From Comamonas denitrificans (lineage in GTDB: Bacteria; Pseudomonadota; Gammaproteobacteria; Burkholderiales; Burkholderiaceae_C): a DNA stretch of 64,000 nt. Position numbers and translations under genes: made by a program. The notes below the pieces were generated by a model. The model saw only the letters and a program-made list of their open reading frames with translations, made no database searches and was not told the origin of the DNA. The stretch lies in contig NZ_JAFNME010000004.1 of the NCBI RefSeq assembly GCF_017368815.1, positions 62,001-126,000 on the forward strand. Direction: 5' to 3'. Numbering within the stretch: the stretch's first letter is position 1; every line of letters begins with the position of its first letter. Shown here piece after piece: positions 1-64,000 of this stretch.

Positions 1-735
1 ATCCAGCCCCTCGCGCAGCTGGCGGCCAAATTTTTGGTTCATCACATCGTTGCTCAGGTAGGTGATGTGGCCAATCATGCGGGCAATGCGCAGCCCCCGC
101 GCCGGCACCACGCCATGCTGGTAGAAGTGGCCGCCGTGAAAATCCGGGTCGGTGACGATGGCCCGGCGCGCCACCTCGTTGAAGGCGATGTTCTCGGCCG
201 TCAGATTGGGCGCACTGGCCACCACCACGGCGTGGCGCATGCGCTCGGGGTACTGCAGCGTCCACGACTGCGCCTGCATGCCGCCCAGGCTGCCGCCCAG
301 CACCGCGGCCAGTTGCCCGATGCCCAGGCGGTCAAGCAGCCGGGCCTGGGCATTGACCCAGTCTTCTACCGTTACCACCGGAAAATCGGCACCGTACACC
401 GTGCCGGTGTCGGGGTTGATGTCTTTGGGCCCGGTGGAGCCAAAGCACGAGCCCAGGTTGTTCACACCAATAACGAAAAATTTGTTCGTATCCACGCTCT
501 TGCCCGGGCCGATCATGTTGTCCCACCAGCCCTCGCTTTTCTCCTCATTGGGGTACACCCCGGCAACGTGGTGCGAGGCGTTCAGGGCGTGGCAGACCAG
601 CACGGCATTGGATTTGTCCGCGTTGAGCTGGCCGTAGGTTTCGTACACCAACTGGTAATCCCGAATGCTGGCCCCGCTTTGCAGCGGCAGCACCTCGGGG
701 AAGTGCATGGTTTGGGGGGTGGCGATCAAAGACAT
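1..735 (-). CDS. metX: Homoserine O-acyltransferase MetX (3' end cut by window edge)
   Basis: MetX activates the hydroxyl of L-homoserine with an acyl group (acetyl or succinyl), the first committed step of methionine synthesis, in the cytoplasm. The 245 codons visible here start [12 protein letters not shown] and run open through base 1, so roughly the last third of a usual 375-residue protein lies outside the window. It has the alpha/beta-hydrolase fold signature GGSLGGMQ with the expected nucleophile Ser149, the [12 protein letters not shown] segment of the active-site pocket and the conserved [11 protein letters not shown] stretch. The catalytic Asp and His would be in the missing part. 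The chosen ATG has no Shine-Dalgarno sequence; it follows directly on the U-tract of a terminator, but the N-terminus matches the usual start of the family in this bacterial group. Acyl donor specificity (acetyl versus succinyl) cannot be decided from this part. Confidence 0.95.
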
Positions 736-769
736 AAAAAAACCCGGCATCGCTAAAAACGAGGCCGGG
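736..769 (-). terminator. Intrinsic terminator between SAM-II riboswitch and metX
   Basis: On the minus strand a stem CCCGGC/GCCGGG, continued by TCG/CGA beyond one mismatch, is followed by seven U residues that run straight into the metX ATG. Lying between the riboswitch and the gene, it looks like the expression platform of a transcription-attenuation switch rather than the end of another gene. Confidence 0.8.
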
Positions 770-795
770 GCGAAGGAAAAGAAAACATCGCGTCG

Positions 796-853
796 GACGG
801 GTCTTTAGCGGAATTTATAAAGCGCCCGCAAGCTGGTGCAAATCGGCGCGACT
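796..853 (-). promoter_or_regulatory. SAM-II (SAM-alpha) riboswitch upstream of metX
   Basis: Reading the minus strand from 851: GCGCC, then GATTTG, a short loop, GCTTGC, then GGCGC closing the P1 stem, a TTTATAAA joint and the GCTAAA box at 802-812. This is the order and spacing of the conserved SAM-II elements, a pseudoknotted aptamer that binds S-adenosylmethionine and represses methionine genes. It lies about 60 nt upstream of metX with a terminator between. The identification rests on the conserved blocks and the P1 pairing; the pseudoknot helix was not modelled. Confidence 0.88.
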
Positions 854-877
854 AGCTAGTAAAAACTAGGCGGGCCA

Positions 878-1450
878 TCATACTCCAAGCACCGGCGCCA
901 GCAAGGCCAGCGCCCCTAACACGGCAAAAATCGCGGCCGAGATGCCATGCACCAGCCGCAGCGGCACCCGGCGCACCAGCTTGTGGCCCAGCCACACCAC
1001 CGGCGCATTGGCCAGCAGCATGCCCAGCGTGGTGCCGATGACGACCCACACAAAGGCTTGGTACTGCGCAGCCAGCATGACGGTGGCCACCTGGGTTTTA
1101 TCGCCCATCTCGGCCAGGAAAAACGCCACCGTGGTGGTCAGCAGCACGCCCCAGCCGGGGTGCTCTTTGATGCCCGCATCGTCCAGTTTGTCGGGCACCA
1201 GCATCCATAGCGCCATGGCGATGAACGACAGGCCCAGCACCCAGCGCAGCATGTCTGGCCCCAGCCATTGCGTTATCCATACGCCCACGGCCCCGGCCAG
1301 GGCGTGGTTGGCCACGGTGGCGATCAAAATCCCCGCCACGATGGGCCACGGTTTTTGAAAGCGCGCGGCCAGCACCAGCGCCAGCAGCTGGGTTTTATCG
1401 CCCATCTCGGCCAGCGCCACAATCATTGTTGAAATAAGCAAAGCATCCAT
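878..1450 (-). CDS. UPF0016 (GDT1/TMEM165 family) membrane cation transporter
   Basis: A 190-residue integral membrane protein of the UPF0016 family, whose characterised bacterial members export manganese and whose eukaryotic relatives move Ca2+/Mn2+ with H+. The family hallmark E-x-G-D-K-T occurs twice, EMGDKT at residues 15-20 and again at 114-119, each inside a hydrophobic helix, so the protein is the usual tandem duplication of about six helices with the two acidic motifs facing the ion path. The ATG at 1450 (MDALLIS) gives the typical length; an ATG four codons upstream (MRALMDALL) is possible. It stands alone, divergent from the RNA-binding protein gene. Manganese export is inferred from the family; no manganese riboswitch (yybP-ykoY) was found upstream. 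Confidence 0.88.
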   Translation of the reverse strand: MDALLISTMIVALAEMGDKTQLLALVLAARFQKPWPIVAGILIATVANHALAGAVGVWITQWLGPDMLRWVLGLSFIAMALWMLVPDKLDDAGIKEHPGWGVLLTTTVAFFLAEMGDKTQVATVMLAAQYQAFVWVVIGTTLGMLLANAPVVWLGHKLVRRVPLRLVHGISAAIFAVLGALALLAPVLGV

Positions 1451-1745
1451 AAGGGCGCGCATTGTGCTTGCAGAAGCTGCAGCCTTGCTGGAAAGCACCC
1501 CAGACGCGCAAAAACACCTCCTAAAAAGCCTGCCTATCACCCAACGCCGCCGCCGGGCTAAACACAGGTGTTGTATAGAGCACGAATTACCCGAAAAAAC
1601 CTGCAGCAGCCTTGTGGATATCCTCGATAATGGCCGCGCTCTCGGCGTGCACGGGCACAAGAGCGAGTGCGTTTGCGTCTCTTGTCTTAGTGTGATTCTG
1701 GTCAGGACTCCATCGCGTTTCTTTTTTTCTTTCAGGAGTCCTGTC
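1451..1745. other. Intergenic region between divergent UPF0016 and RRM genes
   Basis: This 295-bp spacer must hold promoters for both neighbours, but no convincing -35/-10 pair is visible. The 5' leader of the RRM gene seems long and ends in a pyrimidine-rich run just before an AGGAG ribosome-binding site. Nothing in it looks like a gene; frames running into it from both sides are extensions without start signals. Confidence 0.5.
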
Positions 1746-2069
1746 ATGGGCAACAAACTTTACGTAGGCAACCTGCCCTACTCTTTCCGCGATCAAGATC
1801 TGGAACAGACCTTCAGCGCATTCGGTGCGGTGCAAAGCGCCAAAGTCATGATGGAGCGCGACACCGGCCGCTCCAAAGGTTTTGGCTTTGTGGAAATGGG
1901 CAGCGAAGCTGAAGCCCAAGCCGCCATCGAAGGCACCCACGGCCAAAACATGGGTGGCCGCGATCTGGTGGTGAACATCGCTCGCCCGATGGAGCCCCGT
2001 CCTCCCCGCAGCGGCGGCTTTGGCGGTGGCAACAACGGCGGCGGTTACAACCGTCGCAGCAGCTACTAA
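1746..2069 (+). CDS. Single-RRM RNA-binding protein with glycine-rich tail
   Basis: A 107-residue protein with one RNA recognition motif: RNP2 LYVGNL at residues 5-10 and RNP1 KGFGFVEM at 44-51, both complete with the aromatic residues that stack on RNA. The C-terminal 25 residues are Gly/Arg/Asn-rich (GGFGGGNNGGGYNRR) and probably give non-specific RNA affinity. Such small RRM proteins are common in beta-proteobacteria and cyanobacteria and are often linked to cold or stress responses; the actual targets are unknown. The ATG at 1746 follows AGGAG by 6 nt. A strong hairpin terminator ends the unit. The open frame continues far upstream, but with no start signal and no RRM-like sequence. Confidence 0.92.
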   Translation: MGNKLYVGNLPYSFRDQDLEQTFSAFGAVQSAKVMMERDTGRSKGFGFVEMGSEAEAQAAIEGTHGQNMGGRDLVVNIARPMEPRPPRSGGFGGGNNGGGYNRRSSY

Positions 2070-2105
2070 GCACGCGCTGTAGATTGCGCACCTGTTCGCA
2101 ATCTC

Positions 2106-2134
2106 AAAAAAAAGAGCCGCAAGGCTCTTTTTTT
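2106..2134 (+). terminator. Bidirectional intrinsic terminator after RRM gene
   Basis: Stem AAAAAGAGCC / GGCTCTTTTT with a GCAA tetraloop (2109-2132), flanked by A-runs on the left and T-runs on the right, so it can end the RRM transcript on the plus strand and the lptC operon on the minus strand. Confidence 0.85.
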
Positions 2135-2189
2135 ACGTCTGCTTTGTTACGTCTGGCCATCGCGCGACACGTTCGGCCAGCGGCCAAGG

Positions 2190-2786
2190 CTAGCGCGTGC
2201 GCTTTGGCGCTTCGATGTGCCCGCGCACCCGGCCTTGCAAGAGCGCCACTTGGCGGGCGTTGTCGTACTCCAGGCTGTCGCCGGTAAAGCGGCTGCCCCC
2301 CCGGGTGAGGGTCACCGGCAGGTGAGAGCGCAGGCGCTCCAGCTGAGGCCAGGCATGTAAAAATTCTCCTTCCAGCACCATGGGCGGCTTGCCATTGGGG
2401 TAGTGGCGCTCCACCTTGGCAGTGCCCCACAGCTGCACTTCAGAGGCATCGCTGTTGCTAATGCCGCGCTGGGCCGAGGTGGTGGTGAGCACGCCCTGCG
2501 CCCCTTGGCTGCGGGTGCGCACTTGGTCAATTTCTAAAATATCGGCCTGCAAATAATGCCGCGCTTGCTGGCCCCAAATCTGGCTGGTCAAGTGCCCGTC
2601 AGCGGCAAATTGTTGGGTGGAAAAATCTTCCACCGTGTAGTCTTGTTGGTTTTCGGGCAGCGCCACCGCTTGGGCCGCCAGGGGGCGGGGGGCGGAGCGC
2701 ACCAGCCACCAGCTGCCCAGGGCCAGCAGCCCCATCAATACGATGGGCAGGTACAAACTCAGCCGGTCGGACAGGGTGGTTTTCAT
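2190..2786 (-). CDS. lptC: LPS export periplasmic bridge protein LptC
   Basis: A 198-residue protein of the LptC family, which takes lipopolysaccharide from the inner-membrane LptBFG ABC transporter and hands it to periplasmic LptA. An N-terminal membrane anchor (about residues 10-30, LSLYLPIVLMGLLALGSWWLV) is followed by the periplasmic beta-jellyroll with typical elements such as PENQQDYTVEDFSTQQFAADG and FTGDSLEYDNARQVALLQGRVRG. It is the last gene of the operon and its ATG overlaps the kdsC stop codon by four bases (ATGA), a sign of translational coupling. lptA and lptB, often next in line, do not follow; a terminator does. Confidence 0.93.
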   Translation of the reverse strand: MKTTLSDRLSLYLPIVLMGLLALGSWWLVRSAPRPLAAQAVALPENQQDYTVEDFSTQQFAADGHLTSQIWGQQARHYLQADILEIDQVRTRSQGAQGVLTTTSAQRGISNSDASEVQLWGTAKVERHYPNGKPPMVLEGEFLHAWPQLERLRSHLPVTLTRGGSRFTGDSLEYDNARQVALLQGRVRGHIEAPKRTR

Positions 2787-3343
2787 GGCAAATACTGCTC
2801 CAGCAAACGGCGGTACTGGCCGCTGGCCATCAGCAGCAGATCGCACAGCTGGCGCACGGCCCCTTGGCCGCCGGCAAAGTCACTGACCCAATCGGCCAGC
2901 GCCAGGTTTTCCGGATGGGCGTTGGCCGGGGCGCAGGCCAGGGCGCAGTGGCGCAGCATGGGCAGGTCGGGCCAATCGTCGCCCATGGCGGCCGCTTGCG
3001 ACCAATCCAGGCCCAGGGTGTTCAAAATTTGCTGGGCGGCGGGCAATTTATCCTCGGTGCCAAAAATGGCGTGGCGCACGCCCAATTGCTGCAGGCGCAG
3101 GCGCAGTGGAGCGCTGTCCCGCCCCGTGACGACCGCGGGGGTAATGCCCGCTTGCTGCAGCAGTTTGATGCCATGGCCATCCAGGGTGTGAAAGCGCTTG
3201 AGGGATTCGCCCGCTTCACTGAAATACAAACCGCCATCGGTGAGCACCCCATCGACATCGAAAAACACCACGCGCACCGGCTGGGCTTGTAAGAGCAGTT
3301 CCGGGGGAAAGTGCAGGGCGGGGGCTGTGTAGTTTTTAGGCAT
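2783..3343 (-). CDS. kdsC: 3-deoxy-D-manno-octulosonate 8-phosphate phosphatase KdsC
   Basis: A HAD-superfamily phosphatase of 186 residues that hydrolyses KDO-8-phosphate to KDO, the sugar linking lipid A to the core of lipopolysaccharide. Motif I is DVDGVLTDG at residues 29-37 (nucleophile Asp29, acid/base Asp31), TGR follows as motif II and MGDDWPDLPML is motif III/IV with the Mg2+-binding aspartates. Like other C0-type HAD enzymes it lacks a cap domain and would work as a tetramer. It sits between kdsD (11 bp apart) and lptC (4-bp overlap), the standard KDO operon. Confidence 0.95.
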   Translation of the reverse strand: MPKNYTAPALHFPPELLLQAQPVRVVFFDVDGVLTDGGLYFSEAGESLKRFHTLDGHGIKLLQQAGITPAVVTGRDSAPLRLRLQQLGVRHAIFGTEDKLPAAQQILNTLGLDWSQAAAMGDDWPDLPMLRHCALACAPANAHPENLALADWVSDFAGGQGAVRQLCDLLLMASGQYRRLLEQYLP

Positions 3344-3354
3344 AGAGCGGGGGG

Positions 3355-4356
3355 TTAAATAACTTTGGCCAGCATCAGGTCACGGATATGCACCAGGCCG
3401 ACCAAGGTGTTGGCGCCATCGACCACGACCACGCTGGTAATGCCGTGCTGCTCCATCATTTGGGCAGCTTGGGTGGCCAGCACATGCGGGGCAATGGTGC
3501 GCGGGCGCGGGTGCATTAAATCCTGGGCGCTGGCCTGGCGCAAATCGGCCCCTTGCTCCAGACGGCGGCGCAAGTCCCCGTCGGTAAAAATACCCAGCAC
3601 TTGGTTGTTGGCATCGACGATGATGGCCGCCCCCAGGTTTTTGGCGCTCATTTCGCGCATGAGGGTAAAAAAATCGTCGTGCGCCTGCACCCGAGGCAGT
3701 TCGCTGCCGCTGCGCATGACATCGCGCACATGGGTCAGCAGCCGCCGGCCCAGCGAGCCGCCGGGGTGGGAGCGGGCAAAGTCCTCGGCCTGAAAGCCCC
3801 GGGCATCGAGCAAGGCCGTGGCCAGGGCATCGCCCAGGGCCAGTTGCACGGTGGTGCTGGCCGTGGGGGCCAGGTTGAGCGGACAGGCTTCGCGCTCGAC
3901 GCTGGTGTCCAGCACCCAATCGGCGTGCTGGGCCAAAGTGGACTGGAGGTTGCCCGTCATGGCGGCCACGCGCACGCCCTGGCGTTTGAGCACGGGCAGC
4001 AGGTCGGTGATTTCATGGCTCTCGCCGCTATTGGACAGGGCCAGCACCAAATCGCTGCCACGCACCATGCCCAGGTCGCCATGGCTGGCCTCGGCCGGAT
4101 GCACAAAAAAAGCGGGCGTACCGGTGGAGGCCAGCGTGGCGGCAATCTTGTGCCCCACATGGCCGCTTTTGCCCATGCCCATGACGATGACCCGCCCGCG
4201 CAGCGCCAAAATGGCCTGCACCACCGCGACGAAGGGTTCGTCCAAGCGCTCGGCCAGTGCGTGCAGCGAGGCAATTTCAATGTGCAAAGTAGCGCGGGCC
4301 GTGGCCAGCGCTTGGGAGCCGTTCACGTGCGGGATAGGGGAGGTGCCATCAGTCAT
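3355..4356 (-). CDS. kdsD: Arabinose-5-phosphate isomerase KdsD
   Basis: First gene of the KDO operon: 333 residues, converting ribulose-5-phosphate to arabinose-5-phosphate, the precursor of KDO. The N-terminal SIS sugar-isomerase domain holds GMGKSGHVGHK (residues 60-70) and FFVHPAEASHGDLGM, with the conserved His/Glu residues of the family. Two CBS domains fill the C-terminal third, from about residue 210 (RDVMRSG and DLMHPRPRTIA mark the two repeats). Length and order match experimentally known KdsD proteins. It is divergent from apt with an 86-bp spacer. Confidence 0.95.
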   Translation of the reverse strand: MTDGTSPIPHVNGSQALATARATLHIEIASLHALAERLDEPFVAVVQAILALRGRVIVMGMGKSGHVGHKIAATLASTGTPAFFVHPAEASHGDLGMVRGSDLVLALSNSGESHEITDLLPVLKRQGVRVAAMTGNLQSTLAQHADWVLDTSVEREACPLNLAPTASTTVQLALGDALATALLDARGFQAEDFARSHPGGSLGRRLLTHVRDVMRSGSELPRVQAHDDFFTLMREMSAKNLGAAIIVDANNQVLGIFTDGDLRRRLEQGADLRQASAQDLMHPRPRTIAPHVLATQAAQMMEQHGITSVVVVDGANTLVGLVHIRDLMLAKVI

Positions 4357-4442
4357 AGGCGGCGATTTTAGGCGGTGGGCGGCTACACTCGCAGCCGCTT
4401 CTTTGTTCTGCGCTTTTGCGCACCCAACCCAACGCCAGCCCT

Positions 4443-5000
4443 ATGCATTCCTCTAGCGTCCACGACTATTTGCGCGAACACATTCGCACCGTTCCCAACT
4501 GGCCCGCGCCGGGGGTGCAGTTTCGGGACATCACCCCGCTGCTGCAAGACCCGAAAGTGTTTCGGGTGCTGATTGATGCCTTTGTCCACCGCTACATGGA
4601 CAAAGCCATGCGCCCCGATGTGGTGGCCGGGCTGGATGCGCGCGGCTTCATCATCGGCTCGGTCATCGCCTACGAACTGGGCGTGGGCTTTGTGCCGATC
4701 CGCAAAAAAGGCAAGCTGCCCTTCACCACGGTGGAGGAGACCTATGAACTTGAATACGGCAGCGCCACCGTCGAGCTGCACACCGATGCCGTGCGGCCGG
4801 GCGACAAGGTGCTGCTCATCGACGACCTGATTGCCACCGGCGGCACCATGATGGCGGGCAAAAAACTGCTGGAAAAATTGGGCGCTACCGTCATGGAAGG
4901 GGCCGCGATTGTGGATTTGCCCGAATTGGGCGGCTCCACACTGCTGCAAACCGTGGGGCAGCTGCCGCTGTTCACCTTGGTGGACTTTGCCGGGCACTGA
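4443..5000 (+). CDS. apt: Adenine phosphoribosyltransferase
   Basis: Purine salvage enzyme of 185 residues making AMP from adenine and PRPP. The PRPP-binding loop [12 protein letters not shown] is at residues 124-135, and the N-terminal FRDITPLL and GLDARGFI segments are those of Apt. ATG at 4443 is preferred; an upstream in-frame TTG would add nine residues (RTQPNASP) with no homology. No strong ribosome-binding site is visible. It converges with glcF; the 21-bp junction holds a shortened copy of a small dispersed repeat (see findings). Confidence 0.94.
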
Positions 5001-5006
5001 GGGCGT

Positions 5007-5025
5007 GGCCTGAGTACGTTCTTAG
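5007..5025. repeat. Truncated copy of small dispersed repeat at apt/glcF junction
   Basis: GGCCTGAG followed by T and ACGTTCTTAG. It equals the copy at 53171-53196 minus an internal block of about nine bases (ATCGTGAAC). It lies between the 3' ends of apt and glcF, and its TTA is the glcF stop codon on the minus strand. Confidence 0.55.
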
Positions 5026-6275
5026 CGTGCCAGCGCCTCGTCCAGCACCTCCACCCAGTGCCGCACCGGGATGCTGGTGCCGGCCTGCAGGTGGCTGATG
5101 CAGCCAATGTTGGCCGAGAGGATGGCCGCTGGCGGGCTGTCGTCGGTAAAGGCTTCGCCCAAAGCGCCCAGCTTGCGCTGGCGCAGTTGCTGTGAGATGT
5201 CGGCCTGCAGCACGGAATAGGTGCCGGCCGAGCCGCAGCACAGGTGCGCTTCGGTGCGCGCGGTTTTTAGGGTAAAGCCCAGTTTGCTCAGGTTGGCTTC
5301 CACCACGCCTTTGAGTTTTTGCCCGTGCTGCAAGGTGCAGGGCGGGTGGTAGGCCATGGCCGCTGGCGGTAGCTGGGCCTTGCCGGCGAGCTTGTCCACC
5401 AGCTCCGGCAGCAGGTCGGGCAAAAGCTGCGCCAGGTCACGCGCCAGGGCGCTGATGCGGGCGGCTTTGTCGGCGTACTGCGCATCCAGGCGCAGGGCGT
5501 GGCCGTAGTCTTTGATCATCACGCCGCAGCCGCTGGCGTTGCTCACAATGGCTTCAACCTCACCGGCTTGCACGGCCGGCCACCAGGCATCGATGTTGGC
5601 CCGCATCTGGTCTTTGCCGCCTTCTTGGTCGTTCAGGTGGAATTTCACCGCGCCGCAGCACACGGCCTGGTCGATGACCACGGTCTGGATGCCCACGGCA
5701 TCCAGCACCCGGGCGGTGGCGTAGTTGATGTTGGGCAGCATCGCCGGTTGCACGCAACCGGCCAGCAGCAGCACCTTGCGCGGGTGCTCCTGCGCCGGCC
5801 AAGTGCCGTGTTCGCTTTTGGCGGGCACCTTGGCGCGGATGCCCTCGGGCAGCAGGCTGCGCACGGCCTGGCCCAGCTTCATCGCCGGGGCAAACAGGGG
5901 CGAGCTCAGGCCCTCTTTCAGCGCCCAGCGCTGCAGGCGTTCGCCCAGGGGGCGCTGCACCTTGGCATCGACCACTTTGCGGCCAATGTCGATCAGGCGG
6001 CCATATTGCACGCCGCTGGGGCAGGTGGTTTCGCAGTTCAGGCAGGTCAGGCAGCGGTCCAGGTGCAGCTGGGTGGCACGGGTGGGCGCGGTGCCTTCCA
6101 TGACTTGTTTGATGAGGTAGATGCGCCCGCGCGGGCCGTCCAGCTCATCGCCCAGGGTTTGGTAGGTGGGGCAGGTGGCGGTGCAAAAACCGCAGTGCAC
6201 GCATTTGCGCAGGATGGCTTCGGCCTCGAGGCCGTCGGGGGTGCCTTGAAATTCAGGGGCCAGATGGGTTTGCAT
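5022..6275 (-). CDS. glcF: Glycolate oxidase iron-sulfur subunit GlcF
   Basis: A 417-residue subunit of the membrane-associated glycolate oxidase (GlcDEF) that passes electrons from glycolate to the quinone pool, feeding glyoxylate metabolism. Two ferredoxin-like [4Fe-4S] motifs are intact: C25-x2-C-x2-C-x3-C35 (CVHCGFCTATCP) and C75-x2-C-x2-C-x3-C85 (CLTCLNCETTCP). Two CCG-type cysteine-rich domains follow, marked by GCVQPAMLPNIN...QAVCCGAV and YHPPCTLQHGQ...HLCCGSAGTY. It starts 10 bp after glcE. The FAD subunit GlcD is not in the window. Confidence 0.94.
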   Translation of the reverse strand: MQTHLAPEFQGTPDGLEAEAILRKCVHCGFCTATCPTYQTLGDELDGPRGRIYLIKQVMEGTAPTRATQLHLDRCLTCLNCETTCPSGVQYGRLIDIGRKVVDAKVQRPLGERLQRWALKEGLSSPLFAPAMKLGQAVRSLLPEGIRAKVPAKSEHGTWPAQEHPRKVLLLAGCVQPAMLPNINYATARVLDAVGIQTVVIDQAVCCGAVKFHLNDQEGGKDQMRANIDAWWPAVQAGEVEAIVSNASGCGVMIKDYGHALRLDAQYADKAARISALARDLAQLLPDLLPELVDKLAGKAQLPPAAMAYHPPCTLQHGQKLKGVVEANLSKLGFTLKTARTEAHLCCGSAGTYSVLQADISQQLRQRKLGALGEAFTDDSPPAAILSANIGCISHLQAGTSIPVRHWVEVLDEALAR

Positions 6276-6285
6276 GGTCGCTCCT

Positions 6286-7386
6286 TCAAAGGCCGGTGCG
6301 GCCAGGGTTCAACAGGCCGTGCGGATCAAATGCTTTTTTTAACTGAGCATGCACCGCTTGCAAAGTGGCACTTTGCGGGTTAAAGATCGGCCAATTGCTT
6401 AATTGATCAGCGCGTTCAGCTCTGAAAATAGTGGCGCTGCCCCCAGCGGCCTGGGCCGCTGCGGTGATGGCGCTGGCCATGGTGCGCGGGGCCTGCACCC
6501 AGCGCTGGGCTCCGTGCCATTCGATCAGCGGTGCGGCAATACCCTCGGGCAGGGCCAGGGGGGCGGCAGTTTGCGGCAGCGACAGTCGCCACAGCGCATC
6601 GGCATCGCTGCGGGCGGCAAACCAGGGGTGCTGCTGCTCGCGCAGGCTGTGCCACAGGGCTGCGGCCTGGTCGTCGGGCAGGCGCTCGCCGCCCAGTTTT
6701 TGGCAGGCGGCCTGCACGGCGGCCTGGGCACCGCACAGGCGCAGCCACAGCTGGCCTTGTGCCCAGCAACTGGCGTTCAGCGGCAGGGGCTGGCCGCCCC
6801 AGCGGTTCAGTGCCTCCAGGGCCTGCGCCTCGTTCATGGCAAAGACCAAGGTGGCCTGCGCCGGGGCCACGGGCAGCACTTTCAAGCTCACCTCGGTGAT
6901 CACGCCCAGCGTGCCCCAGCTGCCGGCCATCAGGCGCGAGACATCGTAGCCCGCGACGTTTTTCATGACTTGGCCGCCGTAGCGCAGCAGTTCGCCCCGG
7001 CCGTTGATGATTTCCACGCCCAGCACGAAATCGCGCACCGCGCCGCTGCTGGCCCGCGCGGGGCCGGACCACCCGGCGGCCACCATGCCGCCCACGGTGG
7101 GCTGCTTGTCGCCCAGGGCAAAGTGCGGGGGCTCAAAGGCCAGGGCCTGGCCGGCTTGGGCCAAGGTGGCCTGCAGCTCCTGCAGCGGCGTGCCGGCGCG
7201 GGCGGTGACGACCAGCTCGGTCGGCTCGTAGCTGATGATGCCGCGCAGCGGGCGCAGCTCCAGGGGTGTGCCCTCCAGGGCCAGACCATGAAAATCTTTG
7301 CTGCCCCCGCCACACAGGCGCAAAGGGGTGGCATCGGCAGCAGCGGCGCGTACGCGCTCCAGAATGTTGTGCAAGGCGGTTTCCAT
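6286..7386 (-). CDS. glcE: Glycolate oxidase FAD-binding subunit GlcE
   Basis: A 366-residue protein with a PCMH-type FAD-binding domain, the second flavin-domain subunit of glycolate oxidase. Visible family features are LRLCGGGSKDF near the N-terminus, the pyrophosphate-binding stretch PTVGGMVAAGWSGP, and MKNVAGYDVSRLMAGSWGTLGVITEVSLKVLP. The protein is shorter than GlcD, as expected for GlcE. ATG at 7386 (METALHN) was chosen because the further upstream frame is Arg/Pro-rich and non-homologous. It is the first gene of a two-gene operon with glcF; normally glcD precedes it, but here the divergent comM does. Confidence 0.93.
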   Translation of the reverse strand: METALHNILERVRAAAADATPLRLCGGGSKDFHGLALEGTPLELRPLRGIISYEPTELVVTARAGTPLQELQATLAQAGQALAFEPPHFALGDKQPTVGGMVAAGWSGPARASSGAVRDFVLGVEIINGRGELLRYGGQVMKNVAGYDVSRLMAGSWGTLGVITEVSLKVLPVAPAQATLVFAMNEAQALEALNRWGGQPLPLNASCWAQGQLWLRLCGAQAAVQAACQKLGGERLPDDQAAALWHSLREQQHPWFAARSDADALWRLSLPQTAAPLALPEGIAAPLIEWHGAQRWVQAPRTMASAITAAAQAAGGSATIFRAERADQLSNWPIFNPQSATLQAVHAQLKKAFDPHGLLNPGRTGL

Positions 7387-7536
7387 AGCGGGCGATGGTA
7401 GCGGGCGGGCTGGGCGGCGGCTTGAATTTTTTGAACGCTGGCCATGAAGATGGCCGCCGGGTCTACGGGTCAATCCCCTTGGTGGGCCGCCAGGGGGGCA
7501 CTAGATTGGCCACTTTTGCACTGAGAAAGGCGGGCC

Positions 7537-9039
7537 ATGACCCTTGCGTGTGTTCAAAGTCGTGCCCTGCTGGGACTGGCCGCCCCGGCGGTGACGGTGG
7601 AAGTCCATCTGGCCAATGGCCTGCCCAGCCTGAGTTTGGTGGGGCTGGCCGATGTGGAGGTGAAAGAGGCCCGCGAGCGCGTGCGCTGCGCTTTGCAAAA
7701 CAGCGGGCTGGAGTTTCCCAACAACAAGCGCATCACCGTGAATTTGGCCCCGGCCGACTTGCCCAAGGATTCGGGCCGCTTTGACCTGCCGATTGCACTG
7801 GGGATTTTGGCCGCCAGCGGGCAAATTCCGCTGGAGGCTTTGCACGGCTGGGAGTTCGCCGGGGAGTTGTCCCTCTCCGGTGCCCTGCGCCCGGTGCGCG
7901 GCGGCCTGGTCAGCAGCTTGCACGGCGGCGATCAGCGCCTGGTTTTGCCCCTGGACAGTGCCCGCGAAGCCGCTTTGGCCCCCGCCGCCCAGGTGTTTGG
8001 TGCGGCGCATTTGCTCGATGTGGTGGCGCATTTGCTGGGCCAGCCCGGCGGCGAAGGCTGGCAGCGCATCACCGCGCAAGCCCCTGTCCACCGCGCCAGC
8101 GGCCCCGATCTGGCCGATGTGAAGGGCCAGGTGCAAGCCAAACGCGCCCTGGAGATTGCCGCCGCTGGCGGGCACGGCCTGCTGCTGGTGGGGCCACCGG
8201 GGGCCGGTAAATCCATGCTGGCCCAGCGCTTTAGCAGCCTGCTGCCCGCCATGACCGAGCAAGAGGCGCTGGAGAGCGCCGCCGTGGCCAGCCTGGCCGG
8301 GCGCTTTGACCCGCAGGAATGGGGCCTGCGCCCCACCAGCGCCCCGCACCACACCGCCAGCGCGGTGGCGCTGGTGGGCGGGGGCTCCCCGCCCCGGCCG
8401 GGGGCCATTTCGCTGGCCCACCATGGCGTGCTGTTTTTGGATGAGTTTCCGGAATTTGCCCGCAGCGCCCTGGAAGCGCTGCGCGAGCCGCTGGAAAACG
8501 GCCACATCACTATTGCCCGCGCGGCCTTGAGCAGCCAGTTCCCGGCCCGCTTTCAGCTGCTGGCGGCGATGAATCCCTGCCCCTGTGGCTTTCATGGCAG
8601 CACCCAGCGGCCTTGTCGCTGCAGCCCGCAGCAAATTGGCCGTTACCAAGGCAAGTTGAGCGGCCCGCTGCTGGACCGCATTGATTTGCACGTCCACGTG
8701 CCCGCGCTGCCAGCGCAAGAGCTGCTGCAAGCGCCCACCGGGGAAAGCAGCGCGGCCATTCGCCAGCGCGTGGTGCAAGCGCGCCAGCGGGCGGTGGCCC
8801 GCCAAGGCGGGGCGAACCAGCAATTGCACGGCCAGCAATTAGAAGCCGTGCTGCAGCTGGAACCTGCCGCGCACGCCCTGCTGCACAAAGCGGCCGAGCG
8901 CCTGGCCTGGTCGGCCCGCGCCACCCACCGCACCTTGCGCGTGGCCCGCACGATTGCGGATTTGGCCGGGGGCGAGGGCATCGCCAGTGCGCATGTGGCC
9001 GAGGCCATTCAGTACCGCAACGTGTTGTTGAAAAACTGA
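7537..9039 (+). CDS. comM: ComM/YifB family AAA+ helicase, Mg-chelatase-like
   Basis: A 500-residue AAA+ protein. ComM is a hexameric branch-migration helicase that aids integration of single-stranded DNA during natural transformation; many non-competent bacteria carry it too. The N-terminal ChlI-like domain (residues 1-180) contains NNKRITVNLAPADLPK; the ATPase core has Walker A GPPGAGKS at 219-226 and Walker B LFLDEF at 299-304; the characteristic MNPCPCG...CRCSP cysteine segment and a C-terminal Mg-chelatase domain follow. Length is standard. It is divergent from glcE with a 150-bp spacer and converges on the M48 protease gene. Confidence 0.94.
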   Translation: MTLACVQSRALLGLAAPAVTVEVHLANGLPSLSLVGLADVEVKEARERVRCALQNSGLEFPNNKRITVNLAPADLPKDSGRFDLPIALGILAASGQIPLEALHGWEFAGELSLSGALRPVRGGLVSSLHGGDQRLVLPLDSAREAALAPAAQVFGAAHLLDVVAHLLGQPGGEGWQRITAQAPVHRASGPDLADVKGQVQAKRALEIAAAGGHGLLLVGPPGAGKSMLAQRFSSLLPAMTEQEALESAAVASLAGRFDPQEWGLRPTSAPHHTASAVALVGGGSPPRPGAISLAHHGVLFLDEFPEFARSALEALREPLENGHITIARAALSSQFPARFQLLAAMNPCPCGFHGSTQRPCRCSPQQIGRYQGKLSGPLLDRIDLHVHVPALPAQELLQAPTGESSAAIRQRVVQARQRAVARQGGANQQLHGQQLEAVLQLEPAAHALLHKAAERLAWSARATHRTLRVARTIADLAGGEGIASAHVAEAIQYRNVLLKN

Positions 9040-9070
9040 TGCTGCCCGCCTGCCGACCAGGCACCGGGGC

Positions 9071-9142
9071 TTAGAACGTGTTCACGATCTCCTCATGGGT
9101 GTGCGGGCGCGGCTTCATTCGAGACCATGAACACGTTTTACC
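9071..9142. repeat. Inverted pair of small dispersed repeat, comM/M48 junction
   Basis: The 22-bp element (core GATCGTGAACACGTTCT) lies inverted at 9071-9091 and, diverged (GAGACCATGAACACGTTTTA), direct at 9121-9140, so the two arms can pair across a 29-base loop. It fills the gap between convergent genes, and the second copy supplies the TAA stop of the M48 gene. Probably a terminator-like or REP-like element; there is no clear U-tract. Confidence 0.6.
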
Positions 9143-9965
9143 GCCGCTTGGCCTGCTCGTACAAGCCCTGCACCTTGGGCACATTGGCCTGCAGTTGCCG
9201 AATGCGCTGGGGCCCGCTGGGGTGGGTGGACAAAAAGGCCAGGCCTTGCGTGCTGTTGCCGGTGGCTTGGCCCATTTTTTCCCACAGGCGCACGGCCGCT
9301 TGCGGGTTGTAGCCGGCGCGGGCGGCAATTTCCAGGCCGACCAGATCGGCATCGCTTTCGTCGCTGCGGCTGAAGTTCAGGCTGAGCAGCTGCCCGCCCA
9401 GTTGGGCAGCGTAGTTGCCGATATCGCCCAGGCCCAGCAGCTGCGCTCCCAGCGAGATGCCGATGCTGGTGGCCGAGTTTTTCGCCAGCTGCTCACGGGC
9501 GTGCTCGCGCAGGGCGTGGGCCATTTCGTGGCCCATGACCATGGCCACCTCATCGTCGGTCAGGCGCAGGGTGTCCAAAATGCCGGTGTAAAAGGCGATT
9601 TTTCCGCCCGGCATGCAAAAGGCGTTGATGTCCGGGCTGCGAATCAGTGCCACCTGCCACTGCCATTGGCTGGCGCGGCGGTTCCACTGGGCGGTAAAGG
9701 GGATCAGGCGCTGGGCAATGGCGTGCAGGCGTTGCACCTGGGCATCGCTGGTGGGCACCAAGCGGCCTTGGGCCTTGGCCTCTTGCAGCAGTTGTGCGTA
9801 CTGCTGGTTGGCCGATTGTTCTAACTGCTCGGCCGGCACCAAATGGCGCAGGCGCGAGGCATCGCCCACAGCAACCTGGGCCAGGGCGGACCCGCTGAGC
9901 ACCGTCGCTGCGGTCATGAGCAGCCAGCGGCGGCGAGCGGGGTGGGCAAGTGGGCGGGGGGACAT
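9138..9965 (-). CDS. Periplasmic M48 family metalloprotease
   Basis: A secreted zinc protease of about 275 residues. The zinc site HEMAH lies in VMGHEMAHALREH and the third ligand is in the later ESDADLVGLEIAARAGY segment, as in M48 peptidases such as LoiP/YcaL, which trim misassembled outer-membrane proteins. An N-terminal signal peptide is evident (RRRWLLMTAATVLSGSALA, cleavage after ALA). ATG at 9965 (MSPRPLAH) gives a normal signal; an ATG at 9986 would add seven residues. No TPR repeats follow the catalytic domain, so it is the short form. Substrate unknown. Confidence 0.88.
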   Translation of the reverse strand: MSPRPLAHPARRRWLLMTAATVLSGSALAQVAVGDASRLRHLVPAEQLEQSANQQYAQLLQEAKAQGRLVPTSDAQVQRLHAIAQRLIPFTAQWNRRASQWQWQVALIRSPDINAFCMPGGKIAFYTGILDTLRLTDDEVAMVMGHEMAHALREHAREQLAKNSATSIGISLGAQLLGLGDIGNYAAQLGGQLLSLNFSRSDESDADLVGLEIAARAGYNPQAAVRLWEKMGQATGNSTQGLAFLSTHPSGPQRIRQLQANVPKVQGLYEQAKRR

Positions 9966-10043
9966 AGCGCAGGCAGGTAGTGGCATAGCGGGCCAAGTGT
10001 AGAACAGCCCGCCAGCCTACGGTGCCAGCCCGGAAACGGGACA

Positions 10044-10418
10044 ATGGCGGGCATGACTTTTGCCCACGACACCATGCCGACCCCGGCCGATTTACGCCCC
10101 CTACTGCAGGCCCTGGAAGCGGCCATGCGCGCAGCCGATTTGTGGCAGCCGCAGCCCCCACCGGCCGATGCCCTGGCCTCGCCCCTGCCTTTTATGGTCG
10201 ATACCTTGCGCATCGAGCAGTGGCTGCAGTGGGTGTTTTTGCCGCGCTTGCATGCCTTGCTGGATGCGCAAGCGCCCTTGCCCGGTGCCTGCAGCGTGCA
10301 CCCTTTGGCCGAACATGAATGGTCGCAGCGCTGCCCCGGTGCGGCCAGCCAAGCCGTCTTGGCAGCCTTGCTGGCCATTGATGCGCACTTGAGCCAGCCC
10401 GCGTCAGCAGGTTGTTAA
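10044..10418 (+). CDS. YqcC family protein (DUF446)
   Basis: A small 124-residue protein of the YqcC family, of unknown function, recognised by PFMVDTLRIEQWLQWVFLPRLHALLDAQAPLP and the N-terminal helix LRPLLQALEAAMRAADLWQ. In enterobacteria yqcC lies next to the pseudouridine synthase truC, but no such neighbour is present here. An alternative ATG three codons in (MTFAHD) is equally good. No membrane segment or signal peptide. Confidence 0.85.
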   Translation: MAGMTFAHDTMPTPADLRPLLQALEAAMRAADLWQPQPPPADALASPLPFMVDTLRIEQWLQWVFLPRLHALLDAQAPLPGACSVHPLAEHEWSQRCPGAASQAVLAALLAIDAHLSQPASAGC

Positions 10419-10424
10419 TCAATA

Positions 10425-10476
10425 AAAAAAAGAGCTGTTAGCGCATGCTGGATCAGCGCTAACAGCTCTTTTTGCT
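10425..10476. terminator. Terminator-like dispersed repeat between yqcC and ccoG
   Basis: Perfect inverted repeat AGAGCTGTTAGCGC / GCGCTAACAGCTCT (10431-10444 and 10456-10469), flanked by A-run and T-run, so it could terminate both convergent genes. Its arms belong to the same family as the hairpins at 23235, 30593 and 63717. Confidence 0.8.
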
Positions 10477-10492
10477 TAAAAACTACGCCGTG

Positions 10493-11887
10493 CTAGCGGG
10501 GCACCAGGAAGGTGGCTTTTTCCTGCACCTGGGCCGGGTGCTCCAGGGCTTGCACGGTGAAGTGGATCGGGTGCGAGCCTGGTGCTGCGCTGCCGTAGGG
10601 GATTTGCAGCTGCACCGACACCCAGCGCGCGCCGGTGGCGGGCACTTGCACGGTTGAATCCGGGGCCAGCGTCAGCCCCTCCAAGCCCTGGGCGCTGATG
10701 CGGTAGTGCTGCGGCGTTTCGGTGGCGTTCATGATTTGCAGCTGGTACACGTTTTCCAGCTTGCCCCCGGGCACGATGCGGGCAATGGCGGTGCGGTCGC
10801 GCACCACGTCCACTTTGAGCGGGGTGCGCGTGACCAGGCTCACCATCATCGCCACGGCCAGCGTTAGCAGTACCGCGCCATAGCCCAGCACGCGTGGACG
10901 GAATACGCGGCGCAGCATTTGGTGGTTGGTCCAGCGCTGGCGCATGCCGCTTTGGGTGGCAAAGCGGATCAGTCCGCGCGGGTAGCCCACCTTGTCCATC
11001 ACCGTGTTGCACGCGTCCACGCACAGGCCGCAGCCAATGCACTCGTACTGCAGGCCGTTGCGGATGTCGATGCCCGTGGGGCAGACCTGCACGCACAGCG
11101 AGCAGTCAATGCAGTCGCCCAGCCCGGCGGCCTTGGGATCGACCTTTTTGCTGCGCACGCCGCGCGGCTCGCCCCGGGCGCTGTCGTAGGTGACGATCAG
11201 GGTGTCCTCGTCAAACATGGCGCTTTGAAAGCGGGCGTAGGGGCACATGTATTTGCACACCTGCTCGCGCATAAAGCCGGCAAAACCGTAGGTGGCAAAC
11301 GCGTAGAAAAACACCCAAAACAGCTGCCAGCCGCCCTGCCACTGCAAAATTTCGGCCCCCAGGGAGCGAATGGGCACAAAAAAGCCGACAAAGGTAAAGC
11401 CCGTCCACAGCGCCACGCTCACCCAGGCCAGTTGTTTGAGGCCTTTTTTGGCCAGCTTTTCTGGCGAAGTCCACGCCGCCTTGTCCAGGCGCATGCGGGC
11501 GCTGCGGTCACCTTCGATGCGGTTTTCCAGCCACATGAAAATCTCGGTATAGACCGTTTGCGGGCAGGTAAAGCCGCACCACAGCCGCCCAGCCACCGCC
11601 GTAAATAAAAACAGCGACAGCGCCGAGAGGATGAGCAGCCCCGTCAGGTAGATAAAGTCCTGCGGGTACAGCACCAGGCCAAACAGGTAAAAGCGCCGGG
11701 CCCCCAGATCAAACAGCACCATTTGGCGCTCGCCCCACTGCAGCCAGGGCAGGCCGTAGAACACCAACTGGGTGACCCACACCATGACCCAGCGCCAGCG
11801 GTTGAACATGCCATCAATGGCCCGGGGATACACCTTTTTGTGTGGAGCGTAAAAACTGACGGTGGATTGGTTTTTTTCTTCAGACAT
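10493..11887 (-). CDS. ccoG: Cytochrome cbb3 oxidase accessory protein CcoG (FixG/RdxA)
   Basis: A membrane ferredoxin-like protein of about 464 residues needed for copper delivery and assembly of cbb3-type cytochrome oxidase; it acts as a cupric reductase in studied species. It has several N-terminal transmembrane helices (LVFYGLPWLQW, FIYLTGLLILSALSLFLF and others), the CGFTCPQTVY motif, two [4Fe-4S] motifs CIDCSLCVQVCP and CIGCGLCVDACN, and a C-terminal periplasmic Ig-like FixG domain after one more helix. The ccoNOQP genes are not in the window. ATG 11887 (MSEEKNQ) is preferred; one at 11893 adds two residues. Divergent from the PAS/AAA+ regulator. Confidence 0.93.
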   Translation of the reverse strand: MSEEKNQSTVSFYAPHKKVYPRAIDGMFNRWRWVMVWVTQLVFYGLPWLQWGERQMVLFDLGARRFYLFGLVLYPQDFIYLTGLLILSALSLFLFTAVAGRLWCGFTCPQTVYTEIFMWLENRIEGDRSARMRLDKAAWTSPEKLAKKGLKQLAWVSVALWTGFTFVGFFVPIRSLGAEILQWQGGWQLFWVFFYAFATYGFAGFMREQVCKYMCPYARFQSAMFDEDTLIVTYDSARGEPRGVRSKKVDPKAAGLGDCIDCSLCVQVCPTGIDIRNGLQYECIGCGLCVDACNTVMDKVGYPRGLIRFATQSGMRQRWTNHQMLRRVFRPRVLGYGAVLLTLAVAMMVSLVTRTPLKVDVVRDRTAIARIVPGGKLENVYQLQIMNATETPQHYRISAQGLEGLTLAPDSTVQVPATGARWVSVQLQIPYGSAAPGSHPIHFTVQALEHPAQVQEKATFLVPR

Positions 11888-12095
11888 AAGCATCCGATAG
11901 AGAACAGGGGGAATTTATTCTTTATCAAATTCACGATTCAATAATCGACTGTTTTACTTTGCTTTAAACGACAATAAAAACAATGTGTTAATAAAAATTT
12001 TGGCTGCTGGGTCTGCCACTGATTGTTGATTTGGCAGAGGATGACTGCCATTTTTGGCAGACTTTGGCAGCTTTGTCGCTGCGCCTGCTGTTGCC
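11888..12095. other. AT-rich intergenic region between ccoG and regulator
   Basis: About 200 bp, clearly richer in A/T than its flanks, holding the two divergent promoters. Direct short repeats TTTGGCAG/TTTTGGCAG/CTTTGGCAG occur at 12030-12071 just upstream of the regulator and could be protein-binding sites. A full FNR box (TTGATnnnnATCAA), expected for a cbb3 accessory gene, was not found. Confidence 0.45.
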
Positions 12096-13433
12096 ATGAC
12101 CCCTCCCACCCCCCCTGATGCCCTCGATTTGCTGGCCACCTGGCTGGAAACCTTGCCCCAGCCGCATGTCTTGTTTGATGCCCAGTACCGCATCGTGGCC
12201 GCCAATAGCGCCTACCAGCAGGTCTTTGGGCAAGATGCCTCGGTGCTGGGGCGCACGTGCTATGCCGTCTCGCACCGCTCATCCGTCCCTTGTGACCAGG
12301 CGGGCGAGGCCTGCCCCCTGGCCCGTGCCCAATACAGTGGGCAAAGTGAGCGGGTGCTGCATCTGCACCACACCCAGCGCGGGCAGGAGCACGTGGCCAT
12401 CACCTTGCAGCCCCTGCGCACCGGGGCCGGGCCAGCGCAGTATTTTTTAGAAAAGATGGAGCTGCTGCCCCTGGGGGCGGCCGGGCCGCAGCCTGCGGCC
12501 TTGCTGGGGCGCTCCCCGGCGTTTCAGGCGGTGGTGGAGTGGTTGGCCCGCGCCGGCCGCAGCACGGCCAGCGTGCTGCTGCAAGGCGAACCTGGCACGG
12601 GCAAAACCCTGGCTGCGCACGTGGTGCACGCGGCCAGCGCCCGGGCGGAGCGCCCGCTGGTCGTCGTCGATTGCGCCGCACTGCCCGAGGGGCTGCTGGA
12701 GCTTGAGCTGTTTGGCCAAGGCCGCACCGGCGTGCCTGCCCGCCCGGGGTGGGTGGAGGCGGCCCAGGGCGGCAGCCTGCTGTTCAAAGCGATCGAGCAC
12801 TTGCCCGCCAGCCTGCACCCGCGCCTGCTGCAGTTGCTGGACGGCGGCACCTACCGCCGCGTGGGCAGCAGCGAATTGCGCCAGGCCGATGTGCGCATTG
12901 TGGCCACCACCAGCATCGACTTGCGCAGCCAAGTGCAGGCGCAGCAATGGCCCGCTGCGCTGTACTACCGGCTCAGCGCCTTGCCGTTGCTTTTGCCGCC
13001 GCTGCGCGAACGCGGGGCCGATGTGCTGCTGCTGGCCGATGGTTTGCTGCAGCGCCTGGCCCCTGGGCACACGTACACCCTGTGCGCGGCGGCCCAGCAG
13101 GCGCTGCTGCGCCACCCCTGGCCTGGCAATCTGCACGAATTGCGCAATGTGCTGCAGCGGGTGCTGCTGCTGACCGAGGGGCGCAGCATCAGCGGCCCTG
13201 CCATGGCCCAGGCGCTGGCCCTGGATGCCGCGCCCCCGCCGCCGCCCCTGGCGGGGCCAAGCCGCGCTAGCGTGCGCAGCCGCCAAGCCCAGGCCTTGCA
13301 CCAGGCCGTGCAGCACACCAGCGGCACCCGCCAAGAGCAGGCCCGCGCCCTGGGGGTGAGTGAGCGTACCTTGTACCGCCGCCTGCGGGACTGGGAGAAG
13401 AATGCGGCGGCCAAGGGGCCGGCGCAGGGCTAA
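12096..13433 (+). CDS. PAS/AAA+/Fis-type regulator with degenerate sigma-54 activator core
   Basis: A 445-residue regulator built like NtrC-family activators: an N-terminal PAS domain (about 15-110), an AAA+ domain (135-370) and a Fis-type helix-turn-helix (405-432, TRQEQARALGVSERTLYRRL). Walker A is intact (GEPGTGKT, 164-171). The Walker B position reads LLFKAIEHL (228-236) instead of LFLDEIxxL, so both acidic residues are lost, and the sigma-54-contacting GAFTGA loop is replaced by GRTGVPARPG. It should therefore not remodel sigma-54 polymerase and may act as a DNA-binding switch, like TyrR-type proteins. The PAS domain has C55, H60, C66 and C73 in C-Y-x3-H-x5-C-x6-C-P-L spacing, a possible metal or redox site. 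Start at ATG 12096; an upstream TTG is weaker. Ligand and targets unknown; ccoG is divergent. Confidence 0.8.
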   Translation: MTPPTPPDALDLLATWLETLPQPHVLFDAQYRIVAANSAYQQVFGQDASVLGRTCYAVSHRSSVPCDQAGEACPLARAQYSGQSERVLHLHHTQRGQEHVAITLQPLRTGAGPAQYFLEKMELLPLGAAGPQPAALLGRSPAFQAVVEWLARAGRSTASVLLQGEPGTGKTLAAHVVHAASARAERPLVVVDCAALPEGLLELELFGQGRTGVPARPGWVEAAQGGSLLFKAIEHLPASLHPRLLQLLDGGTYRRVGSSELRQADVRIVATTSIDLRSQVQAQQWPAALYYRLSALPLLLPPLRERGADVLLLADGLLQRLAPGHTYTLCAAAQQALLRHPWPGNLHELRNVLQRVLLLTEGRSISGPAMAQALALDAAPPPPPLAGPSRASVRSRQAQALHQAVQHTSGTRQEQARALGVSERTLYRRLRDWEKNAAAKGPAQG

Positions 13434-13451
13434 TCTGCCCTGCGGCCGGGC

Positions 13452-14567
13452 TTAATCCGCCAGCCGGGGGTAGTCGGTATAGCCCTCGGCCCCGCCGCCG
13501 TAGTAGAGCTCGCGCCGGCCCGGGTTCAGCGGCGCATCGCGGCGCAGGCGTTCGACCAGATCGGGGTTGGCGATGAAGTCCTTGCCCCAGGCCACCATGT
13601 CGGCATAACCGCTGGCCACGGCCTCCAGGGCCATCTCGCGCGTGTAGCCGTTGTTCACCATCCACAGCCCCTGGCCGCCGGCGCTGCGGTAGGCAGCCTT
13701 CAGGGCGGCGTAGTCAAAGGGCTGCTCTGGCAGGCTGCGCGGCCCGCCTGTGGCCCCCTCGATCACGTGGATGTAGGCCAGCCCCAGCGGCGCAAGGCAG
13801 CGCAGCAGGTGCTCAAACAGCGGCTGCGGGGCGCTGTCGTGGATGCCGTTGGCCGGGCTGACCGGCGAGATGCGCAGCCCCACCCGGCCCGCACCGATGG
13901 CGGCGGTCACGGCCTGCACCACCTCGCACACCAGGCGCACGCGGTTCTCGATGCTGCCGCCCCAGGCATCGTCGCGCTGGTTGCTGCCGTCTTTGAGGAA
14001 CTGGTCGAGCAGGTAACCGTTGGCCCCGTGGATTTCCACCCCGTCAAAGCCGCATTGCCGCGCATGGCGGGCGGCTTGGGCAAAGTCGGCCACGATGCCC
14101 GGCAGCTCCTGCGCCAGCAAGGCACGCGGGGCCGAGGTGGCGGCAAAACTGCCTGCGCCCGTGGCGGCATCGACCAGATAGGTTTTGGCCTCGGCCGTCA
14201 GCGCCGAAGGGGCCACCGGTGCGCCCCCGGCTGGTTGCAGGCTGGTGTGCGAGACGCGGCCCACGTGCCACAGCTGCGCAAAGATGGTGCCGCCTTGGGC
14301 ATGGACGGCCTCGGTCACGCCCTGCCAGCCCGCCAGCTGCTCGGGCTGGTACAGGCCGGGCACGTCGGCATAGCCCTGGCCCTGCTGGCTGATGGGGGTG
14401 CCTTCCGAGATGATCAGCCCCGCGCTGGCCCGTTGGCCGTAGTAGGTGGCCGTCAGGGCATTGGGCACGTTGCCACGGGCGCGGTTGCGCGTCAGCGGGG
14501 CCATGGCGATGCGGTTGCGCAGGGGCAGATCGCCCAATTGCACGGGATCAAACAAAGAGTGCGGCAT
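13452..14567 (-). CDS. nemA: Old yellow enzyme family alkene reductase (NemA-like)
   Basis: A 371-residue FMN flavoenzyme of the OYE family, which reduces activated C=C bonds (N-ethylmaleimide, enones) and nitro groups with NAD(P)H and helps detoxify electrophiles. The substrate-binding His/Asn pair is present in the HGANGYLLDQFL stretch, the FMN phosphate site in the C-terminal MVNNGYTREMALEAVASGYADMVAWGKDFIANPDL segment, and SIENRVRL is a class signature. ATG at 14567 (MPHSLFDP) chosen by homology. It converges on the regulator gene with 18 bp between. The electrophile-sensing repressor nemR is not adjacent. Confidence 0.92.
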   Translation of the reverse strand: MPHSLFDPVQLGDLPLRNRIAMAPLTRNRARGNVPNALTATYYGQRASAGLIISEGTPISQQGQGYADVPGLYQPEQLAGWQGVTEAVHAQGGTIFAQLWHVGRVSHTSLQPAGGAPVAPSALTAEAKTYLVDAATGAGSFAATSAPRALLAQELPGIVADFAQAARHARQCGFDGVEIHGANGYLLDQFLKDGSNQRDDAWGGSIENRVRLVCEVVQAVTAAIGAGRVGLRISPVSPANGIHDSAPQPLFEHLLRCLAPLGLAYIHVIEGATGGPRSLPEQPFDYAALKAAYRSAGGQGLWMVNNGYTREMALEAVASGYADMVAWGKDFIANPDLVERLRRDAPLNPGRRELYYGGGAEGYTDYPRLAD

Positions 14568-14719
14568 AGGTCGTTCTTTCAATGGCGAAGAGTGGCAAGG
14601 TAAAGTAATTAAATAGCTTTTACCGCTTGATAAACAATGATTGTTTGATTAATTTATGGCTAGATGAATTAATTACAAGCGGACAGTGCTATTTAAATAA
14701 CAGTAACGCAGGCAGCGGC
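14568..14719. other. AT-rich spacer between nemA and hemB
   Basis: About 150 bp, much more AT-rich than the genes. It contains AAATAGCTTTTACCGCTTGA at 14610-14629, a half-copy of the TAGCTnnnAnCGCTTG repeat family, and the inverted repeat ACAATGATTGTTTGATTAAT region beyond it. Since both flanking genes are on the minus strand, it holds the nemA promoter and the hemB 3' end; no clear terminator is visible. Confidence 0.4.
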
Positions 14720-16430
<1,711 letters not shown>

Positions 16431-16448
16431 ACCCGGGGCACACCGGCC

Positions 16449-17549
16449 ATGCTGCATAAATCTTCTGCCTGGCCGTTGGCGCTGCTGTATGCGGCCTTGA
16501 TTGTGTTTGCCAGCCTGTACCCGTTTGCTGGCTGGCGTGATCAAGAGCTGGTGTGGTGGGCTGTGTTCACCCAGCCGCTGCCGCCCCAGTATTGGACGGG
16601 GTTTGACGTGGGCAGCAACATCGCCGGCTACCTGCCCCTGGGCTTTTTGCTGGGCTTGGGCATGGTGCGCTCAGGCTGGCCGCGCGGGGCGGTGCTGCTG
16701 GCGCTGGGGGTTGGCAGTGCCTTGTCGCTGGGCATGGAGGTGCTGCAGCTGTACCTGCCCCGGCGCGTGCCCTCGAATCTGGATTGGCTGCTCAACAGCG
16801 CCGGTGCTGCGCTGGGCGGGGCGCTGGCCTGGCTGCTGCACTGGGCCGGGGGGGTGCAGCGCTGGACGGATTTTCGCCAGCGCTGGCTGGGGCAGGGCGA
16901 TGCGGGTGGGATTGCCTTGCTGCTGTTGTGGCCCTGGGCGCTGCTGTTTCCGGCGGCCATTCCTTTGGGGCTGGGGCAGGTCTTGCCGCACCTGGAAGCG
17001 GGCTTGGCCCGGTGGCTGCAAGGCTCGGCATTCAGTGCGTGGCTGCCGTTGCGCTCTGCGCCGGAGCAGGCTTTAACCCCTTTGGGTTATCTATTTTGCG
17101 TAGCTGTTGGCGCTTTAATACCATGCTTATTGATGAATTTATTGGTTAAATCATCGGTAAAACGTGCGGTTGCAGCTCCTTTTTTTATAACTATTGGCGT
17201 GGGTGTCACGGCGCTGTCCTGCGCTTTGGGCTACGGGCCCAACAACGCCTGGGCGTGGCTTAGCCGCCCTGCGGCCTTGGGCTTGGTGGTGGGATTGGGG
17301 CTGGCGGTGCTGTTGGCCGTGCTGCCCTGGCGCTGGAGTGCGGTGGTGGCCTTGCTGGGGCTGGCGCTGCAATTGAGCCTGCTCAACCAAGCGCCGCAAA
17401 GTGCCTACTTTGCCCAAACCTTGCAGCTGTGGGAGCAGGGGCGGTTTGTGCAGTTCTATGGCCTGGGGCAGTGGCTGGGCTGGCTCTGGCCGTATGCCCT
17501 GCTGGTGTATGTGGCGGCGCGGCTGACCCGGCGCAGTGAGCCTCTTTAG
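16449..17549 (+). CDS. VanZ-like family membrane protein
   Basis: A 366-residue integral membrane protein. The N-terminal 130 residues are a VanZ-like domain (FDVGSNIAGYLPLGFLLG, SLGMEVLQLYLPRRVPSNLDWLLNSAGAALGG), followed by five or six further hydrophobic helices. VanZ itself gives low-level teicoplanin resistance in enterococci, but this large family in Gram-negative bacteria has no known function. Residues about 218-247 are encoded by an AT-rich stretch that resembles a decayed dispersed repeat (see repeat at 17100). Gene order hemJ-VanZ-ferredoxin-hydrolase with gaps of 18, 10 and 3 bp points to one operon. Confidence 0.85.
   Translation: MLHKSSAWPLALLYAALIVFASLYPFAGWRDQELVWWAVFTQPLPPQYWTGFDVGSNIAGYLPLGFLLGLGMVRSGWPRGAVLLALGVGSALSLGMEVLQLYLPRRVPSNLDWLLNSAGAALGGALAWLLHWAGGVQRWTDFRQRWLGQGDAGGIALLLLWPWALLFPAAIPLGLGQVLPHLEAGLARWLQGSAFSAWLPLRSAPEQALTPLGYLFCVAVGALIPCLLMNLLVKSSVKRAVAAPFFITIGVGVTALSCALGYGPNNAWAWLSRPAALGLVVGLGLAVLLAVLPWRWSAVVALLGLALQLSLLNQAPQSAYFAQTLQLWEQGRFVQFYGLGQWLGWLWPYALLVYVAARLTRRSEPL
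17100..17190. repeat. Decayed dispersed inverted repeat inside VanZ-like gene
   Basis: GTAGCTGTTGGCGCTTTA at 17100-17117 resembles the left arm of the repeat at 30591 (GTAGCTGCTAACGCTTGC), and GTGCGGTTGCAGCTCC plus a seven-T run at 17164-17186 resembles its right arm and T-tract. The stretch between is AT-rich, and the frame stays open through it. Confidence 0.45.
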
Positions 17550-17559
17550 AATCGGCCGC

Positions 17560-17922
17560 ATGACCAACGCTGCCCCTTCTGAAACCACCCCCGTTGCTGC
17601 TTACTATGAGCGGCATATTTTTTTCTGCCTGAACGAGCGCCCCAATGGCGAAGATTGCTGCAGCCTGCACGGTGCCAAAGCCGGGTTTGACCACTGCAAA
17701 CGCGCCGTACAAGCCGCCGGTTTGGCCGGCAAAGGCCAGGTGCGTGTAAACAAAGCCGGTTGCTTAGACCGCTGCGCGGCCGCCCCGGTCTGCGTGGTCT
17801 ATCCCGAAGGCGTGTGGTACAGCTTTATCGATGAATCTGACATCGACGAGATTGTTGAATCCCACCTCAAAAATGGCCGCATCGTGGAACGCTTGCGCAT
17901 CCCTGAGCACCTGGGCCGCTAA
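17560..17922 (+). CDS. Thioredoxin-like [2Fe-2S] ferredoxin
   Basis: A 120-residue soluble protein of the thioredoxin-fold [2Fe-2S] ferredoxin type (related to the NuoE C-terminal domain). The ligand pattern is visible as the first cysteine in IFFCLNERPNGEDCCSLHG and the pair in AGCLDRCAAAPVCVVYPEGVWY. It probably carries electrons, with unknown partner. ATG at 17560 (MTNAAPS); eight codons further upstream lie in the end of the VanZ-like gene. It is followed 3 bp later by the hydrolase gene, a pairing that is common in this group, so the two may work together. Confidence 0.85.
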   Translation: MTNAAPSETTPVAAYYERHIFFCLNERPNGEDCCSLHGAKAGFDHCKRAVQAAGLAGKGQVRVNKAGCLDRCAAAPVCVVYPEGVWYSFIDESDIDEIVESHLKNGRIVERLRIPEHLGR

Positions 17923-17925
17923 GCC

Positions 17926-18564
17926 ATGCAAATGATCGCGCAAACCGAAAAAATCACCCTCGATGGCATGGTTGGCCCGGTGGAGGCGGTGCGCAACCGC
18001 CCAGCGGGCAGCGCCAAAGGGGTCGCCGTGGTGGCCCACCCCCATCCCCTGTACGGCGGCACCATGCACAACAAAGTCGTGCAAACCCTTACCCGCGCCC
18101 TGGTGCAGGCCGATTGGGAGGTGGTGCGCTTTAACTTTCGCGGGGTCGGTGCCAGTGTGGGCGAGCACGATGGGGGCCGGGGCGAGCTGCAAGACCTGCT
18201 TGCCATCGTGCAACAGGTCGCGCCGCACGGGCCGTTGGCCCTGGCGGGTTTTTCGTTTGGCGCTTTTGTCACCACCCATGCGGTGCAAGCGCTGTGGTCG
18301 CCCGAGCGCCTGCAAAAAATTGTATTGGTGGGAACTGCGGCCAGCCGTTTCGATCCAGCCCCTGTGCCGCCCCAGGCGCACGAGCGCACCCTGGTGCTGC
18401 ATGGTGAGCAAGACGACACCGTGCCCCTGGCCAGCGTGCTCGATTGGGCCCGGCCCCAAGTGCTGCCGGTGACGGTGGTGCCCGGCGGCGAGCACTTTTT
18501 TCATGGGCAACTGCCCTTGCTCAAATCGCTGGTGCTGCGCCATTTGCTCAGCCCGGTTTTGTGA
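17926..18564 (+). CDS. Alpha/beta hydrolase (COG2945-type)
   Basis: A 212-residue cytoplasmic hydrolase. The nucleophile elbow is GFSFGAF (Ser110 in G-x-S-x-G), the acid is in LHGEQDDTVP and the histidine in GGEHFFHG, so the catalytic triad is complete. The N-terminal AHPHPLYGGTMHNKVV motif is characteristic of the COG2945 group, small esterase-like proteins without a lid and without known substrate. No signal peptide. It is the last gene of the hemJ-VanZ-ferredoxin cluster; a hairpin with a T-rich tail follows. Confidence 0.85.
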   Translation: MQMIAQTEKITLDGMVGPVEAVRNRPAGSAKGVAVVAHPHPLYGGTMHNKVVQTLTRALVQADWEVVRFNFRGVGASVGEHDGGRGELQDLLAIVQQVAPHGPLALAGFSFGAFVTTHAVQALWSPERLQKIVLVGTAASRFDPAPVPPQAHERTLVLHGEQDDTVPLASVLDWARPQVLPVTVVPGGEHFFHGQLPLLKSLVLRHLLSPVL

Positions 18565-18582
18565 CCGCTTTTTCCTAACCAC

Positions 18583-18610
18583 GGCCTGCACCCGCAGGCC
18601 TTGTTGTTTT
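18583..18610 (+). terminator. Terminator-like hairpin between hydrolase and carboxypeptidase genes
   Basis: Stem GGCCTGC / GCAGGCC (18583-18589, 18594-18600) with a 4-base loop and the T-rich tail TTGTTGTTTT. It lies just before the carboxypeptidase ATG, so some readthrough is likely. Confidence 0.55.
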
Positions 18611-18616
18611 CCTCCG

Positions 18617-19786
18617 ATGACTGCTTTGAAAAAATATTTCCGTACCCTTTTGTGCGCTGCCGCTTTGACCCCCGTATGGGCTGGGGCCCAGGTAGCAAGT
18701 TTGCCGCCGCCAGAAATTGCGGCCCGCAATTACATGCTGGTGGACGTAACGGCCAACCAGGTGCTGGCCTCCAAGGATGTGGATGCACAAATCGAGCCGG
18801 CCTCGCTGACCAAACTGATGACCGGCTACCTGGTGTTTGATGCCCTGCGCACGCAAAAACTCACCCTGGAGCAGCGCCTGCCCGTCAGTGAGCGGGCCTG
18901 GAAAATGCCCGGCTCGCGCATGTTCATCGACCCCAAGATGCAGGTGCCCGTGGATGACCTGATCAAAGGCATGATCGTCCAGTCCGGCAACGATGCCACC
19001 ATGGCCCTGGCCGAAGGGGTGGGCGGCACACTAGAAAACTTTGTGCGCCTGATGAACGAGCAGGCCAAAGCCCTGGGCATGACTGGCACCACCTATCGCA
19101 ACCCCGAGGGCCTGACCGAACCCGGTCACCTGACCACGGCGCGCGATCTGTCGATTCTGGCCATGCGCTTGATGCGTGACTTTCCGCAATACATGCACTA
19201 CTACAAGATCAAGGACTACCGCTACGAAGGCACCCCGGCCGCCAACAGTAAAAACCGCAACACCTTGCTGTTTCGCGACCCCAGTGTGGATGGCCTGAAA
19301 ACCGGTCACACCAACGCGGCGGGCTATTGCCTGGTCGCCACGGCGCAGCGGGACATGCCCCAGGTGGGCGGGCGGCGTTTGCTCTCGATTGTGCTGGGCA
19401 CCACCAGCGAAAACGCGCGTGCCAATGAGAGCCAAAAACTGCTCAATTGGGGCTACACCGCCTATGACGCAGTCAAATTGTTTGAGGCTGGCCAAGCGAT
19501 GGAAGATGCGCTCCTCTGGAAAGGCAGCCAAAGCAGCGTCAAACTGGGGCGCGAAGCCGCCACGGTGGTCACCGTGCCCTCGGGCAGCAGCGGCCAACTG
19601 AGCACGCGCATTGAGCGCCAAGACCCGCTGATTGCCCCCATTGCCAAAGGCCAGCAGATCGGTACTTTGCATGTGCAACTGGGAACGGAGACGCTGGCCC
19701 AGCTGCCCGTTTTTGCCTTGGAAGAAGTGCCAGAAGGTGGCTTCTTTCGCCGCGTCTGGGATGCCATTCGCTTGTGGATTCGGTAA
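18617..19786 (+). CDS. dacC: D-alanyl-D-alanine carboxypeptidase (PBP5/6 type)
   Basis: A 389-residue low-molecular-mass penicillin-binding protein that removes the terminal D-Ala from peptidoglycan stem peptides in the periplasm. It has a cleavable signal peptide (LLCAAALTPVWAGAQ), the three active-site motifs SLTK (63-66), SGN (123-125) and KTG (228-230), a PBP5 C-terminal beta domain, and the amphipathic C-terminal helix (GGFFRRVWDAIRLWIR) that anchors it on the inner membrane. ATG at 18617. The symbol is given by family; dacA would be equally fair. It directly precedes the str operon, where rpoC often stands in other bacteria. Confidence 0.92.
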   Translation: MTALKKYFRTLLCAAALTPVWAGAQVASLPPPEIAARNYMLVDVTANQVLASKDVDAQIEPASLTKLMTGYLVFDALRTQKLTLEQRLPVSERAWKMPGSRMFIDPKMQVPVDDLIKGMIVQSGNDATMALAEGVGGTLENFVRLMNEQAKALGMTGTTYRNPEGLTEPGHLTTARDLSILAMRLMRDFPQYMHYYKIKDYRYEGTPAANSKNRNTLLFRDPSVDGLKTGHTNAAGYCLVATAQRDMPQVGGRRLLSIVLGTTSENARANESQKLLNWGYTAYDAVKLFEAGQAMEDALLWKGSQSSVKLGREAATVVTVPSGSSGQLSTRIERQDPLIAPIAKGQQIGTLHVQLGTETLAQLPVFALEEVPEGGFFRRVWDAIRLWIR

Positions 19787-19814
19787 TTGGCTTTGGGTTT
19801 AAATTCACAGACAC

Positions 19815-19843
19815 TTGCACCAAATTTTTTGGACTGCTATATT
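19815..19843 (+). promoter_or_regulatory. Sigma-70 promoter of the str operon (rpsL)
   Basis: TTGCAC at 19815-19820 and TATATT at 19838-19843, spaced by exactly 17 bp, about 85 bp before rpsL. This is the best promoter upstream of the str operon. Confidence 0.75.
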
Positions 19844-19849
19844 TACGGG

Positions 19850-19900
19850 CTTTTCGGAATTTTCCGAAGGGTTTCACGTTTGCGCTTTTTAAAGCGCTTC
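19850..19900 (+). promoter_or_regulatory. Structured leader of rpsL mRNA
   Basis: Two stem-loops: TTCGGAA/TTCCGAA (19853-19868) and GCGCTTT/AAAGCGC (19882-19897). The first resembles a hairpin in the rplN leader (TTTTTCGGA/TCCGAAAAA at 38428-38449). Neither has a terminator U-tract; function unknown. Confidence 0.45.
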
Positions 19901-19927
19901 ATGTTTTCACGTTGAGGGACGCTATAC

Positions 19928-20305
19928 ATGCCAACCATTAACCAACTCGTGCGCCAGGGCCGCACGGTCGAAGTTGTTAAATCCAAAAGCCCTGCTATGG
20001 AAAACTGCCCCCAGCGCCGTGGCGTGTGCACCCGTGTGTACACCACGACGCCCAAGAAGCCTAACTCCGCTTTGCGTAAGGTTGCCAAAGTGCGCCTGAC
20101 CAACGGTTTTGAGGTCATCTCTTACATCGGCGGTGAAGGCCACAACCTGCAAGAGCACAGCGTGGTGCTGGTGCGCGGCGGTCGTGTTAAAGACTTGCCT
20201 GGTGTGCGTTACCACATCGTGCGCGGTTCGCTGGACCTGCAAGGCGTGAAAGACCGCAAGCAGTCGCGCTCCAAATACGGTGCCAAGAAGCCCAAGGCCA
20301 AGTAA
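19928..20305 (+). CDS. rpsL: 30S ribosomal protein S12
   Basis: 125 residues, one more than in E. coli. S12 sits at the decoding centre. The decoding-site loop [15 protein letters not shown] (residues 41-55) and the second loop [14 protein letters not shown] are wild type, so no streptomycin-resistance substitution is visible at the usual lysines. First gene of the str operon, behind its own promoter and leader. Confidence 0.99.
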
Positions 20306-20491
20306 TCCCTGGCCCACAGGTTTTAAAAAATTTTCGGTGCTGTTTTGCCGCAAAAAGCGTGACCTGCGTGGCGCGGTAACAGCGTAGTGGCCCTAACGTA
20401 CATGGTGTGCGCGGGTCGAGTAAGTAAGAATTCTGCTGGATTCTTGCGGTGCCTGAAATGGTGCCAACTGAAGCAAAGATAGAGGTGAAAA

Positions 20492-20965
20492 ATGCCACGT
20501 CGTCGCGAAGTCCCTAAACGTGAAATCCTGCCGGATCCTAAATTCGGTAACGTCGAGCTGTCCAAATTCATGAACGTGATCATGGAAGGCGGCAAAAAAG
20601 CAGTTGCCGAGCGCATCATTTACGGCGCTCTGGAACTGATCGAGAAAAAACAGCCCGAGAAAAACGCTCTGGAAGTGTTTATCACCGCTGTGAACAACGT
20701 CAAACCCATGGTCGAGGTGAAGTCCCGCCGTGTCGGTGGTGCCAACTACCAAGTGCCCGTGGAAGTGCGCCCCGTGCGTCGCCTGGCGCTGTCCATGCGC
20801 TGGCTCAAAGAAGCTGCCCGCAAGCGCAGCGAAAAGTCCATGGCCCAGCGCCTGGCCAACGAGCTGATGGAAGCCACCGAAGGCCGTGGCGGTGCCATGA
20901 AAAAGCGTGACGAAGTGCACCGCATGGCCGAAGCCAACAAGGCCTTCAGCCACTTCCGCTTCTAA
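20492..20965 (+). CDS. rpsG: 30S ribosomal protein S7
   Basis: 157 residues ([20 protein letters not shown]...). S7 starts assembly of the 30S head and lines the exit site. In E. coli it also represses the str operon by binding the rpsL-rpsG spacer. The spacer here is unusually long (186 bp) and contains an AAGAATTC...GGATTCTT hairpin (20428-20444), a plausible place for such control. Ribosome-binding site GAGGTG lies upstream. Confidence 0.99.
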
Positions 20966-21114
20966 AGCCTTGGCCTCTGGGGCCCGAAGAGGTCGCCCGC
21001 AAATCCTTGCTGGCGACCTTGTTCAGGTTCTAGGGATACCCTTTGCAGCTGCTGCTAAACAAGTGCCATCTGCACTGTAGGCAACAGCTTTCCTTTGATC
21101 ATCAAGGATCCATC
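20966..21114 (+). promoter_or_regulatory. Spacer between rpsG and fusA with hairpin
   Basis: About 150 bp. AGGTCGCC and GGCGACCT (20990-21019) form an 8-bp stem with a 14-base loop, without a U-tract. It could slow transcription or act in translational control of fusA; AAGGATCC gives a usable ribosome-binding site before the fusA ATG. Confidence 0.4.
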
Positions 21115-23223
21115 ATGGCTCGCAAAACCCCTATTAGCCGCTACCGCAATATCGGTATCTCGGCCCACATTGACGCAGGTAAAACCACCACGTCTGAACG
21201 CATCCTGTTTTACACCGGCGTGACCCACAAGCTGGGCGAAGTGCACGACGGCGCTGCCACCACCGACTGGATGGAGCAAGAGCAAGAGCGCGGTATCACC
21301 ATTACGTCCTCGGCCGTGACCTGCTTCTGGAAGGGCATGGACATGTCCCGCCCTGAGCACCGCATCAACATTATTGACACCCCCGGCCACGTGGACTTCA
21401 CCATCGAGGTGGAGCGCTCCATGCGTGTGCTGGACGGTGCCGTGATGGTGTACTGCGCTGTGGGTGGCGTGCAGCCCCAGTCCGAAACTGTGTGGCGCCA
21501 AGCCAATAAACACAAAGTGCCGCGTCTGGCCTTTGTGAACAAAATGGACCGTACCGGTGCTAACTTCTTCAAAGTTGTCGATCAGATGAAGCTGCGCCTG
21601 AAGGCCAACCCCGTGCCAATCGTCGTGCCCATTGGTGCGGAAGATAACTTTGAAGGCGTGGTGGACCTGCTCAAGATGAAAGCCATCATCTGGGACGATG
21701 CCAGCCAAGGCATGAAGTTCGAATACGGTGAGATTCCTGCCAACTTGGTGGAAACCTGCAACAAGTGGCGCGAAAACATGGTGGAAGCGGCTGCTGAAGC
21801 CAACGAAGATCTGATGAACAAGTACCTGGAAGAAGGTGACTTGTCCGAAGAAGAGATTTTGGCGGGTCTGCGTCAGCGCACCATTGCCACCGAAATCCAG
21901 CCCATGCTGTGCGGTACGGCCTTTAAAAACAAAGGCGTGCAGCGCATGCTGGACGCGGTTCTGGACCTGCTGCCTGCGCCGACCGACATCCCTGACGTGG
22001 CCGGTACCGACCCCGACGATGAAGAAAAGCGCATCACCCGCAAGGCCGACGACGCTGAGAAATTCTCTGCGCTGGCCTTCAAGCTGATGACCGACCCCTT
22101 TGTGGGCCAGCTGACCTTTGTGCGCGTCTATTCGGGCGTGCTGACCAAAGGTGAGACCGTGCTGAACGCCACCAAAGGCAAAAAAGAGCGCATTGGCCGT
22201 ATCGTGCAGATGCACGCCAACGAGCGCCAAGAAGTCGATGAAATTCGCGCCGGTGACATCGCCGCTTGCGTGGGCCTGAAAGACGTGACCACGGGCGAGA
22301 CCCTGTGCGACGTGTCCGCTCCCATCGTGCTGGAAAAAATGGTGTTCCCTGAGCCTGTGATTGCCCAGGCCGTCGAGCCCAAAACCAAGGCCGACCAAGA
22401 GAAGATGGGCATTGCCCTGTCGCGCTTGGCGGCAGAAGACCCGTCTTTCCGCGTACGCACCGACGAAGAATCGGGCCAGACCATCATCGCCGGTATGGGC
22501 GAGCTGCACCTGGACATCATCATCGACCGCATGAAGCGCGAGTTCAACGTGGAAGCCAACGTGGGCAAGCCCCAAGTGGCCTACCGCGAAACCATTCGCA
22601 ACACCGTCAAGGATGTGGATGGCAAGTTCGTGCGCCAGTCCGGTGGTAAAGGCCAGTACGGCCACGTGGTGTTCCGCCTGGAGCCGAACGAAGCTGGCAA
22701 AGGCTTTGAGTTCCTGGACGAAATCAAAGGCGGTGTGGTGCCGCGCGAATACATCCCTGCTGTGCAAAAGGGTGTGGAAGAGGCCCTGACCAGCGGCGTG
22801 CTGGCTGGCTACCCGGTGGTGGACGTGAAGGTTGCACTGACCTTCGGTTCTTACCACGATGTGGACTCGTCCGAGCAGGCGTTCAAGATGGCCGCCATCT
22901 TTGGTTTCAAAGAGGCTGCACGCAAAGCCAACCCCGTCATCCTGGAGCCCATGATGGCCGTGGAAGTGGAAACCCCCGAAGACTACGCCGGCACGGTGAT
23001 GGGCGATTTGTCCAGCCGTCGCGGCATGGTGCAGGGCATGGACGACATGGTCGGTGGCGGCAAAGCCATCAAGGCGGAGGTGCCCCTGTCCGAGATGTTT
23101 GGTTATGCCACCCAGCTGCGCTCCATGACCCAAGGTCGTGCGACCTACACCATGGAATTCAAGCACTACTCGGAAGCACCGCGCAACGTGGCAGATGCCA
23201 TTGTGTCGGCCCGCGCTAAATAA
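21115..23223 (+). CDS. fusA: Elongation factor G
   Basis: 702 residues. The translocase of protein synthesis, also active with RRF in ribosome recycling. G1 AHIDAGKT is at 17-24, G2 and G3 follow ([13 protein letters not shown]) and G4 is NKMD; domains II-V are complete up to the C-terminal [21 protein letters not shown] at 21115 gives the standard N-terminus [14 protein letters not shown]; the open frame 24 codons upstream is leader. Confidence 0.98.
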
Positions 23224-23234
23224 TAGTGAAATAG

Positions 23235-23267
23235 GCTGCTAGCGCTTATCCAGTAAGCGTTAGCAGC
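23235..23267. repeat. Dispersed hairpin repeat between fusA and tuf
   Basis: GCTGCTAGCGCTTA and TAAGCGTTAGCAGC around a five-base loop (TCCAG), close to perfect inverted repeat, one of the TAGCTGCTAnCGCTT family. No T-run directly follows, so it may weaken rather than end transcription into tuf. The remaining spacer to 23394 has no further recognisable signal other than the GGAG ribosome-binding site of tuf. Confidence 0.75.
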
Positions 23268-23394
23268 TATCAATTAGCAAAATATTTTTGCAATCTGCGA
23301 TTCGGTGCCACCCTGTTGTCCTGTGCAGGGTGAGACAGCAATCGAGTGCAGACGTTAAACCCCACACAGGCGAAGCTCTTTTGGAGAATTTGCA

Positions 23395-24585
<1,191 letters not shown>

Positions 24586-24610
24586 TTCTTAGCACAACTA
24601 GGAATTAATA

Positions 24611-24922
24611 ATGTCCAAGCAAAAAATCCGTATCCGCCTCAAAGCCTTCGATTACAAGCTGATTGACCAATCGGCCGCTGAAATTGTGGAAACCGCCAAG
24701 CGCACTGGCGCGATTGTCAAAGGCCCCGTGCCTTTGCCGACGCGCATGAAGCGTTTTGACGTCCTGCGCTCGCCGCACGTCAATAAGACCAGCCGCGATC
24801 AGCTTGAAATCCGCACACACCAGCGCCTGATGGACATCGTCGATCCCACCGATAAAACAGTGGATGCTTTGATGAAGCTCGACCTGCCAGCCGGCGTGGA
24901 TGTCGAAATCAAGCTGCAATAA
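24611..24922 (+). CDS. rpsJ: 30S ribosomal protein S10
   Basis: 103 residues, same as E. coli; also the NusE antitermination factor ([21 protein letters not shown]). It lies 25 bp after tuf, so is probably transcribed from the str operon, while a 202-bp structured gap separates it from rplC. Confidence 0.99.
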
Positions 24923-25124
24923 AATTTAAATCCTGCCTGAATGGGTGGGATTTGATCAATTTTTTAACGCGAACTTGCTCACTTGGGCAGTTCGCGTTAA
25001 AATTCTGTGCTTCGTGTTTTTGCACGAAGTTTCATCAACCTTCTTTCGTGCGCTGGAAGTCTTTTTACTGAGCGCAACGCTGGGCCAATTGCAGTTGCAG
25101 CGGCGAAAGTATTGGAGTAATTAA
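24923..25124 (+). promoter_or_regulatory. Structured leader between rpsJ and rplC
   Basis: Three stem-loops in 110 nt: AAATCC/GGATTT near 24928-24955, the strong TTTTAACGCGAACT/AGTTCGCGTTAAAA (24962-24975 with 24989-25002), and CTTCGTG/CACGAAG near 25010-25030. This is where an L4-type S10-operon leader could act, though in E. coli it lies before rpsJ. No clear promoter was seen. Confidence 0.5.
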
Positions 25125-25799
25125 ATGAGTCTGAGCAACTCCCTAGGGTTGCTGGGCCGCAAGGTGGGCATGATGCGTCTGTTCACTGATGACGGGGGCG
25201 CGATCCCTGTCACAGTGGTGGATGTGTCGAACAACCGCGTGACCCAGGTGAAAACCCAAGAGAATGATGGCTATGTGGCCTTGCAGGTCACGTTTGGTTC
25301 GCGCAAAGCTTCGCGCGTGTCCAAGCCAGAAGCTGGCCACCTGGCCAAAGCCGGTGTTGAAGCCGGTGAAATCACCCGCGAATTTCAAGTGACCGAGGAA
25401 ACTGCTGCCAAGTACGCCGCTGGCGCTACTTTGCCTGTGGCCGATCTGTTTGCTGTGGGCCAAAAAGTGGACGTGCAAGGCACTTCCATCGGTAAAGGTT
25501 TTGCGGGCACGATCAAGCGTCACAATTTTGGCGCACAGCGCAATTCGCACGGTAACAGCCGCTCGCACCGCGTACCTGGTTCTATCGGTATGGCACAAGA
25601 CCCCGGTCGCGTGTTCCCCGGTAAGCGCATGACCGGTCACATGGGTGATGAGACCGTGACCACCCAGAACCTGGATGTGGTGCGCATTGATGAGGCCCGT
25701 CAGCTGTTGCTGATCAAGGGTGCCATTCCTGGCTCCAAAGGTGGGTTCGTCTCCGTGCGGCCTGCCATCAAGGCCAAAGCTAGCAAAGGAGCGAACTAA
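25125..25799 (+). CDS. rplC: 50S ribosomal protein L3
   Basis: 224 residues, about 15 more than E. coli. Early assembly protein whose loop reaches the peptidyl-transferase centre; the loop sequence with [32 protein letters not shown] is intact, including the Gln that PrmB methylates. Its stop overlaps the rplD start by one base. Confidence 0.99.
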
Positions 25800-26422
25800 T
25801 GCAGCTCGAACTCCTGAATGAACAGGGTCAAACCGCAGCGCAAATCGATGCGCCTGAGACTGTTTTTGGTCGTGCTTACAACGAAGACCTGATTCACCAA
25901 TTGGTTACGGCTTACCGTGCCAATGGCCGTCAAGGCACGCGTGCCCAGAAAGACCGCCAGCAGGTTAAGCACTCGACCAAAAAGCCCTTCAAGCAAAAAG
26001 GTACGGGTAACGCCCGTGCTGGTATGACCTCTTCTCCGCTGTGGCGTGGGGGCGGACGTATTTTCCCGAACCTGCCAGAAGAAAACTTCACGCAGAAAAT
26101 CAACAAAAAGATGTACCGCGCTGGTATGGCTGCCATTTTCTCGCAGCTGGCCCGTGAAGGTCGTCTGGTCGTGGTTGAGTCGCTCAAAGTTGATTCGCCC
26201 AAGACCAAGGTGCTGGCCGATAAGTTCAAGGCCATGAACCTGCAATCGTCGGTGATGGTGATCGCTGAAGAAGTGGACGAAAATCTGTACTTGGCCTCGC
26301 GCAACTTGAAGAATGTCTTCGTGGTTGAGCCGCGCTATGCAGACCCCGTCTCGCTGATCCAATTCAAGAAAGTGCTCGTCACCAAGGGCGCAATCGACAA
26401 ACTCCAGGAGATGTTCGCATGA
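25799..26422 (+). CDS. rplD: 50S ribosomal protein L4
   Basis: 207 residues. Lines the peptide exit tunnel; the tunnel loop [26 protein letters not shown] is wild type at macrolide-resistance positions as far as can be judged. In E. coli L4 is the autorepressor of the S10 operon. Overlaps rplC by one base and rplW by four. Confidence 0.99.
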
Positions 26423-26733
26423 ATGCCCCCAAGTTTGACGAAGGTCGTCTGATGCAGGTGTTGGTTGCTCCTATCGTGTCCGAAAAAGCCACGATGGTCG
26501 CTGAAAAATCCAATGCCGTAACTTTTAAAGTGCTGCAAAACGCCACCAAACCTGAGATCAAAGCTGCTGTTGAGCTGCTGTTCAAGGTCGAAGTTAAAGG
26601 CGTTTCCGTAGTGAACACCAAAGGCAAGACCAAGCGCTTTGGCAAGACCGTAGGCCGCCGCGACAATGTGCGCAAGGCTTATGTGCTGCTCAAAGAGGGT
26701 CAAGAGCTGAACCTGTCTGGGGAGGCTGCGTAA
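26419..26733 (+). CDS. rplW: 50S ribosomal protein L23
   Basis: 104 residues. Surface protein at the tunnel exit, docking site of trigger factor and SRP. Starts within the rplD stop (ATGA overlap) and ends three bases before rplB, so translation is coupled along this stretch. Confidence 0.98.
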
Positions 26734-26736
26734 ACC

Positions 26737-27561
26737 ATGGCTGTGATTCAAATTAAACCGACTTCGCCTGGCCGTCGTGGCATGGTGAAAGTTACGCGTG
26801 ACCACCTGCACAAGGGTGATGCTTACGCCCCGCTGCTGGAGCCGCAATTCCAGAAAGCTGGTCGTAACAACAACGGTCACATCACCACCCGTCACAAGGG
26901 CGGTGGCCACAAGCACCACTACCGCGTAGTGGACTTCAAGCGCAACAAGGACGGTATCCCCGCCAAGGTTGAGCGCATTGAGTACGACCCCAACCGTACG
27001 GCCCACATCGCTTTGGTGTGCTATGCCGATGGTGAGCGTCGCTACATCATTGCCCCCCGTGGTTTGGAAGTGGGTGCGACAATTCTGAGCGGTGCAGAAG
27101 CCCCGATCCGCGTTGGTAGCACCATGCCGATTCGCAACATTCCGGTGGGTTCGACCATTCACTGCATCGAACTGAAAATCGGCGCTGGTGCGCAGTTGGC
27201 CCGTTCCGCTGGCGCCTCGGCAACGCTGCTGGCCCGTGAAGGCACATACGCCCAAGTGCGTATGCGTTCTGGCGAAGTGCGTCGGATTCATATCGAGTGC
27301 CGCGCCACGATTGGTGAAGTGTCCAACGAAGAGCACAGCCTGCGCCAGTTGGGTAAAGCTGGTGTGAAGCGCTGGATGGGTATTCGCCCCACCGTTCGCG
27401 GTATGGTGATGAACCCGGTCGATCACCCGTTGGGTGGTGGTGAAGGTCGTGTCAAGGGTGGTCGCCATCCTGTTGACCCATGGGGTAACTTGACCAAAGG
27501 CTACCGCACCCGTAACAACAAGCGCACACAAAACATGATTGTGTCGCGTCGTAAAAAGTAA
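26737..27561 (+). CDS. rplB: 50S ribosomal protein L2
   Basis: 274 residues against 273 in E. coli. Essential for subunit joining and peptidyl transfer; the C-terminal [14 protein letters not shown] motif with the conserved histidine is intact. Confidence 0.99.
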
Positions 27562-27571
27562 GGGGTAGCCA

Positions 27572-27847
27572 ATGACACGCTCTATTAAAAAGGGTCCATT
27601 TGTTGACCATCACTTGCAGGCTAAAGTGGAAAAGGCGGTTGCCGGTAAGGACAAACGTCCTGTTAAAACCTGGTCGCGTCGTTCCATGGTGTTGCCCGAT
27701 TTCATCGGTTTGACCATTGCCGTGCACAACGGTAAGCAACACGTGCCCGTGTACATCACCGACCAAATGGTAGGTCACAAGTTGGGCGAATTTGCTCTGA
27801 CGCGTACCTTCAAAGGTCACCCTGCCGACAAGAAGGCCAAGAAATAA
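27572..27847 (+). CDS. rpsS: 30S ribosomal protein S19
   Basis: 91 residues ([15 protein letters not shown]...). Forms a complex with S13 in the head and contacts A-site tRNA. Ten bases after rplB with a GGGGTA-type ribosome-binding site. Confidence 0.99.
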
Positions 27848-27856
27848 GGAATGAAC

Positions 27857-28189
27857 ATGTCTGAAACACGTGCTGTTCTCCGTGGCGTGCGCTTGTCGGT
27901 AGACAAGGGCCGCTTGGTAGCCGATCTGATCCGTGGCAAGCAAGTGGATCAAGCTCTGAACATCTTGACGTTCACGCAGAAAAAAGCTGCTGGTATCGTT
28001 AAAAAAGTGCTGGAGTCCGCCATTGCCAACGCCGAGCACAACGATGGCGCTGATATCGACGATCTGAAGGTCAAGACCATCTTCGTCGAACAAGGCACCA
28101 CGCTCAAGCGTTTCACCGCCCGCGCCAAAGGCCGTGGCAACCGTATCAGCAAGCCCACCTGCCACATCTACGTGACCGTGGGTAACTAA
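27857..28189 (+). CDS. rplV: 50S ribosomal protein L22
   Basis: 110 residues when started at ATG 27857, identical in length to E. coli. An ATG two codons earlier (27851) touches the AAGGA ribosome-binding site and so is less likely. L22 spans the exit tunnel; the hairpin tip region [17 protein letters not shown] is present. Confidence 0.97.
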
Positions 28190-28204
28190 AAGGCCAGAAA
28201 GACT

Positions 28205-29065
28205 ATGGGACAGAAAATCCATCCTACCGGCTTTCGCCTTGCTGTAAGCCGCAACTGGGCTAGCCGTTGGTACGCCAGCAATCGTGACTTCGCCGGCATG
28301 CTGGCCGAAGACATCAAAGTGCGCGAGTACCTGAAGGCCAAGTTGAAAAATGCCGCCGTTTCGCGCGTCGTGATTGAGCGTCCTGCCAAAAATGCTCGCA
28401 TCACCATTTTCTCGGCGCGTCCGGGTGTGGTGATCGGCAAAAAAGGCGAGGACATCGAGAACCTGAAAAAGGAACTCGCAACCCGTCTGGGTGTGCCGGT
28501 CGCTGTGAATATCGAAGAAGTGCGCAAGCCTGAAACCGATGCCAAGCTGATCGCCGACTCCATCTGCCAGCAGCTGGAAAAGCGCATTCAGTTCCGTCGG
28601 GCCATGAAGCGTGCGATGCAAAACGCCATGCGTCTGGGTGCTCAAGGCATCAAGATCATGTCTTCGGGCCGCTTGAACGGTATCGAAATTGCCCGCACTG
28701 AGTGGTACCGCGAAGGCCGCGTGCCGCTGCACACGCTGCGTGCTGACATCGACTATGGCTTCTCTGAAGCCCACACCACCTACGGCGCGATTGGCGTGAA
28801 GGTCTGGGTGTACAAAGGCGACACCCTGGGTCGTGGCGATCTGCCGGTCGTGGAAACCCCGCGTGAAGATGAGCGTCGCCCTCGCCGCGATGGCCGTCGT
28901 GATGGTCGCCGTGATGGTGACCGTCGTGGTGGTGGCGGTGGTGCTCGCCGCCCCGTTGGTACCAATGCCGCCCCTGCTGATGGCAGCGATAAACCCGCTG
29001 TGGCAGTGGATTCCGTTAAGCGCGTGAACGCGCCCGCTACAGCGGCGGACGGTCAAGGAGAATAA
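28205..29065 (+). CDS. rpsC: 30S ribosomal protein S3 with long basic/acidic C-terminal tail
   Basis: 286 residues, about 50 longer than the E. coli protein. The N-terminal KH domain and the S3 C-terminal domain are standard, part of the mRNA entry helicase. From about residue 220 comes an extension with [15 protein letters not shown]-type repeats, a run of five glycines and an Ala/Asp/Val-rich end. Such tails occur in some beta- and alpha-proteobacteria; the role is not known. Confidence 0.98.
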
Positions 29066-29067
29066 AC

Positions 29068-29484
29068 ATGCTGCAACCCGCACGCCGTAAGTTCCGCAAG
29101 GAACACAAAGGCCGCAACACCGGTATTGCCACCCGTGGCAATGAAGTGTCGTTTGGCGACTTTGGCCTGAAATCCACAGACCGTGGCCGTCTGACTGCTC
29201 GTCAGATTGAAGCTGCGCGTCGCGCGATTTCGCGCCACGTTAAACGTGGTGGCCGTATCTGGATCCGCGTCTTCCCGGACAAGCCTATCTCTACCAAGCC
29301 CGCCGAAGTGCGGATGGGTAACGGTAAAGGCAACCCCGAGTACTACGTGGCTGAGATCCAGCCCGGCAAGGTCATCTACGAAATCATGGGTGTACCTGAA
29401 GAGCTGGCTCGCGAAGCGTTCCGCCTGGCTGCGGCCAAGCTGCCGCTGCGTACCACTTTCGTGACCCGTCACATTGGTGCTTAA
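29068..29484 (+). CDS. rplP: 50S ribosomal protein L16
   Basis: 138 residues. Late assembly protein near the A-site and the tRNA elbow; starts two bases after rpsC behind an AAGGAG ribosome-binding site. The Arg81-region [17 protein letters not shown] is typical. Confidence 0.99.
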
Positions 29485-29495
29485 GGAGAATCAAC

Positions 29496-29696
29496 ATGAC
29501 TAATAAAGCTGCTGAACTCCGCGCCAAAGACGAGGCTGCCCTGAAAGAGGAAGTGAAATCCTTGCAAAAGGCTCACTTTGCCCTGCGCATGCAAAAAGCT
29601 ACGCAACAGCTGGGCAATACGACCACGCTGAAGACCACGCGCCGCGATATCGCTCGTGCCAAAACCATTCTTGCTCAAAAGCAAGCCGCCAAGTAA
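29496..29696 (+). CDS. rpmC: 50S ribosomal protein L29
   Basis: 66 residues, mostly two long helices ([20 protein letters not shown]). Neighbour of L23 at the tunnel exit. Well-placed AAGGAG site before the ATG. Confidence 0.98.
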
Positions 29697-29705
29697 GGAG
29701 CCGAC

Positions 29706-29975
29706 ATGACGGAAGCTAAACCATCCCTCAAGCGCACCTTGGTTGGCAAGGTTGTAAGCGATAAACGCACTAAAACCGTGACAGTTCTGGTGGAACGCCG
29801 TGTGATGCACCCCATCTACGGCAAGATCATGATCAAGTCCAGCAAGTACCATGCTCACGATGAGAACAATGAGTACAAACTGGGCGATACCATTGAGATC
29901 ACTGAAAGCCGCCCGCTGTCCAAAACCAAGAATTGGGTGGCTACCCGCTTGGTGCAAAAAGCTGCTCTGGTGTAA
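29706..29975 (+). CDS. rpsQ: 30S ribosomal protein S17
   Basis: 89 residues, an OB-fold 16S-binding protein ([25 protein letters not shown]). Last gene of the S10 operon here: a strong terminator follows instead of rplN. Confidence 0.99.
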
Positions 29976-30017
29976 TCGAAGGTTGCACTAAAGTAAGCTA
30001 AGGCCTTAAGGTCTTAT

Positions 30018-30048
30018 AAAGCGACTCACAATGTGAGTCGCTTTTTTT
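30018..30048 (+). terminator. Terminator of the S10 operon
   Basis: Stem AAAGCGACTCAC / GTGAGTCGCTTT with an AAT loop and an eight-T run. It cleanly separates rpsQ from the inserted gene block. Confidence 0.92.
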
Positions 30049-30075
30049 ATTTCCCAATTTCGAAAGGAAAACACC

Positions 30076-30579
30076 ATGATTCAAATTGGTGATGCGCTGC
30101 CTGCTTGCACTTTGATGGAGTATGTTGAAGTGCCGGGCGATGGCTGCAGCATTGGCCCCAATCCTGTGGCCCTGCCTGCTGCTTTGCAAGGCAAAACAAT
30201 TGCCTTGTTTGCTGTGCCTGGGGCGTTTACGCCGACCTGCTCAGAAACCCATTTGCCCGGTTTTGTGGCCCAGGCAGATGCGTTTAAAGCCGCCGGTGTG
30301 GATGAGATTTGGTGTGTAGCCGTGAACGATGCCTTTGTCATGGGGGCGTGGGGCCGCCAGCAGCAGGTAGCAGGCAAGGTGCGCATGCTGGCCGATGGCG
30401 ATGCTGTGTTTGCCAAAGCGACCGGGCTTACGCTGGATTTAACCGGTAAAGGTTTGGGTTTGCGCTCGGCACGTTATTCCATGCTGGTGCGTGATGGCAA
30501 GGTGGCGCAGTTGAATGTTGAAAACGGTGCGGGGCTCTCCGTAAGTGATGCCGCAACCTTGCTGGCCCAGATTCAATAA
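30076..30579 (+). CDS. Peroxiredoxin (Prx5/glutaredoxin-dependent type)
   Basis: A 167-residue thiol peroxidase of the Prx5 class, reducing H2O2 and organic hydroperoxides with glutathione/glutaredoxin or thioredoxin. The active-site motif PGAFTPTCSETHLPG holds the peroxidatic Cys55, and the later conserved arginine is in RSARYSMLVRDGKV. A strong GAAAGGAAAA ribosome-binding site. It stands alone between two terminators, right after the S10 operon. Confidence 0.93.
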   Translation: MIQIGDALPACTLMEYVEVPGDGCSIGPNPVALPAALQGKTIALFAVPGAFTPTCSETHLPGFVAQADAFKAAGVDEIWCVAVNDAFVMGAWGRQQQVAGKVRMLADGDAVFAKATGLTLDLTGKGLGLRSARYSMLVRDGKVAQLNVENGAGLSVSDAATLLAQIQ

Positions 30580-30590
30580 TCAATAAAAAA

Positions 30591-30636
30591 GTAGCTGCTA
30601 ACGCTTGCCTGTTAAGCGTTAGCAGCTCTTTTTTTA
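30591..30636. terminator. Dispersed hairpin repeat acting as terminator after peroxiredoxin gene
   Basis: AGCTGCTAACGCTTG / AAGCGTTAGCAGCT (30593-30627) with a T-run after it and an A-run before it; a terminator usable by the peroxiredoxin gene and, in reverse, by the GNAT gene. The cleanest full-length member of the repeat family. Confidence 0.85.
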
Positions 30637-31134
30637 TAAAAAAATATCGGCTTTCAGGTAATGGCTGCCTTCAATCGGGCTGTGGTAGTAGGGCGGAATT
30701 TCTTCAAACCCCAGTTCCGCGTAGAGGGCGCGTGCCGCCTCCATGTCATCCAGCGTATCAAGCAGTACGCTGGCGTAACCTGCCAAGCGGGCAACATCCA
30801 AAATTTTCTCGGCCAAGTGCCGCCCTAAGCCAAAGCCTCGAAAGGCCTTGCGGACATACAGGCGTTTCATTTCTGCGGCGTTGGGGTAGTCCGACGCATC
30901 CAAGGGCCGCAAAGCGCAGCAGCCTGCCGGGCAGCCATCGACCCAAGCCAACAGCACGGCCCCGCGTGGGGGGGCATATTCGCCAGGCAGGGTGGCGATT
31001 TCTTGCTCGAAATCTTGAAACCCGAGGTCGATGCTCAAGTCGGCGGCGTACTCTTGAAACAGGGTGCCGAGCAGCTGCATCTCTTGTGCTGTGACCGCGT
31101 GGCGGATGTCGAAAAGGGGGATGTCCTCGGGCAA
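30634..31134 (-). CDS. GNAT family N-acetyltransferase
   Basis: A 166-residue acetyltransferase. The acetyl-CoA binding loop is in VRKAFRGFGLGRHLAEKILDVARLAG (R/Q-x-x-G-x-G/A motif) and the C-terminal YAELGFEEIPPYYHSPIEG matches a large unstudied GNAT group. No ATG is available at the N-terminus; homology (FDIRHAVTAQEM) supports TTG at 31134, since a stop lies 21 codons above, while an internal ATG at 31080 would remove part of the fold. Acceptor substrate unknown. Confidence 0.83.
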   Translation of the reverse strand: MPEDIPLFDIRHAVTAQEMQLLGTLFQEYAADLSIDLGFQDFEQEIATLPGEYAPPRGAVLLAWVDGCPAGCCALRPLDASDYPNAAEMKRLYVRKAFRGFGLGRHLAEKILDVARLAGYASVLLDTLDDMEAARALYAELGFEEIPPYYHSPIEGSHYLKADIFL

Positions 31135-31248
31135 GGTCGTAGTCGCAAAAGGTCTGGAACGTGGGGCAGTTTACTGGTTGCGGGTTGGGCTGCGATCAAT
31201 ACCCCTGCAGCGCGGGCAGGGATCTTGCGGTAGCCACTTGGTGGCAGT

Positions 31249-31752
31249 CTATGTCTCGGCCAATAGTTTTTCAATCAGCTGGTGCAGCTCGGAAAAGTTG
31301 GGCGCTCCCACATAGGTTTTGACGATTTCGCCACGCTTATTGACCAAGTAAGTGGTGGGCGTGATTTTGATATCGCCCCAGGCTTTGGCGACTGCGCCGG
31401 TGTTGTCCAAGGCAACTTTAAAGGGCAGCTGGCGCGATTGCGCGTAGTTCAGGACATATTGCGGCGGGTCGTACTGCATGGCCACGGCCACGGTGTCAAA
31501 ACCTTGATTTTGGTATTTGTTGTAGGTGGCGACGATGTCTGGCATTTCGGCCACACAGGTGGTGCAGCTGGTGGCCCAAAAATTAACCAGGGTGACCTTG
31601 CCTTCAAATGCTTTGGTGTGGGTGGTGCTACCGTCCAGCAATACAAATTCAGAAGCAGGAGCCGCTTGTCTGGCTGAATTAAAGTAAACGTAAGCCCCAA
31701 AAATTACGAAAACAGAGAGGATGATGCTAGCAATTAAACGAGAGGTTTTCAT
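31249..31752 (-). CDS. TlpA-like thioredoxin-fold protein, membrane-anchored
   Basis: A 167-residue redoxin. An N-terminal uncleaved signal/anchor (LIASIILSVFVIFGAYVYF, about 6-24) places the domain in the periplasm; the redox motif CTTC is at 63-66 in NFWATSCTTCVAEMP and the cis-proline is in KITPTTYLVNKRG. TlpA/ResA-type proteins reduce disulfides in cytochrome c or copper proteins. It stands alone, divergent from the lipoprotein gene; partner unknown. Confidence 0.88.
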   Translation of the reverse strand: MKTSRLIASIILSVFVIFGAYVYFNSARQAAPASEFVLLDGSTTHTKAFEGKVTLVNFWATSCTTCVAEMPDIVATYNKYQNQGFDTVAVAMQYDPPQYVLNYAQSRQLPFKVALDNTGAVAKAWGDIKITPTTYLVNKRGEIVKTYVGAPNFSELHQLIEKLLAET

Positions 31753-31899
31753 GGCATGAATTGTGCCCCGGTTCAAAGCCCGGGGCAGAGGGGGCGCAGT
31801 GGGTTGTTGGTCATTCTGGTCGCTGATGGCGGTTATGGAGTGCTATGGCACGGGAAAGTTCGCCCTAGCGCGCAGCCAAACGGTGTCAATAATGTAGGC

Positions 31900-32472
31900 A
31901 TGCATACATTCATTCAAATTTTACGCAGTGGGATGCTGGGGGGGCTGGTGTTGTTGTTGCTGGGCTGTGGGCCAGACCAGCAGGAGTTGCCGTGGCGCCA
32001 AGTGCAGCTGGCGGAGGTCAAACTGCGCGTTGATTTTCCCTGTGAGCCTGAAGTTGGGCGTACCAAAGTTGATTTTGGTATGGGCGATGGCCCGGTGCTG
32101 GTCAGCATGATGGGGTGCGATGCGGTGGATTCCACTTATGCGCTTTCCGATTGGGTGCTCGAGGATGCCAGCCGTGCGGATGAGGCCTTGGCGTTTTGGC
32201 AAGCGGCGGCGCTGACCAAGCTTAAAGCGGTGGATGGGAAAAATAGCAAGAGTGGAGCCCCCTTTATTCCGGATGGAGCCATGGCACTGTCGCGCTCGAT
32301 ACAGGCCACGGTTGAAGGTGAAGGCCCCTCGGGCTGGGTGATGACCACCCACGGTGTGTGGTTTGCCCGGCAAGAAGGCGATTCAGCGCGGATTATTCAT
32401 GCCGTGATTTATTCGCCCAAGCCCAACCACGAAGTGGCGCAACGGTTTTTTGGCAGTCTGGTGCTGGAATAA
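31900..32472 (+). CDS. Lipoprotein of unknown function
   Basis: A 190-residue protein with a lipoprotein signal, MHTFIQILRSGMLGGLVLLLLGCGPDQQ, with the lipobox LLGC at about residues 22-25 giving a mature N-terminal Cys followed by Gly (an outer-membrane sorting signal more likely than inner, as Asp is not at +2). The rest is a soluble domain with no family that I recognise (WRQVQLAEVKLRVDFPCEPEVGRTKVD; a final AQRFFGSLVLE). Start at ATG 31900; the frame is open further upstream without signals. It precedes the PTS genes by 26 bp and might be cotranscribed. Confidence 0.7.
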   Translation: MHTFIQILRSGMLGGLVLLLLGCGPDQQELPWRQVQLAEVKLRVDFPCEPEVGRTKVDFGMGDGPVLVSMMGCDAVDSTYALSDWVLEDASRADEALAFWQAAALTKLKAVDGKNSKSGAPFIPDGAMALSRSIQATVEGEGPSGWVMTTHGVWFARQEGDSARIIHAVIYSPKPNHEVAQRFFGSLVLE

Positions 32473-32498
32473 TCCAAAGGATGGTGAATAACTGCCCT

Positions 32499-32906
32499 AT
32501 GACTGATTCCCTTGCCTTCGGCCATGTGGTGCTGGTTGCCCATGCGCCCCTGGCCAGTGCCCTGCTGGCCTGTGCTGCCCATGTGTTTCCTGAGGCGCTG
32601 AGCTTTGTGCATGCACTTGATATTCCTGCGGATGAGCCCCCGGAGGCCAGCTTGGCCCGGGTCCAGGCGTTGCACTCGTCCAATGGGCTGGAGCGTTGCC
32701 TAGTCCTGACGGATGTGCTGGGGGCCACGCCGTGCAATATTGCCGTGCGCTGGGCCCAAACTGCAGGCTGGCCGGTGCTGGCCGGGGTGAATGTGCCCAT
32801 GTTGCTGCGCGCTATTGCGTATCGGCATGAGGCCGGGGCAGCGTGGGTGCAGCGGGCCGTCGATGGCGGGCACAACGGTATTGCCTTGCCTGGTGCGGCC
32901 CGTTAA
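32499..32906 (+). CDS. PTS EIIA component of the mannose family (ManX-like)
   Basis: A 135-residue IIA-Man domain protein. Its phosphorylated histidine is His15 (VVLVAHAPLAS) in the usual first beta-strand/loop, and VLTDVLGATPCNIAVRWA is the family's Asp-containing segment. No IIB, IIC or IID permease genes adjoin it, so it is probably a regulatory phosphocarrier, as in the beta-proteobacterial PTS branch that ends in IIA-Man. ATG 32499 is used; one at 32481 would add six residues with the ribosome-binding site too close. Confidence 0.9.
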   Translation: MTDSLAFGHVVLVAHAPLASALLACAAHVFPEALSFVHALDIPADEPPEASLARVQALHSSNGLERCLVLTDVLGATPCNIAVRWAQTAGWPVLAGVNVPMLLRAIAYRHEAGAAWVQRAVDGGHNGIALPGAAR

Positions 32907-32927
32907 ATGTTGGGCGATAAGAAAATT

Positions 32928-33197
32928 ATGCAAACACAAGAAATTACCATCGTAAATAAATTGGGCTTGCACGCCCGTGCTTCGGCCAAGCTGACCAAAT
33001 TGGCCGGTAGCTTTCAGTGCGATGTCTGGATGAGCAAAGGCCAGCGGCGCGTCAATGCCAAAAGCATCATGGGGGTGATGATGCTGGCTGCCGGGCTGGG
33101 CTCCCAAGTGGTGCTTGAGACCGATGGGCCTCAAGAAACGGAGGCGTTGCAGGCATTGGTCGCCTTGATTGAAGATAAATTTGGCGAAGGCGAGTAA
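32928..33197 (+). CDS. ptsH: PTS phosphocarrier protein HPr
   Basis: 89 residues. His15 (KLGLHARASAKL) takes the phosphoryl group from EI; Ser46 lies in AKSIMGVMML, the site that HPr kinase would phosphorylate if present. ATG 32928 (MQTQEITIVN). Part of the IIA-HPr-EI cluster with gaps of 21 and 33 bp. Confidence 0.95.
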   Translation: MQTQEITIVNKLGLHARASAKLTKLAGSFQCDVWMSKGQRRVNAKSIMGVMMLAAGLGSQVVLETDGPQETEALQALVALIEDKFGEGE

Positions 33198-33230
33198 GCC
33201 TTTGCCAGCCGATCAGCCCAAGGAGCGGGT

Positions 33231-34982
33231 ATGAGTTTTTCCCTGCACGGTTTGGCCGTAGCCCGAGGCATTGCGATTGGGCAAGCGGTGGTGGTGACCA
33301 ATAGCCGCACAGAAGTTAGGCGTTACTTTATTGAGCCTGCTCAGGTGGAGTCCGAGCTGGCCCGCGTCCGTGCGGCGCGTGATGCCGTGGTGGCCGAGTT
33401 GCAGCACCTGGTGCAAGACCTGCCAGCCGATACGCCGCCTGAGCTGGGTGCCTTGCTGGAAGTGCACCTGATGCTGCTGCAAGATGAGTTGCTCACAGGC
33501 GGCGTTCGCCAGTGGATTACCGAGCGGCTGTACAACGCTGAATGGGCGCTGCTCACCCAGCTGGAACAGGTGGCGCGGCAGTTCGACGAAATGGAAGACG
33601 ACTACCTGCGCGAGCGCAAAGCGGATTTGGAACAGGTGGTCGATCGCGTGCTGCGTTATATGCATGGGCAAGAGCTGTTGCAGCAGCCCAAGGGCCAGCT
33701 TTCCCCGCAAGCGAGTTTGGCCGATGGGGCGGACGCGCCGCCCTTGATCCTGGTGGCCCAAGACCTGTCGCCGGCCGACATGCTGCAATTTAAGCGCAGC
33801 GTGTTCGCCGGGTTTGTCACCTCGGTCGGGGGCAAAACCAGCCACACCGCGATTGTGGCCCGCAGCATGGATATTCCTGCCGTGGTGGGCGCGCGGGCCG
33901 CCCACCAGCTAATTCGCCAGGATGATTGGCTCATTGTCGATGGCGATGCGGGGGTGGTGCTGGTCGATCCCTCCCCGGCGATGATTGAGGAATACCGTTT
34001 CCGCCAGCGCCAAGTGGCTTTAGAGCGCAGCCGTTTGGCCCGCTTGCGCCACACGCCGGCCATTACCCGCGATGGTGTGGTGATTGAACTGCTGGCCAAT
34101 ATTGAACAGCCTGCCGATGCGGCCGCCGCCGTGCAAGCCGGGGCGGAAGGGGTTGGGCTGTTTCGCAGTGAATTTTTATTCATGGGACGCGCTGGCCAGC
34201 TGCCGGATGAAGAGGAGCAGTACCAAGCGTACCGGCAGGCGGTTGAGGGGATGCAGGGGCGGCCCTTAACGATTCGCTCTATCGACATTGGGGCCGATAA
34301 ACCGTTGGAAAAGCACGGGCGCGATGTATTTTTAAACCCCGCCTTGGGCTTGCGGGCGATTCGTTGGAGCCTGGCCGAGCCGGCGATGTTTCGCACCCAG
34401 CTGCGGGCCATTTTGCGGGCGGCCGCGCATGGCCCGGTGCGCCTGATGTTTCCGATGCTGGCCCATCGGCAGGAGATTTTGCAAACCCTGGCCCAGGTGG
34501 CCCAGGCGCGGCAAGAGCTGCAGGCCAAAGGCCATCGATTCGGGCCGGTGCAATTGGGGGCCATGATTGAAGTGCCGGCCGCGGCCATCATGGTGGACTA
34601 CTTTTTGCAGCACTTTGATTTTTTATCGATTGGCACTAACGACCTCATCCAGTACACCTTGGCCATTGACCGTGCCGATGAAGCCGTGGCCCATTTGTAC
34701 GACCCCTTGCACCCGGCGGTCTTGCAGCTGGTGGCGCAAGTGATAGCGGCGGGGCAGGCCGCTGGCAAGCCCGTGTGCGTGTGTGGTGAAGTGGCGGGCG
34801 ATGTGAGCATGATTCGGCTGCTCTTGGGCATGGGGTTGCGCAGTTTTTCCATGCATCCCGCCCAGTTGTTGGCCGTCAAACAAGAGGTGCTGCGCGCCGA
34901 TACCCGCAAACTGGCCCCCTGGGCAGCCCAGGTGTTGCGCGCTGACCACCCTGCAGAGGTATTGGCCCACGAGGTGGCGTAG
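33231..34982 (+). CDS. ptsI: PTS enzyme I (phosphoenolpyruvate-protein phosphotransferase)
   Basis: 583 residues. Takes phosphate from PEP on His205 (GGKTSHTAIVARS) and passes it to HPr. The N-terminal HPr-binding domain, the swivelling phosphohistidine domain and the C-terminal PEP-binding TIM barrel (GLFRSEFLFMGR, FDFLSIGTNDLIQYTLAIDRADE, CGEVAGD) are complete. No GAF domain, so it is classical EI rather than EI-Ntr. Last gene of the cluster. Confidence 0.96.
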   Translation: MSFSLHGLAVARGIAIGQAVVVTNSRTEVRRYFIEPAQVESELARVRAARDAVVAELQHLVQDLPADTPPELGALLEVHLMLLQDELLTGGVRQWITERLYNAEWALLTQLEQVARQFDEMEDDYLRERKADLEQVVDRVLRYMHGQELLQQPKGQLSPQASLADGADAPPLILVAQDLSPADMLQFKRSVFAGFVTSVGGKTSHTAIVARSMDIPAVVGARAAHQLIRQDDWLIVDGDAGVVLVDPSPAMIEEYRFRQRQVALERSRLARLRHTPAITRDGVVIELLANIEQPADAAAAVQAGAEGVGLFRSEFLFMGRAGQLPDEEEQYQAYRQAVEGMQGRPLTIRSIDIGADKPLEKHGRDVFLNPALGLRAIRWSLAEPAMFRTQLRAILRAAAHGPVRLMFPMLAHRQEILQTLAQVAQARQELQAKGHRFGPVQLGAMIEVPAAAIMVDYFLQHFDFLSIGTNDLIQYTLAIDRADEAVAHLYDPLHPAVLQLVAQVIAAGQAAGKPVCVCGEVAGDVSMIRLLLGMGLRSFSMHPAQLLAVKQEVLRADTRKLAPWAAQVLRADHPAEVLAHEVA

Positions 34983-35159
34983 GCAAGCACGAGATGCACG
35001 ACGGCTACGAAGGTGCTAAATACCTAGTGGAGTATCCTTGTTTCAAGCTGATATTACAGTTAAAAAGTGCTTAAATTCATATAAATAAAGCGCAAGCAGC
35101 TATAGTTATTTTTGTGCGTTGCATGGTGCAGCGCATTTTCCTCCGGAAAGGCAGTAAGC
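34983..35159. other. Spacer between ptsI and dps
   Basis: About 180 bp, AT-rich in the middle. AAAGCGCAAGCAGCTATAG at 35088-35106 is a half-copy of the TAGCTGCTnnCGCTT repeats. TGCG-TTGCA / TGCAG-CGCA (35115-35135) followed by four T is a weak hairpin. The dps ribosome-binding site GGAAAGG follows; no convincing promoter or OxyR-type site. Confidence 0.4.
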
Positions 35160-35729
35160 ATGGCAAGCAAATCCACGACAGTCCCCACTAAAAAATCAGC
35201 AACGGTCAAACCAGCCAGCAAAACGGCGGCCAAGCCCACCGCATCGCCTCGGGGCTTGGCCATCAACATCGGTATCAGCGACAAAGACCGCGCGGCCATC
35301 GCCCAAGGGCTTTCGCACCTGCTGGCCGATACCTACACCCTGTACCTGACCACGCACAACTTCCACTGGAACGTGACGGGCCCCATGTTCAACACCCTGC
35401 ACACCATGTTCATGGGGCAGTACACCGAGCTATGGAACGCGACCGATCCGATTGCCGAGCGCATCCGCGCCCTGGGTCATCCGGCACCAGGGTCGTACGC
35501 TGCGTTTGGCAAACTTTCCTCGTTGCCTGATGCCCCGGCCACCCCGCCCAAGGCGCTGGAGATGGTGCGCATCTTGGTTGAGGGCCATGAAGCCGTCGCC
35601 CGCACGGCCCGTGGCATGCTTGACTTGGTTGATGATGCCGATGACGAACCCACCACCGACTTGCTCACCCAGCGCTTGACGGTGCATGAGCAAACGGCCT
35701 GGATGCTGCGCTCCCTCCTTGAGGAATAA
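35160..35729 (+). CDS. dps: Dps family DNA-binding ferritin
   Basis: A 189-residue Dps. Forms a hollow dodecamer that oxidises Fe2+ with H2O2 and protects DNA in stress and stationary phase. Ferroxidase ligands are in [15 protein letters not shown] and the following E/D-rich helix ([17 protein letters not shown]). The first 40 residues form a Lys/Ala/Thr/Pro-rich flexible tail ([19 protein letters not shown]), the type that binds DNA non-specifically in other Dps proteins. ATG 35160 (MASKSTT). Confidence 0.94.
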
Positions 35730-35750
35730 GCCTCTTTGGTTCCCCCCCTG

Positions 35751-35783
35751 CCAAGCCCGCCCTGTGCGGGCTTGGTGGTTTTT
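35751..35783 (+). terminator. Terminator after dps
   Basis: Stem CCAAGCCCGC / GCGGGCTTGG, loop CCTGT, then TGGTTTTT. Confidence 0.85.
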
Positions 35784-35953
35784 GCTGCGTTGCAGCATGC
35801 ACAGATCGGTATTTTCTTCTGCCAAAGTTTGATGCAAGTCCTAAAACCAAGGGCTTTCCAGCGTAAGCAAAAAACAACAAGGTTATTTTTGGCACGGTTG
35901 TGCTTTTTAGAATGAATTTGCATTTTGTGACTGAAAGCTAAGGAGACAAACCA

Positions 35954-37327
35954 ATGCAAATGAAAATGAAAACCGTAGTTGTGGCCGCGATGGCGGCATG
36001 TGGCATGGGCGCTGCGCTGGCCCAATCCACTCCCAGCAAAGTTGAGCTGTGGGGCGTTGTGGATGCCGCCGTGCGCCACACCACCAACGAAGGCGCAGAC
36101 AAAAGCGGCCTGACCAAGATGATTGGCGGCGGCATGTCGCAAAGCCGCTTCGGCATCAACGTCGAAGAAGACCTGGGCGGCGGCAGCAAAGCCATTGCCC
36201 ATCTGGAGCATCGCTTCAACGCCGACACCGGCATGAAGGACGACACCGCCCCCTTCTTCCAGCTGGCCTACGTCGGCCTGCAAGGCCCCTATGGTCGCCT
36301 GACCATGGGCCGCCAGTGGAACGTGCTGTTCGATGTGGTGACCAGCACCTACGCTTCCTTTCCGTACTCGCCGTACATGGATGCTTACAAGCCTGAGCTG
36401 GGCATGGCCGCTGGTGCGCGTACCAACAACGCTTTGAAATACACCCTGGCCACGCCGGATCGCAAGTGGGTAGGCACGCTGCAGTATTCGTTTGGCGAGA
36501 AGAACGACACCTCGTCGGTCGCCAACATGGCATTGCCTGCTTTGGGGGCGGCGACAGGCGGCCAATTGACAGGCGGATCCAATTTGAATCAAGGAATTTT
36601 TGCACCCGTTGGCCCTGGTGGCGCTTTAGTGAAAGTGAACACCGTCAAAGGCGTGATTGATGGTGCGGTTGCTAACGCTGCCAACGATCCCAATCCCAAT
36701 GCACTGAAAAATGCCGTCGAAGACGTCGGCATGGGCGCCATGAAAACCTTTGGCGGCTTCCTGCGCTACTCGGCCAACGGGCTGTCTTTGGGTGCTGGCG
36801 CCATGCGCACCACCTTGCCTGGCGGCTCTGATCTGGATGCCTACACCCTGGGCGGCTCCTACCGCACCGGCCCCTGGTACTTCAACGCTGGCTATGGCTT
36901 GAACAAATACAAGGCCGTGGGTACTGGCACCACTTCTGGTTCTTACATCAACTATCTGGTCGATCGTCAGATCCTGAACAAGATGTGGAGCGGTCAGACG
37001 AACGGCGGCTTCTCCGGCGGCTACTTTGAAAATGCTGCCACCAAACGCCAGATGATCAAGCTGGGCTTTGGCTACCAAGCCACCAAACAGTTGAATTTGG
37101 GAGCGCACTTTTTCCGCGCCAAACAATCGGGTTCTAGCGATGGCTCGTTCAACGGCAATGCCAATTTCATGATCTTTGCTGCCGACTACGCCTTTAGCAA
37201 GCGCACGGATGCCTACGCTGCCATCGACTACACCAAAGTCAGCGGCGGCAAAGGTCTGATCCTGGATGTTGCCAGCCAAGCCCGCAGCCGCACCGGTATC
37301 ACCATCGGTCTGCGCCACCGCTTCTAA
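35954..37327 (+). CDS. General porin (Gram-negative OmpC-like family)
   Basis: A 457-residue outer-membrane beta-barrel of the beta-proteobacterial porin family (16-strand trimer expected). A signal peptide ends in MGAALAQ, the mature part opens with [17 protein letters not shown], contains [31 protein letters not shown] and [11 protein letters not shown], and closes with the terminal phenylalanine ([10 protein letters not shown]) that the BAM complex recognises. An insertion around residues 190-260 (Gly/Ala/Asn-rich) is probably a large extracellular loop. AAGGAGACAA is a strong ribosome-binding site. The 170-bp upstream spacer is AT-rich; no promoter with good spacing was seen. Confidence 0.93.
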
Positions 37328-37442
37328 GCCTTACAGCGCTGTACTCCAAGGTCCAACAGCGCCCAGGGACATGCCGCAAGGTGTGTCCCTTTTTTGTTCC
37401 CGCCCCTGCACCCAGCCGCCTTTGTGCGCACAATCGGTGCCT

Positions 37443-38333
37443 ATGTCCGTGATTGCACCTTCTTCCCCCCCCGCGCCGCGCTCCCGGCTGGCGCTGTACT
37501 TGGATTTGATTCGCTTCAACCGCCCGGCTGGCTGGTTGGTGTTGATTTGGCCAACGCTGACGGCACTGTGGGTGGCTGCCGATGGTTTTCCCGGCTGGCA
37601 CTTGCTGCTGGTGTTTGGCCTGGGCACGGTGCTGATGCGCAGCGCCGGCTGCACCATCAACGACATTGCTGATCGCAATTTTGACAAGCACGTTAAGCGC
37701 ACTACGGCCCGCCCCATCACCAGTGGGGAACTGGGTGTGAAAGAGGCCGCCCTGGTCGGGGCCGTGCTGGCGCTGCTTGCCCTGGGCCTGGTGCTGACCA
37801 CCCGCTGGGAGGCGGTGGCCTGGTCGGTGCCTGCGGTGCTGTTCACCATTCTCTACCCCTACACCAAGCGCTTTTTTGCCATGCCGCAGGCGTTTTTGGG
37901 TATTGCATTTAACTTCGGCATCGTCATTGCCTTTGCTGCGGTGGTGGGCGAGGTCGGCAGCACCGCCTGGGTGCTGTGGCTGGCCAATATGTGCATGGTG
38001 CTGGCGTACGACACCGAGTACGCCATGGTTGATCGCGACGATGACCTGAAGATCGGCATGAAAACCTCGGCCATCACCCTGGGCCGGTTCGACGTGGCCG
38101 GGGTGATGGCATTTTTCATCGTCTGCCTGGGACTGACGGCCTGGGTGCTGCAGCCCTATGGCCTGGGCTGGCCTCTGTGGGGCGGCTTGGGTGTGGCGGC
38201 AGCGCAGGTGGTGTGGCATTACACGCTGATCCGCAGCCGCCAGCGGCCTGGCTGCTTTACCGCATTCAGCAAAAGCCACTGGATGGGCGCGGCGTTGTTT
38301 GCCGGCGTCGCGCTGGGGTTTGCGCTGCGCTAA
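37443..38333 (+). CDS. ubiA: 4-hydroxybenzoate polyprenyltransferase UbiA
   Basis: A 296-residue membrane enzyme that prenylates 4-hydroxybenzoate, the second step of ubiquinone synthesis. Both Asp-rich Mg/diphosphate motifs are present: [15 protein letters not shown] and [16 protein letters not shown]; eight or nine helices are predicted by eye. ATG 37443 (MSVIAPSS), preceded by an open frame without homology. Last gene of the block inserted between rpsQ and rplN. Confidence 0.95.
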
Positions 38334-38349
38334 CGCCGGGTGACCTGGC

Positions 38350-38378
38350 TTGACGGTTGTTTTTTCTTTTGCCATAAT
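38350..38378 (+). promoter_or_regulatory. Near-consensus promoter of the spc operon
   Basis: TTGACG at 38350-38355, 17-bp spacer, CATAAT at 38373-38378. It lies about 165 bp before rplN and shows that the spc operon is transcribed independently of S10 here. Confidence 0.85.
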
Positions 38379-38383
38379 GCAAG

Positions 38384-38450
38384 GCTTCGTATTAAAAAAT
38401 GCGAAGAACTATCTGCCCAGCGGGAAGTTTTTCGGAATGGTCCGAAAAAT
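38384..38450 (+). promoter_or_regulatory. Leader hairpins of the spc operon
   Basis: CTTCG/CGAAG (38385-38406) and TTTTTCGGA/TCCGAAAAA with an ATGG loop (38428-38449). The second resembles the TTCGGAA/TTCCGAA hairpin of the rpsL leader. No U-tract, so not simple terminators. Confidence 0.45.
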
Positions 38451-38545
38451 GGACGACGGGCCCAAGACTGACCGGCTGCCAAGTTCAGCCCTTGAGAAGA
38501 CTCTGGGGCTGCTCGTAACTGCTGGAGCAAGTTGGGAATATTGAA

Positions 38546-38914
38546 ATGATCCAAACAGAATCTCGGTTAGAGGTTGCCGATAACACCGGCGCGAAGTCTG
38601 TACAGTGCATTAAAGTGCTGGGCGGTTCGCATCGACGCTATGCCAGTGTTGGTGACATCATCAAGGTGAGTATTAAGGAAGCCGCTCCACGTGGTCGCGT
38701 CAAAAAAGGTGACGTGTACAGCGCGGTGGTGGTGCGTACTGCCAAAGGAATCCGTCGTGCAGACGGCTCTTTGGTGAAGTTCGACTCCAATGCCGCCGTG
38801 TTGTTGAATGCCAAGCTGGAGCCCATCGGTACCCGTATTTTTGGCCCCGTGACACGTGAACTGCGTACCGAAAAGTTCATGAAGATCGTGTCTTTGGCTC
38901 CTGAAGTTCTCTAA
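38546..38914 (+). CDS. rplN: 50S ribosomal protein L14
   Basis: 122 residues ([27 protein letters not shown]). Forms inter-subunit bridges and is the docking site of the silencing factor RsfS. First gene of the spc operon behind its own promoter. Confidence 0.99.
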
Positions 38915-38926
38915 AGGAAAAACACT

Positions 38927-39247
38927 ATGAACAAGATTCGCAAAGGCGACGAAGTCATCGTGTTGACCGGTCGTGACAAGGGCAAACGCGGCGTAGTGAG
39001 TCTGCGCAAGGATGAGTCCCGCATTGTCGTGGACGGCATCAACCTGGTGAAGAAGCACGTCAAGCCTAATCCTATGAAGGGCACTAACGGCGGTATTGTG
39101 GAAAAGGCCATGCCTATTCATCAATCCAACGTGGCTATCTTCAATGCCGCTACTGGCAAGGCTGACCGTGTAGGTATCCAGGTGAATGCAAACGGTGCAC
39201 GTGTGCGCGTGTTCAAGTCCACCGGTGCCGAAATCAAGACGGCCTAA
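38927..39247 (+). CDS. rplX: 50S ribosomal protein L24
   Basis: 106 residues with the KOW motif near the N-terminus ([19 protein letters not shown]). Assembly initiator at the tunnel exit. The rplX-rplE junction is where S8 binds in E. coli to repress this operon. Confidence 0.98.
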
Positions 39248-39257
39248 GGAGTAAGAC

Positions 39258-39797
39258 ATGGCACGACTGCAAAAACTGTACCGCGAAAAAATCGCGGCTG
39301 AACTGAAAGAAAAGTTCGGCTACACCTCCGTTATGGAAGTACCTCGTCTGAGCAAGATCACCCTGAATATGGGTGTCGGCGAAGCCGTGGCCGACAAAAA
39401 GGTGTTGGACCATGCTGTGGCTGACTTGACCAAAATTGCTGGTCAAAAGCCCGTGGTGACCAAGGCCAAAAAAGCTATCGCTGGTTTCAAAATCCGTGAA
39501 GGCCAAGCCATTGGCTGCATGGTGACCCTGCGCGGCGTTCAGATGTATGAATTCCTGGACCGTTTCGTGACTGTGGCATTGCCCCGTGTGCGTGACTTCC
39601 GTGGTATTTCTGGTCGCTCGTTTGATGGTCGCGGCAACTACAACGTGGGTGTCAAAGAACAGATCATCTTCCCTGAAATCGAATACGACAAAGTGGATGC
39701 TCTGCGTGGTCTGAACATCAGCATCACGACGACGGCGAAGACGGACGATGAGTGCAAAGCACTGCTCGCCGCATTCAAATTCCCCTTCAAGAACTGA
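39258..39797 (+). CDS. rplE: 50S ribosomal protein L5
   Basis: 179 residues, equal to E. coli. Binds 5S rRNA in the central protuberance; the [19 protein letters not shown]-like C-terminal region is conserved. Confidence 0.99.
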
Positions 39798-39805
39798 GGT
39801 GGCGC

Positions 39806-40111
39806 ATGGCTAAGAAAGCACTGATCGAGCGCGAACTCAAGCGCGAAAAACTGGCTGCCAAGTACGCTGCCAAATATGCAGAACTGAAGGCGATCGCTGG
39901 CGACGCAAAGCGTAGCGACGAAGAGCGCGATGCTGCCCGTCTGGGTCTGCAGAAGCTGCCACGCAATGCCAATCCGACCCGCCAGCGTGCGCGTTGTGAG
40001 CTCACGGGTCGTCCTCGTGGCACTTTCCGTCAATTCGGTCTGGGTCGCATCAAGATTCGTGAACTGGCTTTTGCTGGTGACATCCCCGGTGTCACCAAAG
40101 CCAGCTGGTAA
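39806..40111 (+). CDS. rpsN: 30S ribosomal protein S14 (zinc-free type)
   Basis: 101 residues, the long C-minus form: a zinc-binding CxxC pair is absent (single Cys in [14 protein letters not shown]). ATG 39806, with the GAGGTGG ribosome-binding site in the rplE stop region. Confidence 0.98.
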
Positions 40112-40129
40112 GCAAGTAGGAGAAATAAG

Positions 40130-40525
40130 ATGAGCATGAGTGATCCTATCGCCGACTTGCTGACCCGCATCCGTAACGCACAAATGGTGTCGAAAGTCAC
40201 TGTGGCAGCCCCCGCTTCTAAAGTGAAGGTGGCCATTGCCCAAGTGCTGAAGGATGAAGGCTACATCGACGGTTTTGAAGTTAAAACCAACGAAGGCAAG
40301 TCTGAACTGGTGATTAGTCTGAAGTACTACGCTGGTCGTCCTGTGATCGAGCGCATTGAGCGCGTCAGCCGTCCTGGCCTGCGCGTGTACAAGGGCCGTC
40401 ACGCAATCCCTCAGGTCATGAATGGCCTGGGTGTGGCCATTGTCACTACCCCCAAGGGTGTGATGACTGATCGCAAAGCACGTGCTACCGGCCTCGGTGG
40501 TGAAGTGCTGTGCTATGTGGCCTAA
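40130..40525 (+). CDS. rpsH: 30S ribosomal protein S8
   Basis: 131 residues ([18 protein letters not shown]). Central-domain assembly protein and, in E. coli, repressor of the spc operon. Confidence 0.99.
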
Positions 40526-40550
40526 CGAGCATTGAAGGAGTAATACTGAA

Positions 40551-41084
40551 ATGTCTCGCGTAGCAAAAGCAAATATTGCCATTCCCGCAGGTGTGGAAGT
40601 GGCACTGAGCGCTGGTTCCATCCAGGTTAAAGGCAAGGGCGGTGATCTGTCCCTGGCTGTGCATCCCTTGGTGAATATCGGCAACAACGACGGTAAGCTG
40701 TCTTTCGCACCCGCCAACGATTCTCGTGATGCAGATGCACTGGCCGGTACCTTCCGTCAGTTGGTAAACAACATGGTCAAAGGCGTGACCGAAGGCTTTG
40801 AAAAGAAACTGACTCTGATTGGGGTGGGTTTCAAAGCAGCAGCCTCGGGTAACAAGCTGAACTTGAACGTGGGTTTTTCTCACCCCGTTGACTTCGTTAT
40901 GCCTGCTGGCGTGACGGTGGCTTGCCCTACGCCCACTGAGATTGTGATCAAAGGTGCAGACCGTCAAGTCGTTGGCCAATTGGCTGCCGACATTCGCGCT
41001 GTCCGTCCTCCTGAGCCTTATAAAGGCAAGGGCATCCGTTATGCGGGTGAGAAGGTCACGATCAAAGAGACCAAGAAGAAGTAA
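40551..41084 (+). CDS. rplF: 50S ribosomal protein L6
   Basis: 177 residues, as in E. coli; the C-terminal [14 protein letters not shown] motif near the sarcin-ricin loop is intact. AAGGAG ribosome-binding site. Confidence 0.99.
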
Positions 41085-41095
41085 GGAGCTGCATG

Positions 41096-41461
41096 ATGTT
41101 GAACAAAAAAGAACAGCGTCTGCGCCGTGCTCGCCAAACTCGCATCCGCATTGCCCAGCAAGGTGTTGCCCGTTTGAGCGTCAATCGCACCAATACGCAT
41201 ATCTATGCCAGCGTGATCTCTGGTTGCGGCACCAAAGTGTTGGCTGTAGCTTCTACCGCCGAAGCAGAAGTGCGCACCCTGTTGGGCGCTCCAGGCAAAG
41301 GTGGCAACGTCGCTGCGGCAACCCTGATTGGCAAGCGTATTGCCGAGAAGGCCAAAGCAGCTGGTGTTGAGAAGGTGGCCTTTGATCGTGCAGGTTTTGC
41401 ATTTCATGGCCGTGTTAAGGCCTTGGCAGAAGCCGCTCGCGAAGCGGGTCTGCAGTTCTAA
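41096..41461 (+). CDS. rplR: 50S ribosomal protein L18
   Basis: 121 residues. 5S rRNA-binding protein. Two adjacent ATG codons exist (41093 and 41096); the second has the better 7-nt spacing to GGAG and gives the usual [18 protein letters not shown]. Confidence 0.96.
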
Positions 41462-41476
41462 GCGGAGCGGATAGAA

Positions 41477-41995
41477 ATGGCAAAATTTTCTCCTAAAGTG
41501 CAAGACGAAGGTCGTGATGACGGTCTGCGCGAAAAGATGATTGCGGTTAACCGCGTCACCAAGGTGGTTAAGGGTGGTCGTATTCTCGGCTTCGCTGCGC
41601 TGACCGTGGTAGGCGATGGTGATGGCCGTATGGGCATGGGTAAAGGCAAGTCGAAAGAAGTGCCTGCGGCTGTGCAAAAAGGGATGGAAGAGTCGCGTCG
41701 CAACATGGTGAAAGTGTCTTTGAAAGACGGCACGATCCACCATAGCGTGACCGGTCACCATGGTGCTGCTCGCGTTGAGTTGCACCCCGCCCCGAAAGGT
41801 ACCGGCATCATTGCTGGTGGCCCGATGCGTGCAGTTTTCGAGGTGGTTGGTATTACCGACATTGTGGCTAAAAGCCATGGCACTTCGAACCCCTACAACA
41901 TGGTGCGTGCTACGTTGGACGCACTGAAAAACGGCAACACGCCGGCTGAAATTGCTGCCAAGCGCGGCAAGTCGGTCGAAGACCTGTTCGTTTGA
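41477..41995 (+). CDS. rpsE: 30S ribosomal protein S5
   Basis: 172 residues. Part of the mRNA entry tunnel and accuracy centre; the conserved [26 protein letters not shown] loop is complete. Confidence 0.99.
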
Positions 41996-42006
41996 TTGGA
42001 GTGACA

Positions 42007-42189
42007 ATGTCGACACAACAAACTATCAAGGTTCAGCTGGTTCGTAGTCCTATTGGCACCAAAGAGTCGCACCGCGCGACTGTGCGTGGCTTGGGCTTGC
42101 GCAAGCTGAACAGCGTTAGCGAACTGCAGGACACTCCTGCGGTGCGTGGGATGATCAACAAAATCGCCTATTTGGTGAAAGTTCTGTAA
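42007..42189 (+). CDS. rpmD: 50S ribosomal protein L30
   Basis: 60 residues ([31 protein letters not shown]). ATG 42007 behind TTGGAGTG. Confidence 0.98.
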
Positions 42190-42199
42190 AGGATTGATG

Positions 42200-42631
42200 A
42201 TGGAACTCAATAGCATCAAACCCGCAGAAGGTGCCAAACACGCTAAGCGTCGCGTTGGCCGTGGCATTGGTTCGGGTCTGGGTAAAACCGCTGGCCGTGG
42301 TCACAAAGGTCAAAAGTCCCGCTCTGGTGGCTACCACAAGGTGGGCTTTGAGGGCGGTCAAATGCCTTTGCAGCGTCGCCTGCCCAAGCGCGGCTTTAAA
42401 TCTGTTTCCTTGAAGTACAACGCAGAGGTAACTTTGCGTGCATTGGAACAGTTGGGTGCCGCTGAAGTGGATGTGGCAATGCTTAAGCAAGCCGGCTTGG
42501 TTCCGTCTTTGGCCCAAGTGGTCAAAGTGATCAAGCAAGGCGAAATTACCAAGGCCGTGAAGTTGTCTGGTATCGGTGCAACCGCCGGTGCTAAGGCTGC
42601 TATCGAAGCCGCAGGCGGCACTGTCGCCTGA
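42200..42631 (+). CDS. rplO: 50S ribosomal protein L15
   Basis: 143 residues ([28 protein letters not shown]). The basic N-terminal extension enters the large subunit core. ATG 42200 has the best distance to AAAGGA; ATG 42197 is adjacent. Confidence 0.98.
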
Positions 42632-42652
42632 TATCACTGAAAGAAGGCATCC

Positions 42653-43972
42653 GTGGCTACTAGCGCAGCTCAAATGGCAAAAACCGACAAATTTGGCGAC
42701 TTGCGCCGTCGTCTGGTTTTTCTGTTGCTCGCGTTGGTCGTGTACCGCATCGGGGCGCATATCCCGGTGCCGGGCATTGATCCAGTGCAACTGCAGCAGC
42801 TGTTCAATGGCCAGCAGGGCATTCTCAATTTGTTCAATATGTTCTCGGGTGGAGCGCTGGAGCGCTTCACAGTCTTCGCATTGGGGATCATGCCGTACAT
42901 TTCGGCATCGATCATCATGCAGCTCATGACCTACGTCGTGCCGATGTTTGAGCAAATGAAGAAAGAAGGAGAGGCTGGGCGCCGCAAGATCACCCAGTAC
43001 ACCCGCTATGGCACTTTGGGCCTGGCGCTCTTTCAATCGTTGGGGATTGCTGTTGCTTTGGAGAGCCAGGCAGGGTTGGTACTTTCTCCAGGGTTTGGTT
43101 TCCGTATGACGGCAGTGGTCAGTTTGACCGCTGGAACCATGTTTCTAATGTGGTTGGGCGAGCAGATCACCGAGCGTGGTTTGGGTAACGGTATTTCCAT
43201 TTTGATCTTTGCTGGTATTGCCGCAGGCTTGCCTAGCTCGATCGGTGGTTTGCTGGAGCTGGTTCGCACGGGCGCAATGGGTATTCCTGCTGCTATCTTT
43301 ATTGTTCTTGTAGTGGCAGCGGTAACGTACTTCGTTGTGTTTGTCGAACGAGGACAACGCAAGATACTGGTGAATTACGCACGTCGCCAAGTTGGTAATA
43401 AGGTGTATGGTGGGCAGTCTTCGCACTTGCCGTTGAAACTGAACATGGCCGGGGTCATCCCTCCCATTTTTGCTTCATCCATCATCTTGCTGCCGGCCAC
43501 CGCGGTAAACTGGTTCAGTGGTTCCGGTGAAAGTTGGTTCTCGCGCACGCTAAAGGATATTGCAAGTACGCTGACCCCTGGTCAGCCGATTTATGTGATG
43601 CTCTACGCTGGCGCAATCATCTTTTTCTGTTTCTTCTACACGGCACTCGTATTCAATAGCCGCGAGACAGCCGATAATCTGAAGAAGAGTGGTGCCTTCA
43701 TTCCCGGGATTCGTCCTGGGGACAACACCGCTCGCCACATCGACAAAATCTTGGTGCGTTTGACACTGGCTGGTGCGGTTTACATCACCTTTGTGTGTTT
43801 GCTGCCGGAATTTTTGATCCTCAAGTACAACGTCCCGTTCTACTTTGGGGGCACATCGCTACTGATCATTGTGGTTGTAACGATGGATTTCATGGCGCAG
43901 GTACAAAACTACATGATGAGCCAGCAGTACGAATCCCTGCTTAAAAAGGCCAACTTTAAAACGGCCCTTTAA
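42653..43972 (+). CDS. secY: Protein translocase subunit SecY
   Basis: 439 residues with ten transmembrane helices, the channel of the Sec translocon. The GTG start at 42653 ([20 protein letters not shown]) follows AAGG by 6 nt. The cytoplasmic loop with [36 protein letters not shown], which contacts SecA and ribosomes, is typical. Confidence 0.98.
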
Positions 43973-44107
43973 GAGAAAGTGCGCTCTTGCATCTTCGGGT
44001 GCAAGAGCGATGAACAGATAAGTAAGAGTTGACACGGCTTGAAGCGGTGCACAGTAAGTAAACCCGCTAAAAGTGCAGTGCCGGATGGAAAGTTTTAGGA
44101 GAAAGAA
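43973..44107 (+). promoter_or_regulatory. Spacer between secY and rpmJ with hairpin, no infA
   Basis: CGCTCTTGCA / TGCAAGAGCG (43982-43991, 44000-44009) forms a 10-bp stem with an 8-base loop but no T-run. The translation initiation factor gene infA, often found here in beta-proteobacteria, is absent. TTTTAGGAGAAAG provides the ribosome-binding site of rpmJ. Confidence 0.5.
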
Positions 44108-44221
44108 ATGAAAGTTTCGGCTTCGGTCAAAAAAATCTGCCGTAACTGCAAAATCATTCGCCGCCACGGTGTGGTGCGTGTGATTTGCACGGATCAGCGC
44201 CATAAGCAGCGCCAAGGTTGA
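44108..44221 (+). CDS. rpmJ: 50S ribosomal protein L36 (zinc-ribbon type)
   Basis: 37 residues starting [20 protein letters not shown]. Keeps the zinc ligands C-x2-C, C and H (C11, C14, C27, H32 by order), so this is the zinc-binding paralog. Perfect AGGAGAAAG ribosome-binding site. Confidence 0.97.
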
Positions 44222-44243
44222 TTAAAGGTATCAGAGGACATAT

Positions 44244-44609
44244 ATGGCTCGTATAGCTGGCATTAATATTCCGCCGCACAAGCATGCTGAGATCGGCCTG
44301 ACTGCTATTTATGGCATCGGTCGCCCTACAGCCCGCAAAATTTGCGAAGCGTGTGGCATTGATTACTCGAAAAAAGTCAAGGAATTGACCGATGCGGATC
44401 TGGAAAAGATCCGTGATCAGCTCAATGGCATGACTTTGGAAGGCGATCTGCGTCGTGAAACCACCATGAACATCAAGCGTTTGATGGACATTGGTTGCTA
44501 CCGTGGTTTCCGTCATCGTCGCGGTCTGCCGATGCGCGGTCAGCGCACTCGTACCAATGCACGTACCCGCAAGGGCCCGCGCAAAGGCGCCGTGACCCTG
44601 AAGAAATAA
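44244..44609 (+). CDS. rpsM: 30S ribosomal protein S13
   Basis: 121 residues. Head protein contacting the P-site tRNA through its basic C-terminal tail ([19 protein letters not shown]). First gene of the alpha operon. Confidence 0.99.
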
Positions 44610-44628
44610 GAATTGAGAGTTACTGACT

Positions 44629-45030
44629 ATGGCTAAAGCTCCCAATAACGCAGCAGCACGTGTTCGCAAAAAAGTTCGCAAGAACATTGCCGATGGCATT
44701 GCACACGTTCATGCTTCGTTTAACAACACCATCATTACCATCACCGACCGTCAAGGTAACGCTTTGTCGTGGGCCTCTTCGGGCGGTCAAGGCTTCAAGG
44801 GTTCGCGTAAATCCACACCGTTTGCTGCCCAGGTAGCTTCCGAAGTGGCTGGCCGTGCCGCCATGGAGCAAGGTATCAAGAATCTGGAAGTGGAAATCAA
44901 AGGTCCCGGCCCTGGCCGTGAATCTTCGGTTCGTGCTCTGGGTGCTCTGGGGATTCGCATTACGTCGATCGCTGACGTAACACCCGTTCCTCACAACGGT
45001 TGCCGCCCTCAAAAGCGTCGTCGTATTTAA
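44629..45030 (+). CDS. rpsK: 30S ribosomal protein S11
   Basis: 133 residues. Platform protein near the mRNA exit; the [12 protein letters not shown]-terminal motif is conserved, including the usual isoaspartate-prone Asn-Gly. Confidence 0.99.
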
Positions 45031-45118
45031 TTTTTGTAAGCCCACCGCCGCCCCGTTTGCTTTGCAGCGTGGGCGGCTCCCGCGTTTTCCGCGCGGAAGT
45101 TTTGTAAAGGAATAAAAA

Positions 45119-45742
45119 GTGGCACGTTATATTGGCCCCAAGGCTAAACTTTCCCGCCGCGAAGGCACCGATCTGTTCTTGAAGAGCGCCCGTCGCTCGA
45201 TCGCTGATAAAGCCAAGTTTGACACCAAGCCTGGCCAGCATGGCCGCACTTCGGGTCAGCGCACTTCTGACTACGGTCTGCAATTGCGTGAAAAACAAAA
45301 AGTCAAGCGCATGTACGGTGTGCTGGAAAAGCAGTTCCGTCGCTACTTTGAGGAAGCCGATCGTCGCCGTGGCAACACCGGTGCCAACTTGCTCGGTTTG
45401 CTGGAAACCCGTTTGGACAACGTGGTGTACCGCATGGGCTTTGGCTCTACCCGCGCAGAAGCACGTCAGATGGTTTCGCACAAAGCGATTACCGTGAACG
45501 GTCAGTGCGTAAATATTCCTTCGTACTTGGTGAAAAGCGGTGACGTGATTGCCGTGCGTGAAAAATCCAAAAAGCAAGCCCGCATTGTTGAGGCTTTGCA
45601 ATTGGCTGCGCAAGTGGGCTTCCCCGCTTGGGTTGAAGTGAGCCAGGATAAGGTTGAGGGCACTTTCAAGCAAGTGCCTGATCGCGATCAGTTTGGTGCC
45701 GATATCAACGAATCGCTGATTGTTGAGTTGTACTCGCGTTAA
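45119..45742 (+). CDS. rpsD: 30S ribosomal protein S4
   Basis: 207 residues; GTG start at 45119 behind AAAGGAATAAAAA, giving [19 protein letters not shown]. Assembly initiator, accuracy protein, and in E. coli repressor of the alpha operon. The 88-bp upstream spacer carries a GCG-rich segment (CCGCGTTTTCCGCGCGGAA) that can fold. Confidence 0.98.
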
Positions 45743-45773
45743 TTAGCGGGTTGATTCTTCGCCTAATCCTGTT

Positions 45774-45800
45774 CCCAGGCCGCAGTGGTTGCGGCCTGGG
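45774..45800 (+). promoter_or_regulatory. Stable hairpin between rpsD and rpoA
   Basis: Perfect 10-bp stem CCCAGGCCGC / GCGGCCTGGG with loop AGTGGTT. No T-run, so more likely an mRNA-processing or pausing element than a full terminator; it may separate expression of rpsD and rpoA. Confidence 0.55.
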
Positions 45801-45855
45801 CGCTTCACCAGCCTTACCGGTGTAACGAGCCGGGGGTATTGAGAGGAAGTTTTGC

Positions 45856-46860
45856 ATGCAAACAAATCTGCTGAAACCCAAGACGATCAATGTTGAGCAG
45901 CTGGCTGCCAACCGTGCCAAAGTCACGTTGGAGCCTTTCGAGCGTGGTTATGGCCACACTCTGGGCAATGCTTTGCGCCGTGTGCTCCTGTCGTCCATGG
46001 TGGGTTATGCGGCAACGGAAGTGACCATTGCTGGCGTGTTGCATGAATACTCGTCCATCGATGGGGTGCAAGAAGATGTGGTGAACATTCTTTTGAACCT
46101 CAAGGGCGTGGTGTTTAAGCTGCAAGGCCGCGATGAAGTGACTTTGAGCCTGCGCAAAGAGGGCGATGGCATCGTGACTGCGCGTGATATTCAAACACCG
46201 CACGACGTTGAAATCATCAACCCGGATCACGTTATCGCCACGCTGTCGCACGGTGCCAAGCTGGACATGCAAATCAAGGTCGAAACAGGCCGTGGTTATG
46301 TGCCTGGCAACATGCGCCGCTTTGGTGACGAGCCGAACAAGTCGATTGGCCGCATTGTGCTGGATGCTTCGTTCTCGCCGGTGCGCCGCGTCAGCTACGC
46401 CGTCGAGAGTGCCCGCGTTGAGCAGCGTACCGATCTGGATAAATTGGTTCTGGAAATCGAAACCAATGGTGCCATCAACGCTGAAGATGCGGTGCGTGCT
46501 TCGGCCAAAATTTTGGTGGAGCAACTGGCGGTGTTTGCCCAGCTGGATGGTGATTTTGCCGATACCGGCATGTTGCTCCAGGCTGGCAGCAGCAGCCGCG
46601 CCAGCGCCCAGACGTTTGATCCGATTCTGCTGCGTCCGGTCGATGAGCTGGAGCTGACGGTGCGCTCGGCCAACTGCCTGAAAGCGGAAAACATCTACTA
46701 CATCGGTGATCTGATTCAGCGCACCGAAAACGAGCTGCTCAAGACCCCGAACCTGGGTCGTAAGTCGCTCAACGAAATCAAAGAAGTTCTGGCTTCGCGT
46801 GGCTTGACGCTGGGCATGAAGCTGGAAAACTGGCCACCGGCTGGTTTGGAAAAACGCTAA
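45856..46860 (+). CDS. rpoA: RNA polymerase alpha subunit
   Basis: 334 residues. The N-terminal domain dimerises and assembles beta/beta' ([20 protein letters not shown]); the C-terminal domain ([50 protein letters not shown]) binds UP elements and activators. Confidence 0.99.
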
Positions 46861-46895
46861 AAAAGCATTGATCCAGTTTTTTTGATTAAAATGCG

Positions 46896-46933
46896 CGGTT
46901 TCCCTGGGCTGTAAGCCCTTGGAAACCGTTTTT
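46896..46933 (+). terminator. Terminator between rpoA and rplQ
   Basis: Stem CGGTTTCC / GGAAACCG interrupted by CT/TT, with an inner GGGCT/AGCCC stem, then five T. Partial readthrough must supply rplQ unless it has its own promoter in the 64 bp that follow (none seen). Confidence 0.7.
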
Positions 46934-46997
46934 ACCCTGTGCACCGGGCAGTACCTGATACGGCTTGCCCGATTGAACGAATGAAAAGGAAAGCACT

Positions 46998-47387
46998 ATG
47001 CGTCACGGCAACGGCCTGCGTAAATTGAACCGCACTTCTGCACACCGCAAAGCGATGCTGCAAAACATGATGAACTCGCTCATTGAGCACGAAGCCATCA
47101 AAACCACTGTTCCTAAAGCCAAAGAGCTGCGCCGCGTGATCGAGCCCATGATCACTTTGGCCAAGGTGGACACCGTCGCCAATCGCCGTTTGGCATTTGA
47201 CCGCCTGCGTGACCGCGACAGCGTCACCAAGCTGTTCAACGTGCTGGGCCCCCGCAACGCCCAGCGTCCTGGTGGTTACACGCGCATCTTGAAAATGGGC
47301 TTCCGCGTGGGTGACAACGCCCCGATGGCCTATGTTGAGCTGGTCGAGCAAGCCCCTGAAGCGGCTGCCGAGCAAGCTGCTGAATAA
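46998..47387 (+). CDS. rplQ: 50S ribosomal protein L17
   Basis: 129 residues ([32 protein letters not shown]). Last protein gene of the ribosomal cluster; a GAAAAGGAAAG ribosome-binding site precedes it. Confidence 0.98.
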
Positions 47388-47408
47388 TAGAGTACAATGA
47401 ACGCTTAT

Positions 47409-47485
<77 letters not shown>

Positions 47486-47491
47486 AATAAA

Positions 47492-47524
47492 AAAACCTGT
47501 GCAGTTGCTGCACAGGTTTTTTTT
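47492..47524 (+). terminator. Terminator after tRNA-fMet
   Basis: AAACCTGTGCAG / CTGCACAGGTTT around TTG, followed by a T-run; A-run before it makes it symmetric. Confidence 0.92.
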
Positions 47525-47789
47525 CGTCCAAGTTTTCTCTGGTGCCTGGTGGCCCAAGCTGGGTCAGGCTGGCAGCAGCGGCGATGCTTTTAAAAACATA
47601 GCTTTTACCGCTTTACCTGATTGATTATTTGATCAAAATACTTATTTTTTATTGCTAGACAAGCGTAACAAGCTCTTTTTTAACCTCTTATATACATATT
47701 TGTTTATATAAGAAGCATTAAATAATATTTTGTATCTATAAAGAAGTCTTCTACAGTGGCGGCCTGCGTTCTATCGCTTGAGCACCACC
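47525..47789. other. AT-rich regulatory spacer upstream of cysI
   Basis: From about 47590 the base composition drops sharply in GC. TAGCTTTTACCGCTTTACC at 47601 is a half-repeat of the TAGCTnnnACGCTT family. The inverted repeat CTTATATA / TATATAAG (47687-47694 and 47705-47712, 10-bp gap) resembles the AT-rich sites of LysR-type CysB regulators. The ATG of cysI has no clear ribosome-binding site. Confidence 0.5.
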
Positions 47790-49574
47790 ATGTACCAATA
47801 CACAGAATTTGACCGTCAATTTGTAAAACTTCGCGCCGAGCAGTTTCGGGACCAGTTGGAGCGCTGGGAGCGTGGCGAGCTGACCGATGAGCAGCTGCTG
47901 CCGTTGCGCCTGCAAAACGGCTGGTACATCCAGCGCTACGCGCCCATGGCCCGCATTGCGGTGCCTTATGGCGAAATCAGCAGCACCCAGCTGCGCATGC
48001 TGGCCCGCATTGCGCGGGAGTACGACCAGCCCGATCCGGTGCTGTTGGCCCAGGCTCAGGCTACGCAGGATGCGCTGCAGGCCTCCCAGCCTGGGGCGAC
48101 CCTGCCGGCCCCGCCGTTGCGCTATGGCTATGGTCACTTCACGACGCGCACCAATTGCCAGTTCAACTGGATTCCTTTGAGCAAGGCGGCCGAGGTGATG
48201 GAGTTGCTGGCCAGCGTGTCGATGCACGGCATCCAGACCAGCGGCAACGACATTCGCAACATCAACGCCGATGCCTGGGAGGGGGTGGCCCAAGACAGCG
48301 TGGTCGATTGCCGCCCGTTTGCCGAGATCACCCGACAATGGAGCTCGCTGCACCCCGAGTTTTCTTATCTGCCGCGCAAATTCAAAATTTCCTACAACGG
48401 TGCGGTGGAAGACCGGGCCGCCACGGGCTGGTACGACATTGGTCTGCTGGGCGTGAAAAATGCCCAGGGGGAGGTGGGCTTTACCGTCAAAGTGGGCGGT
48501 GGCATGGGGCGCACCCCGGTGATTGGCACGGTGGTGCGCGAGTTTTTGCCGTGGAACCAGGTGCTCAATTACATCGAAGCCATCATCCGGGTGTACAACG
48601 CCTACGGTCGGCGCGATAACAAGTGGAAGGCCCGCATCAAAATTTTGGTCAAGTCCGAAGGGCAGGCCTTTATTGATGCCGTCGAAAAAGAATTTAACGC
48701 GATTGTTGAGCTGGACGGTGCCCCGCACACCATCACCCAGGCGGAGCTGGACCGCGTGAGCGCCTTTTTTGTCGTGCCGCCGTTGAAGCCGGCCAACCGC
48801 CCTGCGCAGACCGACACCAGCGCGCCGCTGTACCAGCGCTGGCTGGAGCACAACGTGCGCGGCCACAAGCTGCCGGGGATGAAAACCGTCACCTTGTCGT
48901 TCAAGCGCCCCGGTTTTGCGCCGGGGGATGCCGATGCGGACACCATGGAGGCGCTGGCGCACATGGCCGAGCTGTTCAGCGCGGGCGAGGCGCGGCTGAC
49001 GCACGAGCAAAACGTGATGCTGCCCTGGGTGTTTGAGAGTGATTTGCCGGCCGTTTATGAAGTGGCGCACGCACTGGGCCTGGCCACGCCCAATATCAAT
49101 TTGCTCACTGACGTGATTGCCTGCCCCGGTGGGGATTTTTGCTCGCTGGCCAATGCGCGCACCTTGCACATTGCCGACCATGTTCTGCTGCGTTACCAGG
49201 ACGTGAATGAGGTGCTGGACATTGGCCCAATTGACCTGCACATGAGCGGCTGCATCAACAGCTGCGGCCACCACCACAGCGGCCATATCGGCATCTTGGG
49301 CGTGGATAAAGACGGCAAAGAGTGGTACCAGGTCACCCTGGGGGGAGCCGACGGCACCACACTGTCCGGCCCGGCGACTGGGGGCAAGGTGGTGGGCCCG
49401 GCGTTCTGTGCGGCAGAAATTCCGGACGTTCTGGAAGCCCTGCTGCGCACCTACCGCGCGCTGCGCCAGCCCGGCGAATTGTTTATTGATGCGCTGCGCC
49501 GCATTGGTCACGATCCATTCAAGGCCGCTGCCAACGCGGCACGCCATCCGCGCGTCGAAGCGGCGGCGATTTAA
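47790..49574 (+). CDS. cysI: Sulfite reductase hemoprotein (CysI, nitrite/sulfite reductase family)
   Basis: A 594-residue siroheme/[4Fe-4S] enzyme that reduces sulfite to sulfide with six electrons. The cluster ligands are CPGGDFC and CINSC in ACPGGDFCSLANART and LHMSGCINSCGHHHSGHIG; the two nitrite/sulfite reductase half-domains are both complete, with GVGGGMG-type GGGMGRTPVIG. No cysJ flavoprotein gene adjoins, so electrons may come from a ferredoxin-like donor. The first gene of cysI-DUF934-cysH-cysD-cysN. ATG 47790; a TTG four codons upstream is possible. Assimilatory sulfite rather than nitrite reduction is inferred from context. Confidence 0.93.
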   Translation: MYQYTEFDRQFVKLRAEQFRDQLERWERGELTDEQLLPLRLQNGWYIQRYAPMARIAVPYGEISSTQLRMLARIAREYDQPDPVLLAQAQATQDALQASQPGATLPAPPLRYGYGHFTTRTNCQFNWIPLSKAAEVMELLASVSMHGIQTSGNDIRNINADAWEGVAQDSVVDCRPFAEITRQWSSLHPEFSYLPRKFKISYNGAVEDRAATGWYDIGLLGVKNAQGEVGFTVKVGGGMGRTPVIGTVVREFLPWNQVLNYIEAIIRVYNAYGRRDNKWKARIKILVKSEGQAFIDAVEKEFNAIVELDGAPHTITQAELDRVSAFFVVPPLKPANRPAQTDTSAPLYQRWLEHNVRGHKLPGMKTVTLSFKRPGFAPGDADADTMEALAHMAELFSAGEARLTHEQNVMLPWVFESDLPAVYEVAHALGLATPNINLLTDVIACPGGDFCSLANARTLHIADHVLLRYQDVNEVLDIGPIDLHMSGCINSCGHHHSGHIGILGVDKDGKEWYQVTLGGADGTTLSGPATGGKVVGPAFCAAEIPDVLEALLRTYRALRQPGELFIDALRRIGHDPFKAAANAARHPRVEAAAI

Positions 49575-49599
49575 GGTGGGGAATGCAGGAGTAAATGCT

Positions 49600-50010
49600 A
49601 TGAAAATTATTGCTAATAGCGCTGGTATAGAAAGCGTAAAAACCGAAAAATCCTTAGAAATTGCGAACGATGCCGATGTGGCCGAGCTGGTCGCCAGCGG
49701 TGCTTTGCAGGGCATCGCGCAAGTGGTGCTGCACTTTCCGAAATTTACCGATGGCCGCGCCTACACCCAGGCCGTGCTGCTGCGCCGGCGCTACCACTTT
49801 CAGGGCGATATCTGCGCCACGGGCGATGTGCTGATTGACCAATTGGTCCACATGCACCGCAGTGGTTTTACCAGCGCCATCCTGGCCGAAGGGGTGAACG
49901 CCGATGCCGCCCAGCGGCAGATTGAGCGCTTTACCGCGTTCTACCAGGGCGATGTGCTGCAGCAGCGCCCCCTGTTTGCCCGCCAGGCGGCCGAGCTGGA
50001 GCTGGCATGA
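49600..50010 (+). CDS. DUF934 protein of the sulfate assimilation operon
   Basis: A 136-residue protein of the DUF934 family, nearly always found beside cysI/cysH in proteobacteria and probably an auxiliary of sulfite reduction. Family features: VVLHFPKFTDGRAYTQAVLLRRRYHFQGDICATGDVLIDQL and the GFTSAIL segment. The N-terminus (MKIIANSAGIESVKTEK) is encoded by an AT-rich stretch resembling the dispersed TAGCGCT repeats, so part of it may be accidental. Its stop overlaps cysH by four bases (ATGA). Confidence 0.85.
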   Translation: MKIIANSAGIESVKTEKSLEIANDADVAELVASGALQGIAQVVLHFPKFTDGRAYTQAVLLRRRYHFQGDICATGDVLIDQLVHMHRSGFTSAILAEGVNADAAQRQIERFTAFYQGDVLQQRPLFARQAAELELA

Positions 50011-50780
50011 GCGCCGCCCCCGCCCCCGTCAGCACCCTGCGCAGCGTGGCCCAGCAGGTGGTGCAAACCTCTGCCGTGGCCCTGTTTGCCAAGCCCAGCG
50101 CCGACTATGCCGACAAGCTGGCCCAAGCCCAAGACTGCCTGCGCCAGGCCGCGGCCCTGGGCGCGGTCACCCAGGCCAACAGCCTGGGGGTGGAGGACAT
50201 GGTCATTACCCACATCGCCCGGCAGTTGCAGTTGAACCTTCCCGTGTTTGTGCTCAATACGGGCCGCCTGCACACCGAAACCTTGGCCTTGCTGGAGCGC
50301 TTGCAAGCGCAAGAGGGGGTGGACGTGACCGTGTACCACCCCCAGGCCGAGGCGGTGCGCGATTACATCCGCCAGCATGGCCAAGATGCGCTGTACGACA
50401 GCATCGCCCTGCGCAAGCAATGCTGCGATCTGCGCAAGATGGAGCCGCTGGCCCGTGCCCTGGCGGGGAAGAAAGGCTGGATTACCGGCCTGCGCCGCGA
50501 GCAATCGAGTGCCCGCGCGGCGGTGCCCTTGGTCGATACCAGCGAGCCGCGCACCAAGTTCAACCCCCTGGCCAACTGGACGCAGGGCGATGTCTGGCAC
50601 TACGTGGCCGAGCACGGCGTGGACACCAACCCCTTGCACGACCAGTTCTACCCCAGCATTGGCTGCGCCCCTTGCACCCGCCCGGTGACGTTGGGCGAAG
50701 ACTTTCGCGCCGGGCGCTGGTGGTGGGAAGATGAAAACGCCAAAGAGTGCGGCCTGCATGTGCAGAAAAGCAAGCATTAA
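50007..50780 (+). CDS. cysH: Adenylyl-sulfate (APS) reductase CysH
   Basis: A 257-residue reductase giving sulfite from APS with thioredoxin. The catalytic Cys248 sits in ECGLH, and the extra [4Fe-4S] ligands C139-C140 and C220-x2-C223 (QCCDLRK, GCAPCTRP) mark an APS reductase rather than a PAPS enzyme. No APS kinase gene is in the operon, consistent with this. Overlaps DUF934; a half-repeat of the TAGCTGCTnACGCTTG family follows at 50786. Confidence 0.95.
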   Translation: MSAAPAPVSTLRSVAQQVVQTSAVALFAKPSADYADKLAQAQDCLRQAAALGAVTQANSLGVEDMVITHIARQLQLNLPVFVLNTGRLHTETLALLERLQAQEGVDVTVYHPQAEAVRDYIRQHGQDALYDSIALRKQCCDLRKMEPLARALAGKKGWITGLRREQSSARAAVPLVDTSEPRTKFNPLANWTQGDVWHYVAEHGVDTNPLHDQFYPSIGCAPCTRPVTLGEDFRAGRWWWEDENAKECGLHVQKSKH

Positions 50781-50840
50781 AGAAGATAGCTGCTTACGCT
50801 TGCCAGTTCTACGAAATCTCTGTTTTTATTAAGAATTATC

Positions 50841-51773
50841 ATGAATGCCCCTGTGAACCATGATGTGCTGACGGCCGTCAGCAACCGCCACCTGGATGCC
50901 TTGGAGGAAGAGACCATCTTCATCCTGCGCGAAGTGGCCGCCGCGTTTGAGCGCCCCGCGCTGCTGTTCTCGGGCGGCAAGGATTCGCTGGTCATGCTCA
51001 AGTGCGCGGAAAAAGCCTTTGGTGTGGGCCGCCTGCCGTTTCCGCTGCTGATGATCGACACCGGCCACAACTTCCCCGAAATGATTGCCTACCGCGACCA
51101 ACGGGCCCAGGAGCTGGGGGCTGAGCTGATTGTGCGCAACGTCGAAGACAGCATGGCCCGGGGCACGGTGCGCCTGGCCCGCCCGGACGAGCCGCGCAAC
51201 CCGCACCAAGCCGTCACGCTGCTGGAGGCGATTGACGAATTTCGCTTTGATGCGCTCATCGGTGGGGCGCGGCGCGATGAGGAAAAAGCCCGCGCCAAAG
51301 AGCGCATCTTCAGCCACCGCGACAGCTTTGGCCAATGGCAGCCCAAAGACCAGCGCCCCGAGCTGTGGACGCTGTTCAACACCCGCATCGCGCCGGGCGA
51401 GCATTTCCGTGTTTTTCCGATCAGCAACTGGACGGAACTGGATGTGTGGCAATACATCGCCCGTGAAAACGTCGGCCTGCCCTCGCTGTACTACGCCCAT
51501 GAGCGCGAAGTGATTGAGCGCCGGGGCCTGCTGGTGCCCGTCTCGCCGCTGACCCCGCCCAAAGACGGCGAGCAGGTGCAAACCCGCACGGTGCGCTTTC
51601 GCACCCTGGGCGATATCACCTGCACCTGCCCGGTGGAAAGCAGCGCAGCCACCCCGGCGGACATCGTGCTGGAGACCCTCACCGTGCAGGTGAGCGAGCG
51701 CGGGGCCACGCGCATGGATGACAAGACCAGCGATGCCTCGATGGAAAAGCGCAAAAAAGAAGGCTACTTTTAA
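50841..51773 (+). CDS. cysD: Sulfate adenylyltransferase subunit 2 CysD
   Basis: 310 residues, the ATP-pyrophosphatase subunit that makes APS from sulfate and ATP. The PP-loop is FSGGKDSLVMLKCAEKAF, and the C-terminal RTVRFRTLGDITCTCPVESSAAT...MEKRKKEGYF is typical. Ends immediately before the ATG of cysN. Confidence 0.97.
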   Translation: MNAPVNHDVLTAVSNRHLDALEEETIFILREVAAAFERPALLFSGGKDSLVMLKCAEKAFGVGRLPFPLLMIDTGHNFPEMIAYRDQRAQELGAELIVRNVEDSMARGTVRLARPDEPRNPHQAVTLLEAIDEFRFDALIGGARRDEEKARAKERIFSHRDSFGQWQPKDQRPELWTLFNTRIAPGEHFRVFPISNWTELDVWQYIARENVGLPSLYYAHEREVIERRGLLVPVSPLTPPKDGEQVQTRTVRFRTLGDITCTCPVESSAATPADIVLETLTVQVSERGATRMDDKTSDASMEKRKKEGYF

Positions 51774-53132
51774 ATGACAACGATAGCTAACACCACAGAA
51801 CAGACGGGCCTTAACGTGCAAAAAGATCAAAATTTTTCTGCCCTGCGTTTCATTACCTGCGGCAGCGTGGACGATGGCAAAAGCACCCTGATTGGCCGCC
51901 TGCTGGTCGATAGCCGCAGCGTGCTGCAAGACCAGGTGGCCGGTGTCACCAAGGGCGGCGAGGTCGATCTGGCCCAGCTGACCGACGGCCTGGCCTCCGA
52001 GCGCGAGCAAGGCATCACCATCGACGTGGCCTGGCGCTACTTTGCCACCGATCGGCGCAAATTCATCATTGGCGATGCCCCCGGGCATGAGCAGTACACG
52101 CGCAACATGGTCACTGCGGCCTCGCAGGCCGATGCGGCGATTGTGCTGGTCGATGCCACCAAGCTGGACTGGGCCAATCCGGCCCTGCAACTGCTGCCGC
52201 AAACGCGCCGCCACAGCCTGCTGGTGCAGCTGCTGCGCGTGCCCGGCCTGGTGTTTGCCGTGAATAAATTGGATGCCGTGGCCGATCCGGCCCTGGCGTT
52301 TGCGCACATTCAGGCCGCACTGCAGCAGTTTGCGCAGGATGCCGGCCTGGCGGTCACCGCCACCGTGCCCATCTCGGCGCTGCTGGGCTGGAACGTCGTC
52401 ACCCCCCACGCGGGCTGGTGTGGTTACCAAGGCCCCAGCCTGCTGCAGCTGCTGGAAAGCCAGCCCACCACGCCGGCCGATACCCACCTGCCCCTGGCCT
52501 TTCCCGTGCAGTGGGTGGAGAAGTTTTCTGCGTCCAGCGACACCAGCCAAGGCCGCCGCGTGTTTTGGGGCCGGGTGGCGGCGGGCCAAGTGCAGCCGGG
52601 CCAAGCGGTGCAAATCTTCCCCAGCGGGCAGCTGGCCAGCGTGGCCCAGGTGCTTAACCACACGCGCCAGCCGCAGACCGTGGCTGCGGGCCTGAGTGCA
52701 GGCGTGGTGCTGGACCGCGAGGTGGATGTCTCGCGCGGCGATTGGATTGTGGCCGCCCCGCAAGCGGCCGCCGTGGCCGAGGACGACTTTGACACCCCCG
52801 CCGCCATCAGCCCCTGGCCCGCCCAGAAAACCGCCACCGCCACCGTTGCCTGGATGGACGACGAACCCCTGGTGGTGGGCCGCGTGTACTGGGCGCTGCA
52901 TGGCCACCGCTGGGTGAAAGCCAAGGTGCAGCACGTGCTGTTCAATCTGGACGTACATACCCTGGAGCGCCAGGAAGCCAGCCAGCTGGCCCCCAACGCC
53001 ATTGGCCAGGTGCAACTGCTGCTGCAAGAGCCGCTGCCGCTGGCCAGCTTTGCCCAGGCGCGGGTTTTGGGCTCACTGATTTTGGTGGACACCGCCAGCC
53101 ACAAAACAGCGGGCGCGGTGCTGGTGCAATAA
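51774..53132 (+). CDS. cysN: Sulfate adenylyltransferase subunit 1 CysN (GTPase)
   Basis: 452 residues, the EF-Tu-like GTPase that powers APS formation. G1 GSVDDGKS at 30-37, G3 DAPGHEQY, G4 NKLD. It lacks a C-terminal APS kinase (CysC) domain, fitting the APS reductase path. The ATG follows the cysD stop with no gap. Confidence 0.96.
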   Translation: MTTIANTTEQTGLNVQKDQNFSALRFITCGSVDDGKSTLIGRLLVDSRSVLQDQVAGVTKGGEVDLAQLTDGLASEREQGITIDVAWRYFATDRRKFIIGDAPGHEQYTRNMVTAASQADAAIVLVDATKLDWANPALQLLPQTRRHSLLVQLLRVPGLVFAVNKLDAVADPALAFAHIQAALQQFAQDAGLAVTATVPISALLGWNVVTPHAGWCGYQGPSLLQLLESQPTTPADTHLPLAFPVQWVEKFSASSDTSQGRRVFWGRVAAGQVQPGQAVQIFPSGQLASVAQVLNHTRQPQTVAAGLSAGVVLDREVDVSRGDWIVAAPQAAAVAEDDFDTPAAISPWPAQKTATATVAWMDDEPLVVGRVYWALHGHRWVKAKVQHVLFNLDVHTLERQEASQLAPNAIGQVQLLLQEPLPLASFAQARVLGSLILVDTASHKTAGAVLVQ

Positions 53133-53170
53133 GCCGCCAGGCTGGGCTGCGGCCCCAGGGCGTTGCGCTG

Positions 53171-53198
53171 GGCCTGAGATCGTGAACACGTTCTTAGT
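53171..53198. repeat. Small dispersed repeat, cysN/LysR junction
   Basis: GATCGTGAACACGTTCTTAG at 53179-53198, the reference copy of the element also found near 9071-9142 and, shortened, at 5007. It lies between the convergent cysN and LysR-type regulator genes, just before the regulator's stop codon. Confidence 0.65.
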
Positions 53199-53199
53199 T

Positions 53200-54114
53200 C
53201 TAGTTGTGGTCTTGGCGCAGTTGCCCATGCGCGTGACACGCCTGGACAAACGCGCTCAGTGGCGCGGTCAGGGTGTGCGCGGGGCGTTGCAGCAAAGAAA
53301 AATCACGCCGCAGCGGCGGCAGCAGGCTGGGCAGGATGACCAATTCGTCCCGGTCCAGCCATGGCTGCACCAGCACGCGGGACAGGCAGCCAATGCCCAG
53401 CCCCAGCGCGGCGCAGCGGGCAATCGCTTCTGAGCTGCCCAGGGTTGAGCAGGTGCTGGGCCACTCTTGCAGCAGGGGCAGCAGGCTGTGCTCCAACACC
53501 TCGCGGGTGCCCGAGCCCGGTTCGCGCAGCAGCCAGTGGGCCTGGCGCAGCGCGGCAATATCGCAGCCGTTTTGCGTCCAGCGTGAGCCGGGGCGGGCCA
53601 CGAGCAGCAACTCGTCCTGGTACCAAGGCTGGCGCAGCAGTGCCGGGGTGCGGCAGGGCCCTTCGGTTAGACCCAGATCGACCTCCAGGGCCAGCACCGC
53701 GTGCTCGACCTGCTCGGTGTTGCCAATGCGCAGGTCCACGTTGATGTGCGGGTGGGTGGCCCTCAGGCGGGCCAGCACCAGGGGCAGAACATGGTTGCCA
53801 ATGGTGCTGCTGGCGGCCAGGTGCAGGCGCACCGGCTGGGTGCTGGCGTTGGCGGCCCCCACGCTCAGGGCCAGGTGCTGGGCCTGCTCCAGCAGGTTGC
53901 GCGCTTGCGGCAGCAGGGTGCGGCCCGCAGCGTTGAGCACCAAGGCACGGCCTTGGCGCTCAAACAGCGTGGTGCCCAGCACGCGTTCGAGCTGCTGCAG
54001 CGCCGCACTGGTCGCCGATTGGGACAGCCCCAGCGCCCCGGCTGCCGCCACGGTGGAGCCATGGCGCACCACGGCGGTAAACACTTCCATCTGGCGCAAG
54101 GTCATGGGCAGCAT
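53200..54114 (-). CDS. LysR-type regulator, YeiE-like
   Basis: A 304-residue LysR regulator: winged helix-turn-helix at the N-terminus (RQMEVFTAVVRHGSTVAAAGALGLSQSATSAALQQLERVLG) and a two-lobed effector domain. It is divergent from a YeiH family transporter, the same pairing as yeiE-yeiH in enterobacteria, where YeiE answers to sulfite. It borders the sulfate assimilation operon. AGGATC lies 6 nt before ATG 54114. Effector and targets inferred only from neighbours. Confidence 0.88.
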   Translation of the reverse strand: MLPMTLRQMEVFTAVVRHGSTVAAAGALGLSQSATSAALQQLERVLGTTLFERQGRALVLNAAGRTLLPQARNLLEQAQHLALSVGAANASTQPVRLHLAASSTIGNHVLPLVLARLRATHPHINVDLRIGNTEQVEHAVLALEVDLGLTEGPCRTPALLRQPWYQDELLLVARPGSRWTQNGCDIAALRQAHWLLREPGSGTREVLEHSLLPLLQEWPSTCSTLGSSEAIARCAALGLGIGCLSRVLVQPWLDRDELVILPSLLPPLRRDFSLLQRPAHTLTAPLSAFVQACHAHGQLRQDHN

Positions 54115-54149
54115 GGCAGATCCTATCTATCGGTTTTTTAGTTAAGCGC

Positions 54150-54166
54150 AACGTAAATTATTCGTT
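54150..54166. promoter_or_regulatory. Candidate LysR operator in the regulator-transporter spacer
   Basis: AACG-N9-CGTT (AACGTAAATTATTCGTT) in the 87-bp AT-rich divergent spacer, with the T-N11-A-like symmetry of LysR sites. Confidence 0.45.
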
Positions 54167-54201
54167 ATCCAGGCGCGTCCCGTATCCCTACAGTCGCGTC
54201 C

Positions 54202-55233
54202 ATGCAAATTGTGACTGGGCTGGGGTCTCGGGCCGTACCGGGACTGGCATTGACGGGGGCGGGTGCCCTGCTGTGTCTGTTGTTAGAGCGCTTGCCGCTG
54301 CTGCAAGCTTGGAGTTTTGGGGCGCTGACCCTGGCGATCGGCCTGGGCATGGTGCTGGGGCATGTGCCCTGGCTGCAAGGCGCAGGCGCAACCCGCTGGG
54401 CCGCAGGGGTGCAACTGGCCAAGGGGCCGGTGCTGCGGGCGGGCATCGTGCTGTACGGCCTGCGCTTGAGCGTGCAGGACATCACGGCCCTGGGCTGGGG
54501 CGCGGTGGCGCTGGATGTGTTCATCCTGAGCAGCACCGTGGCGCTGGCCTGGGCACTGGGCCGCTACGTGTTCAAGCTGGAGCCGCGCAGCGCCTTGCTC
54601 ATTGGTGCGGGCAGCGCCATTTGCGGGGCGGCGGCCGTGCTGGCAACGGCCCCGGTGGCCCAGGCGCGCGAGCGTGATGTCGGCGTGGCCGTGGCCACCG
54701 TGGTGGTTTTTGGCACGCTGTCCATGTTTTTGTACCCCTGGCTGGCAGGGGTGTTGTGGCCGGCAACGGCGCACAGCAGCCCCGGCTATGGCGTGTACGT
54801 GGGCGCCACCGTGCACGAGGTGGCGCAGGTGGTGGTGGCCGCCAGTGCCATCGGGGGCCAGGCGGCGCATACTGCGGTGATCACCAAAATGCTGCGTGTG
54901 CTGTTGCTGGCCCCGTTTTTGCTCATCCTGTCGTGGTGGCTGGGGCGCGGGGCCCCGGCCGACGGGGGGCGCGGGCGCATCACCATTCCTTGGTTTGCCC
55001 TGGGGTTTGTGGCGGTGGTGTTGCTGCACCCTGGCTTGCCGCCGCCGCTGGTGCGCCTGGGGGTGCTGCTGGACCAAGGGCTGCTGACCATGGCCATGCT
55101 GGCCTTGGGCATGGGCATCCAGTGGCAGGCGCTGCGCTGCGCCGGCATCCGGCCCTTGTGGTTGGCGGGGGCGCTGTGGCTGTGGTTGCTGGGGGCCGGT
55201 GCGGTGCTGACCCGCTGGGGGTGGCCGGGGTAA
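54202..55233 (+). CDS. YeiH/UPF0324 family putative sulfur-anion exporter
   Basis: A 343-residue membrane protein with about ten helices of the PSE/UPF0324 family (LRAGIVLYGLRLSVQDITALG, GAGSAICGAAAVLATAPV, YVGATVHEVAQVVVAASAIG are its usual signatures). Members are suspected to export sulfate or sulfite; none of this is proven for this gene. It is divergent from the LysR regulator and 107 bp upstream of the chelatase gene, inside a sulfur gene block. Confidence 0.88.
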   Translation: MQIVTGLGSRAVPGLALTGAGALLCLLLERLPLLQAWSFGALTLAIGLGMVLGHVPWLQGAGATRWAAGVQLAKGPVLRAGIVLYGLRLSVQDITALGWGAVALDVFILSSTVALAWALGRYVFKLEPRSALLIGAGSAICGAAAVLATAPVAQARERDVGVAVATVVVFGTLSMFLYPWLAGVLWPATAHSSPGYGVYVGATVHEVAQVVVAASAIGGQAAHTAVITKMLRVLLLAPFLLILSWWLGRGAPADGGRGRITIPWFALGFVAVVLLHPGLPPPLVRLGVLLDQGLLTMAMLALGMGIQWQALRCAGIRPLWLAGALWLWLLGAGAVLTRWGWPG

Positions 55234-55340
55234 TGCCAACCCCGTGCCCCCAGACGTTGCCCACCCGTTGCCCTGGCACCAGGCTATGGCGTGGGCCGTT
55301 GCGGGGCGCTGCTGGGTGCTTTTTCCGTGACAATCGCGGC

Positions 55341-55748
55341 ATGCACACCACCCCCGCTCTCACCACCACTACGCCCATCGTCCTTTTTGCCCATGGCTCG
55401 CGCGACCCGCGTTGGGCGCAGACGCTGGACCACCTGCAAACGGCCCTGGAGCAGCAAGCCGCCGCCCAAGGGCGCACCTGCGTGGTGCGCCAAGCGTTTT
55501 TGGAGTTGATGGAGCCGCCCTTGCCCCAGGTGCTGGCCCAGTTGGGCGCCGAAGGGGCCACCCAGGTGGCCGTGCTGCCGGTGTTTTGGTCGGCAGGCAG
55601 CCATGTGCTGGGCGACTTGCCCGCGCTGATTGCCCAGGCGCAAGCGGATTACCCGCAATTGCAGGTGCAAACGTGGCCGGTGCTGTCGCGCTGGCCGGGG
55701 CTGCTCGATTGGCTGGCGGGGCAGGCGCTGGCGCAGCTGTCTGAATAA
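55341..55748 (+). CDS. cbiX: CbiX-type sirohydrochlorin chelatase
   Basis: A 135-residue small CbiX/SirB protein. Family motif VLFAHGSRDPRWAQTL at the N-terminus contains the metal-site histidine, and FWSAGSHVLGDLPALIAQ the second. The short form dimerises to insert Fe2+ (or Co2+) into sirohydrochlorin, giving siroheme for CysI. No membrane segment. Confidence 0.9.
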   Translation: MHTTPALTTTTPIVLFAHGSRDPRWAQTLDHLQTALEQQAAAQGRTCVVRQAFLELMEPPLPQVLAQLGAEGATQVAVLPVFWSAGSHVLGDLPALIAQAQADYPQLQVQTWPVLSRWPGLLDWLAGQALAQLSE

Positions 55749-55809
55749 TTGAATTGGCCCTGGCCGTTGCTTTTGGCCACGGAAACCAGGGTTTTCCCTG
55801 TTTTTACGA

Positions 55810-55862
55810 GGTGCAACCTCTGCGACATTTCAACCTGTTTAGGTTGCACCTTGGTGCGACCT
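55810..55862 (+). promoter_or_regulatory. Candidate PutA operator sites upstream of putA
   Basis: GGTGCAACC (55810-55818) and GGTTGCACC (55842-55850) contain GTTGCA in opposite orientation, the sequence known as the E. coli PutA recognition core; GGTGCGACC follows at 55853-55861. They lie 25-75 bp before the ATG of a PutA that has an RHH DNA-binding domain. Confidence 0.65.
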
Positions 55863-55884
55863 TTTTGTTTAAAGGTTGTTTGCA

Positions 55885-58800
55885 ATGTCTACTACCCTTG
55901 GTATCAAAGTTGATGAAGCGCTGCGCGAGCGCATTCGCGCAGCCGCCCAGAATTTAGGGCGCACCCCGCACTGGCTGCTCAAGCAGGCGGTGGTGCAGTA
56001 TGTGGATGCGCTGGAGCGTGGCCTGCCCAGCATTCGCATTGTTGGCACCGAAAGCGCCGCCGCCGATGCGCTGGAGAGTGAAGAAAGCGCCCTGGCTCCC
56101 CACGAAGTGCAGCCTTTTTTGCACTTTGCCCAATCCATCTTGCCGCAAACCCCGCTGCGCGCGGCCATTACCGCCGCTTGGCACCGGCCCGAGACCGAAT
56201 GCCTGCCCGCCCTGCTGCCCCTGGCGCGGGTGAGCGATGCCGAGCAAGCGGGCAAAGTCCATGCCCTGGCCGCCAAGCTGGTGCAAGGCCTGCGCGATGC
56301 CCCGGTGGGCAGCGGCGTGGCGGCGCTGGTGCAGGAGTTTTCGCTGTCCAGCCAAGAAGGCGTGGCGCTGATGTGCCTGGCCGAGGCTTTGCTGCGCATC
56401 CCGGACAAGGCCACGCGCGATGCGCTGATTCGCGACAAGATCAGCCAGGGCGACTGGAAATCGCACGTTGGGCGTTCGCAATCCATGTTCGTCAATGCCG
56501 CCGCCTGGGGGCTGGTGCTGACGGGCAAGCTGACCGGTACGAACAGTGAAAAAAATCTTTCATCGGCGCTGACCCGGGTGATCGGCAAGGGCGGCGAGCC
56601 GCTCATTCGCCAGGGCGTAAACCACGCCATGAAGCTGATGGGCGAGCAGTTCGTTACCGGCCAGAACATTGGCGAGGCGCTGGCCAACAGCCGCAAGTTC
56701 GAAGCCCAAGGCTTTCGCTACAGCTACGACATGCTGGGCGAGGCGGCCACCACCGAGCAGGACGCCCAGCGCTACCTGCGCGACTACGAGCAGGCCATCC
56801 ACGCCATTGGCGCAGCGTCGGCCGGGCGCGGTATTTTTGAAGGGCCGGGCATCTCGATCAAGCTCTCGGCCCTGCACCCGCGCTACAGCCGCGCCCAGTA
56901 CGACCGCGTGATGGGCGAGCTGCTGCCGCGCGTGCTGCACCTGGCCGAGCTGGCCAAGCAGTACGACATTGGCATGAACATCGACGCTGAAGAGGCCGAC
57001 CGCCTGGAGCTGTCGCTCGATTTGATGGAGGCGCTGTGCGCTGCGCCCTCGCTCAAAGGCTGGAGCGGTATCGGCTTTGTCGTGCAGGCCTACCAAAAGC
57101 GCTGCCCGCAGGTGATCGACTATCTGATCGACCTGGCCCGGCGCAGCCGCCGCCGCCTGATGGTGCGCTTGGTCAAAGGCGCGTACTGGGACAGCGAGAT
57201 CAAACGCGCCCAGCTCGATGGCCTGGCCGGTTACCCGGTCTATACGCGCAAGGTCTATACCGACGTGAGCTACCTGGCCTGCGCCCGCAAGCTGCTGGAG
57301 GTGCCGGACGCGATCTACCCGCAATTTGCCACGCACAACGCGCAAACCCTGGCCACCATCTACCACCTGGCGCAAACCGTGGGTGGCAGCTACTACAGCG
57401 GCCAGTATGAATTTCAGTGCCTGCACGGCATGGGCGAGCCGCTGTACGCCCAGGTCACCGGCGCGATTGCCGATGGCAAGTTGGCCCGCCCCTGCCGCGT
57501 GTATGCGCCCGTGGGCAACCACGAAACCCTGCTGGCCTACCTGGTGCGCCGCCTGCTGGAAAACGGGGCCAACACCTCGTTTGTGAACCGCATTGGCGAC
57601 CCCAGCGTGCCCGTGGCCGAGCTGGTGGCCGACCCGGTGGAGGAGGTGCTGCAAATCGCCAGCCAAGAAGGCCGCTTGGGGGCACCGCACCCAAAAATCC
57701 CGCTGCCCGCCCAGTTGCTGGCCCAGGGCCCGCAGGGCCGCGCCAACTCGCAAGGGGTGAACTTGGCGCACGAGCAGCAACTGGCCTCGCTGGCGGCCGC
57801 CTTGCTCAATAGCACCACGCAAAACTGGCTGGCCGCCCCGGCCGGGGTGCCCCTGCCGGCCGACCCGGCGCAAGACAGCCAGTGGCAGCCCGTGCGCAAC
57901 CCGGCCGAACTGACCGATGTGGTGGGCTGGGTGCGCGAAACCGATGCCGAACAAGCCCAGGCCGCAGCCGCTGCCGCCGCCCAGGCCGCGCCCATTTGGG
58001 CGGGCACACCGCCGGCCGTGCGCGGCGATGTGCTGGCCCGTGCGGCCGATTTGCTGGAGCAACGCAGCCAGCTCTTGATGGGCCTGATCGTGCGCGAAGC
58101 GGGCAAAACCCTGCCCAACGCCGTGGCCGAAATCCGCGAGGCCGTGGACTTCCTGCGCTACTACGGCGCCATGGTGGCCGACCAGTTTGACAACGCCCGC
58201 GAACGCCCCTTGGGCGTGGTGCTGGCCATCAGCCCGTGGAATTTCCCGCTGGCCATCTTCGCTGGGCAGGTGGCCGCTGCGCTGGCCGCCGGCAACGCTG
58301 TGCTGGCCAAACCCGCCGAGCAAACGCCGCTGACGGCCGCCGCCATGGTCGCCATCCTGTACGAGGCCGGGGTGCCGCGCGATGCGCTGCAGTTTGTGCC
58401 CGGCCAGGGGGAAACCGTGGGCGCAGCCCTGGTGGCGCACCCGCAGGTGGCCGGGGTGATGTTCACCGGCTCCACCGAGGTGGCCCGCATCATTGCCAAG
58501 CAACTGGCCCAGCGCCTGTCGCCCAGCGGCCAGCCGATTCCGCTGATTGCCGAAACCGGCGGGCAAAACGCCATGATCGTCGATTCGTCCGCTCTGGCCG
58601 AACAGGTGGTGGGCGATGTGCTGACCTCGGCCTTTGACTCGGCCGGTCAGCGCTGCTCGGCCCTGCGCCTGCTGTGTGTGCAGGCCGATGTGGCCGAGCG
58701 CCAGCTCACCATGCTGCGCGAAGCCCTGCAGGAGTGGAGCCTGGGCAACCCCGACCGCCAGAGCACCGATGTGGGCCCGGTGATCGACGAAGAGGCCCGC

Positions 58801-59874
58801 GCCCAGATCGAGGCGCACATTCAGCAGATGCAGGAAGCGGGGCAAAAAGTCACCCGCGTGCAACGCCAGGACGGCGTGTTAAACGGCCACTTCGTTGCCC
58901 CGGCGATTATTGAAATTGATAGCGCCAAGCGCTTAACTCGTGAGGTTTTTGGCCCAGTTTTGCACGTTATTCGCTTTCAGCGTGACCAGATTGACCGCTT
59001 GGTGGACGATATCAACGCCACCGGCTATGGCCTCACGTTTGGCGTACACAGCCGCATTGACGAAACCATTGACCGCCTGACCGGCCGCATCCACGCGGGC
59101 AACATTTACGTAAACCGCAACGTGGTCGGGGCCGTGGTCGGCGTGCAGCCCTTTGGCGGCATGGGCCTGTCGGGCACCGGCCCCAAAGCCGGTGGGCCGC
59201 TGTATTTGTACCGCTTGGTGCAGGGCCAGCCCAATGCCGCGCTGGCCCCGCTGCCACGTGCCCAGGCCAGCGCCCCGGTGCCGGCCCAGCAATTGCTGGC
59301 CAGCCTGCAAACCACGGTGGTGGCGGGGGTGGAGCAATCGGGCCGCATCTGCGCCGAGGCGCTGGCCGCCTCGCGCCTGGGCACCAGCGTGCTGCTCAAT
59401 GGCCCCACGGGCGAGAGCAACCGCTACCGCCTGCTAGCGCGTGGCCCGGTGTGGGCGCTGCCGCGCACGCCGCTGGGCCTGGTACACCAGGTGGCCGCCG
59501 CTTTGGCCACCGGCAACCCCTGCCACGTGGTGCTGCCTGCGCAGGACAACGGCTGCGCCGCCGCCTGGCAAGCGCTGCGCGCGGCGGCCGGCGATGCCGG
59601 GGTGGCCTGGCTGCACAGTGCCGATGACCAGTCCTGGGGCGATGCCCAGGCCCCCATCACGGCCTTGCTGTTCGAGGGCGATGGCGATGCCCTGGTGGGC
59701 ATTACCACCGCCGTGGCCGCCCGTGCCGGGGCCATCGTGCGCGTCGAAAGCCGCAGCAGCGAAGCCTTGCACGCCGGGCACGGCTACGACCTGGCCGCCT
59801 TGCTGCACGAGCAATCCATCAGCACCAACACGGCCGCGGCCGGGGGCAATGCCCAGTTGATGACCATGGCCTGA
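55885..59874 (+). CDS. putA: Trifunctional PutA: transcriptional regulator, proline dehydrogenase, P5C dehydrogenase
   Basis: 1329 residues. The N-terminal ribbon-helix-helix (MSTTLGIKVDEALRERIRAAAQNLGRTPHW...) makes it a self-repressor; the FAD proline dehydrogenase barrel covers roughly residues 170-490 (NIDAEEADRLELSLDLME, MVRLVKGAYWDSEIKRAQ, with Arg/Tyr-rich SYYSGQYEFQCLHGMGEP); the NAD-dependent P5C dehydrogenase follows from about 560 with Glu890 (LIAETGGQNAM) and catalytic Cys924 (AGQRCSALRL); a C-terminal lid domain ends the protein. Channels proline to glutamate. ATG 55885. Upstream operators fit its self-control; putP follows. Confidence 0.97.
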   Translation: MSTTLGIKVDEALRERIRAAAQNLGRTPHWLLKQAVVQYVDALERGLPSIRIVGTESAAADALESEESALAPHEVQPFLHFAQSILPQTPLRAAITAAWHRPETECLPALLPLARVSDAEQAGKVHALAAKLVQGLRDAPVGSGVAALVQEFSLSSQEGVALMCLAEALLRIPDKATRDALIRDKISQGDWKSHVGRSQSMFVNAAAWGLVLTGKLTGTNSEKNLSSALTRVIGKGGEPLIRQGVNHAMKLMGEQFVTGQNIGEALANSRKFEAQGFRYSYDMLGEAATTEQDAQRYLRDYEQAIHAIGAASAGRGIFEGPGISIKLSALHPRYSRAQYDRVMGELLPRVLHLAELAKQYDIGMNIDAEEADRLELSLDLMEALCAAPSLKGWSGIGFVVQAYQKRCPQVIDYLIDLARRSRRRLMVRLVKGAYWDSEIKRAQLDGLAGYPVYTRKVYTDVSYLACARKLLEVPDAIYPQFATHNAQTLATIYHLAQTVGGSYYSGQYEFQCLHGMGEPLYAQVTGAIADGKLARPCRVYAPVGNHETLLAYLVRRLLENGANTSFVNRIGDPSVPVAELVADPVEEVLQIASQEGRLGAPHPKIPLPAQLLAQGPQGRANSQGVNLAHEQQLASLAAALLNSTTQNWLAAPAGVPLPADPAQDSQWQPVRNPAELTDVVGWVRETDAEQAQAAAAAAAQAAPIWAGTPPAVRGDVLARAADLLEQRSQLLMGLIVREAGKTLPNAVAEIREAVDFLRYYGAMVADQFDNARERPLGVVLAISPWNFPLAIFAGQVAAALAAGNAVLAKPAEQTPLTAAAMVAILYEAGVPRDALQFVPGQGETVGAALVAHPQVAGVMFTGSTEVARIIAKQLAQRLSPSGQPIPLIAETGGQNAMIVDSSALAEQVVGDVLTSAFDSAGQRCSALRLLCVQADVAERQLTMLREALQEWSLGNPDRQSTDVGPVIDEEARAQIEAHIQQMQEAGQKVTRVQRQDGVLNGHFVAPAIIEIDSAKRLTREVFGPVLHVIRFQRDQIDRLVDDINATGYGLTFGVHSRIDETIDRLTGRIHAGNIYVNRNVVGAVVGVQPFGGMGLSGTGPKAGGPLYLYRLVQGQPNAALAPLPRAQASAPVPAQQLLASLQTTVVAGVEQSGRICAEALAASRLGTSVLLNGPTGESNRYRLLARGPVWALPRTPLGLVHQVAAALATGNPCHVVLPAQDNGCAAAWQALRAAAGDAGVAWLHSADDQSWGDAQAPITALLFEGDGDALVGITTAVAARAGAIVRVESRSSEALHAGHGYDLAALLHEQSISTNTAAAGGNAQLMTMA

Positions 59875-59940
59875 CAGGGGCCACACCGCCTTCGTTTGGA
59901 CAACCCTGGCGCGATGCGTTCGCGCGGGGTTTTCTGTTCT

Positions 59941-59999
59941 TAAAAATGCTGGTTTTCGCTTGCTGTGTAAGCGCTGCTAGCTATTAAAAAGTAGTACAT
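59941..59999. repeat. Half-copy of the dispersed repeat between putA and putP
   Basis: CGCTTGCTGTGTAAGCGCTGCTAGCTATT at 59957-59985 (read in parts: TAAGCG, CTGCTAGCTATT) is a shortened arm pair of the family, followed by an A-run. Nothing else is recognisable in this 129-bp spacer. Confidence 0.5.
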
Positions 60000-60003
60000 C
60001 TCT

Positions 60004-61503
60004 ATGCAATTTTCCTGGAACGATCCCACCGCGATCATGTTCGCGATTTACCTGCTTGCCATGCTGGCCATTGGCTGGCTGGGGTATCTGGGCACTAAAA
60101 ACCTGTCTGACTACATCCTGGGCGGGCGCAGCCTGGGCAGTTTTGTCACGGCCTTGTCGGCCGGCGCGTCGGACATGAGCGGCTGGCTGCTCATGGGCCT
60201 GCCGGGGGCCATCTACGTCTCGGGCCTGTCCGAGTCGTGGATTGCCATTGGCCTGTGCCTGGGCGCTTACCTGAACTGGCGCTGGGTTGCCGCCCGCCTG
60301 CGCCTGTACACCGAGCGCGCGGGCAATGCGCTGACGCTGCCGGACTTTTTGGCCAATCGCTTCGAGGACAAGAGCAACGCCCTGCGCATCGTCACCGCGC
60401 TGGTGATTTTGGTGTTCTTCACCCTGTATTGCGCCTCGGGCGTGGTCGCTGGTGCCCGTTTGTTTGAAAACATGTTCGGCATGCCCTACGGCGTGGCGCT
60501 GTGGGTGGGCGCAGCCTGCACCATCGCCTACGTGCTGATTGGCGGCTTTTTGGCCGTGAGCTGGACGGACACCATCCAAGCCTCGCTGATGATCACCGCC
60601 TTGCTGCTGGCCCCGGTCATGGCCTGGCTGGCCTTGTCCGGTGATTTGCAGCAGGGGCTGGACCTGCACACCGTCATCACGGCCGAGCAGTTTGACCTGT
60701 TCCGGGGCGCAAGCTTTGTCGGCATCGTCTCGTTGATGGCCTGGGGGCTGGGCTACTTTGGCCAGCCGCACATTCTGGTGCGCTTTATGGCGGCCGCTTC
60801 GGTGCAAACCATCCCCAAGGCCCGCCGCATCAGCATGACCTGGATGATTTTGTGCCTGGGCGGTGCCGTGGCCGTGGGCTTTATCGGCATCCCCTACTTT
60901 GCTACCCATGCAGCCGGGGCCGCTGCCGTCAATGCCAACGCGGAAACCGTGTTTATGGAGCTGGCCAAGCAGCTGTTCAACCCCTGGATTGCCGGTGCCC
61001 TGCTGGCGGCCATTTTGGCGGCGGTGATGAGCACCTTGTCGTGCCAGCTGCTGGTGTGCTCCAGCGCCTTGACCGAAGACATCTACCGCACCTTTTTGCG
61101 CAAAAACGCCAGCCAGCAAGAGCTGGTCTGGGTGGGCCGCATCATGGTGCTGCTGGTGGCGCTGATCGCCATCGGCCTGGCCAGCGACCCCAACGCCAAG
61201 GTGCTGGGCATGGTCAGCTACGCCTGGGCCGGCTTTGGCGCAGCGTTTGGCCCGGTCATCATCTTGTCGGTGTTCTGGCAGGGCATGACGCGCAACGGTG
61301 CGCTGGCCGGCATCATCGTCGGGGCGGTCACCGTGCTGGTGTGGAAGCAGTTTGGCTGGTTGGGCCTGTACGAAATCGTCCCCGGCTTCATCCTGTGCGG
61401 CCTGACGGTGTTTGTCGTCAGCCGCCTGGGCCAACCCTCGCCCACCATGCTGGCCGCGCACGCAGCGGTGGAAAAAGAATTTGCCGCCATCGGCCAAGCC
61501 TAA
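60004..61503 (+). CDS. putP: Sodium/proline symporter PutP
   Basis: A 499-residue sodium:solute symporter with about 13 helices that imports proline for PutA. Key segments: LGGRSLGSFVTALSAGASDMSGWLLMGLPGA (Na+/substrate region), ASGVVAGARLFENMFG, and GYFGQPHILVRFMAA. Follows putA by 129 bp on the same strand. No strong ribosome-binding site is visible. Confidence 0.96.
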   Translation: MQFSWNDPTAIMFAIYLLAMLAIGWLGYLGTKNLSDYILGGRSLGSFVTALSAGASDMSGWLLMGLPGAIYVSGLSESWIAIGLCLGAYLNWRWVAARLRLYTERAGNALTLPDFLANRFEDKSNALRIVTALVILVFFTLYCASGVVAGARLFENMFGMPYGVALWVGAACTIAYVLIGGFLAVSWTDTIQASLMITALLLAPVMAWLALSGDLQQGLDLHTVITAEQFDLFRGASFVGIVSLMAWGLGYFGQPHILVRFMAAASVQTIPKARRISMTWMILCLGGAVAVGFIGIPYFATHAAGAAAVNANAETVFMELAKQLFNPWIAGALLAAILAAVMSTLSCQLLVCSSALTEDIYRTFLRKNASQQELVWVGRIMVLLVALIAIGLASDPNAKVLGMVSYAWAGFGAAFGPVIILSVFWQGMTRNGALAGIIVGAVTVLVWKQFGWLGLYEIVPGFILCGLTVFVVSRLGQPSPTMLAAHAAVEKEFAAIGQA

Positions 61504-61525
61504 AACGCCATTGCTGGCTGCGACA

Positions 61526-61558
61526 ACGCCCCAGGGTTTGTGCCCTGGGGCGTTTTTT
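61526..61558 (+). terminator. Terminator after putP
   Basis: Stem ACGCCCCAGGG / CCCTGGGGCGT, loop TTTGTG, then a T-run. It separates the proline genes from the accessory pair downstream. Confidence 0.9.
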
Positions 61559-61693
61559 GCTGGCGGCCGCAAGCCAACAGGGGCTTCACACGGAAGGTGT
61601 ACGTTTGTCTTCCAGGTCACGCGGGCCAGCTGCCAGGGAATTTCTAGTCTATAGTGGCCTTACTTTTAATTAATATGACCGAGACTGTCAGAG

Positions 61694-62599
<906 letters not shown>

Positions 62600-62619
62600 G
62601 CATTCATCCGGAGCGCACC

Positions 62620-63270
62620 ATGACCCAGAACCACACCGCAGGAACCCTGCTGTTCAAACAACTGAAAACCTTCAATGAAAGCGTTGTTTACTTCGAGCAA
62701 ACCCTGCAGCCGGCCTTACTCAAAGCGATACAGGACTGTGTCGAGGATTTTTGTAGTTCGGGGAGCGGTTGGCACGGCCATTTCGACTTTCCCGAGGAAT
62801 CTGATTGCCGCCTGGCTCCGCTGCACTGGCTGATCGAGCAGGGTGAAGAAGAAGTTAGTTTTCAGAAACAGACCCATAAGGCGACATTCGAAATCAACTA
62901 CATCGAAGACAACAATGGCTATGACTACTGGCTTGCATTGTTCTGCGGTGTCGGCACCGCTGGCGGCGAAGCAGGATTCATGTTTGACTGCGACGGAAAG
63001 GCATTTGGTGGCAAGAATGCATGGAAAAGATGCGTCAGGCAGGCAACATCACAGCTGGACCAACTCGCCAAACTGGGCTTCAAGGACCTGGGTGACGGAA
63101 ACTTCTTTCTGCCGGTTCGGCTGAACACGGATGCCCTGGCAAGCACTTGGGAGGAGTCTGGCAAGTTCGACAAGGACGATGACTGCTTTCAGCCCGTGCG
63201 GGATGCACTGGAATGCATTGCAAAAGCAGCCCCCGTTTTCGACGCGCTGATGAATAGTTGCACGCGGTAA
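62620..63270 (+). CDS. Unknown protein paired with the PD-(D/E)XK-like gene
   Basis: A 216-residue soluble protein with no family I recognise. It has no signal peptide or membrane segment, an acidic overall composition, and stretches such as GWHGHFDFPEESDCRLAPLHWLIEQGEEEVSFQ, NYIEDNNGYDYWLALFCGVGTAGGEAGFMFDCDG and KFDKDDDCFQPVRDALECIAKA. The tryptophan- and aromatic-rich middle suggests a beta-rich domain. Start at ATG 62620 with GGAG 10 nt upstream. The 20-bp gap to the preceding gene implies one transcript. Frames in the following stretch are non-coding. Confidence 0.6.
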   Translation: MTQNHTAGTLLFKQLKTFNESVVYFEQTLQPALLKAIQDCVEDFCSSGSGWHGHFDFPEESDCRLAPLHWLIEQGEEEVSFQKQTHKATFEINYIEDNNGYDYWLALFCGVGTAGGEAGFMFDCDGKAFGGKNAWKRCVRQATSQLDQLAKLGFKDLGDGNFFLPVRLNTDALASTWEESGKFDKDDDCFQPVRDALECIAKAAPVFDALMNSCTR

Positions 63271-63428
63271 AGGCCAATAAATGAACGGTGTGGAGCTGGC
63301 AAAAATCGCTGGTGTCCACATGCGTGATGTTGCCCCCGTATTCCAGTCCCCGTCCTAGTTGCAATAAACCGCCAACTCCGACCATGGGCTGAACCACGCC
63401 GGGTTTCGTGGAGGCTGGTTGGTTTAAG
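63271..63428. other. Intergenic stretch before the IS3 remnant
   Basis: About 160 bp without a gene. TGAACCACGCCGGGTTTCGT at 63390 looks like the terminal inverted repeat of an IS3-family element, so the left end of the remnant is probably here. Confidence 0.5.
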
Positions 63429-63695
63429 TCAGGCCGCCACCATGGAGGTCTGACTGGCGAGATGCCGGTAGTAGTTTGCCTCAGCTTCTGCAGGCGGGAT
63501 GTATCCGATAAGTTCGAGCAGCCTGTGGTGGTTGAACCAGAACACCCATTGGAGCGTGGCCAGCACCGATTCACGGGTTGGCCATGACCGCCGGTGTATC
63601 ACCTCGGCCTTGTACAGCCCGTTAGGTGCAGTCCGAGACCCACAGCTGGTTGGGCCGCTTGGCTTTGAACTGCCGGTTGACCCGGTCCAGTACGG
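63429..63695 (-). pseudogene. IS3-family transposase (OrfB) remnant with internal deletion
   Basis: On the minus strand the frame reads DRVNRQFKAKRPNQLWVSD, then breaks with a stop, and resumes with GLYKAEVIHRRSWPTRESV and NHHRLLELIGYIPPAEAEANYY up to its normal stop at 63429. The region that held most of the DDE catalytic domain between these segments (more than 100 residues) is deleted. Only the C-terminal part survives, so it cannot transpose. Confidence 0.85.
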
Positions 63696-63708
63696 TCAAT
63701 AAAAATTA

Positions 63709-63758
63709 AAAAAGAGAGCTTTTAGCGCTTATTGGTCAAGCGTTATTGGTCTTTTTTA
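63709..63758. repeat. Dispersed hairpin repeat near the window end
   Basis: GAGAGCTTTTAGCGCTTATTGGTCAAGCGTTATTGGTCTTTTTT region: an imperfect arm pair (AGCTTTTAGCGCTT / AAGCGTTATTGGT) bounded by an A-run and a T-run; could terminate the gene on the minus strand that ends at 63762 and read into the IS remnant's former end. Confidence 0.55.
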
Positions 63759-63761
63759 TGA

Positions 63762-64000
63762 TTATTTTGAATGGGATTTTTCATCGTCCTGGGCTGCGGG
63801 AAATTGGCGCGGCGCACAGGTTTGGGCTTCGCGCTGCATCACCTCGTGGGTGACGGTGCCCAGCCATGCCAGGCCTAAGGCGCTGCTGATGCCCACCAGC
63901 CACTGGCCCAGGCGGATTTGGTCGTCCTGCAAATAGGCGTTGCACAGGCGCAAGGGGCTGTCGATGTAGAGCAGGCCGACAATGGCCATCATGGCCAGCA
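63762..64000 (-). CDS. Membrane protein, N-terminus beyond the window
   Basis: The C-terminal 79 codons of a gene that enters from the right edge. It shows two hydrophobic stretches (LAMMAIVGLLYI and LGQWLVGISSALGLAWLGTV) and a polar tail ending PRQFPAAQDDEKSHSK. The frame stays open to base 64000, so earlier helices are likely. Family not recognised. Confidence 0.55.
   Translation of the reverse strand, partial: LAMMAIVGLLYIDSPLRLCNAYLQDDQIRLGQWLVGISSALGLAWLGTVTHEVMQREAQTCAPRQFPAAQDDEKSHSK

Follow-up and report, generated by a model that had tools for sequence, protein, structure and literature searches.

How is metX controlled at a locus where a transcription terminator ends right at the start codon? 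The window (the whole analysed stretch of 64,000 nucleotides from Comamonas denitrificans) holds on its minus strand the beginning of this gene, preceded by a leader that the earlier note had read as a SAM-II riboswitch coupled to a terminator. From sequence comparison and predicted folds, we consider it likely that this leader (859-736, minus strand) is a SAM-II-type switch that turns metX off in response to SAM, with its antiterminator in the loop and 5' half of the terminator. The genetic context is the following:

1-735, minus strand: metX, homoserine O-acyltransferase (NCBIfam NF047916 and NF001209), first 245 codons, the gene leaving the window
878-1450, minus strand: GDT1-family gene (Pfam PF01169, cation exporter) upstream of metX, its stop codon ending at 878
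877-882, minus strand: candidate -10 element TATGAT of the metX leader, proposed from the sequence and its relatives and overlapping the GDT1-family stop codon

The window belongs to contig 34 of a 3.0-Mb genome, and its MetX fragment shares 97% identity with the one from an uncultured Comamonas. The TATGAT motif is likewise present in three other leaders (L039, L119 and L120), and a sigma-70 promoter scan of the window listed no promoter for the metX leader. An additional mini-hairpin, CUAG-UUUUUA-CUAG (856-869, minus strand), lies between the -10 box and the aptamer in this genome; GGC-CUUUUU-GCC occupies its place in the close relatives L039 and L119, and the spacer is shorter in L042 and L054. 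A manganese riboswitch was found above cut-off at the metX locus in 5 of 19 scanned relatives (L040, L050, L055, L058 and L129), and positions 1400-1760 of the window, beside metX, gave no match to it at E<=1.

The aptamer is composed of the following elements:

787-859, minus strand: SAM-II-type aptamer region, as aligned to RF00521 (28.9 bits, cut-off 36)
822-849, minus strand: P1 hairpin of 5 bp (GCGCC 849-845 with GGCGC 826-822), enclosing GAUUUG 844-839 and GCUUGC 833-828
804-809, minus strand: GCUAAA box, which supplies the 3' strand of the pseudoknot P2 and, in the alternative predicted state, belongs to the antiterminator

The leader resembles SAM-II (SAM_alpha, RF00521; Corbino 2005, Barrick and Breaker 2007, as far as their accessible text goes) in having P1, the GAUUUG/GCUUGC/AAA/GCUAAA order and a methionine gene, here metX, downstream of the aptamer. 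Indeed, the blocks GAUUUG, GCUUGC, AUAAAU and GCUAAA occur in the window leader with the order and spacing of SAM-II. The SAM-II assignment of the earlier note thus stood for the blocks and the 5-bp P1 in their order, but not for the Rfam score, which is 28.9 bits against a gathering score of 36 bits for RF00521 (SAM_alpha); consistent with this score, a scan of the window at the Rfam gathering level reported no SAM family. The leader nevertheless matched RF00521 with an E-value of 1e-4 within 401 bases, and it is the best match of the whole 3.0-Mb genome (E 1.7e-4).

For comparison, 140 leaders were considered (the window and L009-L147), of which 134 could be parsed, 127 had a terminator by a stricter rule and 95 were unique. 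The alignment comprises 45 of the 66 leaders with a full loop match, 21 being left out (including L070, L088 and L107). In these 45 chosen leaders, P1 is paired in 225/225 cells with little variation, and the SAM-II blocks are all retained, a retention that the parsing pattern itself partly required, GCUAAA included. The core pseudoknot P2 (UUGC with GC-U-AA) is allowed by the sequence and invariant in the 45 leaders, partly through the block-based parsing, and covariation can therefore neither support nor refute it.

In SAM-II, the bases following GCUAAA (often GG) pair with those preceding GCUUGC and form an extra helix beyond P2; this is the P2a of Huang and Lilley 2018, whose accessible text describes a length that differs among members. 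We took the register from the Rfam consensus. Of the two pairs it predicts, one forms in 5 and the other in 11 of the 45 Comamonad-type leaders (GAC, GAU or AAC after the box), as compared with 29 and 34 of the 40 leaders with other tails, counts that include two mis-parsed rows. The window leader has C-C at both pairs. Where present, the pairs are nearly invariant, which makes this a difference in presence and not covariation. The loss of the extra helix explains the low Rfam score and frees the tail for another use. The metX leader differs further from SAM-II in having GA(C/U) after GCUAAA instead of GAGG, and in a terminator that abuts the AUG; SAM-V, in the sources partly available, shares the same pseudoknot core and has a short extra helix. 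Because the Comamonad-type leaders are mostly devoid of the extra helix, and because 28.9 bits lies under the cut-off, we call the metX leader, on its sequence, a variant of SAM-II and do not file it under RF00521.

RF00521 matches were widespread in related genomes. At E<=0.01, they were found in 269 of 399 family genomes (84 above cut-off) and in 0/14 controls; the weak end of the 269 likely includes some metK rather than metX leaders (the best 30 loci were inspected). At the order level and E<=0.001, 88 of 200 genomes matched, 36 of them above cut-off, again with 0/14 controls. Within the genus, 52 of 53 genomes matched at E<=1, but so did 8 of 14 controls, so that this count alone is not evidence; none of the 53 was above cut-off. 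Likewise, no SAM_alpha was reported at the gathering level in any of the 19 Comamonadaceae-type loci scanned. A MetX relative is encoded at 30/30 of the best family loci and at 27/29 genus loci, the two exceptions (L137 and L147) deriving from metK regions. Taken at the sequence level, the relatedness of the aptamer to SAM-II is strong. A sub-threshold result in the Rfam SAM_alpha covariance search had been named beforehand as refuting; the result is indeed sub-threshold, and we did not take it as refuting because 269/399 family genomes match, against none of the 14 controls.

The same scores bear on the nature of the ligand. The fold could have another ligand than SAM, such as SAH, methionine or homocysteine, as the sub-threshold genus scores (0/53 genomes above cut-off) and the lost extra helix might suggest; in addition, Leyn 2014 (PMC4239095) kept the element separate and, in the accessible part of its metXZ section, names no effector. 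We regard this as improbable: the leader retains GAUUUG, GCUUGC and GCUAAA, methionine genes are known to respond to SAM as their end-product signal, and the scores grade from the genus up to above-threshold SAM-II within the same family.

The element mentioned by Leyn 2014 (PMC4239095) is a metXZ element located upstream of metX in 10 of 11 Comamonadaceae genomes, with six conserved blocks, of which block 1 with 4 and block 2 with 6 make a pseudoknot, followed by a terminator. The metX leader corresponds to this description by its position upstream of metX in Comamonadaceae, its conserved blocks with that pairing and its downstream terminator. The Comamonad metX leader is thus very likely the metXZ element of Leyn, a correspondence drawn from the description rather than from the published alignment (Figure S2). 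That study set metXZ apart from SAM-II, reporting in its accessible text SAM_alpha only in Rhizobiales and Rhodobacterales; it did not relate metXZ to SAM-II, and the antiterminator it conjectured was a different one, with blocks 3 and 4 pairing to a terminator stem. In the open-licence literature searched, we found neither the equation of metXZ with SAM-II nor a covarying SAM-II antiterminator. If our reading is right, an orphan regulatory RNA would become a member of a named riboswitch class, and the failure of Rfam to report the metXZ RNA in Comamonads would be explained.

Between the aptamer and the gene lie the following elements:

743-769, minus strand: intrinsic terminator hairpin CCCGGCCUCGUUUUUAGCGAUGCCGGG, predicted stem of -16.5 kcal/mol
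736-742, minus strand: U-tract of seven U, read from the sequence, abutting the start codon
742-745, minus strand: GGGU, a weak and putative Shine-Dalgarno-like sequence with which the terminator 3' arm ends

The coordinates given in the earlier note for the aptamer, the terminator and a complementarity between them (discussed below) proved exact. The intrinsic terminator is real as judged by sequence and predicted fold, and its U-tract touches the start codon as claimed, the seven U (742-736) being directly followed by the metX ATG (735-733, minus strand). We identified it from sequence and folding; a simple terminator scan of the window missed it, a failure that the mismatch in its stem probably explains. 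In the 45 chosen leaders, the terminator is paired in 91.6% of cells with compensatory changes, 14 cells being changed on both sides versus 3.6 in shuffles. It stands right before the start codon in most close relatives. Among 59 leaders examined, 56 gave a value for the terminator-to-start distance, three with an uncertain start: at most 10 nt in 34 (31 of them at 6-8), 11-20 in 17 and more than 20 in 5. In two Acidovorax leaders (L041 and L062), about 100 nt separate the U-tract from the metX ATG and the terminator does not abut the start.

A terminator between aptamer and gene is a feature of many SAM-II members in the sources partly accessible to us, Corbino 2005 placing it between P2 and the gene. 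The statement that SAM-II mostly masks the ribosome-binding site did not hold, as Huang and Lilley 2018, in the text available, call the SAM-II majority transcriptional and the crystallised metX SAM-II "a rare translational SAM-II". Transcriptional SAM-II is already in print, according to the accessible parts of Corbino 2005, Barrick and Breaker 2007, Scheuer 2022 on S. meliloti metZ, the Gluconobacter RNA-seq paper and Huang and Lilley 2018. In particular, the S. meliloti metZ and Gluconobacter oxydans SAM-II leaders (PMC9373788, PMC5756330) are predicted to undergo SAM-dependent termination like that proposed here, and short leader RNA or high leader coverage is reported for them in the same excerpts. 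For metA, Scheuer 2022 was unable to predict an antiterminator driven by SAM-II; the Gluconobacter paper (PMC5756330) refers to a terminator/antiterminator prediction made computationally, and no covariation-based antiterminator is described in the accessible text of these papers, in contrast with the metX leader.

Barrick and Breaker 2007, in the part available, assigned control of both transcription and translation to hairpins lying within 10 nt of the start. The claim that the metX leader has no ribosome-binding site was too strong: six bases, a usable distance, separate the weak GGGU (745-742) in the terminator 3' arm from the ATG. The last 22 bases pair with the presumed anti-Shine-Dalgarno sequence at -4.3 kcal/mol, two distant pairs included. 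From its sequence and position, GGGU may be in use as a ribosome-binding site. One could then see metX under a mainly translational switch, in which the hairpin next to the AUG hides GGGU and premature termination is secondary. Such a switch would suit both the location of GGGU within the 3' arm and the hairpin-to-start distance of 6-8 nt in 31 of the 56 leaders; it seems unlikely given that a strong U-tract and a GC stem are typical of a terminator, that GGGU is weak, and that the start lies 11-101 nt away in 22 of the 56 leaders (three of them with an uncertain start).

The remaining point is the strand that would prevent the terminator from closing. According to the earlier note, the aptamer 3' end AAAGACCCG (806-798, minus strand) pairs over nine bases, one of them G-U, with CGGGUUUUU (746-738) in the terminator 3' arm and U-tract; the complementarity exists exactly as described and gives a duplex of -10.3 kcal/mol. 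However, many relatives have in their terminator loop GUUUUUAGCG, the complement of CGCUAAAGAC in the aptamer, as seen by side-by-side comparison, which points to other partners:

801-810, minus strand: putative antiterminator 5' strand CGCUAAAGAC, supported in part by covariation and by predicted folds
751-760, minus strand: putative antiterminator 3' strand GUUUUUAGCG, i.e. the terminator loop and inner stem bases, supported by comparison and predicted folds
794-796, minus strand: CCG, which would lengthen the antiterminator through pairs with CGG 767-765 in the terminator 5' arm, from the predicted nascent fold

A full complement of GCUAAA (6/6) lies inside the hairpin in 56 of the 95 unique leaders versus 3.3% of shuffled interiors, and one of at least 5/6 in 74 of the 95 versus 34%. 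Two neighbours of the box, which played no part in finding the pairing register, covary with the hairpin: position +1 is paired in 69/74 leaders (permutation mean 61.7) and position +3 in 60/74 (permutation mean 43.2), values attained in 0/5,000 permutations each. Position +2 was at chance level (677/5,000 permutations), and neither +4 to +6 nor -1 to -3 covaried above chance. Matched pairs are found in L076 (GCUAAAUC / GAUUUGGC), L090 (GCUAAAC / GUUUAGC), L118 (GCUAAAU / AUUUAGC) and L070 (GCUAAAGAG / CUCUUUGGC).

The aptamer strand also prefers its own terminator to those of other species. For 46 representatives, the energies were -16.12 and -13.30 kcal/mol, respectively (0/20,000 permutations). 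A held-out set was drawn from 60 fetches, of which 9 had no terminator and 4 were already present in the first set; its 31 representatives, more than 7 edits from every earlier leader, gave -19.54 versus -17.02 kcal/mol (0/20,000). All these permutation tests ignore common descent, so that their significance is inflated. Since the nine bases after GCUAAA taken alone show weak partner specificity (494/20,000 permutations, Wilcoxon 0.15), the pairing claim rests on the box and its neighbours. In the alignment of 45 leaders chosen for a full loop match, the covariation score of the loop pairing is 0.115 versus 0.091 in shuffles (1/500), and only one pair changed on both sides, which is not unusual (97/500 shuffles reach that); with some rows misaligned and the rows selected, we use this test as support only.

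For the pairing with the 3' arm and U-tract, the same alignment gave 0 cells changed on both sides and a covariation score of 0.039, equal to that of shuffles; its large share of paired cells is due to A-U pairing with the U-tract. Its strong part requires CCCG or CUCG after GA. With G-U allowed, 18 of the 95 unique leaders can form it, 4 having given no value; among the 28 genus leaders parsed, 13 can do so (5 through CCCG and 8 through CUCG) and 15 cannot. Its partner strand is moreover made last, when the terminator could already have closed. Constrained folds of the leader, which the earlier note had proposed as a check, return the terminator in a mimic of the SAM-bound state (-30.3 kcal/mol), and place the 3'-arm pairing, when forced, at -31.3 kcal/mol and the loop antiterminator, likewise forced, at -33.4 kcal/mol for the whole leader. 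As the main mechanism, the 3'-arm/U-tract antiterminator was rejected on its poor conservation, absence of covariation and lower stability, and we now judge it very unlikely. The switch reading as a whole stands, by comparison and prediction, for the SAM-II-type aptamer, the terminator, metX and GCUAAA as the shared strand, but not for that particular antiterminator; in our verdict, the idea was right and the partner strand wrong.

Within the window alone, the loop pairing would not be remarkable. Ranked by duplex energy with the aptamer strand, the metX terminator comes 7th of 67 terminator-like hairpins and is one of 4 having the 6/6 GCUAAA complement; such complementarity in one GC-rich leader is not rare. 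This rank, together with the sequence that related terminators share by descent, would fit a constitutive terminator whose loop complementarity is inherited baggage without any switch. The covarying partners and the own-over-foreign excess in two leader sets make that explanation highly improbable. It is the comparison with relatives, and this only, that lifts the putative loop pairing above chance, and the same comparison gives no lift to the 3'-arm pairing. Across the leaders, this comparison brings out P1, the SAM-II blocks, a conserved terminator and an alternative pairing of GCUAAA with the terminator loop and 5' half.

Folding predictions for the nascent RNA agree with the loop/5'-half antiterminator. 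In 46 leaders, the GCUAAA strand is predicted to make 6.19 bp with its own hairpin versus 4.08 in chimeras (0/20,000); contacts of at least 4 bp are predicted in 38 of them, and fewer in 8, of which L010, L025, L075 and L114 have nearly none. When the window RNA ends 0-6 bases past the loop pairing, the antiterminator has a predicted probability of 1.00 and consists of ten pairs (810-801 with 760-751), then G798-C763, then CCG 796-794 with CGG 767-765; P1 can coexist with it. Terminator and antiterminator are mutually exclusive by prediction, as they share bases 751-753, 760, 763 and 765-767. For the full-length leader, the predicted minimum is the terminator (-36.8 kcal/mol), and the antiterminator has a probability of 0.01 at equilibrium. 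Because the finished terminator wins at equilibrium, the model needs kinetic control, and the predicted folding course is the one usually drawn for attenuators of that type.

We therefore propose, from sequence and modelling, that the metX leader binds SAM and terminates transcription in a SAM-dependent manner. At low SAM, the polymerase would make the aptamer first and then the terminator 5' arm and loop; GCUAAAGAC (with CCG 796-794) would pair with GUUUUUAGCG (with CGG 767-765) before the 3' arm exists, the terminator could not close and metX would be read. With ample SAM, GCUAAA would be locked with GCUUGC and SAM in the pseudoknot, leaving the terminator loop free; the terminator would close and transcription would end before the AUG. 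The terminator 3' arm probably also hides the weak GGGU, so that read-through RNA would meet a further brake at translation. P2a is mostly absent from Comamonad-type leaders, and the bases that could have formed it would serve the antiterminator instead. SAM-II would thereby gain a concrete and testable antiterminator supported by covariation, none having been mapped in this way in the accessible parts of the literature found.

Beyond metX, the analysis suggests a companion RNA on metK, which encodes the enzyme that makes SAM. The second-best RF00521 match of the genome (23.9 bits) lies directly before metK (TIGR01034):

1446-1574 of locus L002, contig 7 of the same genome, minus strand: SAM-II-like metK leader, strongly conserved, below the Rfam cut-off

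Relatives of this leader occur among loci L208-L222, L228-L257 and L268-L287. A model built from 14 genus leaders (R1) matched, at E<=0.001, 172 of 250 family genomes and 104 of 141 genera, the weakest of which may be metX leaders; MetK was present at all 50 loci taken from this search (30 best and 20 weaker, down to E 2.7e-7). Of the 70 metK-search loci, 6 without a MetK match, all from weak RF00521 matches, were left out. Among 64 unique metK leaders, GCUAAAGCGUUCGCC is present in 63, P1 is fully paired in 63, and a TAnnnT box lies 5-6 nt before P1 in 54. A downstream partner resembling GGC(A/G)(A/G)CGC, variable but pairing, forms 8/8 pairs in 56/64 leaders versus 2.5% of shuffled tails. 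A pairing of CGUUCGCC in the leader with the metK start codons was tried and rejected: it is fully paired in 51/64, but coding changes such as ATGGCCAATGAC go unanswered in the leader, for which reason the downstream partner is preferred. At 20 more distant metK loci, the Rfam scores are at most 19.9 bits (2/20 at E<=1), so that we treat the kinship of the metK leader with SAM-II as a lead and not as a test passed. The accessible part of Leyn 2014 (PMC4239095) gives no known metK regulator in beta-proteobacteria, and we found no SAM-II-like metK element for this group in the open-licence literature searched.

Tentatively, and with doubt slightly outweighing belief, we suggest that Comamonads and their relatives have a two-switch SAM regulon of SAM-II descent that Rfam misses. 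Its metX member would be a trimmed SAM-II in which one strand both contacts SAM and acts in antitermination, pairing with the loop and 5' arm of a terminator that also masks the ribosome-binding site; its metK member would be a sister RNA with a translational platform. If true, one hairpin would control both transcription and translation of metX.

Elsewhere in the window, a candidate anti-hemB sRNA (Burkholderia RNA 7) at 15831-15906 (plus strand) scored 60.6 bits and passes its Rfam cut-off.
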